A stretch of 63,345 bases of DNA from the NCBI GenBank assembly GCA_017473435.1, contig JAFULG010000004.1:1-63345 (forward strand), read 5' to 3'. Source of the DNA: Clostridia bacterium. GTDB taxonomy: Bacteria > Bacillota > Clostridia > Oscillospirales > Acutalibacteraceae. The notes beneath the pieces were generated by a model that searched no databases, had not been told where the DNA came from, and saw nothing but the letters and a program-made list of their open reading frames with translations. Shown piece by piece: positions 1 to 63,345 of the stretch. Each line of letters begins with the position of its first letter. Within the stretch, counting starts at the first letter, position 1. The position numbers and the translations under genes were made by a program.

Positions 1-646
1 AGCAATACGCCCTCCTCGTTAATAAGTTCAAGCAGGAAAAGCCGCTTACAAGAAAAAGAAATTCCAGGCACTCCCCGAAGAGTACCGTAACCTCGTAACA
101 GCAGGTAACCTTATTCTTGAGATCGCTTCCGGCTATATCACCTCCGAGGAGGAATGCGAAGAGCTTGTAAGAGCTGCAAACTGTGAGGAAATCAAATGGG
201 ATATGCCTATACACAATTCAGATGTAGGCTGTCTGCTCACTAATTACGATGCCGTTGAATGGGCAAAATGTGAGGATGTAGGCGACGGAACAAAGAAAAT
301 CAGCTTCTCCCTTAAGGAAGAAATGAACTGCGAGCCCACCCCCGCCGATACCCTCGTTCCCGTTTCAAATCACGGTGCTGTTATGCAGCCCCTTTCAAGA
401 CAGTCAATTCTTGATGAGGTTGAAAAGATTACAGAGAAGTTCCCCATAATTACAGTTAACGATTTCAGCCACGGTTACAGAGAATGTGTGTTTGAATGTG
501 TATACAATCCCGATACAAATCAGGTTAAGTCAATCACTCACCACGTTGTAATTGACATCAACGCTGACCTCAAGGTTACATTAGCAAAAATAGCAGGCTC
601 AGCAAGACTTTACAACGATATGCTCATTTACGACATCACCTGGTAA
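1..646 (+). CDS. Hypothetical protein, 5' partial, with apparent frameshift near its left edge
   Basis: This gene enters from outside the window. From base 26 to the TAA at 644-646 one frame is open and has coding character, with a conserved-looking acidic segment (PEEYRNLVTAG) and a C-terminus ending DMLIYDITW. Upstream of about base 41 that frame contains two stops (20-25), while the neighbouring frame reads QYALLVNKFKQEKP and would join naturally to YKKKKFQALPEEY. A single base therefore seems to be missing around 41-46. An internal ATG at 203 has no good ribosome site and probably is not the start. There is no membrane segment and no family that I recognise. The protein is rich in Cys and acidic residues. 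Whether the frameshift is real or a contig-edge error cannot be settled here. Confidence 0.55.
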
Positions 647-651
647 AAACA

Positions 652-878
652 AGTAAAGTTCTTTGATTCTTTCTTACAAGAAATAATGCCTGCCCGGCGA
701 GGGCATTAAACCAATAATCATAATTGTAAAGGTCACGGGAATGAACCCCCGTGACCTTTGTGTTTCTGTAATTACAACAAAACACCTTTAAAGCTCGTTT
801 GAACTTTAGCGGTATGATTTTTTGTCGCTCGCCGCGGGGCTTTCTTTTCTTGAAAGAAAAGAAACAAAAGAACTTTCT
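652..878. repeat. Palindromic modular intergenic repeat, copy A
   Basis: This copy fills most of the 386-base gap between genes. The left arm (652-708) holds a hairpin around TTCTTTCTTACAAGAAA, then GGCGAG and ATTAAA. The centre is a perfect 12-base stem (728-739 with 748-759). The right arm (825-878) holds CGCTCGCCGCG, then a hairpin TTTCTTTTCTTGAAAGAAAA, then AAAAGAACTTTC. The two arms are inverted copies of each other. Related copies lie at 2768, 25960 and 27592. The rest of the gap (879-1032) is AT-rich and carries a plausible promoter, TTGAAT (968-973) and TACACT (992-997), for the next gene. Confidence 0.8.
728..759 (+). terminator. Terminator-like hairpin inside repeat copy A
   Basis: A perfect 12-base stem, AAAGGTCACGGG with CCCGTGACCTTT, encloses an 8-base loop and is followed by GTGTTTC. 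The same AAGGTCACGG stem sits at the centre of repeat copies B and D, with different loops. It probably ends transcription of the partial gene to its left. Confidence 0.65.
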
Positions 879-1032
879 TCTTCAGCGCCACTCAACTATC
901 TTACTTTCACCGTTATTTTTAACAATCTCCCAATAATTTTAGCAATTATTAAAAATATAAATATCTATTGAATACTCAACATTATTTATGCTACACTTTA
1001 AATAAGAAAACATTTACACGAGGGAGAAAATT

Positions 1033-2010
1033 ATGGATAAAAAAATCTACTACAGAGGTCTTGTTGCACAGCCCTGGTACAATTTTACCGAAACCCTTGC
1101 CTACATAATCACAGGCAAAAGAATTCCCGACAATATTGTCTACGGCAAAAAAATCCCCTACGGCAAAGAGAAAAAGCAGTATATCAACACCTTCTGCCTT
1201 AAAGAAAACCAAAATAAAAAGAAGCCTCTTTTCATTTATATCCACGGTGGCGGATGGATTTCCGGTATCACCGAGATGCGTAACGCATACATCCTTAACT
1301 GGGCAAACATGAGCTTTTTCACCTGCTGTATAGGCTACACCTATGCTCCGCAGGCACCCTTTCCCGAGCAACTCAGAGAGGTATATTCAGCTATTGATTA
1401 TATTTTTGAAAATGCTGACAGGTACAACATCGACACCGACAACATTATAATAAGCGGCGAGAGTGCCGGCGGTTACTTCCTTTCCTTTCTTGCTTCCTGC
1501 GTAGAAGACCCCACTCCTCTTGACAAGCTCGGCATCACCTTTAAAAACCGCAATAAGTTTAAAATAAAGGCTCTCGTTTCTCACAGTGGCTGCTACAGTG
1601 TGGAAAGGCTTTGCGACGAGAGTAAGCCACAATCAAAATTCCCTGATATTAAAATGATGCTTCAGTCTTTCACCGGTATGAGCATTGAGCAGCTTCGTGA
1701 ATTTGTTAAAACTGAAGAGGGTAAGCTTCTTACACCAAAGGTGAACGCCGGCTATCCGCCCTGCTATCTTGCCTGGTCAACGGCTGATGCTCTTCGCTTT
1801 GATACTATGGACTTTGCAAAGGAGCTACGGGCTCACAATGTCCCCTACCGTATGTTCAAAGGAGACGGTCTTGCCGGCAACCACGCCTGGACCTTTGTGA
1901 CCATGCTTAAAAAGGGAAGAGAATGTCTTGCTGACACCTTTGACTACGTTCTTCCCCTTATACCTGATTATTTTGAAAACAAAAACGGCAAGTGGTCGTT
2001 TATCGGCTGA
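1033..2010 (+). CDS. Alpha/beta-hydrolase fold-3 esterase/lipase
   Basis: A 325-residue cytoplasmic carboxylesterase of the hormone-sensitive-lipase-like (Abhydrolase_3) type. The oxyanion-hole motif HGGGW is at residues 71-75. The nucleophile elbow GESAG is at 142-146, with Ser144. A likely Asp252 (in STADALRF) and His284 (in AGNHAW) complete the triad. The length is normal for the family. The start is fixed by GAGGGAG about 8 bases upstream of ATG. No signal peptide is visible, so it should act on small or imported esters; the natural substrate is not evident. In gut Clostridia such enzymes often deacetylate sugars taken up from plant polysaccharide, which would suit the glycosidase-rich neighbourhood, but that is inference. 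Confidence 0.85.
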   Translation: MDKKIYYRGLVAQPWYNFTETLAYIITGKRIPDNIVYGKKIPYGKEKKQYINTFCLKENQNKKKPLFIYIHGGGWISGITEMRNAYILNWANMSFFTCCIGYTYAPQAPFPEQLREVYSAIDYIFENADRYNIDTDNIIISGESAGGYFLSFLASCVEDPTPLDKLGITFKNRNKFKIKALVSHSGCYSVERLCDESKPQSKFPDIKMMLQSFTGMSIEQLREFVKTEEGKLLTPKVNAGYPPCYLAWSTADALRFDTMDFAKELRAHNVPYRMFKGDGLAGNHAWTFVTMLKKGRECLADTFDYVLPLIPDYFENKNGKWSFIG

Positions 2011-2065
2011 TTTAAAATTGCATAAATTTTACACCTCTGGACAAAATATTCCCGAGGTGTTTACT

Positions 2066-2767
2066 TTGAATAATAACGAAAATTTAAAAAGGTCAATAGC
2101 CTTTCTTTTGACCTGCGTACTGTTTCTCGGAATTACAACCTTTGACAGCATCAACTCACAAAATAACAGCGCTAACAGCATCAGCACCCTTTCAAAGCTT
2201 GGTTCAAGAGGTGACGAGGTAAGAAAAATCCAGCAGAAGCTCCGTCAACTCGGCTACTACAAGGGTGCTGTTGACGGTGTTTACGGCACAGCTACAAAAA
2301 AGGCCGTCATCGCTTTTCAGAAAAACTGCGGTATTACCGCTGACGGAATTGCCGGAGCTAAAACTCTGAGGTTTATGGGTCTCGGTTCTTCTTCCTCCTC
2401 CAACTCACCCTATACCAACAGCGATGTGAGGCTTCTTGCAAAGCTTATTGCCGCCGAAGCAAGAGGCGAAAGCTATAAAGGTCAGGTTGCCGTTGGAGCG
2501 GTTGTGCTTAACCGTGTTGAACACGCTTCTTTTCCCGACAGTATTTCCGGTGTGATATATCAGAAGGGTGCTTTTTCCTGCGTGAACGACAGTAACTGGA
2601 GCGTTCCGCCAACGGCAGAATCTCTTAAAGCGGCACAGGATTGTATAAACGGTTGGGACCCGAGCGGCGGTGCTATTTACTATTATAATCCTGCAAAAAC
2701 AAGCAATGCCTTCATGCATTCACGGCCTGTGATTACGGTAATCGGCAGACACACCTTCTGCAAATAA
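2066..2767 (+). CDS. SleB-like spore cortex-lytic / cell wall hydrolase with peptidoglycan-binding domain
   Basis: About 233 residues, starting at a TTG (2066) preceded by GAGGTG (2054-2059) at a 6-base spacing. An upstream ATG at 1928 in the same frame lies inside the esterase gene and has no ribosome site, so I rejected it. The N-terminus is a signal peptide (KRSIAFLLTCVLFLGITT). A PG_binding_1 domain follows (about residues 40-100, GSRGDEVRKIQQKLRQLGYY). The C-terminal half is Hydrolase_2/SleB (LLAKLIAAEARGESYKG to the end), including the catalytic-type Glu in AEARGE. SleB lytic transglycosylases cut cortex peptidoglycan during germination; vegetative paralogues are also common, so a role in germination is likely but not certain. 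Confidence 0.85.
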   Translation: MNNNENLKRSIAFLLTCVLFLGITTFDSINSQNNSANSISTLSKLGSRGDEVRKIQQKLRQLGYYKGAVDGVYGTATKKAVIAFQKNCGITADGIAGAKTLRFMGLGSSSSSNSPYTNSDVRLLAKLIAAEARGESYKGQVAVGAVVLNRVEHASFPDSISGVIYQKGAFSCVNDSNWSVPPTAESLKAAQDCINGWDPSGGAIYYYNPAKTSNAFMHSRPVITVIGRHTFCK

Positions 2768-2962
2768 AAAAAGAGAAAAGTTTTGCCCAAGCTTTTACAA
2801 AAGCTTGTCAGGGTTGGTAAGGGGTGAAACCCCTTACACATTAAACAACAAAGGTCACGGAGAAGGCAATAAATTCCGTGACCTTAACTTTTATAAAGCT
2901 GTTTTTTTCGCTCGCCGCGTGGCGTTACTTTTCTTGTAAGAAAAGTAACCAGAAGAACTTTA
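2768..2962. repeat. Palindromic modular intergenic repeat, copy B with an exchanged left arm
   Basis: This copy lies between two convergent genes. The right arm matches the other copies: CGCTCGCCGCG (2909-2919), then a 12-base hairpin around 2924-2949 (GTTACTTTTC with GAAAAGTAAC), then AGAAGAACTTT. The centre has the AAGGTCACGG stem. The left arm is different: it has a short hairpin AAGCTTTTACAAAAGCTT (about 2790-2807) and a second, GTAAGGGGTGAAACCCCTTA (2818-2837), and then rejoins the common ATTAAA junction. Confidence 0.75.
2850..2886. terminator. Shared terminator hairpin between convergent genes (repeat copy B)
   Basis: The stem AAGGTCACGG (2851-2860) pairs with CCGTGACCTT (2876-2885). 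It lies between the SleB-like gene on plus and the Gly/His-rich gene on minus and can serve both. Confidence 0.6.
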
Positions 2963-4051
2963 CAATTCCCAAGGAGGCTTTTCTTCCTTGGATTTTTCTT
3001 TTTGAGGATTAGTTTTCTTCTTCCTCACTTTAAACATCACCGCAACCGTAAGACCGATAACAGCCATTATACCAAGAACAGCAATAGCTACTGTGCTTAA
3101 GGAAAGCTCTCTTACTGCAACAACCTTTTCATTCTTACCTTCAGTAACAGTCACCCGGGCTGAATCCTGGGCTGAAACGCCAGAAACAACCTGTCCGATA
3201 CTTTCGTCAACACCGAAAACCCTTTCAACGTAGTCAATTACAACAACGCAGGGAATACCCGTTTCTGCAGTAAAATTGTTGAGTGCTGTGTCAACAACAT
3301 CAGCTGTCAGGTCAAATCCCGTAAGGTTTACAAGCCTTGAGGCAGGCACATTTGTTTTGTCCGAGTCACTCACAAAGGAGCTTTCAAGCCCGAGGGCCTC
3401 AATACTGCTTGTCATTTCATCAATAACGCGGGCGAAATCCGTATCAAGAGAATAGCCGAAGTAATCGGTGCTGATAAACCTTGAAAGTGCCGCACCATAC
3501 TCGGAATATTCACCGAACATCTCGTTGATGCTGTAATCGATGTTATCACCGACCCAGGCTATTGTATAATAGCCATCAGCCGCCTCGTTTGCAAGAAATA
3601 CAAGGAGAATGTTATCCTCATAGGCTGATGAGGTGCCGAAATACTGCTCATACTTATCGTTGGCGTAATCCTGCATTGTAGCCTCATCGTAAACGATTCC
3701 GCTTTCTCCGATGTAAACGGGCTGACCGTTAATGGTAACCTCTCCGGGAGCAAAAAGCCAGATAAGACCGAAGAGTACAAACATACCGATAACAACAACG
3801 CTGAAGCATCCACCGCCGAAACCGCCGCCATATCCGTAACCACGCCAACCACGTCCGAAAAATACGGGACCGTGATGATGGTGATGATATCCGTGATGAT
3901 GACCGCCAAAGCCGCCGTTGTTATGACTGCCGCCGAAATTACCGCCAAAGGAGCCGCCGCCGAAACCGCCGCCACCTCTTGAACCGCCACCGAATGAGCC
4001 GCCACCGAATGAGCCGCCTCTGCTGCCGCCTCCGCCACCGGGACCGGGCAT
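2960..4051 (-). CDS. Gly/His-rich N-terminus membrane protein with TPM-like extracytoplasmic region
   Basis: 363 residues; the start is supported by AAAGGATG upstream of ATG. Residues 1-80 are almost entirely Gly, Ser, Phe and His, with a His cluster at 51-60 (HHHGYHHHHH). A membrane helix spans about 82-101 and a second about 318-340, followed by a basic tail. The region between them (about 110-315) has segments such as DNILLVFLANE and ALNNFTAETGIPCVVVID that recall the TPM/YgcG fold, but I cannot assign the family firmly. It is last in a minus-strand run with the GH43-like gene (45 bases upstream) and the DUF4364 gene. The His run could bind metal or simply be low complexity. Confidence 0.7.
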   Translation of the reverse strand: MPGPGGGGGSRGGSFGGGSFGGGSRGGGGFGGGSFGGNFGGSHNNGGFGGHHHGYHHHHHGPVFFGRGWRGYGYGGGFGGGCFSVVVIGMFVLFGLIWLFAPGEVTINGQPVYIGESGIVYDEATMQDYANDKYEQYFGTSSAYEDNILLVFLANEAADGYYTIAWVGDNIDYSINEMFGEYSEYGAALSRFISTDYFGYSLDTDFARVIDEMTSSIEALGLESSFVSDSDKTNVPASRLVNLTGFDLTADVVDTALNNFTAETGIPCVVVIDYVERVFGVDESIGQVVSGVSAQDSARVTVTEGKNEKVVAVRELSLSTVAIAVLGIMAVIGLTVAVMFKVRKKKTNPQKEKSKEEKPPWEL

Positions 4052-4095
4052 AAAATCACATCCTTTTCTATATTTATCAGCCGTTTAAAATTCTT

Positions 4096-6339
4096 TTATT
4101 TTTCCTTCTGTGCCGCAATGATGCGCTTGATCATAGCCTGAGAAAGTATGTCAATATGACTCTGGGCAGGATTTGCACTCACTGTAGCAACCTTTGCATC
4201 AACTTCCGCCTTGGTTCCTTCATCAGACATATCGTAAAGATAATAGAAGGCATCGGTATACATACCTGTTGTTGAGGAGAAGTTCTTTTTACCCCAGATT
4301 GTGCTTCCGTCTGCACCGATACCTGTAAGGATAAGGCTGCCCTGCTTAAGCTCCCAGTCCCACATGAAACGGGGATAAAGCTTGTATTCTACTCCGTCTA
4401 CGGTAATCTTGTAAACGTCGCCGTCCTTTTTAAGTGCACCGGCTGTATTGAGAGGCTTGTTGTTTGCAATGTCCTTTGCGCTGATAACAGCATCCTTAAA
4501 CAGAGAAAGGCGCTGTGAAACACTTCTGGCAACAGCTCTGTAATCCTTTTTATCAGCAGAGGAATCAAATACAAGTACATCCCATATACCGTACAAATCG
4601 TCCTGATTTACATCCTTTGATGCCGATCTGCCTGAATATATCTCAGGCATTGCTATGGGCCAACCGGTATCATCCCATGCAAGCTCACGGATTTCAAGTG
4701 AAGGCTCGGTATTAACGGTAATGCCTTCCTTTTCGGCAATCACGGAGCCTGTAACAATATTCTTGTCAACCTTATAATAAAGCTGTGACTGTGATGCCAT
4801 AAGCCATCCGCCGTTGGAAATTGCAATAATATAGGGGCTTCCGACAGAAGCTCTGCCGGTATCGGTATAAGCTACACAGCCTTTACTGCTTGAAGTGAAG
4901 TTATAGCCGCCGATAAGCATATAGCCACGGTCATACTGATTTGCAGAAGCTTCAATCATTGAATTTCCCTTGAAATCCGTATATGGACCTGTAATGCTTT
5001 CAGAGCGGGAAACTCGTATGTTATAGTTAGTATCGTCAACGCCGTAGGTGGTGAAGAGATAGTAATAACCGGTATTCTTATTGTATTGAATCGTAGCGGC
5101 ACTTATGATGCTTGAGCCTCCCTGACCTGAAGCAGGGGCTTTACCGGGTCTGGCAAGAAGCGTACCCGATGTTCTCGCATCGCTGCCGTGAATTGTACCG
5201 ATTGTATCACCTGCAGTATTTATTGAGCTTCCGCTCTTGATGAGACCTGTTGCGGCATCAAGCTCAAGAAGATAAATTCCGCCGGTGATATCAGTGCTTC
5301 CCTGATAACCACCGTAAACCATGTAAAGACCTGAACCGTCATAATATAAGGAGGGGTGAACCGCGTTAACAGCATCGTACTGAGCAGTAACGGCCTGTTC
5401 GGTTCTGTTGCCCTGAGCATCTGTTACTTTTTCTGTGCCTGAATGTCTTCCGCAGCTGCAGATAACCATACCTCCGTCAACCCATTTCTTTTCGCTGACT
5501 GACTTGGCAAGATCATTTGACTTTACAACAAATATAGCAGATTCATTTGCTCCTGCCTGCTTTGAAAGAGAGAAGTAAAGATAATAAACATTGCCTATTT
5601 TCACAACTTCGGGAGCAAGAGGTGTTCTGTCGGAATTGCTGTCAGAAACGGCAAGGTAATCATCATAGCCGTGATCCTTTGCCCATTTTTTAACGCTTTC
5701 AAACTGCGAAAAATCCATAATAGCGTTGGTGTTTGCATTTTCGGGAGTCTTAAAATAGGTTGTTCTGCCTGACCAGTTAACAAGATCCTTGGATTTAATT
5801 ACAACGTTATCCGAACCGAAGCAATAGAAATAACCGCTTTTTTCGTCACGTATAATAGCAGGATCCTCCACGTCATAAGCCGCATAGGCACCTACATAGG
5901 CATTATCGTAATACTTGGAAATTACGGGAACCTTTGCCGCTCCGGTAACAACATTTTCTTTAGTGGCTGTAGGAGCTTTACCTTTTTTGAAATAAGCGAG
6001 AATTGTCATTTTGCTTGTAACAGGGGTTCTGTACTGAAGCATACTCACCTGATCGGTAACATCCTCACCGTTTACAATAAGCTTATCAAGGTTGTAATAA
6101 GAGTTTGCTGTTCTTTCAGGATTAATGTTAACGGTGATTATTTCGTCCTTATCCCAGAAAAGCTTGTACTTATTGTCCTTGCCTGTTGTTTCCGTGCTGT
6201 CTACGGTAAGAACACCGTGATCAAAGCTTTCTATAAACACAGGGTACTCAGAGCTTCTGATGTACTTCCAATAAAGTCCGAAAACCATACCGCAAAGTAT
6301 CAGAGTAAGTGTAAGAAACATTAAAAATTTAGATTTCAT
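4096..6339 (-). CDS. Membrane-anchored GH43-like protein with C-terminal lipocalin-like domain; catalytic residues altered
   Basis: 747 residues. An N-terminal signal anchor (about 5-24) is followed by an all-beta region (35-118) with a lysine-rich linker. A GH43 five-bladed propeller covers about 155-480 (VEDPAIIRDE, SDNVVIKSKDLVNW, APEVVKIGNVYYLYFS, SITGPYTDF). A C-terminal domain at about 590-700 resembles the lipocalin-like module of arabinanases. GH43 enzymes cleave arabinan or xylan linkages with an Asp base, an Asp pKa modulator and a Glu acid. The base is present (Asp159), but the modulator motif usually NAIDP reads NAVHP (His328), and the acid motif usually IEAP reads ISAA (Ser413). 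By eye this is a non-classical or inactive GH43. It lies 18 bases downstream of DUF4364 and is probably co-transcribed with it. Confidence 0.75.
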   Translation of the reverse strand: MKSKFLMFLTLTLILCGMVFGLYWKYIRSSEYPVFIESFDHGVLTVDSTETTGKDNKYKLFWDKDEIITVNINPERTANSYYNLDKLIVNGEDVTDQVSMLQYRTPVTSKMTILAYFKKGKAPTATKENVVTGAAKVPVISKYYDNAYVGAYAAYDVEDPAIIRDEKSGYFYCFGSDNVVIKSKDLVNWSGRTTYFKTPENANTNAIMDFSQFESVKKWAKDHGYDDYLAVSDSNSDRTPLAPEVVKIGNVYYLYFSLSKQAGANESAIFVVKSNDLAKSVSEKKWVDGGMVICSCGRHSGTEKVTDAQGNRTEQAVTAQYDAVNAVHPSLYYDGSGLYMVYGGYQGSTDITGGIYLLELDAATGLIKSGSSINTAGDTIGTIHGSDARTSGTLLARPGKAPASGQGGSSIISAATIQYNKNTGYYYLFTTYGVDDTNYNIRVSRSESITGPYTDFKGNSMIEASANQYDRGYMLIGGYNFTSSSKGCVAYTDTGRASVGSPYIIAISNGGWLMASQSQLYYKVDKNIVTGSVIAEKEGITVNTEPSLEIRELAWDDTGWPIAMPEIYSGRSASKDVNQDDLYGIWDVLVFDSSADKKDYRAVARSVSQRLSLFKDAVISAKDIANNKPLNTAGALKKDGDVYKITVDGVEYKLYPRFMWDWELKQGSLILTGIGADGSTIWGKKNFSSTTGMYTDAFYYLYDMSDEGTKAEVDAKVATVSANPAQSHIDILSQAMIKRIIAAQKEK

Positions 6340-6357
6340 TCTTTTAATTCTCCCTTC

Positions 6358-6912
6358 TTATTCAACGGTTAATGAGGCTATGACATCAGAGTAAATATCA
6401 ACAGCATTGCCGTAAAAGTTTCGTTTAACAATTTCTATCTGTCTTTCATCCGTGACATAAACGGTGATTTTTAAAAGCTCTGCTCCCATATCTGTAACAG
6501 TAAAGGTCACGTGATATCCTTCTCCGTAAGGCTCAACAGTAACCGTACTTTCTTTCTTTATCCTGTCACGCTGAAGCACATTAAGAGCTGCATTGACCGC
6601 CTTTTCACGCAACGAACGGGGTAAATCCCTTTCAATTATCGCAACGGAAAGCTCTGTTTTTGCAGTAATGGTAATAAGCTCATCATCAGCTTCCGTTTCA
6701 CTTGTAACCTGACCCGATGAAACAAGATCACTTATTGCACTGTTTATTTCAAAATAGTTGGCAATTTCGTTATGCTGTAAAATCTCATTTATCTGAGTGC
6801 GGGTCAAGGATTTATTCAGAGTCTTTAAAAGATAACAGACCATAAGCTTTATTTCAGCTCTGTCCTTAAGTCCGCCGGGGGCAACACCCAGGCTGAAAGC
6901 ATCGTTTTCCAT
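6358..6912 (-). CDS. DUF4364 family winged-helix protein
   Basis: 184 residues from the ATG at 6912. An in-frame extension upstream would add an implausible hydrophobic leader across an AT-rich intergenic region, so I chose the shorter form, although its ribosome site (GTGG) is weak. The pattern AEIKLMVCYLLKTLNKSLT, NEIANYFEINSAISDL and ITITAKTELSVAIIERDLP is that of the DUF4364 family found almost only in Clostridia. The N-terminal part is a likely winged helix-turn-helix and the C-terminal half an alpha/beta domain. It is first in the run DUF4364, GH43-like, Gly/His-rich protein. A transcriptional role is inferred from the fold; no target is known to me. Confidence 0.8.
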   Translation of the reverse strand: MENDAFSLGVAPGGLKDRAEIKLMVCYLLKTLNKSLTRTQINEILQHNEIANYFEINSAISDLVSSGQVTSETEADDELITITAKTELSVAIIERDLPRSLREKAVNAALNVLQRDRIKKESTVTVEPYGEGYHVTFTVTDMGAELLKITVYVTDERQIEIVKRNFYGNAVDIYSDVIASLTVE

Positions 6913-7041
6913 ATATAACCACAACGTGCACCGGAAAGGGCGCACCGACCTTTCTATAATACTATAATTATACAAATATAATTTTACCACAATACTAAAA
7001 AAAGTAAATAGCAAAATTGAAATTTTCTCTAAATAATATGA

Positions 7042-7070
7042 TTGACACAATAGTTTTTATCTAGTAGAAT
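7042..7070 (+). promoter_or_regulatory. Sigma-A promoter for the HAD nucleotidase gene
   Basis: TTGACA (7042-7047), a 17-base spacer and TAGAAT (7065-7070). It lies 58 bases upstream of the ATG at 7129. Confidence 0.7.
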
Positions 7071-7128
7071 TTGTTTGTACAATACGAAGCCTATACTATA
7101 TATAAAGAAAGTACAACGGAGAAAAACT

Positions 7129-7830
7129 ATGAAAAAATACACGACCTTACTTTTTGATGCAGATGACACCCTGCTCGATTTTCACAAGGATGAAAAGCAA
7201 GCACTCGTCAAAACGCTAACCCATTACGGTGTATCTGTAACGGAAGAAAACATAAAAACATACTCGGACATCAATCAGGGAATGTGGAAGCAGCTTGAAA
7301 GGGGCGAAATCACAAAACCCGAGCTCAAGCGCACCCGCTTTAAAAAATTCTTTGAGGCAATCGGCTTTGAGTGTGCCGAAGAGCCCTTCACCGTCAACGA
7401 GCATTACCTCTCTCTTTTAGGCGAGGGCGGAAACACTCTCCCCGGTGCAGTTGAGACGGTTAAAAACCTTCGCGAGGCAGGCTATGAGCTTCATATTATC
7501 ACCAACGGCATTGCCGCCACCCAGGCAAAAAGGCTCACAAGAAGCGGACTTTTGCCTTATATAAACGAGGTTTTCGTATCCGATACCATCGGCTATCAGA
7601 AGCCCCGCAAGGAATATTTTGACGCTGTGCTCAATAATATAAAAGAAAAGGACAAGGAAAAAATCCTTGTCATCGGTGATTCGCTTACATCGGACATTCA
7701 GGGCGCAATGAATGCCTCACTCCCCAGCTGCTGGCTCAACCGCTACGGCAAAGAGCTGCCCGAGGAGTATAAGGTGGATTATGTGATTGAGGATGTGAGG
7801 GAAGTTATCGGAGTTGTGAGTGAGCAATAA
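7129..7830 (+). CDS. yjjG: YjjG-type HAD pyrimidine 5'-nucleotidase
   Basis: 233 residues of the haloacid dehalogenase superfamily. Motif I is DADDTLLDF (Asp10 nucleophile, Asp12), motif II has Thr in IITNG, motif III has Lys in GYQKPRKEYF, and motif IV is GDSLTSDIQGA. The helical cap between motifs I and II and the overall sequence match YjjG/YfnB house-cleaning phosphatases, which dephosphorylate non-canonical pyrimidine nucleotides in the cytoplasm. I chose the ATG at 7129 because ACGGAG sits just upstream; a GTG-like start further up has no such site. It is monocistronic: a promoter lies before it and a repeat with a strong hairpin after it. Confidence 0.85.
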   Translation: MKKYTTLLFDADDTLLDFHKDEKQALVKTLTHYGVSVTEENIKTYSDINQGMWKQLERGEITKPELKRTRFKKFFEAIGFECAEEPFTVNEHYLSLLGEGGNTLPGAVETVKNLREAGYELHIITNGIAATQAKRLTRSGLLPYINEVFVSDTIGYQKPRKEYFDAVLNNIKEKDKEKILVIGDSLTSDIQGAMNASLPSCWLNRYGKELPEEYKVDYVIEDVREVIGVVSEQ

Positions 7831-7841
7831 GTAGTGAATAA

Positions 7842-7898
7842 CCCCTCCGTCAAAATCAAAGATTTTGCCACCTCCCCTTTCAGGGGAGGAAATTTTTT
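7842..7898 (+). repeat. Intergenic double-hairpin repeat (CCCCTCCGTC type) acting as terminator
   Basis: Two hairpins in tandem: CAAAATC with GATTTTG (7851-7867), then CCTCCCCTTT with CAGGGGAGG (7871-7889), followed by AAATTTTTTT. This layout recurs in the intergenic DNA of many gut Clostridia (from general knowledge; no other copy is in this window). Here it should terminate the nucleotidase transcript. Short TAAGTAG/CTACTTA repeats flank it (about 7828-7834 and 7922-7930). Confidence 0.65.
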
Positions 7899-7981
7899 TG
7901 CTCAAAAATTGATTTTTCTTACTACTTACTACTCCATACTTGCTACTCGAAAAATTTTCCAAAAAAAATTCAAAAAAACTA

Positions 7982-8010
7982 TTGACAACTGTGAAATCTT
8001 CCGCTATAAT
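7982..8010 (+). promoter_or_regulatory. Perfect consensus sigma-A promoter for the perR operon
   Basis: TTGACA (7982-7987), a 17-base spacer and TATAAT (8005-8010), an exact match to consensus. The predicted start of transcription is near 8017, directly against the operator at 8019. Unrepressed output should be very high. Confidence 0.9.
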
Positions 8011-8018
8011 GAAACCAC

Positions 8019-8043
8019 AATAATGATAATGATTATCATTATT
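8019..8043 (+). promoter_or_regulatory. Fur/Per box (25-base perfect palindrome)
   Basis: A perfect odd palindrome centred on G8031; its left half is AATAATGATAAT. It fits the Fur/PerR consensus closely and covers the predicted transcription start, so binding of the encoded PerR should block initiation (autoregulation plus control of the rubrerythrin gene). Confidence 0.9.
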
Positions 8044-8069
8044 AAATACAAACGATTGGAGCAGGACTT

Positions 8070-8453
8070 ATGTCAACACTCAAATCCAGTAAGCAACGGG
8101 ATGCGGTGCTGGCAAACTTGCAGTCACGGTACGATCATCCCACAGCAGAGGATATTTTCCTCGCAGTGAGAGAAGTAATTCCGTCAATAAGCCTTGCAAC
8201 GGTATACAGGAACTTAAAGCTCCTTGAAAGCGAAGGGCTTATACTTAAGATTCCTACCGGTGAAAGCGACCGATTTGACGGACACACTCAGGGACACTAC
8301 CACCTTACCTGCATAAACTGCAGAGGTGTTATTGATCTGGATATCGACCCCGGCGTTACACTCAACGCTCTCCCCCGTGACTTTGACGGTACTGTAACAT
8401 CTCACTCATTGATGTTCTACGGCATCTGCCCCGATTGCAAAAAAACAAATTAA
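8070..8453 (+). CDS. perR: Peroxide-responsive Fur-family repressor PerR
   Basis: 127 residues, somewhat short for the family. The N-terminal winged helix (about 1-62) has the recognition segment SLATVYRNLKLL. The regulatory metal site matches PerR: His23, Asp70 (in RFD), His76, His78 and Asp89 (in VIDL). The structural zinc site is Cys81, Cys84, Cys120 and Cys123. Asp at position 89, where Fur usually has Glu, favours PerR, in which Fe-catalysed His oxidation releases DNA. GGAGC precedes the ATG. The gene has a consensus promoter and a Fur/Per box directly upstream and is followed at 26 bases by reverse rubrerythrin, the classic PerR target in Clostridia. Confidence 0.9.
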   Translation: MSTLKSSKQRDAVLANLQSRYDHPTAEDIFLAVREVIPSISLATVYRNLKLLESEGLILKIPTGESDRFDGHTQGHYHLTCINCRGVIDLDIDPGVTLNALPRDFDGTVTSHSLMFYGICPDCKKTN

Positions 8454-8479
8454 AAAATTAAAACTTGGAGGAAACAAAC

Positions 8480-9019
8480 ATGAAAAAGTATTATTGCCCC
8501 GTATGCGGTTATGAAAGTGACGAAAAGATCGATGTATGCCCCATCTGTAAAGCAAAAATGAAGGAAAGAGAAGAAGGCGCAGGCATGACCTGGGCAGCAG
8601 AACACATCCTCGGTGTTGGCAAAGAATCAAATGTTCCCGAAGAAATCATCATGGGTCTTCGCGACAACTTCAACGGTGAATGCTCAGAGGTTGGTATGTA
8701 CCTTGCAATGGCAAGAGTTGCTCACAGAGAAGGCTATCCTGAAATCGGTCTTTACTGGGAAAAGGCAGCTTACGAAGAAGCAGAGCATGCAGCAAAGTTC
8801 GCAGAGCTTCTCGGCGAGGTTGTAACTGACAGCACAAAGAAAAACCTCGAGATGAGAGTTGCCGCTGAAAACGGCGCAACACAGGGCAAGTTTGACCTTG
8901 CAAAAATGGCTAAGGAGCACGGCCTTGACGCTATCCACGACACCGTTCACGAGATGGCACGTGACGAAGCAAGACACGGTAAGGCATTCGAAGGTCTTCT
9001 TAAGAGATATTTCGGTTAA
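8480..9019 (+). CDS. rbr: Reverse rubrerythrin (NADH-dependent peroxidase component)
   Basis: 179 residues. An N-terminal rubredoxin-like Fe(Cys)4 domain has Cys6, Cys9, Cys20 and Cys23. The ferritin-like four-helix di-iron domain (about 55-179) follows, with Glu67, the EEAEH segment (His103), Glu130 and DEARH (Glu163, His166). Rubredoxin first and ferritin-like second is the reverse order described for clostridial rubrerythrins that reduce H2O2 and O2 using electrons from NAD(P)H through rubredoxin. The start is ATG 8480, set by GGAGG at 8467-8471; a TTG at 8465 is part of that site. Cytoplasmic, co-transcribed with perR. Confidence 0.92.
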
Positions 9020-9032
9020 TCAAAACAAACAA

Positions 9033-9055
9033 GGAGCGGCAAAAAAAGCCGCTCC
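9033..9055 (+). other. Stable stem-loop after rubrerythrin, without a T tract
   Basis: The perfect 8-base stem GGAGCGGC with GCCGCTCC has a 7-A loop. It is followed by CTACCCC rather than T residues, so it is a poor intrinsic terminator. It may protect the perR-rbr mRNA end or only partly stop transcription. Confidence 0.55.
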
Positions 9056-9078
9056 CTACCCCACAAATTCAAACAGTA

Positions 9079-9109
9079 TTGATTAAACTCTGATAAAACA
9101 GACTATAAT
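9079..9109 (+). promoter_or_regulatory. Possible promoter for dfx-rubredoxin
   Basis: TTGATT (9079-9084) and TATAAT (9104-9109) with a 19-base spacer. The -10 is perfect but the spacing is long, so it is a weaker or activated promoter. No second Per box is evident between rubrerythrin and dfx. Confidence 0.4.
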
Positions 9110-9130
9110 ATTTACCTGGAGGTTATTGTT

Positions 9131-9511
9131 ATGAAAGAGACAAAATTCTTTATCTGCGAGCATTGCGGAAACCTTGTAGAGGTTGTTAACGATGCTAAAG
9201 TTCCTATGATTTGCTGCGGACAGAAAATGACTCAGCTTATTCCCGGCACGGTTGAAGCAAGTGTCGAAAAGCACATTCCCGTTGTTACAGTCGACGGCGA
9301 CAAGGTAAGAGTTGAAATAGGCTCTGTTGCTCATCCTATGGCTGAAGAACACAGTATTCTCTGGGTATACCTTCAGACAGACAAGGGCGGTCAGAGGAAG
9401 AACCTCGCTGTAGGCGAAGCACCTGCCGCAGAGTTTGCGCTCCTCGGCGAAAAACCCGAAGCAGTTTACGCTTACTGCAATCTCCACGGCCTTTGGAAGA
9501 CTGAAATCTGA
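9131..9511 (+). CDS. dfx: Desulfoferrodoxin (superoxide reductase)
   Basis: 126 residues with two iron sites. The N-terminal desulforedoxin-like centre uses Cys9, Cys12, Cys28 and Cys29. The catalytic Fe(His)4Cys site of superoxide reductase uses His48, His68, His74, Cys116 and His119, the positions known for the Desulfovibrio enzyme, and the catalytic Glu46-Lys47 pair precedes His48. It reduces superoxide to H2O2 in the cytoplasm with electrons from rubredoxin. GGAGG lies upstream of the ATG. It is followed 21 bases later by rubredoxin, so the donor and the enzyme are co-encoded, and rubrerythrin upstream removes the peroxide. Confidence 0.95.
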   Translation: MKETKFFICEHCGNLVEVVNDAKVPMICCGQKMTQLIPGTVEASVEKHIPVVTVDGDKVRVEIGSVAHPMAEEHSILWVYLQTDKGGQRKNLAVGEAPAAEFALLGEKPEAVYAYCNLHGLWKTEI

Positions 9512-9532
9512 ATTTTATAGGAGGAAATTATT

Positions 9533-9688
9533 ATGGCTAAATATGTTTGCCCCTGCTCATATGTTTACGACCCCGAGCTTGGCGATCCCGATAACGGTGT
9601 AGCTCCCGGCACAGCATGGGAAGATGTCCCCGATGATTGGGTATGTCCCTGGTGCGGTCTCGGTAAGGACGCATTTGAGGAAGAATAA
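9533..9688 (+). CDS. rd: Rubredoxin with a CXC first metal-binding knuckle
   Basis: 51 residues, with a perfect AGGAGG (9519-9524) before the ATG. The body is clearly rubredoxin: [18 protein letters not shown], then [15 protein letters not shown]. The second knuckle is a normal C-x2-C. The first reads YVCPCSYVY, that is Cys-Pro-Cys, one residue shorter than the usual C-x2-C-G. It carries single electrons to superoxide reductase and rubrerythrin. The shortened knuckle could shift redox potential or be a lineage variant; I have a vague memory of similar clostridial sequences, so novelty is uncertain. Confidence 0.93.
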
Positions 9689-9703
9689 ACAAACGTAAAA
9701 ATT

Positions 9704-9730
9704 GCCCACGGAGAAAATCCGTGGGCTTTT
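9704..9730. terminator. Terminator after rubredoxin
   Basis: The stem GCCCACGG pairs with CCGTGGGC and is followed by TTTTGCTTT on plus. It ends the dfx-rubredoxin transcript and may also serve the convergent minus-strand gene. Confidence 0.8.
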
Positions 9731-9756
9731 GCTTTGCTATAATATTGGTTTATATT

Positions 9757-10236
9757 TTACACACCTACAACGTTTGATGTATTAGCAATACTCTGTGTTA
9801 CAAGCAAACTTTTCTTTGCGTAGTGCTTACATGAAAGTCTATACTGATAACCCGACGGAACTACAAGTGTAGTGGTAATGCTGGCGCCGTATGTCTCATT
9901 GTACAAATTACCGTAGTCATAATAATCCGACCACGTAGCACTTGTTGCCAATCTTCTTTGAACAACTAGGTTCTTAAAACCACATTTAACTACATCAGGA
10001 ATGCAATATGTTCCTGCTCGAATATTAAGAGTAGAGCCAGAAACTGAAAGATCTAAATTATATGATGTGATTAGTCCCGAAGCACGATTTTCAGTTTTTC
10101 CCATCTCAACCTCATTAACAACCAGTGTTCGAGCAATGTAAGGTTTTAAATTTACTTCAGCAACAGCACTTGTTTGAACTATGCAACATGATAATATCAT
10201 TATTACACAAAGCATCAAAGAAACAAGTCTTCTCAT
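9757..10236 (-). CDS. Small secreted protein of unknown function
   Basis: 159 residues with a signal peptide (MRRLVSLMLCVIMILSCCIV, cleavage probably after TSA near residue 24). The mature part is about 130 residues and beta-rich, with polar Ser/Thr/Tyr segments (YNLDLSVSGSTLNIRAGTY, KCGFKNLVVQRR, LVVPSGYQYRLSCKHYAKK) and two late Cys that could pair. I cannot name a family with confidence; it resembles small exported proteins common in Ruminococcaceae. GGAGGG upstream overlaps the end of the anti-sigma gene, so it is the third gene of the ECF operon and a candidate output or signal protein of that system. Confidence 0.75.
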   Translation of the reverse strand: MRRLVSLMLCVIMILSCCIVQTSAVAEVNLKPYIARTLVVNEVEMGKTENRASGLITSYNLDLSVSGSTLNIRAGTYCIPDVVKCGFKNLVVQRRLATSATWSDYYDYGNLYNETYGASITTTLVVPSGYQYRLSCKHYAKKSLLVTQSIANTSNVVGV

Positions 10237-10239
10237 TGA

Positions 10240-11073
10240 TTATCCCTCCGTTTTAATTATTGTTTGTGCAGCATTTATCATTTCTGAAAAGGGAATTTTA
10301 GAATATACAACGTAACTATAACCGTCGCTCAAATATCTCATCGATGAAAATCCATTTTCAAATTCAAATACAGTTATCTCTAATTCGCCTACAATTACTG
10401 TTTTAGCATTCTTTATATCAACAAAATAATCTTTTCTATTACTTGGAGAATCGTTTTTTTCTATAAAGAAAGCATATGACATATCATCGTTATGAAGCTC
10501 AAAAGATAAATTTTTATTCATCTCCGAGACACCTAAAAGGCTCTCTGAATACTCAGGCAAACTTGACATATATTCTTCAAACTTCTGTGGTATCAATACA
10601 TTTTCATATCCGTGTGAGTTTAAATCTTCAATCAAGGTTTTTACGTCAATAAGCGTCTCTTCATCCTCACCGAAAAACACAACCTTCACCGTATCCTTAG
10701 CAAAGGTTACAAAGCCGTTTTCAATGCTGATATCGTGGCTGTTACCTATAGCAAAAAGACAGGAGAAAGCCAAAGCTGAAAGTATAGCCGCTACGAAGAG
10801 CACCTTTAACACTACTTTCTTGCTTTTACCGGTTTTCTTTTCAGGATATGCTCTTTCAAGGATTTTTCTGACTCCCTCTTTTACCTCTTCCTGTGTAGGA
10901 TCAGGCTCGTCTTTTATAACTGAATCAAAAAAATCTTCCAGTTCCTTTGCCGAAGCTTGGATGTTTTTCTCAATATCTTCTTTATCTTTATGATAAATAC
11001 TGAATTTTTCCTCTGAATCAAAATCGTCTGTGTTCTCGGCATTAACGCCGAAAACCTGGTTTTCCTCTTCCAA
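10240..11073 (-). CDS. Membrane-anchored anti-sigma factor-like protein (DUF4367-like)
   Basis: About 277 residues from a TTG at 11073 preceded by GGAAGGG/GTGG; a longer frame to 11145 has no ribosome site. The N-terminal cytoplasmic part (about 1-85) is acidic, as expected for a sigma-binding region. One membrane helix follows (VVLKVLFVAAILSALAFSCLFA), then an extracytoplasmic domain with a C-terminal DUF4367-like pattern (ITVFEFENGFSSMRYLSDGYSYVVYS). It lies between an ECF sigma gene and a secreted-protein gene on one transcript, so it probably holds the sigma factor until an envelope signal arrives. The family assignment is by pattern only. Confidence 0.75.
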   Translation of the reverse strand: MEEENQVFGVNAENTDDFDSEEKFSIYHKDKEDIEKNIQASAKELEDFFDSVIKDEPDPTQEEVKEGVRKILERAYPEKKTGKSKKVVLKVLFVAAILSALAFSCLFAIGNSHDISIENGFVTFAKDTVKVVFFGEDEETLIDVKTLIEDLNSHGYENVLIPQKFEEYMSSLPEYSESLLGVSEMNKNLSFELHNDDMSYAFFIEKNDSPSNRKDYFVDIKNAKTVIVGELEITVFEFENGFSSMRYLSDGYSYVVYSKIPFSEMINAAQTIIKTEG

Positions 11074-11152
11074 AATAAACCACCCTTCCTTTTGGTAGAT
11101 TTCGCTCTTCACTTGTATAGTCTGAGAAAAGCGAAAACGTAACAAAATAATT

Positions 11153-11668
11153 TTAATAAAACAAAATTTCTTCCATTATGTCTCTGCATTTTTCTTCGAC
11201 ACGCTTTTTTCTCATAGAACAGGCGTGAGGGTCAATACCAAGCAGCTTTGCAATCTCGCCGGTCTTCATAGAGCCGTCGCTGTACAAATCAAAAATCTCT
11301 TTTTCTCTTTCATTCAGCCTTGAATATATTTCATCAAGGTGACTTTCCATATAATAATCGATAAGGTCATCCTGAAAGCTTCTTACCTTGCGGGAGAGCT
11401 CTGTCATTTCCTCATCGAAGTAGCATTCCTTATCCTTTTTCACATATCGCCTCTGATACTCTTTCAGCACCATATAATGAGCCGTTGTCAGGAGCCAGGG
11501 CTTTACATGTGCAGGATTTAGTAAATGCCCCTTCTCACTGAAAACCGCAAAGGTTTCCTGAGACGCATCCTCCGCATCAGATTTCACAGAGAGTCTTTTC
11601 ATACAATATTTAAAAATCGGAGCATAGAACTCCTCAGAATACGCTTCAATCTCTTCTTTGCTCAGCAT
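11153..11668 (-). CDS. ECF-type RNA polymerase sigma factor
   Basis: 171 residues. Region 2 spans about 8-75 (YCMKRLSVKSDAEDASQETF) and region 4 about 110-165 (LNEREKEIFDLYSDGSMKTG, then AKLLGIDPHACSMRKKRVEE), where the helix-turn-helix recognises the -35. AAGGAGAG precedes the ATG. The operon order sigma, anti-sigma, secreted protein suggests an envelope-stress or signalling unit. Its promoter is sigma-A-like (see 11716-11744). Confidence 0.85.
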   Translation of the reverse strand: MLSKEEIEAYSEEFYAPIFKYCMKRLSVKSDAEDASQETFAVFSEKGHLLNPAHVKPWLLTTAHYMVLKEYQRRYVKKDKECYFDEEMTELSRKVRSFQDDLIDYYMESHLDEIYSRLNEREKEIFDLYSDGSMKTGEIAKLLGIDPHACSMRKKRVEEKCRDIMEEILFY

Positions 11669-11715
11669 TTTATCACTCTCCTTGCTTTAAATTGTTAAAA
11701 TAGATTATTACTCAA

Positions 11716-11744
11716 TTTATAACATAATTTGCATTAATTGTCAA
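11716..11744 (-). promoter_or_regulatory. Sigma-A promoter for the ECF operon
   Basis: Reading on minus: TTGACA (11744-11739), a 17-base spacer and TATAAA (11721-11716), 48 bases upstream of the start codon. Confidence 0.75.
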
Positions 11745-11839
11745 TAAATGTAAATATTTTAAAGACCTGCATAGCCTATCTCCTTATAGGAACAATCATT
11801 ATGCTTACAGAGGTTTTCGGCATAGGCAAATAAAAATTT

Positions 11840-11863
11840 ACGCTCCCGATTTCTCGGGAGCGT
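11840..11863. terminator. Bidirectional terminator hairpin
   Basis: The perfect stem ACGCTCCCGA pairs with TCGGGAGCGT around a 4-base loop. It has an AT-rich flank on the minus-strand 3' side and GTTTTG on plus. It should end the metK-distal run containing the flavodoxin-ferredoxin gene. Confidence 0.75.
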
Positions 11864-11876
11864 AGTTTTGTTTATA

Positions 11877-12337
11877 TCACGCATTTTTGGTCATCCTCTT
11901 AACAACCACGCTCATTATCACAACAAATACGGGAATGGGCAGAATGTAGAGTAAGCTGTAGGGATTTGAAAGGTCACCCTTGTTTGCAAGCAGAGTGAAT
12001 AGTAGGGCATAATCATACTTAAAGCAACGCCGATGAAGTTAACGGCAATTGCAAGGTAGAGATTATCAAAAAGCAAGCCCGAAACGGCAAATATAACCGC
12101 AGGAGGGAACACAAGTGCAAAGGATTTAATCACCGTGAAAGCAATAATGATAAGTGCTACAGTAAGGGTTCCTCCATTTATGAAGGATGAAAGCTCTGCA
12201 GCATTTTCAACGCTGATGTCAAATTTCTTCATCAGCACAAGCATAATGCCGAGCATTGCAAGCATAAACACATCCGAAGCAATCTGCAACACCTTCACAA
12301 GCTTGTCGTAGTTCCTTTCGTTTACTGCCTTTTCCAT
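11877..12337 (-). pseudogene. TVP38/VTT-family membrane protein, internally deleted and frameshifted
   Basis: The start (ATG 12337, with GAAGG upstream) overlaps the end of the upstream gene region. The first about 100 residues are a normal TVP38/TMEM64 (VTT) N-terminus with helices (ALVFPPAVIFAVSGLLFDNL, YLAIAVNFIGVALSMIMPYY). The conserved VTT core with its Gly/Arg motif is missing. In the original frame the protein then runs into unrelated residues and stops at 11918. In another frame a sensible tail appears (ALLFTLLANKGDLSNPYSLL, PIPVFVVIMSVVVKRM) ending at 11877. The simplest reading is an internal deletion that also broke the frame. The usual length is about 220 residues. Confidence 0.65.
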
Positions 12338-12339
12338 AA

Positions 12340-13095
12340 TCAACCTTCAAACCTTCTGCAAAGATAGCGACGCTTGCCCACACTCTTTTTGCCGTATTCA
12401 ATAGCCTCAACCGGACAGTTGCAGATACAAGCCATACAGTGGGTGCAGTTGCCCTTCCAGAGGGGCTTACCGTCTTTGATTTCAACGTTACCCAAGGGGC
12501 ATTTTTTTGCACAGAGTCCGCAGGAGGTGCAGTTGTCCTTAACTGTAAACTTGTCATCCCTGAGATAGTATTTGTTGAACATTTCATTTACCTTGCCGCT
12601 TAAAAGAGCGCCTATTGCTCCCTCCCTGACCTCAGGAAGGCTCTCATTCTTTTTAATAAGCTCACTCACCTGCTCAAGGTTTACGTTTGCCTCCTTCATC
12701 AGAAGCTCTTCCTCGTCGGGAGTTGTAACCTCAAACATTGCAAGGTAATTTTCAGCCATTTTTACCTTTGCCGTACCCTTGTAGCTCTTGCCGATTTTGT
12801 CACAGAGAGCCTTGTTGTACTTCTCCGCCTTACCTATCTGACCTCCACAGGTCATTACGAAGTAAACATCCTTGCTTCCCTTAAGCTCCGCCTTTCCGAG
12901 AAGCTCCGTCACAACGGCAGGAATTTTCCACGCATAGGTCGGCACGCAGATAATCCACGGCTTTTCACTTTCAAATGATGAAAAATCCTTAACCCTTATT
13001 CTTTCTGCAAGGTTGATGCATTCGTCACCGATGCGGTCTGCGATAAATCTTGCACAGTATTCGCTGTTACCTGTGCCCGTAAAATATAAAATCAT
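12340..13095 (-). CDS. Flavodoxin-ferredoxin fusion (EFR1 family)
   Basis: 251 residues. The N-terminal flavodoxin-like domain starts at once with the FMN phosphate loop (ILYFTGTGNSEYCARFIA), and PTYAWKIP and MTCGGQIGKAEKY contribute further FMN contacts. The C-terminal part carries two 4Fe-4S clusters (CTSCGLCAKKCP and CTHCMACICNCP, about 188-230). Such proteins pass electrons between flavin and iron-sulfur partners in the cytoplasm of anaerobes; the partners are unknown. I chose ATG 13095 because GGAGAGG lies just upstream; the longer frame has no such site. It overlaps the spacing of the broken TVP38 gene (3-base gap). Confidence 0.85.
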   Translation of the reverse strand: MILYFTGTGNSEYCARFIADRIGDECINLAERIRVKDFSSFESEKPWIICVPTYAWKIPAVVTELLGKAELKGSKDVYFVMTCGGQIGKAEKYNKALCDKIGKSYKGTAKVKMAENYLAMFEVTTPDEEELLMKEANVNLEQVSELIKKNESLPEVREGAIGALLSGKVNEMFNKYYLRDDKFTVKDNCTSCGLCAKKCPLGNVEIKDGKPLWKGNCTHCMACICNCPVEAIEYGKKSVGKRRYLCRRFEG

Positions 13096-13116
13096 AATAT
13101 AACCTCTCCGTTTATC

Positions 13117-13146
13117 AAAATGAGCCCGCAATTGTTTGCAGGCTCA
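13117..13146 (-). terminator. metK terminator
   Basis: On minus the stem TGAGCCTGCA pairs with TGCGGGCTCA (one mismatch) and is followed by TTTTG. It lies just after the metK stop. Confidence 0.7.
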
Positions 13147-13157
13147 TACTTTTTTAA

Positions 13158-14342
13158 TTACATACCTGCAAGGGCACGGATTTCCTCAACCTTGTCGGTC
13201 TTTTCCCACTGAACATCAAGATCCTCTCTGCCCACGTGACCGTAAGCGGCAAGCTGACGGTAGATAGGAGCGCGAAGCTTAAGCATATCAATAATAGCAG
13301 CAGGACGAAGATCAAATACCTTGCTTACGATTTCGGCAATCTTATCCTCGTCAATCTTTGCAGTACCGAAGCATTCAACGAGCACGGAAACAGGCTTTGC
13401 AACACCGATAGCGTAAGCAAGCTGTACCTCACACTTTGAAGCAAGACCTGCGGCAACAATGTTCTTTGCAACATAACGGCAGGCATAAGCAGCACTTCTG
13501 TCAACCTTTGTGGGGTCCTTACCCGAGAATGCACCGCCACCGTGACGTGAATATCCGCCGTAGGTGTCAACGATAATCTTTCTTCCGGTAAGGCCGCTGT
13601 CACCCTGAGGACCGCCTACAACGAAACGGCCTGTGGGATTAACAAAAATCTTTGTATCCTCTGCCATAAATTCTGCAGGGATAACGGGTCTGATAACGTA
13701 CTTTTCAATGTCAGCTCTGATCTGATCAAGAGAAACATCAGCGCTGTGCTGTGAGGAAACAACAATAGCAGTTACCTTTGAGGGCTTGCCGTCAACATAT
13801 TCAACGGTTACCTGGCTCTTACCGTCTGCACGGAGATAGCCGAGAGTTCCATCCTTTCTTACCTCGGTAAGCTTCTTTGAAAGCTTATGAGCAAGTGAAA
13901 TGGGAAGAGGCATAAGCTCGGGAGTTTCGTCACAGGCAAAGCCGAACATCATACCCTGGTCGCCTGCACCGTGAAGATTGTAAGCGTCATCCTCGCCGTC
14001 CTTTAATTCAAGGGACTTGTCAACGCCCATTGCAATGTCGGGCGACTGCTCGTCAAGAGCAACAAGAACTGCACAGCTGTTGCCGTCAAAGCCCTTTGCG
14101 CCGTCATCATAACCGATATCACAGATAACCTTTCTTGCAATTTTAGCAGCATCAACCCTTGCAGTTGTACTGATTTCGCCCATAATGAGCACCTGACCTG
14201 TTGTTACTGTTGTTTCGCAGGCAACTCTTGATGAGGGATCCTGCTCATAAATAGCGTCAAGGACAGCATCGGAAATCTGATCACAGATTTTATCGGGATG
14301 TCCCTCTGTTACTGATTCGGATGTGAAAAGAAACTTTCTCAT
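13158..14342 (-). CDS. metK: S-adenosylmethionine synthetase
   Basis: 394 residues, the normal length. It makes SAM from ATP and methionine in the cytoplasm. The N-terminal domain has [20 protein letters not shown], with the ATP/Mg-binding His and Asp. The signatures [12 protein letters not shown] and [19 protein letters not shown] are intact. The last residues ([17 protein letters not shown]) are typical. The ribosome site (GGAGTT) is adequate. A SAM-I riboswitch with terminator lies in the leader and a consensus promoter upstream, so SAM itself should switch the gene off. Confidence 0.97.
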
Positions 14343-14391
14343 TTTTTGTAACTCCTTTATTTTAATTTAGATTTATTAACATATTGAATGC

Positions 14392-14526
14392 AAAAAGATA
14401 AGCGGTCACAGTATGACCGCTTAAGAAAAACCTCATCTTTCGGTCTTACCGCAGGATTTAGCACCTTGCATAAAGCAGGTTGCCGAGCTTCACAGGGCCT
14501 GTCCCCTCCGCTACTCTTAATAAGGA
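14392..14526 (-). promoter_or_regulatory. SAM-I (S-box) riboswitch with terminator, controlling metK
   Basis: Reading on minus, the aptamer runs from about 14526 to 14432 with the S-box landmarks AAGAGTAGCGGAGGGGAC, GCTCGGCAACC, AAGGTGCTAAATCCTGC and GAAAGATGAG. The terminator stem TAAGCGGTCA with TGACCGCTTA (14422-14399) is followed by TCTTTTTG. SAM binding should favour termination. The leader-to-start distance is about 50 bases. Confidence 0.95.
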
Positions 14527-14548
14527 AATATTAATTTTTGCAGATGAT

Positions 14549-14577
14549 ATTATATCAGCATAACTCCTTAAAGTCAA
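14549..14577 (-). promoter_or_regulatory. Sigma-A promoter for metK
   Basis: On minus: TTGACT (14577-14572), a 17-base spacer and TATAAT (14554-14549), about 23 bases before the riboswitch and directly after the stop of the upstream peptidase-like gene. Confidence 0.85.
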
Positions 14578-14581
14578 TACT

Positions 14582-15436
14582 TTATTGCACGGAAATTGAC
14601 CAGATACCCTTAATCTGAGATGCAATATCTGTAAACTGCCACTGCTTTTCAGAATTTATAATGCTGTTCGGGTCATTGATAAGCAGATAACCCTCGCCGT
14701 AAGCACGGATAACAACATAATGAGCCTTTGATGTAAGCTTACCGGGGCCTATATAACAGATAAGAGGATTTCCCTGCTGAAGAGAAGCAATGATATTTTC
14801 ACTTGAGGACGTAATCTGTACGCTTTTGAGTCCGAGCTGAGTAATGCCCTCGGTAATAAGCTTATAGTGTGTACCCTTGCCGCTTATATAAAAACCGTTA
14901 TCCGCTGCAAAGGAAATCATTTTATCGGGAGAAAATTTTTCATCCTTTGTAAGATAATAACCAACCATAGCAACACACATAGGTCCGTCAGCATTTACGC
15001 CTGCAAAATCATCACCGTACTGGAGATATCCCCACTGCTTATCCCACTGAAGGAAAAGCGGTACTCCCGTAGTCTTTTTGTAAGCCTTAAGGGAAACCTC
15101 TTTTTTCTTATCCTTGAGCTTGAAGTAAGAAGCAATAAAATCTGCCGTTTCAAAGTTTTCTCTGTAAAGCTTCTGCAGACTTTCGGGATGACCCGAAACG
15201 TCTATCGGCTCTGTTATTTCAACCTTTTTATTCGGCTGACTTTCATGCGACGACGCTACACCGGTTTTATCAAGCACCGCCATAAATGCACAGGCCAGTA
15301 CAGCAATAATAACCGTAGTGTAAAGCACGATACTACCGACTCTGATAACAGGATTAACCTTCTCGGGCGGATTTATATAAAGCTTTTCAAAATCCGTAAC
15401 CTCGTTTTCAATTTTTCCTTTACTTTTTAATTTCAT
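14582..15436 (-). CDS. C39-like peptidase paralogue lacking the catalytic cysteine
   Basis: 284 residues from ATG 15436 (GGAGG upstream). The cytoplasmic N-terminus is followed by one membrane helix (about 32-54), a linker, a helical segment and a Peptidase_C39_2-type domain (about 125-284). It aligns along its length with the neighbour upstream: FLQWDKQWGYLQYG against FLQWDTRWGYMDYG, and LINDPNS in both. At the active site the neighbour has GCGPVSLAMV, but this protein has ADGPMCVAMV: the nucleophile position is Asp150, and a Cys appears four residues later at 154. His239 and Asp255 are kept. It is therefore probably a pseudo-peptidase outside the membrane, perhaps a partner or decoy. It lies 11 bases after the active paralogue. 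Confidence 0.8.
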   Translation of the reverse strand: MKLKSKGKIENEVTDFEKLYINPPEKVNPVIRVGSIVLYTTVIIAVLACAFMAVLDKTGVASSHESQPNKKVEITEPIDVSGHPESLQKLYRENFETADFIASYFKLKDKKKEVSLKAYKKTTGVPLFLQWDKQWGYLQYGDDFAGVNADGPMCVAMVGYYLTKDEKFSPDKMISFAADNGFYISGKGTHYKLITEGITQLGLKSVQITSSSENIIASLQQGNPLICYIGPGKLTSKAHYVVIRAYGEGYLLINDPNSIINSEKQWQFTDIASQIKGIWSISVQ

Positions 15437-15447
15437 TTTATCCTCCG

Positions 15448-16239
15448 TTAATAGCTGTATGACCAGATATTGAGAATCTGATCGGAGAACTCGCTGAACT
15501 GCCATCTTTTTTCAGTTCTCTTGATACTGTTGGGATCATTGATGAGGAAGTGGCCGTCCTCATAGCCTGTAACAACAATGAAGTGACCCACAGAGGTGAA
15601 CACACCGGGACCCATGATAAGAATGACGGGCTTATTGTTTGTTACGCTTTCGATAATGTAATCCTCGTCAAGGGGCAGGGTTTCTACAGTAAGTCCCAGA
15701 TCCTCTGCGCCCTCGGTCATAAGTGACCAGGATGTTCCTGTTTCGGAATAGCAATAACCCTCATCAAGGGCAAACTCAACAACCTTGTCAGGAGAAAACT
15801 TTGATTCGTCTCTTGTAAGATAATAGCCTACCATAGCAAGAGAAACGGGTCCGCATCCTGCAACAGCCACACACTCTCCGCCGTAATCCATATATCCCCA
15901 ACGGGTATCCCACTGAAGAAAATGAGGCACGGTATCAGAGTAATAATAGTCACTCAGGTCAATATACTGCTCCTTATCCTTTTCGAGGAAATAGGAAAGA
16001 ACAAAGTCTCTTGCCTCCTCGTTTTTATCATAAAGGGTACGTAAATCCTGAGGATAAACGTCCATAAGCTCAATTTTATAAACCGTTTCCTTACCGATAT
16101 CGGGATTCGTGGGAACGGGGGGCTCCTTTTCTCTGTTACCGCCGGCAACGAGAGCGATGGTAAGCACTATAACAGCCGCAAGAATACCGCAGAGAGTACG
16201 CTTGACGGATTTTTTAAGTCTGCGTCTTTTCTTTTTCAT
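15448..16239 (-). CDS. Membrane-anchored C39-like cysteine peptidase
   Basis: 263 residues. A basic N-terminus and membrane helix (about 14-33) are followed by an extracytoplasmic Peptidase_C39_2 domain (about 105-263). Cys129 (in GCGPVSLAMV), His219 (in TSVGHFIVV) and Asp235 (in LINDPNS) form the triad. C39-type domains cleave after double-glycine in bacteriocin leaders when fused to ABC transporters, but stand-alone C39_2 proteins have mostly unknown substrates. GGAGAAATG lies upstream of the ATG. It is first of a two-gene operon with the inactive paralogue and has its own promoter at 16275-16303. Confidence 0.82.
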   Translation of the reverse strand: MKKKRRRLKKSVKRTLCGILAAVIVLTIALVAGGNREKEPPVPTNPDIGKETVYKIELMDVYPQDLRTLYDKNEEARDFVLSYFLEKDKEQYIDLSDYYYSDTVPHFLQWDTRWGYMDYGGECVAVAGCGPVSLAMVGYYLTRDESKFSPDKVVEFALDEGYCYSETGTSWSLMTEGAEDLGLTVETLPLDEDYIIESVTNNKPVILIMGPGVFTSVGHFIVVTGYEDGHFLINDPNSIKRTEKRWQFSEFSDQILNIWSYSY

Positions 16240-16274
16240 TTCGCATTTCTCCGTAGCTTTAACTTATTTCTATT

Positions 16275-16303
16275 ATCATACTATAAATTGAAGCGTTTTT
16301 CAA
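16275..16303 (-). promoter_or_regulatory. Sigma-A promoter for the C39-like pair
   Basis: On minus: TTGAAA (16303-16298), a 17-base spacer and TATGAT (16280-16275). Confidence 0.6.
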
Positions 16304-16333
16304 GGGATAGAAGAAAAAGTAAGAAAATTGTAA

Positions 16334-16557
16334 GTGAAAATTTAAAAAGGGCCAAGGGCCGAGGGCCGAGAATAAGCAAGGTTGTTACCGCACCATAGCT
16401 TTGTGGCAAGAATAAGGATGTGTTGTATGTTGTTCTTCATCATTTCGGTCAGACAAAATTAAAAGAGACGGAATTCATACCGCCTCTTTATTATCAGCTT
16501 ATAATGTAAATTTTCACTCGGCCCTTTGGCCCTTGGTCCTCGGCCCTCGCCTCTCCG
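16334..16557. repeat. Inverted repeat of GGGCC(A/G)AGG units flanking a terminator
   Basis: The gap of 318 bases between genes is mostly this element. The left end has tandem GGGCCAAGGGCCGAGGGCCG (about 16349-16368). The right end (about 16518-16551) has the inverted version with CGGCCC, TTGGCCC and TCGGCCC units. AAAATTTA sequences flank both. The middle holds the riboflavin-transporter terminator and AT-rich DNA in which I see no gene. Similar GGGCCGAG repeats are familiar from gut Clostridia genomes. Confidence 0.65.
16461..16490 (-). terminator. Terminator of the riboflavin transporter gene
   Basis: On minus the stem AAAGAGGCGG pairs with CCGTCTCTTT (one G-T pair), followed by TAATTTT. 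Confidence 0.75.
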
Positions 16558-17151
16558 TCACATCTTCCCTTCAACCTTCTTAACCGTGTCAAGCATACCC
16601 TTGACAATGGGGAAGGAAATAACAGAAAGCACAACACCCTTGATTGCGTTAAGTGCCGTTGCGGAAAGCACAGCCGTGATAAGGGTCTCACCGCCTATTT
16701 CAATACCAAGGAAGTATTTGAAGAAAAGGGGTGCCACAAAATAGTTTGCACCTATGCCGATTATTACGATTGTCAGAAGTCCGCCAAGAGACGCAAGAAG
16801 AATTGTTTTTGTATCCTTCATATTCTCCTTGTGCTTTTTCATAACAACCGAAAAAGGCACAACATAAGCACAGCCGACGATAAAGTTCATAAGATTTCCG
16901 AAGCCCATCTGAGTGCCGATGCCCTTGACAATAAGCTCGAGAAGATTTTTCACAAGCTCAACAACAACGGCATACCAGGGTCCGAAAACAAGACCTGCAA
17001 AAAGAGCGGGAACATCACTGAAATCCATTTTAAGGTGACCCATTGCAGGAGGAGTCACAGGAAATTCCAACAGCATAAGCACAAAAGCCATAGCTGAAAG
17101 CATTGCACACGCTGCAATAATTACAATACTGTTTTTCTGTTTTTGTTTCAT
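16558..17151 (-). CDS. ribU: Riboflavin ECF transporter S component
   Basis: 197 residues, about six membrane helices. The start ATG 17151 follows GAAGGA; an in-frame extension runs into the riboswitch and is rejected. Typical RibU segments are AMLSAMAFVLMLLEFPV, MDFSDVPALFAGLVFGP and ELVKNLLELIVKGIGTQMG. As a substrate-binding subunit it captures riboflavin outside and needs the shared EcfA/A'/T module, which is not in this window. The FMN riboswitch upstream supports the vitamin assignment directly. Confidence 0.93.
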   Translation of the reverse strand: MKQKQKNSIVIIAACAMLSAMAFVLMLLEFPVTPPAMGHLKMDFSDVPALFAGLVFGPWYAVVVELVKNLLELIVKGIGTQMGFGNLMNFIVGCAYVVPFSVVMKKHKENMKDTKTILLASLGGLLTIVIIGIGANYFVAPLFFKYFLGIEIGGETLITAVLSATALNAIKGVVLSVISFPIVKGMLDTVKKVEGKM

Positions 17152-17189
17152 AAAAATTCCTTCTTTCGATGATTTTAAAATAATCTCAA

Positions 17190-17361
17190 GAAAAAGCCCC
17201 GGTATATTAAAATACACCGAGGCGAAAAATACTGTTTTGTATTTTCTTCTTTCGTCCGGACTGTACCGTCGGCTTCGGAATCGCACCGAATCTGCATAAG
17301 CTCGCGGGCTAAGGCTGTACGCCCATTACCGCCGGTGAGGAATTACACCTCGCCCTGAAGA
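17190..17361 (-). promoter_or_regulatory. FMN riboswitch (RFN element) with terminator, controlling ribU
   Basis: On minus the aptamer starts near 17361 with TTCAGGGCGAGGTGTAATTC and includes CCGGCGGTAATGGGCG, AGCCCGCGAG, GATTCGGTGCGATTCCG, GCCGACGGTACAGTCCGGA and CGAAAGAAG (to about 17245). The terminator (17224-17195) pairs GCCTCGGTGTAT with ATACCGGGGC and is followed by TTTTTC. FMN binding should stop transcription. Confidence 0.96.
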
Positions 17362-17373
17362 TTATTTTCTAAT

Positions 17374-17402
17374 ATAATAGCACTGTTTTACCGACCTGTC
17401 AA
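17374..17402 (-). promoter_or_regulatory. Sigma-A promoter for the ribU transcript
   Basis: On minus: TTGACA (17402-17397), a 17-base spacer and TATTAT (17379-17374), just before the riboswitch. Confidence 0.8.
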
Positions 17403-17440
17403 CGGAATAATAGACAAAATAATTTGTAGATATCTACAAT

Positions 17441-18400
17441 TTACACCCTCGTTTCAATCACCGTAACCTCACCGAGGATTTCAAACTTGCCGAAATTAGC
17501 AGGAACAAACAGACTGTCACCCTTGTAAAGAGTTACACAGGTGTCTCCATGCATTACAACTCCGTTACCCTCAAGAGCAACAAGAGAAACGAAGGATTTA
17601 TCGTCGGCACAAAGCTCTGCCTTTTCTTCAACATCAAGTCTTTTAACGGTGAAAAGCTCACAGCTTGTAAGGAGGGTTTCGCTGTAGCCGTCCTTCTTTA
17701 TTGTATCACCCTGGGGCTTACCGCTTGCATCAATCGCCTTTGTGCTTGTAACATCAATCGCCTTTTCAACATGAAGCTCACGGGGCTTGCCGTTCTGAAG
17801 TCTGCCGTAGTCATAAACACGGTAGGTAGTGTTGGAGTTCTGTTGAACCTCTGCGAGTAAAATACCCTTACATATAGCGTGAAGAGTACCCGCCTGAATA
17901 AAGAAAATATCACCCTTTTTAACCTTTACACGGTTAACATATTCAAGCAGAGTGTTTTCCTCAATGCTCTTGCGGAAAGTTTCGCTGTCAATATCCTTTT
18001 TGAAGCCATAGATAATTTCTGCACCCTCGTCACAATCTACAATGTACCAGGCCTCAGTTTTGCCGTACTCACCCTCGTGCTCAAGAGCATAGGCGTCATC
18101 GGGATGCACCTGAACAGAAAGATTGTCAAGGGCATCGATAAGCTTGATGAGAATAGGAAACTCCTTAAAGCGTTCGCAGTTCTTACCAAGGTAATTCTTA
18201 CCCTCATTGGAGAGCACATCGGAAAGTGTTCTGCCCGCAAAGTCACCGTTTTCAATTACACACTGACCCGCCTCATGGCAGGAAAGCATCCATGCCTCAG
18301 CCTGTCTGTCCTCGAAAGAAAGGATACCGAATTCCTTTGAAAGTCTTGTTCCGCCCCAGATATAGTCCTTTGTGGGCGGTGTAAGCTTTAATATTTTCAT
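17441..18400 (-). CDS. manA: Mannose-6-phosphate isomerase, class I (short type)
   Basis: 319 residues, matching the short Firmicutes ManA. A cupin fold in the cytoplasm converts mannose-6-phosphate to fructose-6-phosphate. Zinc ligands are visible in QVHPDD (His), GKTEAWY (Glu) and GTLHAI (His); the active-site stretch LLAEVQQNSNTTYRVYDYGR is intact. AGGGAG precedes the ATG. It stands alone, with its 3' end facing the ribU leader; it supplies mannose units, or mannose-6-P for glycan precursors. Confidence 0.93.
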   Translation of the reverse strand: MKILKLTPPTKDYIWGGTRLSKEFGILSFEDRQAEAWMLSCHEAGQCVIENGDFAGRTLSDVLSNEGKNYLGKNCERFKEFPILIKLIDALDNLSVQVHPDDAYALEHEGEYGKTEAWYIVDCDEGAEIIYGFKKDIDSETFRKSIEENTLLEYVNRVKVKKGDIFFIQAGTLHAICKGILLAEVQQNSNTTYRVYDYGRLQNGKPRELHVEKAIDVTSTKAIDASGKPQGDTIKKDGYSETLLTSCELFTVKRLDVEEKAELCADDKSFVSLVALEGNGVVMHGDTCVTLYKGDSLFVPANFGKFEILGEVTVIETRV

Positions 18401-18470
18401 TTTTCATTCTCCCTTATTCATATTATGGCTTTTCACCAATTATACTTAATTAGTGAAAGGTGGTCTTTAC

Positions 18471-18731
18471 GTGAATATCAATACCGTGCTTTTAATTTCA
18501 ACACTTATTATTTCAGCTATAATAATACTCGCTGCTTCCCTTAAAAGCAAGAAGTTTTTAAAATCTGTAATTCTTTCCGCTCTTTCAGGCTTAAGCGGAC
18601 TTTTTGCCGTACACGTGCTTTCCTGGTTTACTCCCCTCACCCTGCCTGTTAATTTATTCACCGTTTCCGTAAGTGCAGTTTCGGGAATACCGGGAGTTAT
18701 CGGTTTACTCATAACGGCAATTGCCGTATAA
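18471..18731 (+). CDS. BofA-like small membrane protein (pro-sigma-K processing inhibitor family)
   Basis: 86 residues from a GTG at 18471, with AAAGGTGG seven bases upstream; a GTG at 18453 lies before that site and is less likely. Two long hydrophobic helices surround a basic loop (LKSKKFLKSVILS), and the tail GIPGVIGLLITAIAV matches BofA. In Bacillus, BofA holds the SpoIVFB protease inactive in the forespore outer membrane until sigma-K is needed. It is convergent with the amidase gene and only one base away from its stop. Confidence 0.75.
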   Translation: MNINTVLLISTLIISAIIILAASLKSKKFLKSVILSALSGLSGLFAVHVLSWFTPLTLPVNLFTVSVSAVSGIPGVIGLLITAIAV

Positions 18732-18732
18732 A

Positions 18733-20520
18733 TCAACTCAGCGTATTACATATACCTCTTGCAATAGCCTGTCCCAGAAGTCTCTGATTTTCAGGCAGAG
18801 TAAGCATATAACATTCCGCATCGTTTGTCATAAAGCCTATTTCAATGAGCGTACTCGGACACTCTTCAAGCCTTGCAACAGAGAAGGGGTAATACTTCAC
18901 ACCCCTTGCAATCTCGCCGTAAAGCTCGGATCTTCCGTAATAGAGATTATCTCTGTAAACGGTGACAATTTCATCGTATATATTCTCGGCAAGTGACATT
19001 GAATAGGGCTTGAAGTAAAACACCGAGGTGCCTATGCTTGAGGTGTTTTCCGAAGCATTTGAATGGATGCTGACAAAAAGGTCAGGCTTCACGGTACGGG
19101 CAAAGATTTTTCTTCCCTCAAGGTTGATATCATCATCGCCGTAACGGGTCATATAAACAGTAACGCCCTGAGCTTCAAGAGCATCCTTGACCTGATAAGC
19201 AACAAGAATATTGATATCGCTTTCCTTTACTGCTCCGCCGATACCCGTTGCTCCGGGATCATCGTAACCGTGACCGGGATCAAGAACTACAACATTACCT
19301 GAAATACCCTTTGGTCTTGACTTGATTGTAAGCACCGTTTCATCGCCCTCATAACTGAAGCTGTAACCGTAAAATTCACCCTGATTGCGCAAGGGCATAT
19401 AAAGAGTAGCTGTCTTGTCATAGGATGAAACAGACCAGCCTGCCGAGGAAACCACATCGCTTGCCGAGCAGTCGATACTGCCCGATGCCGAGCCTGTATA
19501 GTTAAAGACAAAAGAGATTGCCGTTGCCGAAAAATCGGAAACATAGAACTCCTTGGAGTTACGTGAATAATAGCCCTGATTTTCAAACTGAATAGTATAA
19601 GGCACCTTCCAGGTACTCGAAAGTCTTATTGTAAGCTCACCGTCACTTCCGTAAACAGAGTTTACACGAAGGCTGTTTTCAGGCATTGAATAGGCAGGCT
19701 GAAGCACAACGCTGTCACGTCTTACCTTAAGTCCGCAGGAAAGGTCATAGTAGTATTCGGCAGTGCCCTCATCGGGATCAACGCTTTCACTTTCCCCCAC
19801 AACAAAATCCATTGTACCTCTCGGAAGTGAAGGACAGTAAGGCGCATAATCACTATCATTCCCTGACGGCTTCACGTCAGCATAATCAACAGCTACAACC
19901 GCCATCTGGTTGCCCGTAAAGGGTGTATAGAAGGAGTTTGTGGTAGCTCTGTTTATAGCGTCACTGATTGATGGAAGCACCTGCTGTTCAACATCAATAT
20001 AAGTAGGATTGAAGTTACCTATTTCAATTTTTGTTGTACCTGATTGGGTCGCTGTTGTTCCAATGCTGTTTTGTAAAATAACGGGATTAATTTCAGGACC
20101 CGTAAACAGCTGTGTTTCACCGTTCAGAGTCGCCACAGCTCTCACCGTACCGAGAGATGAAATCTCGCCGACATCGGTGGGCATTTTTATTTTTGCAAAA
20201 AAAGCGGTATCGCCCTTGGCGTCACCCTGCTTTTCAGCCTTATATTCCGTTGCACCGAGTCTGACAAAAACCTCTGCCTCATTGTGAGCAACAACCATTA
20301 TTGCAATTTCCTCACCGGGGCAGACACGTATTTCATCGCTCGGAGAAACACTCTTTATAATAGCCTTATCCGACGCATCCGCCTGTACAGTATCCGATTT
20401 TCCTGTCCGCTTCAAAAAGTCAGGATTGTTTTCAGCCACACTGTACAGCACGGCAAGCAGACCTACAAGAGCAACCAGCACACCGCATAACAGCACATAT
20501 AAATTCCTTGATTTTAACAT
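18733..20520 (-). CDS. N-acetylmuramoyl-L-alanine amidase (Amidase_3), membrane-anchored
   Basis: 595 residues. An N-terminal membrane helix (about 7-28) is followed by a large extracytoplasmic beta-rich region (about 55-400) that I do not recognise. The C-terminal zinc amidase domain (about 408-595) has His417 (DPGHG), Glu433 (KESDIN), His486 (SIHSN) and catalytic Glu560 (LIEIGFMTN). It cuts the bond between muramic acid and the stem peptide. It lies 16 bases after the GHL10 lipoprotein gene and is probably co-transcribed with it as an envelope-remodelling pair. Confidence 0.9.
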   Translation of the reverse strand: MLKSRNLYVLLCGVLVALVGLLAVLYSVAENNPDFLKRTGKSDTVQADASDKAIIKSVSPSDEIRVCPGEEIAIMVVAHNEAEVFVRLGATEYKAEKQGDAKGDTAFFAKIKMPTDVGEISSLGTVRAVATLNGETQLFTGPEINPVILQNSIGTTATQSGTTKIEIGNFNPTYIDVEQQVLPSISDAINRATTNSFYTPFTGNQMAVVAVDYADVKPSGNDSDYAPYCPSLPRGTMDFVVGESESVDPDEGTAEYYYDLSCGLKVRRDSVVLQPAYSMPENSLRVNSVYGSDGELTIRLSSTWKVPYTIQFENQGYYSRNSKEFYVSDFSATAISFVFNYTGSASGSIDCSASDVVSSAGWSVSSYDKTATLYMPLRNQGEFYGYSFSYEGDETVLTIKSRPKGISGNVVVLDPGHGYDDPGATGIGGAVKESDINILVAYQVKDALEAQGVTVYMTRYGDDDINLEGRKIFARTVKPDLFVSIHSNASENTSSIGTSVFYFKPYSMSLAENIYDEIVTVYRDNLYYGRSELYGEIARGVKYYPFSVARLEECPSTLIEIGFMTNDAECYMLTLPENQRLLGQAIARGICNTLS

Positions 20521-20536
20521 TTATTTTTATATCCCT

Positions 20537-21820
20537 TTACTGATTAAGATAGTTCTTTAAATTCGAAAGCTCCATAGCCGCAGAGGTACCGGTATCATCA
20601 AAATAATCGCAGGAAAAAATTACAAATCCGTCACTCTGCACACTTCTCAGGTACTGAACCTGACGGACAAGTATATCTGTCCGGCTCTGCCATTCCTTTG
20701 CACCCGTACCGGCATAAGCATCCTCTGTTCCCGTCTTGTAAAGTCCGAGGCCTACGGGCATCATAACCCCTTCACCCTTAAGACTCAGCCACCCATTAAG
20801 GCACTTGTCAAAGGCACGGCTTTCGTGCTCAAAGCCGAAGTAAATCTGCGGAATTATCATATCGGCATAGCCGCCACTGCTCCACAGCCTTACATCAGCA
20901 TAAAGGCTGTTTAAGTTATTGTCAATATTTCCGCCGGGACTTATTGAAAAAATCTTGTCTTCACCAAAGCTTTTAACAGTATTGTACAGTCCCTTTACAA
21001 GGCTGTTGACATTTTCCCTTCTCCACTCTTCAAGGCTCATTGTACCACCCGAGGAAGCATAATCCGAATACTGCTTGCTGTCAAAGTCACCGCAATCAGG
21101 CGGATAAAAATAGTCGTCAATATGTATGCCCTTGACGGGATAATTGAGAAGAATCTCTCTTGCGCCCTCAATCACGAGCTGCTGTGCCTTCTGTGAAGCG
21201 GGATTGAAATAAATCTTGTCTCCTACAACAGCAACATCCTCATTTGAACCCTCCTGATACCACTGTTTTGCCTTGTTATCGGAAGAAAGCTCGTTTATAT
21301 CCGTGCCGTTGTGCACCCTGTAGGGGTTTATCCATGCGTGAACACCTATGCCGTAATCGGAAGCCACCTCGCAGATAACCTCAAGCATGTCAAAGGGAAG
21401 CTCTGCCCCCTGCTGTCCTGCGGCATATTTTGATGTGGGATAAACATTACTTTTGTAAATTGCATCACCGTAGGCTCTTACGTGAGCAAAAACATCTGTA
21501 ATCCCGTAGGGCTTAAAGGTCTCCATCATCCCTCTTATATAATCGGCGTACTTCTGACGGGTATTGCGCCCCTCAGTTACATTTATTTCATAGTAGCTGA
21601 GCCAGACACCGCGGAATTCGTTATCACTTTTCACGCCTTTGTCAGGGCTGTTTACATTGTTCTGACAGGAAAGCAACCCGTAAGAACCGGTTGTGGACTG
21701 CATAATATAGCCGTCCGAAAAGTCTGCAATATGGCTGTCATCACCAAAGGGAGCAACGGCATCACCGCAGCCGGAAAGCAGAAACATCAAAATAAATATG
21801 CAGGGAAGAACCTTTTTCAT
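20537..21820 (-). CDS. GHL10-family glycoside hydrolase-like lipoprotein
   Basis: 427 residues from ATG 21820, with a strong AGGAGG site. The lipoprotein signal ends in LLSGCG (lipid Cys about residue 18). The TIM-barrel DUF187/GHL10 domain begins at FRGVWLSYYEINV and includes ITDVFAHVRAYGDAIY, YGIGVHAWINPYRV and GIHIDDYFYPP. Members act at the outer surface; a peptidoglycan or related glycan substrate has been proposed for the family but I cannot confirm it. Being upstream of a muramoyl amidase supports a wall role. Confidence 0.88.
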   Translation of the reverse strand: MKKVLPCIFILMFLLSGCGDAVAPFGDDSHIADFSDGYIMQSTTGSYGLLSCQNNVNSPDKGVKSDNEFRGVWLSYYEINVTEGRNTRQKYADYIRGMMETFKPYGITDVFAHVRAYGDAIYKSNVYPTSKYAAGQQGAELPFDMLEVICEVASDYGIGVHAWINPYRVHNGTDINELSSDNKAKQWYQEGSNEDVAVVGDKIYFNPASQKAQQLVIEGAREILLNYPVKGIHIDDYFYPPDCGDFDSKQYSDYASSGGTMSLEEWRRENVNSLVKGLYNTVKSFGEDKIFSISPGGNIDNNLNSLYADVRLWSSGGYADMIIPQIYFGFEHESRAFDKCLNGWLSLKGEGVMMPVGLGLYKTGTEDAYAGTGAKEWQSRTDILVRQVQYLRSVQSDGFVIFSCDYFDDTGTSAAMELSNLKNYLNQ

Positions 21821-21889
21821 TACTGTCCTCCTTGACAATAAGCTAAAAAACACTTAAAATAAAATAAGAAACTATTGGAGGTAAACGAT

Positions 21890-22174
21890 ATGGCGATAAA
21901 AACAATCAACAAATTAATCACAACCGATGAAGGCTTCAGCGAAAATATCAGCTGTCCCGTATGCGAAAAGGAGGTATGCCTCAGGCTTTTCACCACAAAG
22001 GATATCACCATCTTTGCAAATCTTTCAAAAGAAGATAAAAATCTTGCTGTAGCAGTATGTCCGAATTGCAGTACGGTATATTCCGTAAACAAAAACTATA
22101 TGAATGAAAAAGCTAACGGTACCTTCGTAACAATAACAAGGGACGACCTTAAGGTTATCACAAAAGTAAAATGA
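21890..22174 (+). CDS. Small zinc-ribbon protein
   Basis: 94 residues from ATG 21890 with GGAGG upstream. Two CxxC pairs (CPVCEKEVC and CPNCSTVY, about 22-25 and 61-64) should hold one zinc. The rest is short and mixed alpha/beta with no membrane segment. Its stop overlaps the start of the DUF1294 gene (ATGA), so they are translationally coupled. Function unknown. Confidence 0.75.
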   Translation: MAIKTINKLITTDEGFSENISCPVCEKEVCLRLFTTKDITIFANLSKEDKNLAVAVCPNCSTVYSVNKNYMNEKANGTFVTITRDDLKVITKVK

Positions 22175-22458
22175 ACGAAACCCTTTTAACGGTTGTCCTC
22201 GGTTGGTTTGCCTTTATTTCACTTACTACGGCTGTTATCACTGCCATAGATAAGGACAGAGCTAAAAACGGCTCCTTCAGAATTTCCGAAAAGACGCTGA
22301 TTATACTGGCTCTTCTTGGCGGAAGCGTTGCGGAATATGCTGTAATGAAGCTCATCCGTCACAAAACCCTCCACAAAAAATTTATGATCGGTCTGCCCGT
22401 AATAATCCTTCTGCAGCTTTTGCTGATCGGTTTTATCTTAATCAGATTTCCTTTCTGA
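22171..22458 (+). CDS. DUF1294 family membrane protein
   Basis: 95 residues with three hydrophobic helices. The family signature is present: AIDKDRAKNGSFRISEKTL, then LGGSVAEYAVM and LIRHKTLHKKFMIGLP. The start ATG overlaps the previous stop. Role unknown in the literature I recall. Confidence 0.85.
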   Translation: MNETLLTVVLGWFAFISLTTAVITAIDKDRAKNGSFRISEKTLIILALLGGSVAEYAVMKLIRHKTLHKKFMIGLPVIILLQLLLIGFILIRFPF

Positions 22459-22476
22459 TATTATATTTTACAATAA

Positions 22477-22512
22477 AATCAGCCACCTGACAAGATGGCT
22501 GATTGTTTTTTT
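22477..22512 (+). terminator. Terminator after DUF1294 gene
   Basis: The perfect stem AATCAGCCA pairs with TGGCTGATT and is followed by GTTTTTTT. Confidence 0.9.
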
Positions 22513-22533
22513 ACATTTTTTGCACCGAAAAAT

Positions 22534-24063
22534 TCACATACAGGAAATCATCAGCATAGATTTTTCCTCAACATAATCTTTTTTAAGCCCGTTTTCCTGC
22601 ATAATTATATCTACCGTTGTCCCGTGCTCTCTTGCAACATCCCAAAGCTTTTCCCCTGCTTCGGCAAAATAAAGAGTAACGGCACCGCCCGTAATCTTCG
22701 GCTTATCCTCACAGATTCTGAGGCTTTTAAGCACCTTTTTATCGAAGCTGCAATATATTTTTCCGGCTACATTGAAATCAAATATAAGCTCCGCCTTATC
22801 GTTACCGTTAAGAGAAGCAGAAATCGACAAGGGAGTAATATCAAATTTACCGTAAGGCTCTTCACATTTTTTAACAACGGAATAAGAAAAATCAAAGTCG
22901 AGATTTTTCTCACAGCAGCAAGGAATTCCGTTTTCATCAAGGTACATAATCATAACAAGAGCACTGCAAGCCGCATCGGCACTGTCCGCTGTATATTTTA
23001 TATTTTCAGTGATATCAATACACTTAACATAACTGATTTCCTTCGCAGGTGAGGGTAGCACTGTGACCCCTTTCGCCTGACGTCTTTCGGTTATTTCCCG
23101 TATGTGGCAACGAAATCCCGGTGTTTCAAAAGTATCATCGGTTTCAAACTCTGTACAATAGCAATCAGTAATCACCTCAAGCTCTTTTTTCTCCCTTGCA
23201 GAAACGAAGGCATTCACCCTCGCAGAAAGCTCCAGAAGGCGGTTGCTTCCCGATGAATCAGCCTTGATATTGCAAAGAAGCTGACTTACCTTAAGCTTCA
23301 CCTCACAGTCCGCCCCATCGGGCAGTTCTCTTACGTCAAGTATCTGACTTATGGGCATTGTATGGGTGACTGTATCAATAGCATTATCCTCTTTTTCGCA
23401 AAGATAACAGATTTCCGTCACAAGGTCACCTTTAATCAGAAGCTTTCCCGATGACAGCTTGTTCTGCCCCTCATCACAGCGGTATGTGCAGCCTACAATT
23501 TTCCCCATAGGCTTGTGCTTGCTGTTAAGCACTACCGTTTCATTCATATCAAAGGTTTTTTCAAAAAATCCCAGGTGGTTTTCACCCGTAAGCTTTTCTG
23601 TTTTAACCTGAACCGAGGAAGGCTCTCCCCTGACGGCAAACTCCTCACTGACTGCGCCGTAGCAGGAGAAAATAACTGTAACGCCTGCGCTTACACTCAG
23701 CTTTCGCTGACTTGTCGCACGGCAGTTTACAAAATCCACCTTTGCTTTCGCCCTGACAACTCCGTCAACAGGTACATCCTTCAGATTAACACTCGCCGCA
23801 AGATCGATGCTTTTTTCAAAAACATCTGCCTTATCCCCTTCCGCAAGGTAAAGCACACGGATAACCGCCGTTCCCTTCGCCGTAGCCTTTTCTCCCGACA
23901 GACTTACGGAATGAATACCCGGCACAACACTGCAACGGAGTATCTTTTTAATATCGGCACAGTAATCGGGCAGGGTTATATCCTGCTCTATTCTTTCTTC
24001 ATGGGAAGCTTCACAAAGCTTTTTACCTGTTTTTATACATTCTTTTTTCATTTCAAGGCTCAT
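22534..24063 (-). CDS. SPOCS/DUF3794 and LysM sporulation protein (SipL-like)
   Basis: 509 residues. Three DUF3794 (SPOCS) repeats can be followed (QDITLPDYCADIKKILRC near the start, a middle repeat near 165-290, and a third near 300-450), then a C-terminal LysM-type segment (AGEKLWDVAREHGTTVDIIM). This order matches SipL of Clostridioides, which binds the spore ATPase SpoIVA and helps build the coat. There is no signal peptide, as expected for a mother-cell cytoplasmic protein. AAGGAG precedes the ATG. Its 3' end meets the DUF1294 terminator. Confidence 0.85.
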   Translation of the reverse strand: MSLEMKKECIKTGKKLCEASHEERIEQDITLPDYCADIKKILRCSVVPGIHSVSLSGEKATAKGTAVIRVLYLAEGDKADVFEKSIDLAASVNLKDVPVDGVVRAKAKVDFVNCRATSQRKLSVSAGVTVIFSCYGAVSEEFAVRGEPSSVQVKTEKLTGENHLGFFEKTFDMNETVVLNSKHKPMGKIVGCTYRCDEGQNKLSSGKLLIKGDLVTEICYLCEKEDNAIDTVTHTMPISQILDVRELPDGADCEVKLKVSQLLCNIKADSSGSNRLLELSARVNAFVSAREKKELEVITDCYCTEFETDDTFETPGFRCHIREITERRQAKGVTVLPSPAKEISYVKCIDITENIKYTADSADAACSALVMIMYLDENGIPCCCEKNLDFDFSYSVVKKCEEPYGKFDITPLSISASLNGNDKAELIFDFNVAGKIYCSFDKKVLKSLRICEDKPKITGGAVTLYFAEAGEKLWDVAREHGTTVDIIMQENGLKKDYVEEKSMLMISCM

Positions 24064-24121
24064 ATGACAAGACTCCTTTTTGTTTCTTCACGGTAAAATA
24101 TATTTAAACCGAGGAGGAAAT

Positions 24122-24232
24122 ATGCTTATCTTAAATAACAAAGCCGCACCTTACATTTACATTGACATATTTTTTTCTGAACATTATAATAAATCTGTCA
24201 GAAATAAGATTTTTCCGGTAGTTATAAGGTGA
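24122..24232 (+). CDS. Possible 36-residue leader ORF upstream of the ECF sigma gene
   Basis: ATG at 24122 has a very strong GAGGAGG (24111-24117) and encodes 36 residues ending at a TGA inside the hairpin at 24226. The peptide is AT-codon-rich with no recognisable motif (starts MLILNNKAAPYIYIDIFF). A consensus promoter lies within it (24162-24190), so it would be made only from transcripts starting further upstream. It may be chance, a remnant or a small peptide. Confidence 0.3.
   Translation: MLILNNKAAPYIYIDIFFSEHYNKSVRNKIFPVVIR
24162..24190 (+). promoter_or_regulatory. Perfect consensus promoter for the second ECF operon
   Basis: TTGACA (24162-24167), a 17-base spacer and TATAAT (24185-24190). 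Confidence 0.88.
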
Positions 24233-24245
24233 CAACAGTCACCTT
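24226..24245 (+). promoter_or_regulatory. Hairpin/operator between promoter and sigma gene
   Basis: A perfect 8-base inverted repeat, AAGGTGAC with GTCACCTT, has a 4-base gap. It lies about 29-48 bases after the predicted start of transcription and 4 bases before the GAAAGGA ribosome site. It could be an operator or could affect translation; no T tract follows. Confidence 0.5.
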
Positions 24246-24264
24246 AATGAAAGGATGTGAAAAC

Positions 24265-24816
24265 ATGGATGACAGTCAGATTATAACAATGCTATTCGCC
24301 CGTAATGACAAAGCACTTGGCATAGTTGCCGACAAATACGGCAATCTGCTTTACCGCCTTTCGGATAATATTCTGCATTGCCGAGAGGATGCAACCGAAT
24401 GTGTCAACGATACATACCTTGCCGTATGGAACAACATTCCGCCCCATTCTCCCAACCCTCTTGTTGCCTTTATCTGCAAAATCACCCGTAACCTTTCGCT
24501 TAAAAAGCTCCGTGAAAAAACCACACAAAAGCGTAATGCACAGACCCTTCCCATTCACGAGCTTGAATTTACCCTTGCGGACTGCACCCTTGAGCAAAGC
24601 CTTGATGCCCGTGAGCTTGCAAGGAAGCTTGACCGTTTTCTTGACACTCTAGACAGGGAAAGCCGTGTGATTTTTATGAAGCGGTACTGGTTCTGTGATG
24701 AAATAAATGAAATTGCAAGGGCTGTAAGCTTAAGTGAAAGTAATGTTTACCAGAAGCTTTCAAGAACACGAAAAAAGCTTCGCACCTTTCTTGAAAAGGA
24801 GGGAGTTATTATATGA
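24265..24816 (+). CDS. ECF-type RNA polymerase sigma factor
   Basis: 183 residues from ATG 24265 (AAAGGATG upstream; an earlier GTG at 24229 lies in the hairpin). Region 2 is about 8-75 (ITMLFARNDKALGIVADKYG, HCREDATECVNDTYLAVW). Region 4 is about 120-178 (LDRESRVIFMKRYWFCDEI, VSLSESNVYQKLSRTRKKL). The stop overlaps the anti-sigma start by ATGA, so translation is coupled. Confidence 0.9.
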   Translation: MDDSQIITMLFARNDKALGIVADKYGNLLYRLSDNILHCREDATECVNDTYLAVWNNIPPHSPNPLVAFICKITRNLSLKKLREKTTQKRNAQTLPIHELEFTLADCTLEQSLDARELARKLDRFLDTLDRESRVIFMKRYWFCDEINEIARAVSLSESNVYQKLSRTRKKLRTFLEKEGVII

Positions 24817-25952
24817 AAAACTTACTTGACACCGCCTTTTGTATGCTTGATGACAGGCACATTGAAGAGGCCGCAACCTATACACCGCAGACAAAAACAA
24901 TAAGCTTTAAAAAAATTCTCCCTATCGCCGTTTGTTTTGTGCTTGTTGTTGTGAGTGCTTTTGCGGTAAAGGATTATTTTTCACCTGTTGTAACGACCGT
25001 AAGCCCTACCATCACAACAAACGGCAACTATATTACCACAGCCGATACAAACACCACCGTTGCAGGTGTAGTTGAAGGAAGCTCAACGGTTGCCTGCGCT
25101 CCTGAAATAACGCCAACAACTACTCCGACCACTGCACCTGCCACAACCTCTTCGGGAACTGTAGAAATCTCACTTTACTGCACTACACCTATGATAGATT
25201 ACACAGGCTGGGAAAGTATGCCCTTTCAATCCTTCTATCATTGTATAGATATCGGCGGTGCTTATTATTACGCTGATTATGTTAACAACTCCTCGGCTTC
25301 TCATACTGATGAGCCTCTTGAGAAAGAAAAATTAGGTGCTCTGCTTTACAAATTCAACAGAAGTGATTACCGTTTTGAAATTAACGGCTCAGGTGATTTT
25401 ACAGTTGAAATATACGAAATAATCGGATACTCAAAGGAAGAAGCCGTGGCAGTAGGCAGGAAAGACGGACTTATGAAGGGTTATTATCCTTATTACAGAA
25501 TAATCAACAATCAGGAAAGAGAACTTCTGAATACTTTAAATGAGTGTCAGACACTTTCGGATTTCATTGACTTTGCAAACATTACGGCAGATTATACTCC
25601 CGAAAACTTCTGTACATCATTCTGGGTTTATTACAAAGAAGAAGGAAAAGAGGATGTCACTTATTCAATCGCAATCGATTCAATGGAAAAGCTTGCCATA
25701 CTTTTACTGGAAAACCGTGATGTTAAAGCCGAATGTCGAACAGGCAATACAGGTGAAAAGCTGACCTTCAATGCTTACTTAAAGGGTTTTAGCTGTGAAA
25801 TCTACCTTTGCAATGACGGTTACCTTTATTTAAACAAGGACGGACTTACGCGGGCATTCTGTATAGGAATTGAGAGCTACGAAAAATTCTTTAATTCTTT
25901 TAAATTAAGCAGTGTTGTGTGGACACCCGAAAACCCTATAACCGTAGGATAA
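24813..25952 (+). CDS. Putative membrane anti-sigma factor with Thr-rich linker
   Basis: 379 residues. A short cytoplasmic part (about 1-31) is followed by a membrane helix (ILPIAVCFVLVVVSAFAV). A Thr/Pro-rich extracytoplasmic stretch follows (about 60-115, repeated TTTPTTAP-type), then a folded domain of about 260 residues with no recognised family. Translational coupling to an ECF sigma gene makes it the likely cognate anti-sigma or sensor. The cytoplasmic part is unusually short for a sigma-binding domain, so another role is possible. A half-copy of the palindromic repeat follows. Confidence 0.7.
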   Translation: MKNLLDTAFCMLDDRHIEEAATYTPQTKTISFKKILPIAVCFVLVVVSAFAVKDYFSPVVTTVSPTITTNGNYITTADTNTTVAGVVEGSSTVACAPEITPTTTPTTAPATTSSGTVEISLYCTTPMIDYTGWESMPFQSFYHCIDIGGAYYYADYVNNSSASHTDEPLEKEKLGALLYKFNRSDYRFEINGSGDFTVEIYEIIGYSKEEAVAVGRKDGLMKGYYPYYRIINNQERELLNTLNECQTLSDFIDFANITADYTPENFCTSFWVYYKEEGKEDVTYSIAIDSMEKLAILLLENRDVKAECRTGNTGEKLTFNAYLKGFSCEIYLCNDGYLYLNKDGLTRAFCIGIESYEKFFNSFKLSSVVWTPENPITVG

Positions 25953-25959
25953 TGGTTTT

Positions 25960-26016
25960 CCTGTCGCTCGGCGCGTGCCGTTACTTTTTTGAAAAAAAGT
26001 AACCAAAAAACTTTTA
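25960..26016. repeat. Palindromic modular intergenic repeat, copy C (right arm only)
   Basis: Only the right arm is present: CGCTCGGCGCG, then a hairpin GTTACTTTTTT with AAAAAAAGTAAC (25980-26003), then AAAAAACTTTT. Neither the central AAGGTCACGG stem nor a left arm is seen. It lies between the anti-sigma gene and the trpB promoter and may act as that gene's terminator. Confidence 0.7.
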
Positions 26017-26034
26017 CTGTTTTCCTGTTACTCC

Positions 26035-26063
26035 TTGACAAACTCTCCTCAAAGTGCTAAACT
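26035..26063 (+). promoter_or_regulatory. Promoter for the T-box-trpB transcript
   Basis: TTGACA (26035-26040), a 17-base spacer and TAAACT (26058-26063). The leader would start near 26070. Confidence 0.65.
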
Positions 26064-26084
26064 ATTTCCAATTTAATATTAAAC

Positions 26085-26353
26085 CGTTGAAACGGGGATA
26101 AAAACGGCTATGCCTTCAAAGAGAGTCCGGGATGCTGAAATCCGGGTAAGAAACAGACCGTTAAATGGGCCGTTGAGGGTGCAGGGGAAATGCCTTTAAG
26201 GCAGAGTATAATGCAACGTGTTGGCATACGTCAGTTGCCGGGAATATGTCAGTATTCCGCTAAGTGCACGGCATTGCCGTGAATCAGGGTGGCACCACGG
26301 ATAAGCTATTCGTCCCTGACAGAAGTATTTTTCTGTCAGGGACTATCTTTTTT
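26085..26353 (+). promoter_or_regulatory. T-box riboswitch, tryptophan-type, upstream of trpB
   Basis: The Stem I region (about 26100-26180) has an AGAGAG-type element and GGGATGCTGAAATCC. A candidate specifier TGG lies at 26166-26168 (in TTAAATGGGCCG). The T-box itself is AGGGTGGCACCACGG (26286-26300). The terminator stem GTCCCTGACAG with CTGTCAGGGAC (26312-26343) is followed by TATCTTTTTT. Uncharged tRNA-Trp should favour the antiterminator. The specifier position is by eye. Confidence 0.93.
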
Positions 26354-26368
26354 CAGGAGGAATCAATT

Positions 26369-27589
26369 ATGGATTTTAACGGCGTAAATTTTGACACTTA
26401 TTTTAATAACTATCCCGATAAGGATGGCTACTTCGGCAAATACGGCGGAGTTTATGTTGATGACAAGCTTAAGGCAGCTATGGCTGAGATCACCGAGGCT
26501 TACTACTCAATATGTCAGTCACGCAAGTTCATCGCAGAGCTTCGCAGAATCAGAAAGGAGTTCCAGGGTCGTCCCACTCCCGTAACTCACCTTGAAAGGC
26601 TTTCCGACGCCCTTGGCGGTAAGGTACAGCTTTATGCAAAGCGTGAGGACCTTAACCATTCAGGCGCTCACAAGCTCAACCACTGTATGGGCGAAGCTCT
26701 TCTTGCAAAATATATGGGCAAGAAAAAGGTTATTGCTGAAACAGGTGCAGGTCAGCACGGTGTTGCCCTTGCAACAGCCGCCGCTTACTTTGGCCTTGAA
26801 TGTGACATCTACATGGGCTCTGTTGATATCAAAAAGCAGGCTCCCAACGTAGCGAGAATGAAAATCCTCGGTGCAAATGTTGTTGAGGTTACTCACGGTC
26901 TTAAGACACTTAAAGAGGCTGTTGACGCCGCTTTTGATGCTTACAGCAAGGAATATAACGATGCTATCTACTGCATCGGTTCAGTTTTAGGCCCCCATCC
27001 ATTCCCCATGATGGTGCGTGATTTCCAGAGCGTTATCGGCATTGAGGCAAGAGAGCAGTTCATTGAAATGACAGGCCACCTTCCCAGCGCCGTTGTTGCC
27101 TGCGTAGGCGGAGGCTCAAACGCAGCCGGTCTTTTCTCCGGCTTCCTCAATGACCCCGTTGACATCTACGGCATTGAGCCTCTCGGCAAGGGTCCCAAGC
27201 TTGGTGACCATGCTGCTTCACTCAAGTACGGCACAGAGGGCATTATGCACGGCTTCAACAGCATTATGCTCAAGGACGAAAACGGCGAGCCCGCTCCCGT
27301 ATACTCCGTTGCAAGCGGTCTTGACTATCCCTCATCAGGTCCCGAACACGCATTCCTTCACGAGCTCGGCAGAGTTAAGTACGATGTTATCGACGACGAG
27401 GAAACAATTGATGCTTTCTTCAAGCTTTCACGTCTCGAAGGCATTATTCCCGCCATCGAAAGCTCTCACGCTGTTGCTTACGGTATGAAGCTTGCAAAAA
27501 CTATGGAGCACGGCTCTGTGCTTATCAATCTTTCAGGCAGAGGTGATAAGGATATGGATTATGTGCTTGAGAACTTCGGTATAAGATAA
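26369..27589 (+). CDS. trpB: Tryptophan synthase beta chain, stand-alone
   Basis: 406 residues. It joins indole with serine to make tryptophan, using PLP. The PLP lysine is Lys102 ([10 protein letters not shown]), the catalytic Glu is Glu124 (AETGAGQHG), and the phosphate loop is GGGSNAAG. The end [15 protein letters not shown] is typical. The start is ATG 26369 with a strong AGGAGG; the earlier in-frame ATG at 26264 lies inside the T-box leader and is rejected. No trpA or other trp gene is next to it; the gene is followed by a repeat and a convergent gene. It may salvage free indole or pair with a TrpA encoded elsewhere. Confidence 0.95.
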
Positions 27590-27591
27590 GA

Positions 27592-27778
27592 AAGTAAAGT
27601 TTTTTTGGTTACTTTTTTTACAAAAAAAGTAACGCCCGACCGGCGAGGTCATTAAATAATTTATAATAAAGCCAAAGGTCACGGAAGCGAAAATCCGTGA
27701 CCTTATTATATATTTTGTTGTTTCTTCGCTCGCCGCGAGGCATTCTTTCTTGTAAGAAAGAATCAAAGAACTTTCGCT
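27592..27778. repeat. Palindromic modular intergenic repeat, copy D (most complete)
   Basis: The left arm is AAAGTTTTTTTGG, then the hairpin GTTACTTTTTTTAC with GTAAAAAAAGTAAC-type pairing (27608-27633), then CCGGCGAG and ATTAAA. The centre is the AAGGTCACGG stem. The right arm is CGCTCGCCGCG, the hairpin ATTCTTTCTTGTAAGAAAGAAT (27742-27763, given here as its two halves) and CAAAGAACTTT. It fills the gap between trpB and a convergent gene. Confidence 0.8.
27674..27704. terminator. Shared terminator hairpin between convergent genes (repeat copy D)
   Basis: The stem AAGGTCACGG pairs with CCGTGACCTT, followed on plus by ATTATATATTTT. It can serve trpB and the convergent nuclease-fold gene. Confidence 0.65.
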
Positions 27779-27779
27779 T

Positions 27780-28682
27780 TTATACTATAACGTCTGCCAC
27801 AATAGGATAATGATCCGACGGATACATACCCTCTACCGTATTACGGATAACCTTGTAGGTATCAGCCTTAACACCCTTTGAGGTGAAAATAAAATCAATT
27901 GCACCCTGACCCTCATCCTCTATCTTACCGTACTTGTGGAAGGTTATACCCGTATCAGCATTCTTTGCAGTAAGGGAAGCATCATCGGTAACCGCAACCA
28001 TTCTCTTGTAAACATCTTCATCCGGAGAAGCGTTGAAGTCGCCCGTAACAATTACATTACCCTCAGCCTGAAGCTCCTCTAATTTTTCAAGAAGCACTCC
28101 TGCCTGTCCATCTCTTGTTGACTCAAGCACATGATCAAGGTGAGTATTCATATGAGTGTATCTCTTTCCGGTTTCCTTATCCTCAAGTACAGCCCATGTA
28201 GTGATTCTGTAACAGGCACTGTCAAAGCTCTTGCTTTTCTTTTCGGGAGTTTCGGAAAGCCAGATTGTTCCCTCATCGATAAGGTTGTACTTATCCTTAA
28301 GGTAGAAAACTGCGCTGTACTCACTGAAGGGGCCGAAATAATCCCTTGCCTTGCCTACACAGGCATATCTGTCGCCAAGCTCCTTTTTAAGAATACGCAT
28401 CCACTTTGCAGTTGCCTCCTGAACACCGAAGGAATCGGGAGCATATTGCTCAAGAATTGCAGTAACAATCTGTGAACGATCGTTGATGCTGCCCTCAGGG
28501 TCGTCTGCACAGCGCACATTAAAGGACATCACGCGTGTTGCCTCTGCACTTTTTTCAGGAATTCCGTCAATTACAATTTCACCGAAGTCAGTTGTAGTTG
28601 CCGACGTATAAACGCCGAAGCCGACACCTGCCGCAACAGCTATTGCAACAAGCACAATTAAAATTATTACGCCTTTTTTCAT
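27780..28682 (-). CDS. Secreted or membrane-anchored endonuclease/exonuclease/phosphatase-family protein
   Basis: 300 residues from ATG 28682 with AAAGGAG upstream. An N-terminal hydrophobic segment (VIILIVLVAIAVAAGVGFGV) anchors or exports it. The EEP domain has RVMSFNVRC at the start, FGVQEA (metal Glu), THMNTHLDH, VIVTGDFNASP and the final PSDHYPIVADV (catalytic His). EEP enzymes cut phosphodiesters in DNA, phospholipids or inositol phosphates. An extracellular place suggests a nuclease or phospholipase-type role; the substrate cannot be read from the sequence. Confidence 0.85.
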   Translation of the reverse strand: MKKGVIILIVLVAIAVAAGVGFGVYTSATTTDFGEIVIDGIPEKSAEATRVMSFNVRCADDPEGSINDRSQIVTAILEQYAPDSFGVQEATAKWMRILKKELGDRYACVGKARDYFGPFSEYSAVFYLKDKYNLIDEGTIWLSETPEKKSKSFDSACYRITTWAVLEDKETGKRYTHMNTHLDHVLESTRDGQAGVLLEKLEELQAEGNVIVTGDFNASPDEDVYKRMVAVTDDASLTAKNADTGITFHKYGKIEDEGQGAIDFIFTSKGVKADTYKVIRNTVEGMYPSDHYPIVADVIV

Positions 28683-28821
28683 ATCGTTTTCTCCTTTTGC
28701 TTTTATTTGCATCAACATTGTAGCACAAAAAACAGGAAAAAGGAATATGTAGCAAAAATATCATTGTAAATTTATTGTATACATGATAAAATAAGCTATA
28801 AAAATAAAAGGCGGTGCAATT

Positions 28822-29784
28822 ATGCAGAACATTACCTTTGAAAAGCTTAACAACGCTGAATTCACACTTTTTGAGGGCAATCCCATAATAAAAAATCCCC
28901 CATCAAGCTTTGTTATTGCCGACCCGAGTGTGCTGACACCCGATGTAAGCCACGACGGAAAATGGCATCTTTTCTGCCACACCTTCTTCGGTGTTCATCA
29001 CTATGAAAGCAACGACGGTATCAATTTTGAGAAAAAGCAGAAGATTGCAAAGCGTGCAATGCGACCGAACATAAATTACATTGACGGAAAATATTATCTC
29101 TTTTACGAAAGAACAAGACCTCCCGTAATAAACGCTCTCACCCTGATCGGCTTCAAGTGGAAAAGTGAAATTTACTGCGTAGAAAGCTCTGACCTTAAGT
29201 CCTGGAGTGAGCCTTATCTTGTTCTTGGAAACACCCGTGACTTTGAAAATGACGAGCATGGCTCTGCCCTTTCAAACCCCTTTTTACTTAACATTGACGG
29301 AGTAAACCGCCTTTACTACTCCTGCGGTCAGACCTTCATCAAGGACTGCGGCTTCTGTGAGCCGAGGCACATCAACTTTGCAGAAAGCAAGGAGATAAGC
29401 AAAGGCTATACCGCAAGAACCGCACCTATTATAAGCCCCGACAAAAATATCCCTTGGCTCAATCTCTGCTCCGGCTGTCTTAAGGTGTATAAGCTTAAGG
29501 ACTGCTACATTGGCTTGCAGAATGGCATTTTTGAAAAGAACGGCAAAAGCCATTCAGCTATCGTGCTTCTTAAATCCGATGACGGCATACATTTTGATTT
29601 TGTAAAATCCTTCCTCACACCGCAGAAATGCGGCAAAAGCAACTGGATGGCGCAGTATGTTTACGCTTGCTGCCTCACATATCACGAGGGCAAGCTCCGC
29701 CTTTACTTCAACGCAAGAAATGTTGCAAACAACCTCACCGGCAGAGAGAGCATCGGTGTTTACGAGGCAAAAATAAATTTATAA
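28822..29784 (+). CDS. Cytoplasmic GH43/GH130-like five-bladed propeller protein
   Basis: 320 residues without a signal peptide. Propeller features are FVIADPSVLTPDVSHDGKWH, YYLFYERTRPP, SSDLKSWSEPYLVLG, LSNPFLLNIDGVNRLYYSCG and SIGVYEAK. These match glycosidase families of the GH43/GH32/GH130 superfamily, in which an Asp in the first blade is the base or anchor. I could not identify the general acid with confidence, so the linkage is unknown. GGCGGTG precedes the ATG. A promoter TTGTAA-17-TAAAAT lies just upstream (about 28769-28797). Confidence 0.75.
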   Translation: MQNITFEKLNNAEFTLFEGNPIIKNPPSSFVIADPSVLTPDVSHDGKWHLFCHTFFGVHHYESNDGINFEKKQKIAKRAMRPNINYIDGKYYLFYERTRPPVINALTLIGFKWKSEIYCVESSDLKSWSEPYLVLGNTRDFENDEHGSALSNPFLLNIDGVNRLYYSCGQTFIKDCGFCEPRHINFAESKEISKGYTARTAPIISPDKNIPWLNLCSGCLKVYKLKDCYIGLQNGIFEKNGKSHSAIVLLKSDDGIHFDFVKSFLTPQKCGKSNWMAQYVYACCLTYHEGKLRLYFNARNVANNLTGRESIGVYEAKINL

Positions 29785-29791
29785 AAAAGCC

Positions 29792-29822
29792 TTGACTCTT
29801 CCGTTGCGTCATAGTTTACAAT
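29792..29822 (+). promoter_or_regulatory. MerR-type promoter with 19-base spacer
   Basis: TTGACT (29792-29797), a 19-base spacer and TACAAT (29817-29822). The overlong spacer is the hallmark of promoters activated by MerR-family proteins that twist DNA, here directly before a MerR gene. Confidence 0.75.
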
Positions 29823-29844
29823 AAAGCCTGTGAGGTGAAAACCA

Positions 29845-30582
29845 ATGAAAATGTCAGTTAAAGAATTTTCTCTTTTTACGGGTGTCAGCGTGCGCACACT
29901 TCATTACTACGATGAAATAGATCTTCTAAAGCCCGATTTTACGGATAGTGAAAACGCCTACCGTTATTACGGGGATAAGGCTACCGAACGGTTGCTGGAA
30001 ATTCTTTTTCTTAAAGAGCTTGACTTTCCGCTAAAGGAAATTGCCGACATTCTTTCTTCACCTGACTATGACAAAAAGGAGGCCTTCCGAAAGCAAAAAA
30101 AGCTCCTCACCTTAAAAAAGGAGCGCTTGGAAAGGCTTATCGCCGCCATTGACGCGACGGAGAAAGGAACAACACTTATGAAAAAATTTGACAACAGCGA
30201 ATTTGATAAGACAAAGGAAAAATATGCCGACGAGGTAAAGGCCCGTTGGGGAAATACCGAAGCCTACAGAGAAAGCGAAGAAAAATCCGCCAGGATGTCA
30301 GGCTCTGAAAAGCAGAGTATTCTTGACGGAATGGAGTTCATTATGGCTGAATTCTCCAAAACGATGAAAAACGGCTTTACGCCCGAAAGCGAAGCCGCAC
30401 AAGCTCTTTGCTTAAAGCTTCAGCAGTTTATTACCGATAACTTTTACAACTGCACAAAGGAAATTCTTGCAGGCTTAGGCGAAATGTATGTGCTTGACGA
30501 ACGCTTCAGAAACAACATCGACAAAAACGGCGAAGGCACAGCGGAGTATATACGTGAAGCTCTGAGAGTTTACTGTAAATAA
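29845..30582 (+). CDS. MerR-family regulator with TipAS ligand-binding domain
   Basis: 245 residues. The N-terminal MerR winged helix (VKEFSLFTGVSVRTLHYYDE, LLKPDF, YRYYGDKATERLLEILFLK) is followed by a coiled dimer helix (about 75-110). The C-terminal TipAS domain (about 120-245, KYADEVKARWGNTEAYRESE) binds thiopeptide-type or other cyclic ligands in known members. GAGGTG precedes the ATG. Its promoter has the 19-base spacer expected for self-activation. No efflux gene is adjacent, so the only visible target is itself. Confidence 0.9.
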   Translation: MKMSVKEFSLFTGVSVRTLHYYDEIDLLKPDFTDSENAYRYYGDKATERLLEILFLKELDFPLKEIADILSSPDYDKKEAFRKQKKLLTLKKERLERLIAAIDATEKGTTLMKKFDNSEFDKTKEKYADEVKARWGNTEAYRESEEKSARMSGSEKQSILDGMEFIMAEFSKTMKNGFTPESEAAQALCLKLQQFITDNFYNCTKEILAGLGEMYVLDERFRNNIDKNGEGTAEYIREALRVYCK

Positions 30583-30588
30583 AAAACG

Positions 30589-30616
30589 GGACTGTACCTT
30601 TTTATCGGTACAGTCC
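30589..30616. terminator. Bidirectional terminator
   Basis: The perfect 10-base stem GGACTGTACC pairs with GGTACAGTCC. It is preceded by AAAAAA and followed by TTCACTTTTATTTT, between convergent genes. Confidence 0.85.
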
Positions 30617-30623
30617 TTCACTT

Positions 30624-31541
30624 TTATTTTATACTGTTTTTAAGTCTTTCATATTCCTCATCACTGATTCTTATCACACCGCCGTGACGCTTTTTGCGTT
30701 CACCCATATCGTAGCTCCCCTCTTCGGCAATATGAAACTCACCCGTTGAAAGGTCATCGCAAAGAAGAGGAAGGTAACCCTTGCCCGTATGGTATTGGTC
30801 AACAATGAGGCACCACTTTTTCTGCTCCTCGAGGTAATATGCCTCGGGACCTTCAAGGCCGAAAAAGTCTTTAAGAAGCTCACTTTCAATTTTTTCAAAT
30901 TGGTTTTCGTCATCGGGGATAAGCTTACGGCAACGCTCGATGATGATTTTTTTATGGGTTTCATCCTTGGAAAAACGGTAGTACCAACCGTTATCCCACA
31001 CGATATTCGTATCAATAATTGCGGTTTTCGCTTCCATATACTTAAAGGTTGGCGTAAAATCAACAAAATTCTCGGTGAAAGCGCCGTAGATCATCTGCTT
31101 ATGCTTTAAGCGACCCCTTTCTTTCACATTGGAAGCAAAGAAAACAAACCACTTTTCCTCTTCCGTACAGTAAATCGCCTCAGGCGCCCAGACACATCCC
31201 GCCTTATCAATACCGACCTCTACGAGCCTTTCCTCGCTCCAGCCTACTAAGTCCTCACTCTCCCAAACAATAAGCTTACGGCTGCCCTTGTGGGAATAAT
31301 CATACCAATTTCCGCCCTTTGTGGTACAAAGGTCAGTACCTATCATAAAGTATTTTTTATTTTTCTCATCATATACAATAAAGGGATCTCTTATACCTGT
31401 AGTTCCTTTTTTGCAGGAAATAAACGGCTCCTCGTCGCCGAGATCCGTCCATTTAAGTCCGTCGCGGCTGACAGAAAACCAGATATGCTCCTTATCCTCT
31501 TTGCCATCGTTTGTAAAGTGTACAAATAAATATGCTGACAT
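30624..31541 (-). CDS. Cytoplasmic GH43-family glycosidase
   Basis: 305 residues from ATG 31541, with TTGGAG upstream; a longer frame to 31559 includes that site. GH43 landmarks are intact: RDPFIVYD (Asp base), WAPEAIY, IDTNIVWDNGWYYRF (Asp modulator) and LEGPEAYYLEEQKKW (Glu acid). No signal peptide, so it should act on imported oligosaccharides such as arabino- or xylo-oligomers. It pairs in type with the GH43 at 44470, with which it shares the C-terminal pattern RHGG.IRISDEEYERL. Confidence 0.85.
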   Translation of the reverse strand: MSAYLFVHFTNDGKEDKEHIWFSVSRDGLKWTDLGDEEPFISCKKGTTGIRDPFIVYDEKNKKYFMIGTDLCTTKGGNWYDYSHKGSRKLIVWESEDLVGWSEERLVEVGIDKAGCVWAPEAIYCTEEEKWFVFFASNVKERGRLKHKQMIYGAFTENFVDFTPTFKYMEAKTAIIDTNIVWDNGWYYRFSKDETHKKIIIERCRKLIPDDENQFEKIESELLKDFFGLEGPEAYYLEEQKKWCLIVDQYHTGKGYLPLLCDDLSTGEFHIAEEGSYDMGERKKRHGGVIRISDEEYERLKNSIK

Positions 31542-31609
31542 TATGCTTTCTCCAATCATATTAATGCAAACATTATAAATGATTACAGCGAAAATGTAAA
31601 TAGAAAAAC

Positions 31610-31638
31610 TTGTTTAATGCTTTTCGGTATGATATTAT
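31610..31638 (+). promoter_or_regulatory. Promoter for the DUF4434-DUF2804 pair
   Basis: TTGTTT (31610-31615), a 17-base spacer and TATTAT (31633-31638). Confidence 0.55.
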
Positions 31639-31668
31639 ATAAACGGAAATTATAAAGGAGCTGATGTT

Positions 31669-32619
31669 ATGCAAAGAAAAATTGACGGAACATTTTTTGA
31701 GTTCCTTCACCATAATACTGCCGAGGGCAAATACTGGAACGGTGCACTCAACACATTCACAGCAGATGATTGGAAGCTTAAAATAAAGGAAATTTTCGAT
31801 CTCGGTATGGAATACATCGTCCTTATGGCGACGGCTCTTTACGATAAATGCTATTTCAAATCCTCGGTATTCCCCTTTGCAGACATCCCTTGCTCTGATC
31901 CCATCGAGGCAATTTTAAGTGCCGCCGACGAATACGGCATCAATGTATTCCTGGGCAACGGATTTTACGGTGATTGGCGCAAGGCAAACCGTAACATAAA
32001 AGATCAGCAGGTAATAAGCCGTTCCTTTAAGGCAATGGAGGAATTAAGTGCCCTTTACGGTCATCATAAAAGCTTTTACGGCTGGTATTTCCCCGATGAA
32101 ACCTGCATTATTCTTCACTTTTCAAAGGATTTTGTAAAGTATGTAAATCTCTGCTCTGCTCGTTGCAGAGAGCTTACACCCGAGAAAAAAATGCTGATCG
32201 CTCCCTTTGGTACAAACCTTGCCCTTACCAACAAAGCTTATGTAAAAAATCTTATGGAGCTTGATGTTGACTTCATCGCCTATCAGGACGAGGTCGGTGT
32301 CAAAAAAACTCCCGTAGGCAGAACAGAAAAGATTTTTGAAAGGCTGCGCAAGGCACACGACAAGGCAGGCAGAGCAGAATTATGGGCAGATATTGAGCTT
32401 TTCACCTTTGAAGGAGCCGTATACAACAGCGCGCTTCTTCCGGCAGATTTCAGCCGTATAAAAAGACAGCTTGAAAATGTTGCTCCCTACTGTGACAAAA
32501 TACTCTGCTATCAGTACCCGGGTATTATGAATCCCGCTGACTCCCCTGTTTTTGCAGGACATGAAAATTCCGTAATTTTACATAATGAATACAAAAAATA
32601 TCTGGAGGAAATAAAATGA
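31669..32619 (+). CDS. DUF4434 family TIM-barrel protein
   Basis: 316 residues, no signal peptide. The pattern GTFFEFLHHN, DWKLKIKEIFDLGMEYIVLM, YGINVFLGNGFYGDW, FYGWYFPDE and YQDEVG matches DUF4434, a glycoside-hydrolase-like TIM barrel. Acidic residues in WYFPDE and AYQDEVG are plausible catalytic sites. AAAGGAG precedes the ATG. The end overlaps the start of the DUF2804 gene (ATGA), so the two are coupled. Confidence 0.8.
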   Translation: MQRKIDGTFFEFLHHNTAEGKYWNGALNTFTADDWKLKIKEIFDLGMEYIVLMATALYDKCYFKSSVFPFADIPCSDPIEAILSAADEYGINVFLGNGFYGDWRKANRNIKDQQVISRSFKAMEELSALYGHHKSFYGWYFPDETCIILHFSKDFVKYVNLCSARCRELTPEKKMLIAPFGTNLALTNKAYVKNLMELDVDFIAYQDEVGVKKTPVGRTEKIFERLRKAHDKAGRAELWADIELFTFEGAVYNSALLPADFSRIKRQLENVAPYCDKILCYQYPGIMNPADSPVFAGHENSVILHNEYKKYLEEIK

Positions 32620-33716
32620 GTACAGAGCTTAAAAGAACATACAAGCCCTTTAATGAATGGAAAGAAAAATCAAAGCAGACTGAATACACCGAAGAAACTC
32701 CCCTTTTAAATCCCGACGGCACCCTTAACGCTAAAGGCTGGGCAAGACGCAATGTTTTCACCTATGACAGAAACCTTGTAAAAAGAGAGCGACTTATAAG
32801 CTGTAAGGAGTGGGACTACTACACCGTAACCGACGGCAAAAAGCAGCTGCTTGTTTCCTTTGCCAATGTAGGTATAGGCGGCTTTATGGGCTTAAGGCTC
32901 ATTGATCTTCACACCGGCGAAGTAACAGCTGACGGCTCGACAATTTTCGTGGGTGGTAAAAAGCATCTGCCTCTTAACAAGGTTGATGTCCCCGGACGCT
33001 TTACCGGTAAAAGCGGCAAAACGGAATTCGATTTCCACACAAAGGAAACAGAGCGTACCGTTAAATTCAAAACTGTTCATCAAGGTAAAAATCTTGAATG
33101 CGATCTTCATATGGACATTCCCGAAGGACTTGAAAGCATCACAACAGTGCTCCCCTTTGAGAGCGACGACACCAAGTATTTTATGACCACGAAGCAGAAC
33201 TGTATGCCCACATCAGGCACTTTCCGTTTCGGTGATTTTACATATGAATTTTCAAAGGACAGCAGCTTCTGCTCCCTTGACTGGGGCAAGGTCAACACTC
33301 CCCGTAAGCTTGTGTGGTATTGGGGAAGCGGTGCAACCTACCTTACCGATGCCGAAGGCAAAAAGCACATTTTCGGCTTTGAGATAACCTGGGCAATCGG
33401 TGACGAAAGCCACGCAACGGAAACCTGCCTTTTCTATGACGGAAAGGTGCATAAAATCGGCGCAGTTGATGTAGAAAAATTCCCCAAGGGCAGATTTATG
33501 GAAGAATGGAAAATTATTTCCGAGGACGGACGTTTTAATCTTACAATGAAGCCCCTGCGCGATAACCCGAGCGATCTCGACCTCAAGGCTGTTGCCAGAA
33601 TGAACTGTCATCAGATTTACGGCTACTGGAACGGCGATGTAACCCTTGACGACGGCACAAAGCTTGAAATCAAGGATATGTTCGCTTTTTGCGAATATGT
33701 TGAAAACAGGTGGTAA
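32616..33716 (+). CDS. DUF2804 family protein
   Basis: 366 residues, all-beta, without export signal. The opening TPLLNPDGTLNAKGWARRNVF and the block RERLISCKEWDYYTVTDGKK are characteristic of DUF2804. Later WYWGSGATYLTD, FGFEITWAIGDESHATET and MNCHQIYGYWNGDVTLDDGT continue the pattern. The fold recalls lipocalin or carotenoid-synthesis-like barrels. Its function is unknown; coupling to a DUF4434 protein suggests a carbohydrate role by association only. Confidence 0.85.
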   Translation: MSTELKRTYKPFNEWKEKSKQTEYTEETPLLNPDGTLNAKGWARRNVFTYDRNLVKRERLISCKEWDYYTVTDGKKQLLVSFANVGIGGFMGLRLIDLHTGEVTADGSTIFVGGKKHLPLNKVDVPGRFTGKSGKTEFDFHTKETERTVKFKTVHQGKNLECDLHMDIPEGLESITTVLPFESDDTKYFMTTKQNCMPTSGTFRFGDFTYEFSKDSSFCSLDWGKVNTPRKLVWYWGSGATYLTDAEGKKHIFGFEITWAIGDESHATETCLFYDGKVHKIGAVDVEKFPKGRFMEEWKIISEDGRFNLTMKPLRDNPSDLDLKAVARMNCHQIYGYWNGDVTLDDGTKLEIKDMFAFCEYVENRW

Positions 33717-33730
33717 AGAGCAAAAAAAAT

Positions 33731-33762
33731 TACGGCTGATGTGTATTGTCACATCAGCCGTA
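33731..33762. terminator. Bidirectional terminator
   Basis: The perfect 13-base stem TACGGCTGATGTG pairs with CACATCAGCCGTA between convergent genes; A-rich before and TTGTTATTT after. Confidence 0.85.
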
Positions 33763-33769
33763 TTGTTAT

Positions 33770-36700
33770 TTACTTAAAAAGATTCTTGAACCAGTTGATT
33801 ATCTTTGCAAAGAAGTTTGTAATTTTTTCAAGCAAGGTGAGTGACTCGTCAACATCGGGCACTTCAGTATCCATCGAAAGTGCACCTATAAGCATATAGC
33901 CGTCAACCACAACAGTAATTGTATTAGCCGGATCCATAGGAACCTTTTTACCGTTTACGTAGAAATCAAACTCATCGTCAATCCACATATCCTGAACACG
34001 GACTACAAGGATTGAGCCTTCATCGACCTCAAGGGTTGAGTTAGGTCCCTGGGGGAAGAAGTCGCCGCCATTAACGGAAACCTCATACCAACCGATACCG
34101 TCGGTCTTACCGAAACAAATGTGATGCTTTCGGGGAATAACAGGAGCTGCTACCACTACAGGAATAACTCTGATGTCACCGTTACCGAGGTCAACGCTGA
34201 TTGTTGTCACACCTGCCTTGATGCCGGTGATGTTACCTTCGGCATCAACAGTAACAATGCTTGTATCTCCGCTTGTATAAACCGGTCTGATTGTACCGTC
34301 GTCGGGAGTTATTACCACACCGATGTTCTTGCTTTCGCCCTCGAGAAGGTTTATTCCGTCGGGAACTGTTACAGTATAAACGGGCTTTTCGGGTTCGTCC
34401 GGTTCTTCGGGAGCCTTTACTGTCACCTTTATTGTATCAGTCTTTGTAGGATCATCCTTTGAAGTGATTGTGATAATTGCCTCACCCTCGCCTACAGCAA
34501 CAATGTTACCCTTTTCGTCAACCTTTGCAACATCGGGATTGCTTGATTTGTATGTAACGGTCTTGTCCGTTGCATCATCGGGGTTAACCTTTACGGTAAT
34601 TGTTTCAGAGCCACCGGGAACGAGTTTTATTTCCTCCTTGGAAGCTTCAACGCTTGTTACGGGAACCTTTGCTTTTATAACAGTTACAACTACCTGTGCT
34701 CTCTTATCCGTAAACGGATTTCCGTCATTCAAGGTGACTGTAATAACAGCTGAACCCTCACCGGTTGCGATAATGTTACCGTCCTTGTCAACCTTTACAA
34801 CATTCTCGTCACTTGAAGTATAAATAAGCTCCTTGTTTGTTGCATCGTCAGGCTTAACCGTAGCAGTAATCTTATCGGTTTCACCGTTTCTTATTGTGAT
34901 AAACTTTTTGTCAACAACAACTTCATCAACGGGAACAACAGGCTTTTTGACTGTTACGGTGATTTCCTTTTTAACATCAGGATTATCCTTAGAAATAACA
35001 GTAATAGTAGCTGTACCTTCACCAACTGCTTCAAAGTTACCATTTTCGTCAACCTTTATAACGCTGTCGTCACTTGAAGAATAGGTCATACCCTTATCCG
35101 TTGCATCGTTAGGATAAACAGTAACATCTACAAAGCCCTTATCGCCTATCACAAGCTCCGAGCCGATACCGCCGATTACAATATCGGTAACAGTCTTTTT
35201 GAATGAACCTATAAAATGTACATCCTTATCGATAACAAACCTACCGTCAGTAACTGTTACATCATCGGTAGACCAACCGCTGAAAACATAACCCTCATAG
35301 TTATAACCCTTGCTGACATAAACGGTTGAGCCGTTGTCATATGTTTTTGACGCGGGTGCGCTTACGCCGAGAGGCTTGACATCGCCGATAATCTCATAAG
35401 TAACCTTGTAGGTCTTTTTAACTGTGACCTTTACTGTTACTTCCTTTTCCGAGCCGTCATTTGATTTAACTGTGATTGTGGCTTCACCCTCGCCTACTGC
35501 TTCGATGTTGCCGTCCTTGTCAACCTTTACAACGGTTTCATCGCTTGAAGTGTATGTAACGCTCTTATCCGTTGCATCATCGGGTGTTACGGTTACAGTA
35601 ATTTTATCCTTTCCGCCCTCTTCAAGAGTGATTTCCGTTTTATCAACGGTAATATCTTCAACGACATCTTTTACAGTTACTGTAACTGTTTCCGTTATAT
35701 CGGGGTTATCTTCGGATTTGACAGTAATTGTAACTGTACCGTCCTTGATAGCTGTAATGTTACCGTACTTATCAACGGTCACAATGCTTTCGTCACTTGA
35801 TTCATATGTAACTCTCTTGTCTGTAGCATCATCAGGAGTAACGGTTACGGTGATTTTATCTGTTTCTCCTTTTTCGAGAGTGATTTCCGTTTTATCAACA
35901 ACTATATCGCTGACATTCTTACTGAATGCACCCACAAAGTGTACATCCTTATTTATAACAAATTTGCCGTCTGTAACAGCTATGTCATCGGTAAACCATC
36001 CTGAGAAGTCATATCCCTCTTCATATAGGTCAGCTTCAACATTAACATTTGAACCGTTATTGTATTCTTTCATTTCTGGAGCGAATACGCCGTCGGGCTT
36101 GACATCTCCGATAATCTCATAAGTAACCTTGTACTTTTTAATTACGGTAACTGTAATTTCTTTTTTAATATCGGGGTTATCCTTTGAAATAACAGTAATG
36201 GTTGCTGTGCCTTCACCGACTGCAACAACGTTTCCGTAGTTATCAACCTTTACAACTGAAGAATCGCTTGTTTCATAAACAAGCCCCTTATTTGTTGCGT
36301 TATCATTTACCTTTGCGTCAACATCTTTTACATCGTCAAGCTCAAGAACAATCTCATCGGGAGCAGTAATTTCTGTTACAGGGTCATAAACCGTAACTGT
36401 AATTGTTTCTGTAACATCGGAATTATCCTCAGATTTTACGGTAATCGTAACCGTACCGTCTTTAACAGCTGTAATGTTACCGTCCTTATCAACGGTTACT
36501 GTCTCCGGATCACTTGACTCGAAGGTAAGGTTTTTATTTGTTGCTTCGGAGTCAACAGATGCTTCAATTTTATATGTTTCGTCTTTTCCGATAGTAATAT
36601 CATTGTCTTTGACAGTTATATCCGTTACGGGAATTTTAACCGTTACTGTAATTGTATCACTCTTTGTGGGGTCGTCGGCAGATTTAACCGTAACAGTTGC

Positions 36701-38752
36701 AGTACCCTCACCTACTGCGACGATTTTTCCGTCTTTGTCAACAGTTACAACATCGGGATTGCTTGATTCGTAAACAAGATCCTTTATTGTTGCATCTTCG
36801 GGTTTGACATAAACATTGATTTTTATCTCCTTGTCTATGTCTATCACAACGTCACCGTCATTCATAAACTCAACGCTTTCAACAGGCTTTTTGAAAAAGC
36901 CTGTGATTACAACATCATCTTCAGGCATAGTGAAGCTGTCGCCGATAATCTCTGCATCATCGGTAGTCCAACCTATGAAAATATAGGCAGGGAAATAAAG
37001 TGTTCCGTAAACAGGCACGTCCTCACCGGGAGCATACCAGAATTCTACATCGGGAATTTCGGGAGCGCCCTCGGGAACCACATAATTCTCGTCATATTTA
37101 TATATAACCTTATAAAGCTTTGTCCATGAGCCCACGATATGCACATCGTTATTGATAACAAATGAGCCTGATGTAATATCGGCATCCTCTGTTGTCCAGC
37201 CGTTGAAGATATAGCCTTCTGCGGTGGGTTCGGCTTCAACAAAAACAGTTGAGCCTTCCTTGTATACTTCCTCATCGGGAGCATTTACATTTTCGGGAAT
37301 CATATCACCCACAAAAGCATATGTAACCTTGTAGGTTTTAGCCTCAACCTTTACGGGGATACTGACGCTGATTTCTTCATTTGCCTCTGAAGTTACGATA
37401 ATTTCAGCTTCGCCTTCACCTGTTGCAGTAATATTACCAAACTTGTCAACAGTTACAACGCTTTCGTCAGTTGACTTATATGTAACCTCCTTATTTGTTG
37501 CGTTTTCGGGATTTACGGTTACAGTAATTTTATCTGTATCGCCCTTTGTAAGGTTCACTTCAGATTTATCAACAGTAACAGAACCTACGGGAACCTCGGG
37601 GTTTTTAACCGTTACGGTAATCTCAACGCTCTTATCGGGGTCAGCATTTGAAGCAACCGTAATTTTAACGGTACCCTCGCTTACCGCGGTAATTACGCCG
37701 TTTTCATCAACGGTTACAATGCTTTCGTCACTTGAAGTATATGTAAGGCTGCTGTCATAAGCAGTTTCGGGGTTTACCTTTACTGTAAGCTCATATGTTG
37801 ATTCGGGGTAAAGAACAACCAGACCTTCATCGCAGGTCAAGCCATCAACAGGTCGGGGTGTAAGAAATCCGCCGTCTTCTTTGAGCTTTGCATATTCCTT
37901 TCCGGGGGGAATATACTGGAAATCCTTATCATAGGTTTCCTTACCGCCAACAATGGCATAGCAACAGTTGAACATAGCATTAGCATTGTTGACACTTTCA
38001 ACAGTCCAACCATTACCTATATATATGTTTTCAAGGCTCAAGCATCTATAAAACATATTTGACATATTGGTAACCTTTTCCGTGTTGAAGCTGCTCAGAT
38101 CAAGATTGTCAAGGTTACTGCAGTTATAAAACATATAACTCATATCGGTAACAATGCTTGTATTCCAACCTGTTAAATCAACACTTGTAAGGGCAGGAGC
38201 CGCACCGGTATTAGTAGACATGTCAAAAATACCATTCATATTTGTAACGCTACGTGTATCCCAGCTGCTCATATCAACACTTATAAGATCATAGCATTTG
38301 GAAAACATTAACTTAAATGAGGTTACACCTGATGTCTTCAGGTTTTCGGGATTGTTTACAGTCACCAGATTCTCAAACATATAAAATAAATGTGTTGAAT
38401 TCGGATGAACAGCAACGCCTCCGTTACCTGCGACATAAACATCGTAGCGATTTTCTCCCGCAGCAGCAGTTGCCTCCTCGTTAAGATACATCCAGCCCCA
38501 TACACTTCCGTCGCCGGCTGCTGACATATCCCACTGCTCAAGCGGCTCACCTTCAACCTTTATTTCATCAAGAAAGGTGATAGTATAAATCTTACTATAA
38601 TATTTGTAATAGCCCTTGCTCGATGCGGCATTTGTCATCATCATCACCGGAAGATTTTCTTGTGCCGCAAATACGCCCGCAGGCACCATTGTGAACATCA
38701 TCACAAGTGCAAGCAGAAATGCAAACGATTTTTTTAATAATGAGTTTTTCAT
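33770..38752 (-). CDS. Very large secreted surface protein: BspA-type repeats, 11 BIG2 and 4 InlB-B/Flg_new-type repeats
   Basis: 1660 residues from ATG 38752 (GGGG upstream); a longer frame to 38863 lacks a ribosome site and would bury the signal peptide. The signal peptide is KSFAFLLALVMMFTMVPAGVFA. Next come DUF285/BspA leucine-rich-type units (LTSVDLTGWNTSIVTDMSYM). Then 11 BIG2 Ig-like repeats, each with a block like VTVDKDGNITAV..GT, interleaved with 4 beta-grasp repeats (GYIFNGWTT type). The C-terminus has no LPXTG motif; it ends in an amphipathic tail (LLEKITNFFAKIINWFKNLF). It is probably an adhesin or structural surface protein. Long open frames on the opposite strand are by-products of the repeats. 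Confidence 0.9.
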   Translation of the reverse strand: MKNSLLKKSFAFLLALVMMFTMVPAGVFAAQENLPVMMMTNAASSKGYYKYYSKIYTITFLDEIKVEGEPLEQWDMSAAGDGSVWGWMYLNEEATAAAGENRYDVYVAGNGGVAVHPNSTHLFYMFENLVTVNNPENLKTSGVTSFKLMFSKCYDLISVDMSSWDTRSVTNMNGIFDMSTNTGAAPALTSVDLTGWNTSIVTDMSYMFYNCSNLDNLDLSSFNTEKVTNMSNMFYRCLSLENIYIGNGWTVESVNNANAMFNCCYAIVGGKETYDKDFQYIPPGKEYAKLKEDGGFLTPRPVDGLTCDEGLVVLYPESTYELTVKVNPETAYDSSLTYTSSDESIVTVDENGVITAVSEGTVKITVASNADPDKSVEITVTVKNPEVPVGSVTVDKSEVNLTKGDTDKITVTVNPENATNKEVTYKSTDESVVTVDKFGNITATGEGEAEIIVTSEANEEISVSIPVKVEAKTYKVTYAFVGDMIPENVNAPDEEVYKEGSTVFVEAEPTAEGYIFNGWTTEDADITSGSFVINNDVHIVGSWTKLYKVIYKYDENYVVPEGAPEIPDVEFWYAPGEDVPVYGTLYFPAYIFIGWTTDDAEIIGDSFTMPEDDVVITGFFKKPVESVEFMNDGDVVIDIDKEIKINVYVKPEDATIKDLVYESSNPDVVTVDKDGKIVAVGEGTATVTVKSADDPTKSDTITVTVKIPVTDITVKDNDITIGKDETYKIEASVDSEATNKNLTFESSDPETVTVDKDGNITAVKDGTVTITVKSEDNSDVTETITVTVYDPVTEITAPDEIVLELDDVKDVDAKVNDNATNKGLVYETSDSSVVKVDNYGNVVAVGEGTATITVISKDNPDIKKEITVTVIKKYKVTYEIIGDVKPDGVFAPEMKEYNNGSNVNVEADLYEEGYDFSGWFTDDIAVTDGKFVINKDVHFVGAFSKNVSDIVVDKTEITLEKGETDKITVTVTPDDATDKRVTYESSDESIVTVDKYGNITAIKDGTVTITVKSEDNPDITETVTVTVKDVVEDITVDKTEITLEEGGKDKITVTVTPDDATDKSVTYTSSDETVVKVDKDGNIEAVGEGEATITVKSNDGSEKEVTVKVTVKKTYKVTYEIIGDVKPLGVSAPASKTYDNGSTVYVSKGYNYEGYVFSGWSTDDVTVTDGRFVIDKDVHFIGSFKKTVTDIVIGGIGSELVIGDKGFVDVTVYPNDATDKGMTYSSSDDSVIKVDENGNFEAVGEGTATITVISKDNPDVKKEITVTVKKPVVPVDEVVVDKKFITIRNGETDKITATVKPDDATNKELIYTSSDENVVKVDKDGNIIATGEGSAVITVTLNDGNPFTDKRAQVVVTVIKAKVPVTSVEASKEEIKLVPGGSETITVKVNPDDATDKTVTYKSSNPDVAKVDEKGNIVAVGEGEAIITITSKDDPTKTDTIKVTVKAPEEPDEPEKPVYTVTVPDGINLLEGESKNIGVVITPDDGTIRPVYTSGDTSIVTVDAEGNITGIKAGVTTISVDLGNGDIRVIPVVVAAPVIPRKHHICFGKTDGIGWYEVSVNGGDFFPQGPNSTLEVDEGSILVVRVQDMWIDDEFDFYVNGKKVPMDPANTITVVVDGYMLIGALSMDTEVPDVDESLTLLEKITNFFAKIINWFKNLFK

Positions 38753-38998
38753 AAAAATACCCCTTTTTTGATATATATAACATATTGTTAATATCCCAAT
38801 TAACCAAGATAAATATATCATAATCCGTCTTTTTTTGCAACATGAAGTTGCATCAACGGACATTTTTTGTTAACTATATTCAAATTGCTATTATCCCCGT
38901 TTGATATTATGCACAAAGGACTTTCTCTCTTTTAATATTTTTTAATATTAAAATCAAAAGTCTGCTATATTTTCATTTTCTGTTCACAGACAAAATAA

Positions 38999-39034
38999 AT
39001 CCCCGACTCTTACCGTGCAGTAAAAATCGGGGAA
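38999..39034 (-). terminator. Terminator of the secreted beta-propeller gene
   Basis: On minus CCCCGA pairs with TCGGGG around a 20-base loop, followed by TTTATTTTGTC. The stem is short. The remaining gap (38753-38998) is AT-rich promoter DNA with a 12-base palindrome TTTAATATTAAA at 38941-38952. Confidence 0.5.
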
Positions 39035-39043
39035 CGCTTTTAT

Positions 39044-39895
39044 TTAAAAATCAGCCTCATAATGATGAACGAAAATGCCTATTGTCTTGTTGTAATCAAG
39101 TACATGAAGCACAGCACCGTTTTCGTCCTCGGTGAAGGTCATACCCTCTGCCTCAAACTTTTCAGAGCCGATGTTTCTCTCGGCAACGACCTCAACCGCA
39201 CCGGTTTCAACATTAACGCTGAGGATTTCGCGGATTTTGCCCTTATCGTGGCTGTCCTTGGAAAGATAAAGAGTACCGTCAAGGAATTCACCGCCCTGAA
39301 TACGCTTGATAGCTTTATCAAGAGTAAGCGCCTTTACAAAGGCCATATCATTGTTCACATCGTAAACATAGATTGTTTTTGTATCCTTCCACTTTGAAGC
39401 GTAAAGATAACCCGTGTTGCCGTCAACAGCGCACCAGGGTACTCCGTCCGGGAACTGCTCAAGGGATAAATCGTAAACCTCGAGAGCATCAAGGGTTTCC
39501 GTATCAAAGGTAACTATACAGGCAGGAACACCGTCATCTCCCTCAACGGAAGCGTATATCTTTCCGTCATAATAACTGATACCGCCGATATGGTTGTTAC
39601 CTCTTTTTTTGCATACCTCGGGAAGAGGATTGATTTTCTTGTCAACAAACTCCATACCGTCAACAGTGTACTTCGCAATAGCGGTAAAGTCCACAGCGGT
39701 AAGAGTGCCGCTTGTGTAATAATATTCTCCGTCAGTTGTGATTCCCTGACCCATAACCGAAGCATTGTCCATAATAAATGTATCGGTATCAATAAGCTTT
39801 GCGGAATCGGTGCTTACTGCATCGGGGGTAAAGAGAATTGTAAGAAGGAGAAGCGGATAAATTATATACTGACGTATTTTTAAAGCAAGACTCAT
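39044..39895 (-). CDS. Secreted beta-propeller protein of unknown function
   Basis: 283 residues with a signal peptide (YIIYPLLLLTILFTPDAVS). Repeated strand patterns (DGEYYYTSGTLT, GGISYYDGKIYASVEGDDG, GNTGYLYASKWKD, GGEFLDGTLYLSKDS, ENGAVLHVLDYN) indicate a propeller of the SMP-30/phytase-like kind. Conserved Asp and Glu near the blade centres could bind calcium. AAAGGAG precedes the ATG. It lies 17 bases after the ceramidase-like gene and is likely co-transcribed. Confidence 0.75.
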   Translation of the reverse strand: MSLALKIRQYIIYPLLLLTILFTPDAVSTDSAKLIDTDTFIMDNASVMGQGITTDGEYYYTSGTLTAVDFTAIAKYTVDGMEFVDKKINPLPEVCKKRGNNHIGGISYYDGKIYASVEGDDGVPACIVTFDTETLDALEVYDLSLEQFPDGVPWCAVDGNTGYLYASKWKDTKTIYVYDVNNDMAFVKALTLDKAIKRIQGGEFLDGTLYLSKDSHDKGKIREILSVNVETGAVEVVAERNIGSEKFEAEGMTFTEDENGAVLHVLDYNKTIGIFVHHYEADF

Positions 39896-39912
39896 AGCTT
39901 TACTCCTTTCAC

Positions 39913-41538
39913 TTATTTAACAGCCGCAACAATGCTTTCAAAGGCACTTGTGATAACAGAACCGGCTTTGACGGAAGCGGCATTGATTTCTTCGTTTTCG
40001 GTAAACATTGAACGGATATCGTTATCGGTAAGAATATAGCCGATCTGGTCATTGTTAAGACCGAAGCAGATAAGCTTTTCAACGCCTGCCGTATCCTTCA
40101 TAGGAGCGTAGTCCCAAGAGGTCTTTGTCCAGCTTGCATCCTTTGAAACTGCACCGCCCCAAAGAATTTCGGGAGCAATTTCACCGGGGATCATTGCAAT
40201 ACCGACCTTGTTGCCAAGCTCCATATAGCCTACCTCTGTAATAACGGTAAAGTCGCCGCCGTTCTTAGTGACAACGGAGTCAACAATGCCTTCTCTTACT
40301 GCAAGAATATGTACCGGATTATCAGCAGTAAGAGCAACCTCGGTAAGTCTGATGTTAAGCACCGGAGCAAGCTTTTCTTCTTCATCAATGGCTATTGCTC
40401 TTTTTGCAAGCTCAATGCCGTAGCCCTTTACTCTTGCGTTTTTGCCTGAACCTACGTTTTTGATTGTGTCACGGTCATCACCGATTGCAAGCTCTGCGCC
40501 CTGAACATAAACAACATCCGCGCCTGTTGTTTCTTTTACATATTCCTTGAAATAGTAAGGGAAGTCAGATGAAATAGCTGTACTGTCACCGCTGTAGCCT
40601 GTACAATGGATACCTGCCTCACAAAGCCAGATTTCATCAGATGCCTCGTTATAGGGGTCAAAACGGAAACGGTGAATTTCGCCGTCAAATACATCAGGCT
40701 TACGCTTATCATGCATAAGGTCGCTTGCATCAGCGCTGCCGTAGTAGAGAGAACCCTCTTCCATATCATTGACAGCTTCAATAATACTGCTTGTTACCAC
40801 CTCATAGAGATTATTCATAAACTTATCTGTCTTACCGCTTGTAAGCTCACTTTTATCTATTCCTACGGCATTCATGCCGGGATTAAGCATAAGTGCAGGG
40901 ATAAGAGCAACGCCCATTCCGAGGGTATCGATAAGCGAATGCTGATGGAGAGTTGAGATGTTGATGCTGATAATTCCCTTTTCAGCGGCGAAGGAAGCAA
41001 GCTTCTCTCTGATTTTAAGCACATCGCCTCTTGCAAGTCCGTAGCCGTCAACAACAGCCTGAACAACAATACCGCTCACACCATCGGAAATCGCATAAAC
41101 ATTTACACCCTGATCGTCAAGAACCTCTGTAGGCTTATGACCTGAGAAGGTCTGAAGTGAGCCTGCCATATTATATTCTCCGCTGAGAATATCAAGTCCT
41201 TCAAGAAGAGAGCCGTAAGCATAGCCTGCGCTCCAGACTGAACCGGACTGCACTTCGGTTTCAAACTTATCCTCGCCCTTATAGAAAGAATCGGGACTTT
41301 GATAATCGTCGTAGTTCTGCCAGGTCTTACCCCAATCGAGTCCCGGGATAACCTTATTGAGCACCTTTCCTACAACCATCACAAACTTGTCAAGAAGCAT
41401 ATACATAGTTGCTTCAAACTTCTGCATAGGACCCTCTGAGGGATCAACCTTTGAAGCTGCAGAAGCAGGTACAACAACAGTAAGCGCAACAAGCACAAAG
41501 GTAAGCATCAGCGCAATAATTTTTTTTGCCGTTTTCAT
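39913..41538 (-). CDS. Secreted neutral ceramidase-like protein
   Basis: 541 residues with a clear signal peptide (IIALMLTFVLVALTVVVPASA). The middle resembles neutral/alkaline non-lysosomal ceramidases: an HQHS segment (198-201) at the place of the zinc motif HTHS, and HCTGYSGDSTAISSDFPYYF (311-330) in place of the nucleophile region with its Ser-Ser-Asp, then VVYVQGAELAIGD. Ceramidases release fatty acid from ceramide. The match is by motif and partial. AGGAG precedes the ATG. It is first of a two-gene unit with the beta-propeller protein; both are exported. Confidence 0.65.
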   Translation of the reverse strand: MKTAKKIIALMLTFVLVALTVVVPASAASKVDPSEGPMQKFEATMYMLLDKFVMVVGKVLNKVIPGLDWGKTWQNYDDYQSPDSFYKGEDKFETEVQSGSVWSAGYAYGSLLEGLDILSGEYNMAGSLQTFSGHKPTEVLDDQGVNVYAISDGVSGIVVQAVVDGYGLARGDVLKIREKLASFAAEKGIISINISTLHQHSLIDTLGMGVALIPALMLNPGMNAVGIDKSELTSGKTDKFMNNLYEVVTSSIIEAVNDMEEGSLYYGSADASDLMHDKRKPDVFDGEIHRFRFDPYNEASDEIWLCEAGIHCTGYSGDSTAISSDFPYYFKEYVKETTGADVVYVQGAELAIGDDRDTIKNVGSGKNARVKGYGIELAKRAIAIDEEEKLAPVLNIRLTEVALTADNPVHILAVREGIVDSVVTKNGGDFTVITEVGYMELGNKVGIAMIPGEIAPEILWGGAVSKDASWTKTSWDYAPMKDTAGVEKLICFGLNNDQIGYILTDNDIRSMFTENEEINAASVKAGSVITSAFESIVAAVK

Positions 41539-41671
41539 AAATATTCACTCCTGATTTAATATTCATTTTATTTTCTTTTTTTATATTAACAAAAGTCAAA
41601 AAATTTTTCAATACCTTCAATAAAATAATAATTGTTTTCAGAGCAATTATTTAATTGAATCATTAAAAAAA

Positions 41672-41704
41672 TCCCGGTCTGCCAATGTAACGGCAAAGCC
41701 GGGA
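41672..41704 (-). terminator. Terminator of the XRE/superoxide-reductase-like gene
   Basis: On minus TCCCGGC with inner TGCC pairs with GGCA and GCCGGGA, followed by TTTTTTTAATG. Confidence 0.75.
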
Positions 41705-41717
41705 ACGGACTTTCGGT

Positions 41718-42302
41718 TTAAACTCTTGTTCTCATTAATCCGTGTCTGTTGCAGTAAATATAAAGATATCCTCTTCCTCTGAAATGTATCCTTGTTTCAG
41801 CGTTTCCCTCAGGGTAAAGCTTTACAAAATTCACCTTATCCGTTGTCACGTAAGCTATAAAGGAAATGAAATGATTTTTACTCATCTCATGATTAACAGT
41901 TATAAACTTCTCATCCTCTACATTTTCAATGCTTATTGTATGCTCAGCATCCGGCTCCTCAGCTTCAAGAGGAGGCAGGCTGATCCCGTGACAGCTTATC
42001 ACCGCCTCCCCCGTTGAACAGATTATATTTCCGCAGACGGGACAGGCATAAAACTTTGAAAAAAGTATGTTTGAGGAATAATTTCTGTTGACAACCGTCT
42101 CACCGGACATAAGCTCCATCACGGAAACACCGAGAGCCCGGCTCAACGGCTCGATAAGAGATATATCCGGCAGTCCCTTTGCCGTTTCCCATTTAGAAAC
42201 CGCCTTAGCTGTTACACCTATATTCTCGGCAAGCTGTAACTGGGTAAAGCCTCTCTTTTCGCGCAATTTCTTTATGACTGAGCCTGTTATATATGTATTC
42301 AT
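41718..42302 (-). CDS. XRE-type regulator fused to a superoxide-reductase-like iron domain
   Basis: 194 residues. The N-terminal helix-turn-helix (about 6-65) reads IKKLREKRGFTQLQLAENIG. The C-terminal part (about 85-194) aligns with desulfoferrodoxin encoded at 9131. The five Fe(His)4Cys ligands correspond: His121, His138, His144, Cys184 and His187 (in NHEMSKNH and YCNRHGL). The catalytic Lys before the first His is Glu120 here, and the desulforedoxin Cys set is incomplete (Cys87, Cys90, Cys104). It therefore probably senses superoxide, oxygen or iron rather than reducing superoxide fast. AAAGGAG precedes the ATG. A strong promoter lies at 42333-42361. Confidence 0.88.
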   Translation of the reverse strand: MNTYITGSVIKKLREKRGFTQLQLAENIGVTAKAVSKWETAKGLPDISLIEPLSRALGVSVMELMSGETVVNRNYSSNILFSKFYACPVCGNIICSTGEAVISCHGISLPPLEAEEPDAEHTISIENVEDEKFITVNHEMSKNHFISFIAYVTTDKVNFVKLYPEGNAETRIHFRGRGYLYIYCNRHGLMRTRV

Positions 42303-42332
42303 AATTCCTTCTCCTTTTATCGGTATGACAGC

Positions 42333-42361
42333 ATTATAACAGTTAATTCTTATGATCTCAA
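42333..42361 (-). promoter_or_regulatory. Sigma-A promoter for the XRE/superoxide-reductase-like gene
   Basis: On minus: TTGAGA (42361-42356), a 17-base spacer and TATAAT (42338-42333). Confidence 0.75.
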
Positions 42362-42404
42362 CCTACGCTCAGTAGATTAAGCGCAAAGCATAACACAACA
42401 CAAA

Positions 42405-42450
42405 AAACAGATGTATTTTACGGACAAAAATGACCTTAATACATCTGTTT
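42405..42450 (-). terminator. M20 peptidase terminator
   Basis: A perfect 13-base stem, AAACAGATGTATT with AATACATCTGTTT, has a 20-base loop and lies between the M20 gene and the XRE gene promoter. Confidence 0.7.
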
Positions 42451-42472
42451 GATTCAGGATTCGGGTTTAGCC

Positions 42473-43795
42473 TTAAGCCTCTTTGATTATGTATCTGTAG
42501 AAATCAACAGCAGGAGCAAGTGTATCAATATAAACGTTTTCATCAATACCGTGAACAGAATCAAGCTGCTGCTTATCAATCTTGAAGGGAACGAATCTGA
42601 GACAGTTATCGCATACTCTGTTAAAATATCTGCTGTCTGTTGCAGCGTTCATAATGTAGGGAACGGGCTTATATTCGGGGAAGATATTGTTAACTGCCTT
42701 CTCGATGAACTTAAATGCCTCGCCGTTGAAATCGGTAATACCGGATTCAATACCGTCATCGGTAATCACTGTTTCAATATCATATTTCTTTGCGAGAGCC
42801 GTGATTGCATCAACGCTTGACTTCTTACCCTGATGATGTGAGAAACGCATATTACCCACAACCCATGCCTCCTGAGGAATAACGTTTGTACCCTCAGAGC
42901 CTTTACTCATTGTAAATGCAAGAGTTGTACGAAGAAGAGCCGCACCGGCAGGTGAAATCATAGGCATCACCTTTTTAAGCACAGGCTTGAATGCATTTAC
43001 ATTTGAGCAGGCAGTTTTCATAACACCGCTCATTGTGGGAGAGAAACGGGTAAGCATCTCTTTAACTGTATCGGACATATGAACTTCAAAGCATTCTGCC
43101 TTTTCAGCCTCTGCCATAAACTTACCGAGACGCACAAGCGGAGTGTTTTTACCGGGAGCGGAAGCATGTCCGCCGTTGGATTTAGCAATGAACTTAAGAT
43201 CAACATAACCCTTCTCACCAACACCGATCATAGCAAAGGTACCGTCAGCACCGCCGATGGGATCGTACATAATCATACCGCCCTCATCGAGCACCATGTG
43301 GAATTTGATTCCTCTTTTCTGAAGCTCAATGGAAATTGCATCGCCGCCTTCACCGCCGATTTCCTCAGTGCAGGCAGTTACAAAATACGTATCTCTTTTA
43401 GGTGTATATCCTTCCCTGATAAGCTCTTCTGCGGCCTGGAACATCATAGCCATACCGCCCTTTGTATCAAGTGTGCCTCTTCCCCATACTCTGCCGTCAG
43501 CAATAGCACCTGAAAAAGCAGGATGAGTCCATTCACCGCTGGCTTCAACAACATCGTGGTGGTTCATAAGAAGAATAGGCTTAAGTCCGGGGTCTGTACC
43601 CTTCCATTTAAGAAGAAGACTACCTTCAAAATTTTCAACCTCTGCTGTAGCAAAAAGGGTGGGATAGGTTTCACGAAGCACCTCATGAAAGCCGAGGAAC
43701 TTATTAATGTCCTGATTTGTTCTTGATGAAATTGTTTCAACCTTGATGAGCTTTGAAAGAATTTCAGCATACTGCATTGAACGGGTTTCACTCAT
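42473..43795 (-). CDS. M20-family metallopeptidase
   Basis: 440 residues, cytoplasmic. Typical metal-site segments are LLMNHHDVVEA (His and Asp), GRGTLDTKGGMAMM (bridging Asp) and TACTEEIGGEGG (catalytic Glu and metal Glu). The dimerisation domain is about 190-320 (GGHASAPGKNTPLVRL). The length and the sequence YDPIGGADGTFAMIGVGEKG are like PM20D1/carboxypeptidase-S type members rather than DapE. It probably cleaves N-acyl amino acids or dipeptides. AGGAG precedes the ATG. Its neighbours do not reveal a substrate. Confidence 0.88.
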   Translation of the reverse strand: MSETRSMQYAEILSKLIKVETISSRTNQDINKFLGFHEVLRETYPTLFATAEVENFEGSLLLKWKGTDPGLKPILLMNHHDVVEASGEWTHPAFSGAIADGRVWGRGTLDTKGGMAMMFQAAEELIREGYTPKRDTYFVTACTEEIGGEGGDAISIELQKRGIKFHMVLDEGGMIMYDPIGGADGTFAMIGVGEKGYVDLKFIAKSNGGHASAPGKNTPLVRLGKFMAEAEKAECFEVHMSDTVKEMLTRFSPTMSGVMKTACSNVNAFKPVLKKVMPMISPAGAALLRTTLAFTMSKGSEGTNVIPQEAWVVGNMRFSHHQGKKSSVDAITALAKKYDIETVITDDGIESGITDFNGEAFKFIEKAVNNIFPEYKPVPYIMNAATDSRYFNRVCDNCLRFVPFKIDKQQLDSVHGIDENVYIDTLAPAVDFYRYIIKEA

Positions 43796-43891
43796 ATTTT
43801 AACATCTCCTGTATAAATAATGAATAAATTATAGCACATATAAAACGGAAAATAAAGTGTTTTTAAGAATTAAGCATCAGTGCACTCACTT

Positions 43892-44455
43892 TTAGCGTGA
43901 CGGCAGTCTGCTCATATATATTCCGCCGTTTTCCTTAAGCCACCTGTTACACCTTTTGTATTCGGGGAACACCCTATCAATTTCCGCATAAAACTGCGGT
44001 GAATGGTTCATATGTTTCCGATGACAAAGCTCGTGAACAACAACGCTGTCAATAATTTCATCCGGAAGCAAGGCAAGCAGACAGTTAAAATTAAGATTCC
44101 CCTTTGAAGAGCAGCTTCCCCAACGGGTTTTCTGACAGCGGATTGTAATTCTTCCGTAAGTAACACCGACAAGCGGAGCATAATACTTAACCTTTTCCTG
44201 AACAATCAGCCTTGCTCTTTCATAAAGAGCCTTTATCTCTTTTTCGATAAAGGGTCGGGCAGCTTCAAGAGCCTTCTGCTGTTCGGACATCCTGACAAGG
44301 TGCTTTTCAATCCAAGGCTTTTTGGTTTCAATAAAATTATAAATATCCTTCTCCTTCATCCGCAACGGCGCCCGAGCAATGATTTCACCGTTTTTGAGCT
44401 GTATTGCAAGGGTTTTGCGGTCACTACGGATTACTGTTATTTTCAAATCAGGCAT
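43892..44455 (-). CDS. YgjP-type zinc metallohydrolase (DUF45)
   Basis: 187 residues, soluble. The metal motif VVHELCHRKHMNHSPQFY (HExxH with a third His downstream) and the typical RCQKTRWGSCSSKGNLNFN block are intact. Members are wss1/SprT-like in fold but with unknown substrates in most bacteria. AAGGAG precedes the ATG; it follows the GH43 gene by 14 bases and is probably on its transcript. Confidence 0.9.
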   Translation of the reverse strand: MPDLKITVIRSDRKTLAIQLKNGEIIARAPLRMKEKDIYNFIETKKPWIEKHLVRMSEQQKALEAARPFIEKEIKALYERARLIVQEKVKYYAPLVGVTYGRITIRCQKTRWGSCSSKGNLNFNCLLALLPDEIIDSVVVHELCHRKHMNHSPQFYAEIDRVFPEYKRCNRWLKENGGIYMSRLPSR

Positions 44456-44469
44456 AATATGCTCCTTTT

Positions 44470-45363
44470 TTATTCAAAACCGTAAAAATCAACAAGTCTT
44501 TTATACTCCTCATCACTTATACTAAGCATTGAGCCGTGGCGCGGCTTAAGGTGATCAAGAGAATATAGGTTTTTATCAACAGGCGTAAAGTGAACAAGAT
44601 CCTCACTTTCCTGCATAAAGTATCCACCCGATTTAAACTGGTCTGCAATGAGAATAAATTTACCCGCTTCCTCATTGAAATACATACAGTTACCCTCGAG
44701 AGCCGTATCGGCAAGGGAGATTTTTCTGTCTTCGGGCTCCTCAAAAGGACCTGACGTCGTATCCGAAACCACGCAGCAGATTCCGTCCTTTTCACCGTCT
44801 GCTACAAAAAGATAGTATCTGCCGTCCTTTTCAAGCATATCACCGTCAATAGCGCACAATCCGCTTTTCGGCTTATAAAGAATCTGCGGCTCTGTAGTGA
44901 GGGAGGAAAAATCTTTTGTGTAGGCATACCAGGGAATAGTATCGAGATTGCTGTCACGGTTAAGATGCGTCCAGTATATCATATATTCGCCGCGAGTCTT
45001 ATCAAAAATCACCTCAGGAGCCCAGACACGCACAGCATCGCGTGTTGAGGAAAACTGTGTAAAATCGATTATCCTCTCATTTTTCCATTCGGTCAGGTCA
45101 TCGCTGTCCCACACAACCATAGAATTATTGTTAGCCCAGCCCTCATCGCTTTTCATATCTGTCGCTATTATATGAAATATGCCCTCATTGTCACGGAAGA
45201 TAAAAGGGTCACGGCAGCATTTTTTACCTAAGGTCTGTGTAATCACCTCGCGATTACCGTTAAGAGCCCTGAAATTATATCCGTCTTCGGAAACGGCAAA
45301 GTGTACACGCTCCTGTTCAGGATCGTTGCCTGTAAAGTAGCAGAAAAGGTAATTTTTCATCAT
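44470..45363 (-). CDS. Cytoplasmic GH43-family glycosidase
   Basis: 297 residues, no signal peptide. CRDPFIFRD (base), VWAPEVIFDKTRGEYMIYW, AIDGDMLEKDGRYYLF (modulator) and ALEGNCMYFNEE (acid) are all in place. It is related to the GH43 at 30624, sharing the ending RHGSMLSISDEEYKRL. AGGAG precedes ATGATG, so either ATG could serve. First of a pair with the YgjP-type gene. Confidence 0.85.
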   Translation of the reverse strand: MMKNYLFCYFTGNDPEQERVHFAVSEDGYNFRALNGNREVITQTLGKKCCRDPFIFRDNEGIFHIIATDMKSDEGWANNNSMVVWDSDDLTEWKNERIIDFTQFSSTRDAVRVWAPEVIFDKTRGEYMIYWTHLNRDSNLDTIPWYAYTKDFSSLTTEPQILYKPKSGLCAIDGDMLEKDGRYYLFVADGEKDGICCVVSDTTSGPFEEPEDRKISLADTALEGNCMYFNEEAGKFILIADQFKSGGYFMQESEDLVHFTPVDKNLYSLDHLKPRHGSMLSISDEEYKRLVDFYGFE

Positions 45364-45428
45364 CGTTCTCCTGTTAAGTATTATATTTTAATTCTAACAC
45401 AAATTATCCTTGCTTTTCAAGCGCAGAA

Positions 45429-45460
45429 ATCCCCTCTGATATATGAAAATCAGAGGGGAT
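45429..45460. terminator. Terminator after the interrupted GH95 gene
   Basis: The perfect 12-base stem ATCCCCTCTGAT pairs with ATCAGAGGGGAT, with T tracts on both sides. Confidence 0.8.
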
Positions 45461-45468
45461 CAAGTTTT

Positions 45469-48102
45469 TTATCTTTCAAATGTAACAGTCTTTGTTTCGC
45501 CTTGAGCGAAGGCAACAGTCTGCACATCACTGCCGTATACGCTCAACTTTATTGTCTGAGCCGCATCGCTTGTTACGGTGATCTTCACTTCATCGCTGTT
45601 CCATTCAAGGTCAACCTCTGCATTTGTCCTTGCACGAAGACCCTCAATGCTGCCCTGGCTCCACTCATCGGGAAGAGCGGGTAATGCTTCAATTACACCT
45701 GTATTTGAGTAAAGGAGCATTTCATCAATGATACCGATTGTGCCGATTGTTGTATCCGTACAGAACACACCCCAACCGCCGTGGGTATAATGGTCAGCCA
45801 TAAGGGAGGTATATTAGATGTTATCTGCCATAAGAGCCATAAGTGAGTTGTAGCAGGAATCGGCATTCTTGAGTCTTGCACCTACAAGCGCCTTATGCAC
45901 CCAACCGTGTGATGCAGTATCATCCTCGCCCTGATTTTCTCTGTTGCGGTTCTCGATAGCCTGATTACAGGCGTCTACAAGAGCCTGATTATCCTGAGTT
46001 TCATAGGCAGGCCATGCAGGATAGAGATGGCTTATATGACGGTGCTTATTGTTTTCCTCGTATTCCTTCATTGCCCATTCACAAAGAGCACCGCTCTCGT
46101 CGTACTTGTATTCAGGAAGAAGTTCAGCAAGAGCTTCCCACTTAGCGACTCTCTCCTCGTAGCCTTCGGCAGCAACAACCTTTTCCATTTCAATCGTCAT
46201 ACGAAGACCGTCACGGGCAGCTGCAATATCCATTGTTGCGTTTGCGGTAATTGTTGAATCGTAATCGCCGAGAGGATAGTTTTCGGGGGAATATGAGGGA
46301 ATAATGAGATATCTTTCACCCTCGAGAAGCTCTGTCTTGCCCTCTTCATATCTTGCATTGCCGTCAGCATCGGTGAAATATTCGGGTGTGACAATCTGCT
46401 CCCAGAAGTTAGCCTGCTTTGTAAGAAGCGGAAGAAGAATATCCTTTTCAAGATCAAGCATATCACCGTTATACTCTATAGTTCTGTTTCCGTAGCACTG
46501 CCAGAATTCATAAATGGGAAGAAGCATCCACGAAGCACCTGCATTCCAGTACTGGAAGGGATACCAACGGCTGTATTCAACCATCATAGCTCTGTCGCCG
46601 TCGGTGTTTACGGGCACCTGAATCGCATCGGTCATTCCGTAGGTTTTGGCGGCATTTTCTTCCCAGTCGGGAATCTGCTTGAGGACGAATTTAACATAGC
46701 TTTCGCCTGCTTCATAAATATTACCCGTGTTCATACCCGAGGACTGAAGGTTTACGTTGGCATCCATTGTATAAATGCCTCTCCAGCCGCTGTTCCATTC
46801 GCCCGACCACATACCGCAGAGTCTCGGATGAGTAGTGCCTGCACAGCATATCTGTGCATATCTGCCCTGGTTGTAGGCTCTTTCAACGAGTGAGGGAAGA
46901 AGAGTTTCGCTGTTCTGCTGAAGGGCGATAAGGTGCTCGTTTGCAACCTCTTCGTATCCGTCCGAGCCAAGATCAAACTTAACTGTATTGAAAAGTGCAG
47001 ACTGCTTTTCAGCATGAGGAGCAAGAGCCTTCTCATAGCTGAACTTACCGTCAACAGTATATTTTTCCGCTACGGCAGTAGTGTAAGCGTTAAGCACGTC
47101 TAAAAGTGCATAGCTTTCGGCATCCTTGAAATCCTCAAATTTACCCATATCAAAGGTACGGTCAGATTTTGTTATAAGATAAACCTCTTCTGCTCCGGTG
47201 ATTTTAATTGCCGCGTTCTGCTCTTTTGCTACGTTTTCACTGTCCATAGTGCTTTCAAGCACAACCCTTTCCTTGTTACCGCCAACAGTAATAACCTTTG
47301 TAAGACCGCACCAGCCGCCGTCCTTGAGCTCACTGCCCTCATAAGAGGGATAGTGTGCGATAAGTGAGATATAGGTTGCATCATCGTCAACGAGCTTCTT
47401 ATAGCGCATATCCTTCTCGTTACCTGCACCGAAGCCACGCAATGACCAGCAGTCCTGAAGGGAAACAGTCATATTGATTTTTGCGCCGAGAGTTGATTTT
47501 GTGATTTTTGTAATTGTTACATTATCCTCTCTCGAAGAGAACGTGACTCTTTCCCATCTGCCGAGAATATCGGTATACTTTACGCCAAGCTCTGCAGTTT
47601 CATAATCCGTCCAACGGATATAGTCATAATAAGGAAGCTTAGTGCTTTCTGTTCTGAGAACATGAGAGGGATGATAGGCATAAAAATATGTAGACTGTCT
47701 GCCGTCGCAATCCCAGGCAGCATTGCCGTTGATAACATTCTGTCTTGCATCGTGAAGCTGACCCGTAACCTCCTCGGGAGTGTAACGGGGATCCTGTGAA
47801 GGCATAAGAAAATGAATGTTATTATAAATGTAGCTGTCACTGTAAGGAGAGCCTGCAACGGTAACGCCGTTTTCGCCGTTTCCGCTGACCATACCGTCAA
47901 ACCAGCTTATTGTATCCTCGTGCTCGTTCGCATAAGGTACAAGCTCGGTATATTCCGTAGCGAATGCCTTTGTGTGGTCATTTTTAATCATATCAATATC
48001 TCCTGCTCTCATTAAATTCAGTGTTCCGGGAAAAAAGTTGCCACCGATAATAAGACATAACACAATATTGATAAATATCTTGATTTTTTCGATGATAAGC
48101 AT
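45469..48102 (-). pseudogene. GH95-family alpha-L-fucosidase/galactosidase, cut by an in-frame TAA
   Basis: The full frame would be 877 residues. The first 762 run from ATG 48102 (GAGGTG upstream, export-type hydrophobic N-terminus) to a TAA at 45816-45814. The same frame then continues at once (YTSLMADHYTHGGWG) for 115 further residues to 45469, including DTTIGTIGIIDEMLL and the GH95 end GSIEGLRARTNAEVDLEW. Family features are WFDGMVSGNGENGVTVAGSP at the start, the (alpha/alpha)6 barrel in the middle and HRHISHLYPAW. No ribosome site serves the downstream part. GH95 enzymes cut terminal alpha-1,2-fucose or galactose. The truncated form would lose the C-terminal domain and part of the barrel. 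Confidence 0.85.
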
Positions 48103-48208
48103 ATTAACACCTCGTTTTCTTCATTAAACATATTTTACATTATAATTCTTAAAATATCAATAAAAAGTGCCGTTCTCAGCTAATCCTGAAAACAGCACAA
48201 TTCTTTTA

Positions 48209-48979
48209 TTACAATTCAACAGCCTTACAGACTTCAGGTATGATGAACTCAATCTCAGGATGGTTCTTTTCTGTCATTTTTCTGAGTCTTTCAACGCTCA
48301 CCTCACGGGTAACAGGCGGAAAAGCATCGTCAAAATGGTCTACAAAAATTTTCTTAGGCTTATATTTGTCTATGAATGCCTTAGTTTTCTCAGGCACAAA
48401 AACACTTCCTCCGTTTGCCAGAATAAGAAGATCAATATCCTCGGGGTAGATTTCCTCGGGATGCTCACGGAAGGAGCCTGTAAGAAAAATCTTTTTACCC
48501 TCAGCTTCAATTTCATAGGCTACGATTTCTCCGCCTTCGGGCATTTTACGGTTAAGATATGCCACCTTGAAAAGCTTCGAAAGCATCATAATGCTTTTAG
48601 GCACAACGGTGAGAATATAAACCGGGTCAAAAACAATATGTCTGAACCTGCGCGGACGTATCGTATAATCTCCGATATGAATTTCCTCATCGGGTCGGAT
48701 TACCCTGAAGCGATTTTCCGACACGCCCTCCTTCATAAGGGTTTTCTTCGGAGTTTCCGTGCAATAAAACGGAACGCTTTTATCCGTTTCAGCCAGCTCG
48801 GGAATACTGTAAATATGGTCAAAATGGCCGTGAGTAATAAAAACTGCATCAAAGCCTGCAAATCCCTCAATCAGAGTTGTCTCTATGCGTTTATTCATAC
48901 GCACAAAGGGATCAAAAAGCAGCTTTGTTTTTCCGTCGTCAATTCCGATAGTTGCCGTACCGTACCAGGTAATTTTCAT
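48209..48979 (-). CDS. Metallo-beta-lactamase-fold hydrolase
   Basis: 256 residues, cytoplasmic. The metal motif THGHFDHIY (HxHxDH) is present, GSFREHPEEI and VDHFDD supply further ligands, and the N-terminal MKITWYGTATIGID is like UlaG/YcbL-type proteins. A stretch in the middle (VVPKSIMMLSKLFKVAYLNR) is unusual for the family and could be a lid. Substrate unknown. A strong ribosome site is not seen (AGGGTG). It is flanked by AT-rich gaps with no gene (48103-48208, 48980-49118). Confidence 0.82.
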   Translation of the reverse strand: MKITWYGTATIGIDDGKTKLLFDPFVRMNKRIETTLIEGFAGFDAVFITHGHFDHIYSIPELAETDKSVPFYCTETPKKTLMKEGVSENRFRVIRPDEEIHIGDYTIRPRRFRHIVFDPVYILTVVPKSIMMLSKLFKVAYLNRKMPEGGEIVAYEIEAEGKKIFLTGSFREHPEEIYPEDIDLLILANGGSVFVPEKTKAFIDKYKPKKIFVDHFDDAFPPVTREVSVERLRKMTEKNHPEIEFIIPEVCKAVEL

Positions 48980-49118
48980 TTTTTACACCCTCTTGATCAG
49001 TTTTAAACTGTGTTTTATAGTTTTATTATACAAAACAAGCGAAAGTGTATAACAAAATAAATGTAAATAATAAATTACCTGTTTGTTAAATATGCGTGTT
49101 CAAGCTGTAAAAGCCTGT

Positions 49119-50744
49119 TTAATTAAAGCTTCTCACCCAGTTTAAAAGAGAGCCGTGATGAGTATTTTCCCTGACCGTACCAAGCATATATTCTGTCACC
49201 GGACCGTTCCTTTTCATTTTCTCAAGTATTGCCTCCTGAAGCTCAGCAACCGTCATTTCATCATATAGCTTATCAGAAGCTTTAACCTTCATTTCCGCTG
49301 CGACTTTTATCTCTCCGACTTCATCCCTCTTTTCATTGCCACTTACGGGCGAAACTGCTTTTTTTATTTCCGCCATTTTCAAGGATCCGGTCCTTTCACC
49401 CTCAGGCTTATCGGCAATCCAGATTTCACCGCTGTTTCCGCTGATTTTCACCTGAATATGCCCTTCCTTTACTGTAAGCCTTTCGCCTGAAAGCGCACCG
49501 ATATATTCCCTTGCATTAACACAGGGCAGAGTCACCGTAACGTCGTCATCAGCATTATTTACCGTAACAATTACGCTCTTGCCGTCAAAATTTCTTTCAT
49601 AGGCAAAATGCGTTGTCTGCAAAAGAAGCTCTTTGTAGTCTCCATAGCAAAGAGCCGGTGTATTCTGACGAATTTTACCGAGGGTGGAAACGAGCTGCGT
49701 AAAAGGGTTCGCTTTTACGGCATCCCTGTAATCGTCATAATTCAAAGCAGGTCTTAATAAATCGTCCGAGCCTCTCTCCTTCCTGCCCTCAATACCAAGC
49801 TCTGAGCCGTAATAAACAGACGGTATGCCCGGCAAGGTGTAAAGCATAATATGAACAGGCACAAAATGAGCCTTGTTTTTAAGCTTGGTGTAAATACGCT
49901 CCACATCGTGATTGTCAACAAAGGTATAAAGCTTGATTCTGTCCCCCGTCATATCTCTGACATACTTGATTGTGTGAGCAATTTCAAAGTAATTACGGTC
50001 ATTATGAGCGGAGTAAAGAGCCTTGTGAAGCATATAATTTGTAACGGAATGAAGGGTACCGTCATTTGCCCAGCGCGAATAATTGCCGTGAATGACCTCA
50101 CCCATCAGCCAGAAATCGGGCTTCACCTCGTTTGCCGTCTGACGTAAAGCCCTCATATATTCAAAATCCATAACATCAGCTGCATCAAGGCGTAATCCGT
50201 CAATATCAAACTCGCTTACCCAGAATCGGATTACATCGCAGATATAGTCCCTTACGGCAGGATTGCGCTGATTAAGCTTGACAAGCAGATCATAACCGCC
50301 CCAGTTTTCATAGGAAAAGCCGTCATTGTACGAATTATTTCCCTTGAAATTCACATTACAGTACCAATCCTTATAAACAGAGCCTTCTCTTTTTTCTTTT
50401 ATATCCTTAAACGCGAAAAAGTCTCTGCCCGTATGGTTGAACACACCGTCCAGAATTACTCTGATGCCATTTTTGTGACATTCGGAAACAAAGCTTGTCA
50501 GATCATCATTTGTGCCGAGTCTTGAATCAAGCTTTTTATAATCCGTCGTTTCGTAGCCGTGGCCCACAGCTTCAAAAAGCGGTCCGATATAAATTGCGTT
50601 GCAGCCGATTGCTTTAATATGATCAATCCACGGTAACAGCCTGTTAAGTCTGTGAACAGGCTCACCGTAAGGATTCTGCTTCGGAGCACCCGTCATTCCC
50701 AAGGGATAAATGTGATAAAACACAGCTTCGTCATACCATGCCAT
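49119..50744 (-). CDS. GH13 alpha-amylase-family enzyme, cytoplasmic, with C-terminal extension
   Basis: 541 residues, no signal peptide. The four conserved regions are DGVFNHT (99-105), GLRLDAADV with nucleophile Asp187, acid Glu216 (MGEVIHG) and FVDNHD with Asp280. The barrel ends near 380 and a domain-C sandwich near 455. The last about 85 residues are an unusual Lys/Glu-rich extension ending in a conserved-looking helix (LYDEMTVAELQEAILEKMKR) and a tail VRSFN. It probably degrades imported maltodextrin-type or related oligosaccharides. Ribosome site AGGAGG, clear. Confidence 0.88.
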   Translation of the reverse strand: MAWYDEAVFYHIYPLGMTGAPKQNPYGEPVHRLNRLLPWIDHIKAIGCNAIYIGPLFEAVGHGYETTDYKKLDSRLGTNDDLTSFVSECHKNGIRVILDGVFNHTGRDFFAFKDIKEKREGSVYKDWYCNVNFKGNNSYNDGFSYENWGGYDLLVKLNQRNPAVRDYICDVIRFWVSEFDIDGLRLDAADVMDFEYMRALRQTANEVKPDFWLMGEVIHGNYSRWANDGTLHSVTNYMLHKALYSAHNDRNYFEIAHTIKYVRDMTGDRIKLYTFVDNHDVERIYTKLKNKAHFVPVHIMLYTLPGIPSVYYGSELGIEGRKERGSDDLLRPALNYDDYRDAVKANPFTQLVSTLGKIRQNTPALCYGDYKELLLQTTHFAYERNFDGKSVIVTVNNADDDVTVTLPCVNAREYIGALSGERLTVKEGHIQVKISGNSGEIWIADKPEGERTGSLKMAEIKKAVSPVSGNEKRDEVGEIKVAAEMKVKASDKLYDEMTVAELQEAILEKMKRNGPVTEYMLGTVRENTHHGSLLNWVRSFN

Positions 50745-50819
50745 GCAGTATCCTCCTGTAAAAAAAATTATAGTATTATAATTGTACCACTGACAAACCG
50801 TAGAGCAACAGTTTAGAAA

Positions 50820-52661
50820 TTATTTTTTCTCAAGGCAAAAAGCCCTCGCTCTGAAATCTCCGTCAAGAGAGCTCCCGAACTCTTTACATATATTCCAACC
50901 ATCAAGAATCCGTTCAAAAGACGGATTTGCTCCGTTTTTAAAGGTGTGTACAATGAATAATGCCTCATCGCCAAGCTCGCGCAATACAAGCTGATAGCCT
51001 TCGGGGTCGTTATAATCCGGAACGTTGCACTCAATTACGCTTGTAAAGCCGTCCTTGATGATATGCTTGATTTCATCGTAGAACTTAACGCTGTCAAGGG
51101 CAATCTGCCAGTTTTCCCCGGGCAGGTCGAAAATCTCACCGCTGATACAAAGTCTGCCGAGGAAGCCTGAAATAAGGCTGTAATATGTTCTGTGAATATC
51201 ATCCTTCGCACGAAGCACCGCCCAGATCTGACTCTGGGAAGGCTTTATCATTCTCTGTACATTGGCGGCAATTATGGGAATGCTTGTACACTCGTGAGCA
51301 TCGGAAAAGCTCGCCTGGGAGCAAAGCTCCATGGTTGACGGCTCGAGTCTGTGACCGCCGCTTGCACAGTTTTCTATTACCATATCGGGAAGCTGCACTT
51401 TGATTCTCTTAAAGTATTTCTGACTTGCAAGCACATACTGACGAAGTCCTTCTCCGAGGCTTTCCGCACCGTCACAGCCGATACCTATATTCTCATTATA
51501 ATCAACCTTAAGGTAGCCGTAGCCGCTGTCACGAAGAAGCTTTATCACCTTTTCGTCAAGATAGCTTACACACCACTCATCCCTTAAATCAAGGAAGCGG
51601 TGTCCCGAAACATTGAGAGGCGCACCCATACGGGAGAGCAGATGCTCCGTTTCGCCGTAAATCTGTGAAAGAGGAGCAACATTCTCCATTTCAAACCATA
51701 TACCGGGAATAAGACCGTAGGATTTTATCATATCGTTAACTTCCTTAAGGCCGTTCGGGAAAAGTGTCGGGCTTACATTCCAGTCACCGATGGTATCCCA
51801 CCAGTTTTTACCCTCTTCCTTATACCAGCCGCTGTCCATTACGAGGTATTTTACTCCGCTGCCCTGAAGCTTCTTTGCGGTTTTTTCAAGATTTTCTATT
51901 GTGGGATTACCCCATGAGGTGCAGTACTCGTTAAAAATTACAGGCAGGTCTGCGTCAACAGGTGATATATCCGGGTTCTGCGCCTTGACGAGCATATCGC
52001 AGACCTTTAAAAGGCTATCCCCGACAGCAACAACTGCCTTGGGTGTTGTAAAGCTTTCACCGGGAGCTATCTCCTTACACCAATGACCGTAATCGAAATC
52101 GGCAATACCGCCAAGAAGCGTAAGAGGCTCCTTATGACGGAAAAGCTCAACCTGCCAGCTTGAGGGTATGTAAAGCTGAACACCGATGAATTCCTTTGTA
52201 CTGCTGTTTTCTACACAGACAAAGGGAAACCATTTACGCACAGGCATCGAGCCTGTCTGTCCGAATTTTTCAATTCTGATACCGTGTCCGCTCCATGAGC
52301 GCTCCATATTAAGCTCTGTCAGCTTCTGACTTAAAAGCTTACCCTCGGCACTCCAGAAGGATGTTGCTCGGTGAAGGATATCAGAATCAATATCCGTAAG
52401 ACAGAAGGATGAAATCATATCGAGAGTTACTGTTTTATCAGTACAGTTTTCAAAAACCGTAAAGCACTCTGTCACGTCTCCCTTTCTGATATGGTAAGCC
52501 GTGATTTTATAACCGTCAGCGGACTCGTAAATATTTTTTTCATCATCGGCATAAGCAAGCTTACATTTCCATACGCTTTCGCTGTCTGCCATGGAAATGC
52601 CGTTGATGAAGTGACCGCCGAAGTCATCTCCTCTTATCTTAAACTGTACGCTGTAATCCAT
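50820..52661 (-). CDS. GH36 alpha-galactosidase-type enzyme
   Basis: 613 residues from ATG 52661 with AAGGAG upstream; a TTG start 24 bases earlier lies before that site. An N-terminal beta-supersandwich (about 1-240) leads to the TIM barrel (about 240-520): YLVMDSGWY, IPGIWFEMENVAP, nucleophile Asp387 (GYGYLKVDYN) and acid/base Asp454 (FSDAHE). No export signal, so it cleaves galactose from imported alpha-galactosides such as raffinose or melibiose, or from related sugars. It follows the esterase by about 40 bases in a minus-strand run. Confidence 0.9.
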   Translation of the reverse strand: MDYSVQFKIRGDDFGGHFINGISMADSESVWKCKLAYADDEKNIYESADGYKITAYHIRKGDVTECFTVFENCTDKTVTLDMISSFCLTDIDSDILHRATSFWSAEGKLLSQKLTELNMERSWSGHGIRIEKFGQTGSMPVRKWFPFVCVENSSTKEFIGVQLYIPSSWQVELFRHKEPLTLLGGIADFDYGHWCKEIAPGESFTTPKAVVAVGDSLLKVCDMLVKAQNPDISPVDADLPVIFNEYCTSWGNPTIENLEKTAKKLQGSGVKYLVMDSGWYKEEGKNWWDTIGDWNVSPTLFPNGLKEVNDMIKSYGLIPGIWFEMENVAPLSQIYGETEHLLSRMGAPLNVSGHRFLDLRDEWCVSYLDEKVIKLLRDSGYGYLKVDYNENIGIGCDGAESLGEGLRQYVLASQKYFKRIKVQLPDMVIENCASGGHRLEPSTMELCSQASFSDAHECTSIPIIAANVQRMIKPSQSQIWAVLRAKDDIHRTYYSLISGFLGRLCISGEIFDLPGENWQIALDSVKFYDEIKHIIKDGFTSVIECNVPDYNDPEGYQLVLRELGDEALFIVHTFKNGANPSFERILDGWNICKEFGSSLDGDFRARAFCLEKK

Positions 52662-52701
52662 ACTGCTCTCCTTGATTATTTCCAACTAATTTTTCTTTGC
52701 T

Positions 52702-53445
52702 TTAAACCTGACTCTCCCAGAACCTCACCGCATTATTAAACCAACCCTCGGCAACTGTACCCTTGGCAAGACCTGCACCGTGACCTATGCCCTCATATTC
52801 CTCAACCCTATAGGGCACACCTGCTTTTTCAAGTGCTTCTGTCAGCATTTTAGTATTAACCGGAGCCACCACATCGTCTGCAGTTCCGTACCATATATAT
52901 ACAGGAGGATAATTTTCGTCAATGTTAAGCTCCACGGAAAGTCTTTTTATCATTTCGTCGCTTGCGTTTTTGCCCAGAAGATTATCCCTCGAGCCCTTAT
53001 GGGTATGCTCACCCATTGATATTACGGGATAAACAAGGGTAATTGCCGTCGGCTTCGGAGTGTTCCAATTTTCCGAGCAGTAGCTTGCAACAAGGTGTCC
53101 GCCTGCAGAGCTTCCCCATATCGACCAGCTGTCGGTGTCGAGTCTCCACTCTTCTGTGTGGGCAAAAACCTCCTTGATTGCACGCTTCAGATCCTCCTGC
53201 GGATTAGGATAGCGTGCCTTGTCCTTTACGCGGTAGTAAACCACAAAGGCGTGATAGCCGAGCTTGTTCAGCTCCTCGGCAAAGGGACGACCCTCACCTG
53301 CCAAGCAAACCATGCTGTAACCGCCACCGGGGCAGATAACTGCAAAGGGATGCTTTTCACCGTCATTTATAAGATAAGGCTTAAGAAAATATTTGTTGGC
53401 TCTGTGAGCGTCAAGTATTCTGTCAAAAAATTCTGTAAGCTTCAT
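52702..53445 (-). CDS. Alpha/beta hydrolase, acetyl-esterase type
   Basis: 247 residues; the start ATG 53445 has GAGGACG upstream, and a slightly earlier ATG near 53466 would overlap the previous gene. Features are CPGGGYSMV (oxyanion region), GSSAGGHLVA (Ser nucleophile, about 127), Asp in GTADDVV and His in GIGHG. It belongs with bacterial acetyl-esterases that deacetylate plant sugars (BD-FAE-like). Cytoplasmic. It lies 10 bases after the metallophosphatase gene and before the GH36 gene, consistent with sugar debranching. Confidence 0.85.
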   Translation of the reverse strand: MKLTEFFDRILDAHRANKYFLKPYLINDGEKHPFAVICPGGGYSMVCLAGEGRPFAEELNKLGYHAFVVYYRVKDKARYPNPQEDLKRAIKEVFAHTEEWRLDTDSWSIWGSSAGGHLVASYCSENWNTPKPTAITLVYPVISMGEHTHKGSRDNLLGKNASDEMIKRLSVELNIDENYPPVYIWYGTADDVVAPVNTKMLTEALEKAGVPYRVEEYEGIGHGAGLAKGTVAEGWFNNAVRFWESQV

Positions 53446-53455
53446 TGTTACGTCC

Positions 53456-54706
53456 TCAATCCGCATAGGTAACCTGTCTGCCTGTAGTCTTTTCAATAAG
53501 CTTGCCATAGACAACGGTTGCAAATTTCTGCACCGCACCCTTGACGGCAAATTCACGTGCCATCTTATATTTGAACTTGTTGCCCTTCTCTTTTTCCTGC
53601 TTAACGGTGTCAAAATCGTAATTATCAAACATACGCTCAACACGTGTTTCATAGGTTGATGTATCATTTTCGTCAATTTCAATCACACGATAGCCACACT
53701 GGGTTGAATGGAAAAGGCCGATATAACGGGTGCTTAAGGAGTTGACGATATCAATGCCCTTGTACTCAACACCGAAGGCATTTGTGTGGTCGTGACCTGT
53801 GAACATTGCAAGCACATCACCCTTTTCTACCATTGCATCAAACTGACCGTGGTTGGCATAACCGGGACAGGGTGTTTCTCTTATTGTGCCGTAATTCACA
53901 CGGTCGGGGTCAAACATATAATATTCGTCCTCGTTATAAAGATGCTTATAGGAATAGGATTCGTGTGAATCAACCTTCTTAAGTGCATCGTAGATTTCAC
54001 CGACGATTATATGCTGAAAGACAAGAGAGTTAACCCTTTCTCCGCCGTTAGCCTTCATAAGCTTATCGGAGGTCTGCTTGTACCATTCAACCTGGTCAGG
54101 CTGAACACAGCTGTAGCGACCTTCAGCGTCATAATCGCCCGAGTCAAATACCCAGAGGTTGAACTTCACCTTTTCACCGTCGGATGAAAGCACGGGAATG
54201 TTATATGTACCACAGCCGGAAAGCGCCTCACCGTCATCAACGGAAACAGAGCAGGAAAATGTATTGTAATAAGCCATAAGCTCCTCACGGCTCATTGCTC
54301 CCTGCTCAGAATCGTGATTACCGAAGGTTACGGCAACGGGTATATCCCTAGACTCAAAAATATTCATAAGGGCATTTATCATTTTCTTTGTATCTTCAGC
54401 GTTTTCACAGTTGAGGACAATATCACCCGTCAGCATAACAATATCAGGCTTCTCCTCGTCACAGGCCTTTTCAACCATCCATATTGTCGGATCAAAATTA
54501 TGGTTATGCTTAAGATGGGTATCGGTAATATGAAGAATTTTAAGCTTTCCGTCAGAATTGAACTTTATTGTTTTGTCTGTTTCGTTCTGACCTTCTGCCG
54601 GGTTATAATTTATACCGCTGTACTCGGGTCTTATTGAAAGAGCAAGAGTACCGGCAATCGCGATAACCAGCAGAAGTGCAATTATTTTAAATATTTTCTT
54701 CACCAT
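53456..54706 (-). CDS. Membrane-anchored or secreted calcineurin-like metallophosphoesterase
   Basis: 416 residues with an N-terminal hydrophobic segment (IIALLLVIAIAGTLALSI). The metal motifs ITDTHL (Asp, His), TGDIV (Asp), GNHDSE and, later, FTGHDHTNA are in the standard order. It has the layout of purple-acid/PhoD-like phosphodiesterases acting outside the cell. GGAGG precedes the ATG. It is the first gene of the minus-strand run leading to the esterase and the GH36 gene, and is divergent from the GH78 gene. Confidence 0.88.
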   Translation of the reverse strand: MVKKIFKIIALLLVIAIAGTLALSIRPEYSGINYNPAEGQNETDKTIKFNSDGKLKILHITDTHLKHNHNFDPTIWMVEKACDEEKPDIVMLTGDIVLNCENAEDTKKMINALMNIFESRDIPVAVTFGNHDSEQGAMSREELMAYYNTFSCSVSVDDGEALSGCGTYNIPVLSSDGEKVKFNLWVFDSGDYDAEGRYSCVQPDQVEWYKQTSDKLMKANGGERVNSLVFQHIIVGEIYDALKKVDSHESYSYKHLYNEDEYYMFDPDRVNYGTIRETPCPGYANHGQFDAMVEKGDVLAMFTGHDHTNAFGVEYKGIDIVNSLSTRYIGLFHSTQCGYRVIEIDENDTSTYETRVERMFDNYDFDTVKQEKEKGNKFKYKMAREFAVKGAVQKFATVVYGKLIEKTTGRQVTYAD

Positions 54707-54820
54707 TTTTTCATTCCTCCGTTTTTAACAGAAGTATTACTGTTAAAATATAACACAACAAACAGATATTCTCAATACTTCCGGCAAAGTTTTGTGATAT
54801 TTTTATAATAAATATGTAAG

Positions 54821-54849
54821 TTGAATTTCCGTACCGACTGTGTTAAAAT
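54821..54849 (+). promoter_or_regulatory. Promoter for the GH78-like gene, with overlapping inverted repeat
   Basis: TTGAAT (54821-54826), a 17-base spacer and TAAAAT (54844-54849). The inverted repeat GTGTTA with TAACAC (54840-54845 and 54855-54860) spans the -10 and start, a possible operator. Confidence 0.5.
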
Positions 54850-54879
54850 AAGCGTAACACATAAAAGGAAGGGTTGCTT

Positions 54880-57165
54880 ATGAATATTCTGCAGACCATT
54901 ATATCTTATCTTGCAATAGCGGCGGCTTTTATTTCATCATTTTTTTCGTGGGGTGATGCGGCAATGATTCCTTTCAGAAACGATTATACTATTCCCGAAA
55001 GCATTCCCGGATACAGCGCCATTTCCACCGAAGCAAAATCCGACTGGAAAGCAAAGTGGATATGGGACAAGGACAACCTTACAGAAAAAAACACGTGGAT
55101 GTGCCTTAGCAAAAAGCTTACCCTTGATAAAGCTCCCGACGAGCTTACCGCTCACATCTCGGCGGATTCAAAATACTGGCTTTACATAAACGGCGAAACC
55201 GTCGTTTTTGAAGGAAACGTTAAACGCGGTCCCGAAAAAAACGGCGGATACTATGACAGCATTGACATTGCCCCCTATCTTAAAGAGGGCAAAAACACAA
55301 TCTGCGCCCTTGTGTGGTATTGGGATAACGAAACGAGCTATTCCTATCAGGGAAGCGGTCAGGGCGGCTTCCTTTTCGAAGCCGACGGCGAAGGCATAAG
55401 CATCCTTTCCGATGAAAGCTGGAAGGTAAAAAGAAACCCCGCTTATGTTGACTCCCCTCTTTATCCTCCCAACTACAGACTTCCCGAATACAGCATTTAC
55501 TTTGATGCACAGCTTGATATCGGCGACTGGACAAGCGTAGCTTATGATGCCTCCGACTGGGAAAACGCAACAGAATATGCCCTAGGCGGTGAGGGTGCTT
55601 ACGGCAGACTTTATCCGAGAGGTATTCCCTTTTTAAAGGACTACGGACTTAAGGATTACGAAAATTCGGAAGAATACGAAAACTATACCGTGAAAAAGCT
55701 CATGGGTGAAAAAATCACCGTTGATACCCCCTACAACGCACAGCTTACGCCTTACCTTAAGGTCATCGCTCCCGCAGGTAAAAAGATCCGCATAACAACG
55801 GAAAACACCTTGATAGGTGCGGTTTCAACAACCTACATAACAAAAGAGGGTGAGCAGGAATTTGAGGCTCTCGGCTGGTTCAACGGTGAGCATATCACCT
55901 ATAAAATCCCCAAGGGAGTTACAGTTGTTTCTCTTAAATACCGCGAAACAGGCTACAACAGCTCCTTCTGCGGTGACTACAGAAGCGACGATGAGTTTCT
56001 CGACTCACTGTGGCAGAAATCTCTTCGCACCCTCTACGTTACAATGCGCGACAACTATATGGATTGTCCCGACAGAGAGAGAGCCCAGTGGTGGGGTGAT
56101 GTCACAAGCGAAATGATTATGACAATGTACTCTATGGACAGCAGCTCCTATCTGCTTTATCAGAAGGGCGTAGAGGCAATGCTCTCTCATATTGATGACA
56201 CAAAGGTGCTTCAGACCGTTGTCCCCATAAGCGGCGACTATTTTGAGCTTCCTGTTCAGCAGCTTGCAGGTATTGTCGGTTTTTATACCTATTATGAATA
56301 TACGGGCGACAAAGCCTTCATCGAAAAGGTTTACGGCGCTGCTCTCGATTACCTTAAGCTTTGGGAAATCGGTGAAAACAATCTTGTTGTTCACCGCAGC
56401 GGCTCCTGGGACTGGCCTGACTGGGGCAAGAAGGCAGATATGACAGCTATTGAAAACGCCTGGGTCTACTACGCTCTTTCCTCAGTTGAGCAGATGTCAG
56501 AGCTTCTCGGCAGGAATGAGGACATTGCTTTTATCAGCGGAAGAAAAGATACAATAGCAAAAGGCTATCAGACTCTCTGGACGGAGGAAGGCTTTAAAAG
56601 CGGTGATGTTAAAAAGCCTGATGACAGAGCAAACGCCCTTGCCGTTCTGGCAGGTCTTGCAAAAAAAGAGCAGTACGGCACAATTTTAAACATACTCACA
56701 ACAACTAAAAATTCAAGCCCCTATATGGAATATTATGTTCTTGAGGCTCTTTGCAGAATGGAAGAGTACGAGGCTGCAAGATACAGAATCAAAGACCGCT
56801 ATGCGGATATGGTAAACGAGGATTATTCAACCCTCTGGGAATTCTGGAACTCCTGGCAGGGCACAATGAATCACGCCTGGAGCGGCGGACCTCTTGTTAT
56901 AATGAGCAAGCATTTTGCAGGCATTACTCCCCTTGAAGCAGGCTATGAAAAAGTAAAAATCGACCCGCAGTACAGTCTCTCCGACAGCTTAAGCTGTACC
57001 GTGCCGAGTGTCAAGGGTCTTATCACTCTTGACTACGAAAAAACTGACGGAAAACACACGGTCAACCTCACCCTTCCCGAGGGCATGAAGGCTGTTTTGT
57101 ATGTGCCGACAGGAGCAGAAGTAAATGTAAGCTCTGCAGAAAATGTAGAGATAATAGAGAAATAA
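54880..57165 (+). CDS. GH78-family alpha-L-rhamnosidase-like protein, exported
   Basis: 761 residues from ATG 54880 with AAAGGAAGGG upstream. The N-terminal hydrophobic segment (TIISYLAIAAAFISSFFSWG) suggests export. A beta-sandwich with carbohydrate-binding character follows (KYWLYINGETVVFEGNVKRG), then the (alpha/alpha)6 barrel. The GH78 motif DCPDRERAQWWGD (Asp395 to Asp407, acid-type Glu400) and the end NHAWSGGPLVIMSKHFAGI match the family. It should remove rhamnose from pectin (RG-I) or plant glycosides outside the cell. It is monocistronic and divergent from the metallophosphatase. Confidence 0.87.
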   Translation: MNILQTIISYLAIAAAFISSFFSWGDAAMIPFRNDYTIPESIPGYSAISTEAKSDWKAKWIWDKDNLTEKNTWMCLSKKLTLDKAPDELTAHISADSKYWLYINGETVVFEGNVKRGPEKNGGYYDSIDIAPYLKEGKNTICALVWYWDNETSYSYQGSGQGGFLFEADGEGISILSDESWKVKRNPAYVDSPLYPPNYRLPEYSIYFDAQLDIGDWTSVAYDASDWENATEYALGGEGAYGRLYPRGIPFLKDYGLKDYENSEEYENYTVKKLMGEKITVDTPYNAQLTPYLKVIAPAGKKIRITTENTLIGAVSTTYITKEGEQEFEALGWFNGEHITYKIPKGVTVVSLKYRETGYNSSFCGDYRSDDEFLDSLWQKSLRTLYVTMRDNYMDCPDRERAQWWGDVTSEMIMTMYSMDSSSYLLYQKGVEAMLSHIDDTKVLQTVVPISGDYFELPVQQLAGIVGFYTYYEYTGDKAFIEKVYGAALDYLKLWEIGENNLVVHRSGSWDWPDWGKKADMTAIENAWVYYALSSVEQMSELLGRNEDIAFISGRKDTIAKGYQTLWTEEGFKSGDVKKPDDRANALAVLAGLAKKEQYGTILNILTTTKNSSPYMEYYVLEALCRMEEYEAARYRIKDRYADMVNEDYSTLWEFWNSWQGTMNHAWSGGPLVIMSKHFAGITPLEAGYEKVKIDPQYSLSDSLSCTVPSVKGLITLDYEKTDGKHTVNLTLPEGMKAVLYVPTGAEVNVSSAENVEIIEK

Positions 57166-57178
57166 TCATACAGATAAA

Positions 57179-57212
57179 AACCCCTGATCTTCATTCAAGA
57201 AGTTCAGGGGTT
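57179..57212. terminator. Terminator between convergent genes
   Basis: The stem AACCCCTGA pairs with TCAGGGGTT, followed by ACATTTTG. Confidence 0.8.
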
Positions 57213-57236
57213 ACATTTTGTCTTTTTTCTTTTATC

Positions 57237-58040
57237 TCATTTTCCCAGCTGATAAAATGCAACCGCAGATGCGGCGGCAACATTAAGTGAATCGACTCCG
57301 TGATACATCGGTATTTTCACGGTATAATCACAGCCGTCTATAGTGCTGTCGGAAAGTCCGTCGCCCTCTGTTCCCATAATAACGGCAAGCTTATTTTCCG
57401 CCGTCAGTCTCGGATCATCTATGGAAAGAGAATTATCCTTAAGGGCCATCGCAACGGTTCTGAAGCCGCGAGCTTTTATCTCATCAAGGCTGTTATCATT
57501 TAAAAAAGTCCAATCAATCTGAAAAACGGTACCCATACTGACTCTGGCGGCACGTCTGTACAGAGGATCGGAGCAGCCCGGAGTAAGAAGCACCGCATCC
57601 ATTCCCAGTGCCGCGGCAGAACGGATTATTGCACCGACATTGGTCGGGTTCATAACCCTGTCCAGTACAACTACTCTTCTTTTGTTTTTACATAGCTCCC
57701 TTGCTGACGGCAACGGCTTACGCTTCATAGCGCAGAGCATACCTCTTGTGAGCTTAAAGCCTGTAAGCTGTGTGAGAATATCAGACTGTGCACAAAAAAC
57801 AGGAACGTCTTTTATTCTTTCAAGTATCTGCTTACCCTCACCCTCGATATGCCTTTTTTCCATAAGACAGGATACCGGTTCGTAGCCTGCATCCAGAGCA
57901 CGCTCAATAACCTTCGGGCTTTCCGCTATAAACAAGCCCTTATCGGGAAACTCTCTGTTGAAAAGCTGATTTTCGGTCAGCCTCGCATACGCATCCAGCT
58001 CGGGCGCAAGGAAGTCTGTTATTTCAATGATGTTATTCAT
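57237..58040 (-). CDS. TrmH/SpoU-family RNA 2'-O-methyltransferase
   Basis: 267 residues from ATG 58040 (AGGGTG upstream; an ATG six bases earlier is also possible). An N-terminal substrate domain (about 1-100) leads to the SPOUT domain: VVLDRVMNPTNVGAIIRSAA, ALGMDAVLLTPG, VIMGTEGDGLSD and IPMYHGVDSLNVAAASAVAF, which forms the trefoil-knot SAM site. It methylates rRNA or tRNA ribose; the target cannot be read. It follows the MATE gene by 38 bases in the same direction. Confidence 0.93.
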   Translation of the reverse strand: MNNIIEITDFLAPELDAYARLTENQLFNREFPDKGLFIAESPKVIERALDAGYEPVSCLMEKRHIEGEGKQILERIKDVPVFCAQSDILTQLTGFKLTRGMLCAMKRKPLPSARELCKNKRRVVVLDRVMNPTNVGAIIRSAAALGMDAVLLTPGCSDPLYRRAARVSMGTVFQIDWTFLNDNSLDEIKARGFRTVAMALKDNSLSIDDPRLTAENKLAVIMGTEGDGLSDSTIDGCDYTVKIPMYHGVDSLNVAAASAVAFYQLGK

Positions 58041-58078
58041 ACTCATCACCCTGTTAATACTTCTTTAAAGCTGTTATA

Positions 58079-59413
58079 TCAATATCCGTATTTCTTTCTC
58101 TTGGCAAGAATGAAGATAACCGTTACAACAACAGCCATAAATTCGGCAACGATAATCGACATCCATATTCCGTCAAGACCAAGCACAAGAGGCAGAAGAA
58201 TCACCGATGCACACTGGAAAACGAGAGTTCTCATAAAGGATATAAGTGCAGAGGTAAGACCGTCATTGAGGGCGGTGAAGAATGCTGAGCCGAAGATTGC
58301 TACGCCTGCAAAAAGGAAGGAGAAAGCGTAAATTCTGAAGGCGTGAACAGTCATATCCAAAAGCTCCGCATCATAGCCGACATAGATTTTAGCAAGAGGA
58401 GTTGACAAAAGTCCTGCCACAAGGAACATAATCACAGATGCTGAAGCAATCAGCACCGAGCTTCTTTTGAGTAAGCCCTTGAGCTCGTCGTGATTCCTTG
58501 CACCGAAGTGAAAGCTGATTACAGGAGCAACGCCCACCGAATAACCGATGAAAATAGCAATAAAAATAAAGTTTACATACATTATTTTTCCGTAAGCCGC
58601 AACACCGTTTTCGCCAGCAAACTTCAGAAGCTGTGCATTGTAAAGCATACCGACAATCGACATTGAAATGTTATTGAGAAGCTCCGATGAGCCGTTGGTA
58701 CAGGTTCTCACAAGAGCTTTGCTGTCCCATTCGGGCTTACCGAGCTTTAATTTACTCGGATTTTTACGAGCGAAATAGATAAGAGGTATGACACCGCCTA
58801 TAATCTGACCGATGGCTGTTGCAAGAGCTGCACCGGGCACACCCCACTTGAGCACAACCATAAAGAGAATATCACCGATAAAATTAGTTACGCCTGCGAT
58901 GATAGTTACAATAAGTCCCAGCTGCGGCTTTTCGGCAGTTACAACAAGACTCGAAAATGCGTACTGCACCATAAGAAAAGGCAGGGCAACAAGAATAATT
59001 CTGCCGTAGGTAACACAATCGTCAAGCATTGAGCCCTCTGCGCCAAGGAAGGAAGCAATAGGACGAAGAAAAACAATACTCAGAACTGCAATAACAACAC
59101 CGCTTAAAATAGTTGCATAGGTGATAAGTGAAAATATCTTCTGCGACTTTTCATTGTCACCCTCACCCATTGTTTTTGCTATAAGTGCACTGCCACCTGT
59201 ACCGAACATAAAGCCCAGCGCACCAACTACCATAAGAAAAGGCATAATAAAATTGACAGCGGCAAAGGGTGTTTTACCCACAAAGTTTGAAATAAAAAAG
59301 CCGTCAACAACACCGTAGATTGATGTGATAATCATCATAAGAATTGACGGAACGGTGAAACGGATAAGCCGTTTATAGCCGAAATGATCTGAAAGCTGAA
59401 TTGGTTGTTTCAT
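58079..59413 (-). CDS. MATE-family efflux transporter
   Basis: 444 residues with about 12 membrane helices in two pseudo-repeats. Typical segments are IYGVVDGFFISNFVGKTPFA, GFMFGTGGSALIAKTMGEGD and, in the second half, SVGVAPVISFHFGARNHDEL. It exports cationic drugs or metabolites using Na+ or H+. AGGAG precedes the ATG. A terminator-like hairpin lies upstream (59492-59526). Confidence 0.93.
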   Translation of the reverse strand: MKQPIQLSDHFGYKRLIRFTVPSILMMIITSIYGVVDGFFISNFVGKTPFAAVNFIMPFLMVVGALGFMFGTGGSALIAKTMGEGDNEKSQKIFSLITYATILSGVVIAVLSIVFLRPIASFLGAEGSMLDDCVTYGRIILVALPFLMVQYAFSSLVVTAEKPQLGLIVTIIAGVTNFIGDILFMVVLKWGVPGAALATAIGQIIGGVIPLIYFARKNPSKLKLGKPEWDSKALVRTCTNGSSELLNNISMSIVGMLYNAQLLKFAGENGVAAYGKIMYVNFIFIAIFIGYSVGVAPVISFHFGARNHDELKGLLKRSSVLIASASVIMFLVAGLLSTPLAKIYVGYDAELLDMTVHAFRIYAFSFLFAGVAIFGSAFFTALNDGLTSALISFMRTLVFQCASVILLPLVLGLDGIWMSIIVAEFMAVVVTVIFILAKRKKYGY

Positions 59414-59491
59414 TTTAACTCCTGTTTATTCTGAATTTGTCCGTGACATTATAGCATAGATGGTATAGAGTTGCAAGGATAAGACGAAGAA

Positions 59492-59526
59492 ATCCCCCTG
59501 ACTTTCAGTTAAGAAGGTCAGGGGAT
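59492..59526. terminator. Terminator hairpin of the acquired NTase gene
   Basis: The stem ATCCCC(C)TGAC pairs with GTCAGGGGAT (one bulge). It lies just after the NTase stop on minus. Confidence 0.65.
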
Positions 59527-59557
59527 CGGTTTATCTGTTCTGCAAATTGGAGTTTGT

Positions 59558-60217
59558 TTAACTGTTTTCTGAAATCCATTTCTTTGACCACGCAAACAAT
59601 GTTTCGGACATCAAATTGAAATCTACTATTCCGCCATTTTTCAAGTTCAAAAATGTTTCGACAATGACCCGTTCATCAGAAGATACAACTTGGAGCAATT
59701 CTTTTTGATGGCTAATATAGTGTCCCGTTTGCTTGAAAGCAATTGCTTGTGCAACAAAAGAAGCCGATTTATATAAACCTCGCAAAATATCTTCGTTTTT
59801 TTCATGGAGCATATTGTGAACACATCCGTGGTATATATTACAGGTACCGATTTTGATTGCTCTCTTCACAGCACTTTCATCAATGACTGCCATTACTTCG
59901 TCAAGGCTTCCCTTGATTGGAGTGGTGTCATTACAAAACTGGAACAGGTCAGATGGCTCCCAATTCATAATCTCCTTTTTTCCCGAAAGGAAGCCACAAA
60001 TCAATTCCCTATGAGACATGGTGTCCAGCATGTTATTATAAGTTTGAATGTCCATAGCAGATAATTCATCGAGAATTACTACAATATCAATGTCGCTTGT
60101 TTTTGTTGCTTCACCACGACCATAACTGCCTTGCAAACCAACAAACCATACACGATTTGCAAAAGTCTCATGTAATGTCTGCATAAAGTTTTGCATCCAT
60201 TCAGTAATATCTATCAT
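59558..60217 (-). CDS. Nucleotidyltransferase-fold protein (aminoglycoside-NTase-like)
   Basis: 219 residues from ATG 60217 with GAGGTG upstream. The Pol-beta NTase motif is GLQGSYGRGEATKTSDIDIV, with the metal Asp pair in SDIDI and a third acidic site further on (NWEPSDLFQF). The C-terminal helical half resembles ANT-type enzymes that adenylylate antibiotics, but I see no subclass signature. Codon use differs from neighbours (many CAA and TTG instead of CAG and CTT) and the DNA is more AT-rich, which suggests transfer. It pairs in direction with an XRE gene 29 bases upstream. Confidence 0.8.
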   Translation of the reverse strand: MIDITEWMQNFMQTLHETFANRVWFVGLQGSYGRGEATKTSDIDIVVILDELSAMDIQTYNNMLDTMSHRELICGFLSGKKEIMNWEPSDLFQFCNDTTPIKGSLDEVMAVIDESAVKRAIKIGTCNIYHGCVHNMLHEKNEDILRGLYKSASFVAQAIAFKQTGHYISHQKELLQVVSSDERVIVETFLNLKNGGIVDFNLMSETLFAWSKKWISENS

Positions 60218-60246
60218 TTTAATCACCTCATCAAATTGGAATTTAC

Positions 60247-60909
60247 CTATCGCTTTTTGTAAATAACCAACTCTGGATTTTCTCCCTTTTCTTCATAAGT
60301 GCAAACAAGTAAAAAATCCATATTAGCGGCAATACCGAAACAACGGTCGCCACCAAATTCACATTCGAGCTGACTTCCAAGATAGGTAGCATTATCATCA
60401 AGGAATTTTACGGTCTGACCATTTGGGAGTCGATATTCCAGATTGATAAAATTCCCCGACAAAACATTAAGGTTTTCAACCTTGGGTAACCCCTCAATAT
60501 GAAGCAAGGTATTAAATTCGTGGATAAGCTGCCGCTTGAACTCTTCAAACTTTTCTTTTCCACCGAGTTCCCTATATTTCTCAAAAAAGTCAAGGGTATA
60601 TTCTCCGTCTGCATAGCACCACTTGCAGTAATCCTCGTTAAAAGCTCCGTCTTTTTCGTGGCTGACATTGCTATCATCAATGGTCATTCCGCAACACTCA
60701 CAAACAAGCTGTCTTGGTGAGCCAAGCAGAGTGTTAATCGAAACATCAAATAGTTTAGAGAGTTGCTTTAACGTATCGGTATTTGGGACGGTTTCACCAG
60801 TCTCCCAGCGCGATACTGCCTGACGGGTTACGAACACTTTTTCTGCAAGCTCTTCTTGCGTCAATCCTTTTTTTATTCTCAGTTCAAGAATTATATCTTT
60901 TGTTTCCAT
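60247..60909 (-). CDS. XRE-family regulator with zinc-ribbon and C-terminal domain
   Basis: 220 residues. The helix-turn-helix (about 1-60) reads LRIKKGLTQEELAEKVFVTR, then VSRWETGETVPNTDTLKQLS. A zinc-ribbon of CECCGM and DYCKWCYADG (about 71-97) follows, then a helix pair, then a beta-rich end (LSGNFINLEYRLPNGQTVKF, FGGDRCFGIAANMDFLLVC). It resembles zinc-ribbon XRE proteins annotated near stress or transfer genes. GAGGTG precedes the ATG. It probably regulates the NTase gene that follows. Confidence 0.85.
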   Translation of the reverse strand: METKDIILELRIKKGLTQEELAEKVFVTRQAVSRWETGETVPNTDTLKQLSKLFDVSINTLLGSPRQLVCECCGMTIDDSNVSHEKDGAFNEDYCKWCYADGEYTLDFFEKYRELGGKEKFEEFKRQLIHEFNTLLHIEGLPKVENLNVLSGNFINLEYRLPNGQTVKFLDDNATYLGSQLECEFGGDRCFGIAANMDFLLVCTYEEKGENPELVIYKKR

Positions 60910-61025
60910 AGAATCATCACCTCAATATTATTATAATACGAGAGGTTCAAGTTCACAAGCAACTCGCTGTTGCTATCAGTTTGATAAATTCTTATTTATC
61001 GAAAATAATTATATCACACTCCGAC

Positions 61026-61050
61026 AAAAATTGCCACCCTTACGGGTGAC
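61026..61050 (-). terminator. Terminator at the boundary near the recombinase
   Basis: On minus GTCACCC pairs with GGGTGGC around a 4-base loop and is followed by AATTTTTGTC. It follows a 23-residue coding-like tail (see findings) in the 194-base gap 60910-61103, in which I see no complete gene. Confidence 0.75.
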
Positions 61051-61103
61051 ATTTGCTTTACTCATTCACAATTGTAATCTTAATAACACCGTCGAGCTTA
61101 TTT

Positions 61104-62624
61104 TCAAAAATCTCGTAAAAGTAGCACAAAAAAGCTCCAAGCCTCTCGACTTGGAGTTGGTGCACCCGACACCTTGAAATCCGAACCCAATGCCGACTTT
61201 TCAAGGTCGGCAAAGGTTATGGTTTCAGTACCGTCTTTGAAGTTAAAGGTAATAACCATTCTGTCTTCAAATAAGAATACCGAGTTTACAAAGTTGTTGA
61301 TTAAGGTTCTTCTGTGGTCAAGCTTCTTAGGATTGAGTTTACGGAACTTGTAGAACCAATATAAAATCTCTTCACGGGTCAGTTTTGGTCTTGACATTTC
61401 CTCTTTCATAATCCTGATTGAAAGCTCACTCTTTTCAGCCTCAAGCTCTTCCATTCGTTCCTTGGTAGTAGGTGTAATGATACCTTTCTCCATAGCGGTA
61501 ATGAGATTGTTGATTGCCGTCAGCGTTTGTGCATATTGCTTTTGCAGTATGGGGAGAGCTGTACTTTCCTTGTTAAAGGTTTCAAGTGCTTGGTCAGTTA
61601 AATATTCAATGGTTTCATCATTCATAATGAGTCTGCGGATACTGTCAACAACAATATCCTCAATCCAAGCCTTTTTGACTGTTTTCTTGTCACAGCCCTT
61701 GTGATTTTTTACGCTGACGCATTTGTAGTAGCGGTGTACAAACTTTGTTCTGCTTGTACCGCTTTCACCTACCATAAGACACTGACACTTGCCGCAATAG
61801 AGCTTTGTCGTTAAAAGATATTCATCTTCTGCTTTGTGTTTTGCAGGGGCTTTCTTATTCTGCTTCATTTTTTCCTGTACCAATTCAAACAACTCCTTAT
61901 CAACTATTGCGGGAATTCCTCCCGGTGTAATAACATCCTTAAATTTGTATTCACCGATATATTTTCGGTTGTGCAACATACGGGCAACAATGTCAACATC
62001 TAACTTGGTTTTCTTGTGAGTGCGTACACCTTGGTAGTTGAGCATGTTTGCAATATGCTGCATTGACATACCCTCGGCATAGCTCTTGAAAGCTAAAACT
62101 ACAGCAGGAGCAGTAACCTCATCAATTAAATAATTCTGCTCTTTATCTACCTTGTAGCCTATCGGCAAGGTACCGCCGTTGTATTTGCATTTAAGAGCAT
62201 TCTCCATCATACCTCTTGTAACCTTTTCTGCAAGCTCAACAGAATAGTATTCTGCCATACCTTCAAGTAAGCTTTCAAGGAGAATGCCCTCTGCACCCTG
62301 AGAGATGGTTTCAGTTATAGATACAACCTTAACTCCGTTCTTACGAAGCATATTTTTGTAATGAGCCGAATCATATCTGTTACGTGCAAAACGGTCAAGC
62401 TTCCATACGAGTATAACCTCAAAATGCTTTGAAGCACTGTCCTTTATCATCTGCTGAAATCGAGGTCTGTTATCGGTCTTGGCAGACAACGCTCTGTCAA
62501 TATAGGTATCAACTATTTGAATACCGTTCTTTTCGGCATAGGCTTTACATTCACGAAGCTGACCGTCAATACTTTCTTCCTTCTGATTATCGGAAGAGTA
62601 TCTTGCGTAGATAACGCCTATCAT
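61104..62624 (-). CDS. Large serine recombinase (integrative element)
   Basis: 506 residues. The resolvase domain (1-145) opens with YARYSSDNQKEESIDGQ, with catalytic Ser10 and the Arg residues in VWKLDRFARN. The recombinase domain (about 160-260, GTLPIGYKVDKEQNYLIDEV) and a zinc ribbon (about 280-330, YCGKCQCLM and CDKKTVKKAW) are followed by a coiled coil (about 370-410). It cuts and rejoins att sites of an ICE or similar element. GGAGG precedes the ATG. The last 17 residues read across a terminator hairpin (61135-61156), which suggests that the natural 3' end was altered. Confidence 0.92.
   Translation of the reverse strand: MIGVIYARYSSDNQKEESIDGQLRECKAYAEKNGIQIVDTYIDRALSAKTDNRPRFQQMIKDSASKHFEVILVWKLDRFARNRYDSAHYKNMLRKNGVKVVSITETISQGAEGILLESLLEGMAEYYSVELAEKVTRGMMENALKCKYNGGTLPIGYKVDKEQNYLIDEVTAPAVVLAFKSYAEGMSMQHIANMLNYQGVRTHKKTKLDVDIVARMLHNRKYIGEYKFKDVITPGGIPAIVDKELFELVQEKMKQNKKAPAKHKAEDEYLLTTKLYCGKCQCLMVGESGTSRTKFVHRYYKCVSVKNHKGCDKKTVKKAWIEDIVVDSIRRLIMNDETIEYLTDQALETFNKESTALPILQKQYAQTLTAINNLITAMEKGIITPTTKERMEELEAEKSELSIRIMKEEMSRPKLTREEILYWFYKFRKLNPKKLDHRRTLINNFVNSVFLFEDRMVITFNFKDGTETITFADLEKSALGSDFKVSGAPTPSREAWSFFVLLLRDF
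61127..61156 (-). terminator. Terminator inside the recombinase 3' end
   Basis: On minus CTCCAAG pairs with CTTGGAG, followed by CTTTTTTGTG. It lies 23-52 bases before the recombinase stop codon, an unusual place. Confidence 0.7.
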
Positions 62625-62688
62625 ATATTTTTACCTCCTTTGGTTTACTGTGAATATTTTAATTCATATACTTGTTTTTGTTAAATGT

Positions 62689-62716
62689 GCGGATGCGACT
62701 TTTACATCGCACCCGC
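62689..62716 (-). other. Stem-loop upstream of the recombinase
   Basis: On minus GCGGGTGCGA pairs with TCGCATCCGC (one G-T pair). There is no T tract, so it may be a weak terminator or a recombination-region structure between the small gene at 62722 and the recombinase. Confidence 0.5.
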
Positions 62717-62721
62717 TGTTT

Positions 62722-62922
62722 TTATACGATTTCTTTTAACTTTTCCCAATCCTTGTCCCATTCCTCGAACTCTTTTCTGCCGCTTTCACTTTCAAAGAAG
62801 GATACAATATCGGGTAGGAAACATCTGACAAGAGATTCAGCGGTATTCTCTGAAATGAGAACACCGCTGAGATTATCGAAATTAACCTCGCTTTCATTAA
62901 ATTTTATCTTTGCATCATCCAT
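62722..62922 (-). CDS. Small acidic protein of a mobile element
   Basis: 66 residues, with a perfect GAGGAGG before the ATG. It is strongly acidic with a Trp/Lys-rich end (GRKEFEEWDKDWEKLKEIV). Its place between a ParB-like gene and a serine recombinase is typical of short accessory genes on ICEs. I do not recognise the family. It follows the ParB-like fragment by 11 bases. Confidence 0.7.
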   Translation of the reverse strand: MDDAKIKFNESEVNFDNLSGVLISENTAESLVRCFLPDIVSFFESESGRKEFEEWDKDWEKLKEIV

Positions 62923-62933
62923 AGGCTACCTCC

Positions 62934-63345
62934 TCATCTCGCATCTCTGCCCTGACGGGCTCTGTATCGGCTCTCACAGATTTTTATGATTGCTTCTTCA
63001 ATCTGTTCGGTCGTATAGCTTTTCGGAAAGTATTTTCTTATTCTTTCAGCGGGGATTCTGATTTTCTCCCGCTGATTCGCCTTTTCTTCTGCCAAGATTT
63101 CACCAATATGCTCAGGAGTTAAACCTTCCTCTCTGCTGATTGCACGAAGCCTTTGAGCCTGAGATAAGTTTGGAGTAGCATCACAGACACGGATTTCTTC
63201 AACTAAATCCGCCTGTTACACTTCATTCAGATATGAAAGCTCAACTGCAGGTGTAAATACTATTCGTTCTTCATCAACAAGGTCAAGCAGTTCAGGGATA
63301 AGATTTGTAAGACGAATATATCTCTGAATTTGCCTTGCACTATCA
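62934..63345 (-). pseudogene. ParB-like protein of an integrative element, partial and cut by an in-frame TAA
   Basis: The gene continues beyond the right edge. The visible part reads SARQIQRYIRLTNLIPELLD, then ELSYLNEV, then a TAA (63219-63217), and after it continues in the same frame: QADLVEEIRVCDATPNLSQA, REEGLTPEHIGEI, EKANQREKIRIP and RRYFPKSY-type residues to the TGA at 62934. This is the C-terminal part of the ParB-like proteins carried by Tn916/Tn1549-type and related elements. The relatives I recall have Glu or Gln residues around the stop, so one base change is enough. It may be inactive. Confidence 0.75.

Follow-up and report, generated by a model that had tools for sequence, protein, structure and literature searches.

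The 194-residue protein encoded on the minus strand at 41718..42302 (coding sequence including stop codon) of the window, the whole 63,345-nucleotide stretch of Clostridia bacterium DNA that was analysed, joins an XRE helix-turn-helix to a desulfoferrodoxin-like domain in a single open reading frame, and a palindrome upstream of its gene is conserved among its relatives with a fixed promoter geometry. We put the chances at about even that it is an autogenously regulated redox or metal protein that binds its own promoter and whose output is mostly itself, and we prefer such a metal- or redox-tuned switch with itself as its main target to a sensor that governs a superoxide regulon.

The DNA-binding part, an HTH_3 (XRE) domain, spans residues 10-64 (42111..42275; features of this gene are all on the minus strand), and its nearest solved folds are P22 c2, DdrO and SinR. 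It is followed in the same chain by a desulforedoxin-like (Dx) half, residues 83-110 (41973..42056), which was recognized through a dfx_rbo match and in which alignment with desulfoferrodoxin places C87, C90, C104 and H105, and then by a superoxide reductase (SOR)-like iron domain, residues 113-194 (41721..41966), which has the fold of SOR centre II and contains H121, H138, H144, C184 and H187 as well as E120. The original prediction of a regulator fused to a SOR-like domain was therefore correct; its description of the C-terminal half was borne out as far as the iron domain goes, but the desulforedoxin half with Cys87, Cys90, Cys104 and His105 had been overlooked. At a Pfam threshold of 0.01, HTH_3 is found in 32 of the 32 members of group A1 and Desulfoferrodox in 30, Desulfoferrod_N is matched in just two of the 32, and in the sister clade (below) Desulfoferrodox is found in only 6 of 15 members. 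With its HTH_3 domain and conserved promoter site the protein has the make-up of an XRE one-component regulator, its DNA binding being predicted.

This architecture is already known, though the original prediction had placed similar ones only vaguely: SORGOdb (Lucchetti-Miganeh 2011, PMC3116461), in the available part of its text, lists an 'HTH-Dx-SOR' class of 19 proteins that likewise have an N-terminal HTH ahead of a desulforedoxin-SOR module. By its rule mutated CX2CX15CC sites are classed as 'atypical', and the Cys3His small site of the window's protein would fall there; four Cys are present in 131 of 138 relatives, but their spacing is shorter than the CX2CX15CC of SORGOdb. The available text of PMC3116461 does not describe an operator, self-control or Lys loss for HTH-Dx-SOR proteins, and a search of the open-access literature, with subscription papers outside its scope, found no functional, regulatory or sensor study of them. 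What is new here is the ligand conservation across 138 relatives, the clade-dependent His121 and the promoter palindrome with its fixed geometry. The protein differs from XRE/HTH_3 autoregulators such as P22 c2 and SinR in having a C-terminal metal domain and, at the stringency used, only itself as a target. The fold search also lists HppE (1zz8 and others; E about 2e-4, TM 0.31), in which an HTH_3 likewise precedes an iron-binding beta domain. HppE is, however, a cupin and not of the SOR fold, the match lies in the HTH part, and it is the HTH-SOR-like gene that has a conserved promoter site. To our knowledge HppE has no regulatory role. Two further candidates were rejected: TrtA of Treponema denticola as a relative, as the available text of PMC12724145 gives it 104 residues and a non-HTH part that resembles no known protein, and a Palaeococcus paper as a precedent, as XRE and desulfoferrodoxin are mentioned separately in the available part of PMC6981617.

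Among 34 genomes from the window's genus (its own genome counted) 26 have a near full-length copy, as do 2 of 25 from the same family or order, and one of these copies (in G009) has an in-frame stop. In a phylum sample of 398 genomes 33 matched at 1e-20, and 27 were counted as having a near full-length protein. A homologue scan of genome contigs gave at least 80 loci, and one named carrier among the best 80 listed is a spirochaete, Treponema ruminis (L063). The best segments of 15 viral relatives stop at residue 104 or earlier, none reaching the SOR part, so no phage carriage was seen among them, and a plasmid collection gave two matches (34.6 and 44.3% identity), one in a 2.6-Mb record and the other in a 55-kb Monoglobus record. 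A tree of 138 proteins, built by a quick method, splits into clade A (111 rows, including the window's protein) and sister clade B (27 rows), which are separated by a branch with SH-aLRT 100. Copies of the metal domain without an HTH were found in genomes G452 (L138:1468-1896, a 143-aa frame) and G381 (L236:1970-2380). Read by eye, the L236 copy retains the complete set of four Cys and five SOR ligands, and in the L138 copy position 105 is His and His187 has become Asp; the genome with L236 also carries a full-length HTH fusion and an ordinary desulfoferrodoxin (Dfx). The existence of these copies suggests that the metal domain has a role beyond moving an HTH.

The five Fe(His)4Cys ligands H121, H138, H144, C184 and H187 all align with those of solved superoxide reductases, in keeping with the original prediction, which had matched them to the desulfoferrodoxin at 9131, though BLASTP against desulfoferrodoxin places His121 one residue off. 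Conservation was counted in a pool of 138 non-redundant proteins, from which L097 and shorter copies were excluded and in which two 175-aa copies ending at a contig edge were included. Cys87, Cys90, Cys104, His138, His144 and Cys184 are invariant (138/138). At position 105 there are 131 Cys and 7 His, a pattern that takes five changes on the tree, and the small site of the window's protein accordingly reads C87-x2-C90-x13-C104-H105, which is not the Fe(Cys)4 CX2CX15CC site of 2Fe SOR centre I. His187 is retained in 130 of 138 (otherwise six Asp, one Gln and one Gly; six changes on the tree) and in 104 of the 111 clade A proteins. His121 is retained in 121 of 138, that is in 111/111 of clade A and 10/27 of clade B, with two changes on the tree, both in clade B. 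Free loss of ligands among orthologues, which the original prediction had named as a point that would count against it, is thus seen in part, at His121 in the sister clade and in the six changes at His187, but His121 is fixed in the window's own clade. In the clade B proteins concerned (L110, L127-L133, L135, L136, L194-L198, L200, L201) Glu, Pro, Asn, Asp or Lys stands at position 121 and the other ligands stay, except His187 in L132; a different metal geometry in these proteins is possible. Within residues 82-194 the ligands make up 6 of the 10 invariant columns (hypergeometric p 6e-6, which is not a strict probability because the rows are related), the other four being Gly106, Met140, Tyr163 and Gly188. 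Judged from these alignments, the metal site is under strong selection, yet it is neither a textbook SOR site nor uniform across the branches.

The departures from the textbook site are as follows. The 2Fe SOR motif, (E)(K)H(x)19-27H(x)5H(x)40-63C(x)2H in the available text of PMC11980386, shares the His4Cys five-ligand set of centre II with our protein, which lacks the Glu-Lys and has spacings of 16, 5, 39 and 2. Compared with desulfoferrodoxin (1dfx, 2ji1, 1vzg) the protein has the added HTH and tighter ligand spacings, and Tyr163 (138/138), Lys142 (133 Lys and 5 Arg) and Glu165 (135/138) are peculiar to the HTH-fused family. The position of the catalytic Lys is occupied by Glu120 (Ala119-Glu120-His121), as had been predicted, and the loss is family-wide, with a Lys before the first His in only one of the 138 relatives. 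The proposal that this loss makes turnover slow was weakened by the SOR of Ignicoccus hospitalis. That enzyme is efficient with a Thr at this position, so the absence of the Lys is no proof of slow turnover. The Thr is deduced from the title T24K of a solved mutant (4brj; another is titled E23A); we found no usable paper on a Lys-less SOR, and the available text of PMC2614490, on the Ignicoccus genome, is silent about the residue at the Lys position.

The gene's promoter region contains a putative operator, the conserved 17-mer CTACTGAGCGTAGGTTG (42359..42375), with the palindrome CTAC-N5-GTAG at 42363-42375; the TTG that ends the 17-mer belongs to a -35 element TTGAGA (42356..42361), which lies 17 bp from a -10 element TATAAT (42333..42338), and a ribosome-binding site AAAGGAG (42311..42317) precedes the ATG start codon at 42302. 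Among 101 upstream regions, which include that of the broken copy L097, the ribosome-binding site reads AAAGGAGA in 29. The consensus palindrome is CYACG-N3-CGTRG, 13 bp long and one base ahead of the -35 TTG. Its exact dyad CTACG-N3-CGTAG is present upstream of 24 of 101 close homologues, and in five shuffles the commonest dyad of equal size reached 2-3. A weight matrix finds CYACGNNNCGTRGGTTG in 101/101 above the 95% shuffle level and in 79/101 above every shuffle, a lenient control in that the matrix was trained on the same 101 sequences that it scores. The conserved operator upstream of orthologues for which the original prediction had called is therefore present. Of 28 loci outside the training set 20 exceed the 95% level, one of them (L140) a fragment close to the threshold, and eight lie below it (L118, L131, L134-L137, L138, which has no HTH, and L139, which is truncated); L131 and L134-L137 form a sub-branch of the sister clade. 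The survey covered the loci other than L194-L205. In 99 loci the palindrome is followed by a single base, nearly always G, and then TTG, and in 94 of these 99 (L109 and L110 omitted, ties scored as 17) the spacer between the TTGNNN hexamer and the best -10 measures 17 bp.

If transcription starts 7 bases past the -10, the palindrome is centered at about -43. The lambda cI protein at PRM is an activator that touches sigma from a comparable position. By analogy the operator's position would suit a sigma-contacting activator, and an autorepressor could use it as well. Conservation of the operator suggests that the DNA-binding half of the fusion is in use, and we infer that the fusion protein itself binds the site at 42359-42375. 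The HTH-less copies, one with all its ligands, weaken the original prediction, since they suggest that the iron domain has a separate job too.

Are there other targets? The operator core together with a spaced -10 pattern occurs at 32 sites in 59 genomes, versus four for the reversed pattern. Twenty-five sites are at the HTH-SOR-like gene (25 of the 28 carriers have one, the misses being G027, G030 and G037), five at other XRE genes and two at neither, one of these preceding a frame no longer than 67 aa and the other falling within a frame of 149 codons, 243 bp ahead of a different ORF; none of the 32 is at a recognisable start of a non-XRE gene. The strict operator gave 16 sites in the same genomes, 14 at the gene and two (L179, L186) with no 100-aa ORF within 260 bp. 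The bare palindrome CTACG-N3-CGTAG gave seven, six at the gene and one (L190) 112 bp ahead of an open frame, and so is nearly confined to the gene's promoter, the reversed pattern occurring hundreds of times in the 59 genomes. That scarcity reflects either rare words or avoidance; the far commoner reversed control shows that the palindrome is generally a rare word, and its rarity is by itself no proof. No further conserved site was found at the stringency used, and degenerate target sites elsewhere are possible.

In the window there is no second operator site with fewer than three mismatches, and none with up to three at the Fur-family, rubrerythrin and desulfoferrodoxin genes at 8070-9511. 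With up to two mismatches the whole genome has 30 operator sites, versus 19 for the reversed control, and four pass a filter for a -10 score of at least 4.5 and an ORF of at least 100 aa within 60 bp, cut-offs that were chosen after the list had been seen. All four are at XRE genes, namely the HTH-SOR-like gene and three paralogues (L142, L143 and L167, at G000 C65:9324, C68:7279 and C56:96203), whose sites have 1, 1 and 2 mismatches and whose different C-termini are hydrophobic by eye. A looser core gave three matches in this genome, the gene's own site and two more, versus seven for the reversed control. The paralogues look like a lineage of self-regulated HTH proteins with swapped C-terminal domains. 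Because they share the operator type, self-control belongs to the HTH lineage as a whole and is silent on sensing; it seems to have been inherited with the HTH, the iron domain being the part that differs.

No conserved partner gene was found: after removal of 14 loci at which the ORF caller chose another frame, no neighbor cluster is shared by more than 10 of the 67 loci, and none sits at a fixed position in more than five. Downstream, the same strand carries a gene within 60 bp in 2 of 66 loci and at any distance in 33 of 66, so co-transcription is possible in the latter. The window also encodes, at 39913-41538 (minus strand), a protein of 541 aa whose N-terminus looks signal-like by eye and which matches nothing in Pfam at 0.001.

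The same genome encodes an ordinary desulfoferrodoxin at 9131..9511 (plus strand), which lies outside the unit and served only as a yardstick. It is the last of three genes in a row at 8070-9511, after those for a Fur-family regulator and a rubrerythrin whose N-terminal part is rubredoxin-like, and this ordinary SOR is probably under PerR-type control. When an ordinary Dfx is defined as a PF01880 match below 1e-15, 13 of the 26 same-genus carriers have one and in 13 none was detected (these are drafts of varying completeness, five of the latter being at least 94% complete). In the phylum sample, likewise of drafts of varying completeness, it was found in 16 of 27 carriers and went undetected in 11, and about half of the non-carriers (roughly 182 of 371, weak matches counted) have it. 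Many carriers show no Dfx, and the HTH-SOR-like protein is therefore not simply its regulator.

We propose that the XRE domain is dimerized through the desulforedoxin-SOR part and that the dimer would bind the 13-bp palindrome CYACG-N3-CGTRG, whose center lies some 43 bp ahead of the point where transcription of the gene begins. The His4Cys iron domain, probably holding Fe, and the Cys-rich domain, holding Fe or Zn, would shift state upon oxidation, ligand binding or a change in metal supply, and this change would alter DNA binding in one direction or the other, so that the protein sets its own level. As no other conserved target was found, what the switch puts out is most likely its own protein, as a self-dosing redox protein or scavenger, and not a stress regulon. 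A tentative, more specific possibility is a one-component regulator in which the SOR His4Cys iron site senses superoxide, O2 or NO and which has its own promoter as sole target; losing the Lys would have tuned the site to bind these species, or be oxidized by them, without fast turnover. Such a single-gene unit, found in gut Clostridia and a spirochaete, would be detector, switch and redox buffer in one.

The original prediction was of a dedicated superoxide, O2 or NO sensor, and it is rather doubtful that such a sensor controls oxidative-stress genes in trans. Its conserved metal ligands, lost catalytic Lys and conserved promoter site would fit, but 30 of the 32 operator-promoter sites in 59 genomes are at its own or other XRE genes and 0 of 32 at a recognisable non-XRE start, the window has no other site below three mismatches nor one with three at the 8070-9511 genes, and no ordinary Dfx was seen in 13/26 same-genus and 11/27 phylum carriers. 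This last point would instead suit an active superoxide reductase, or a scavenger of another kind, that uses its HTH for autoregulation only and not for redox sensing, as half of the same-genus carriers have no other detected SOR; the HTH-less copies with a wholly or largely intact metal site and the existence of a natural SOR that has Thr where the Lys would be (4brj title T24K) point the same way. We nevertheless think such an enzyme unlikely, as the Glu-Lys pair ahead of the first His is not conserved (Lys 1/138), His121 is missing in 17 of 27 sister-clade proteins, and the ligand spacings of 16 and 39 fall outside the 19-27 and 40-63 in the available text of PMC11980386.

Metal could also have a purely structural or metal-homeostasis role, the Cys/His sites holding Zn and only folding and dimerizing the regulator. 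Structural Zn sites tolerate a Cys to His change. The fourth Cys is His in 7 of 138, and the three small-site Cys and three large-site ligands are invariant alongside only Gly106, Met140, Tyr163 and Gly188. Against this, clade A keeps His121, His138, His144 and Cys184 in 111/111 and His187 in 104/111, more than structural Zn needs, and we regard this role as improbable.

If the autogenous switch does sense through its iron site, a sensor with the SOR fold would add a new type to the non-haem iron switches; SoxR senses superoxide with a [2Fe-2S] cluster. With just one conserved site, in the gene's own promoter, the idea lends itself to a direct test. The fusion family is common in the window's genus (26/34) and occurs in numerous other gut Clostridia; in a good share of the carriers no ordinary superoxide reductase was detected, and in gut Clostridia the fusion protein may tune its own amount to oxidative stress.
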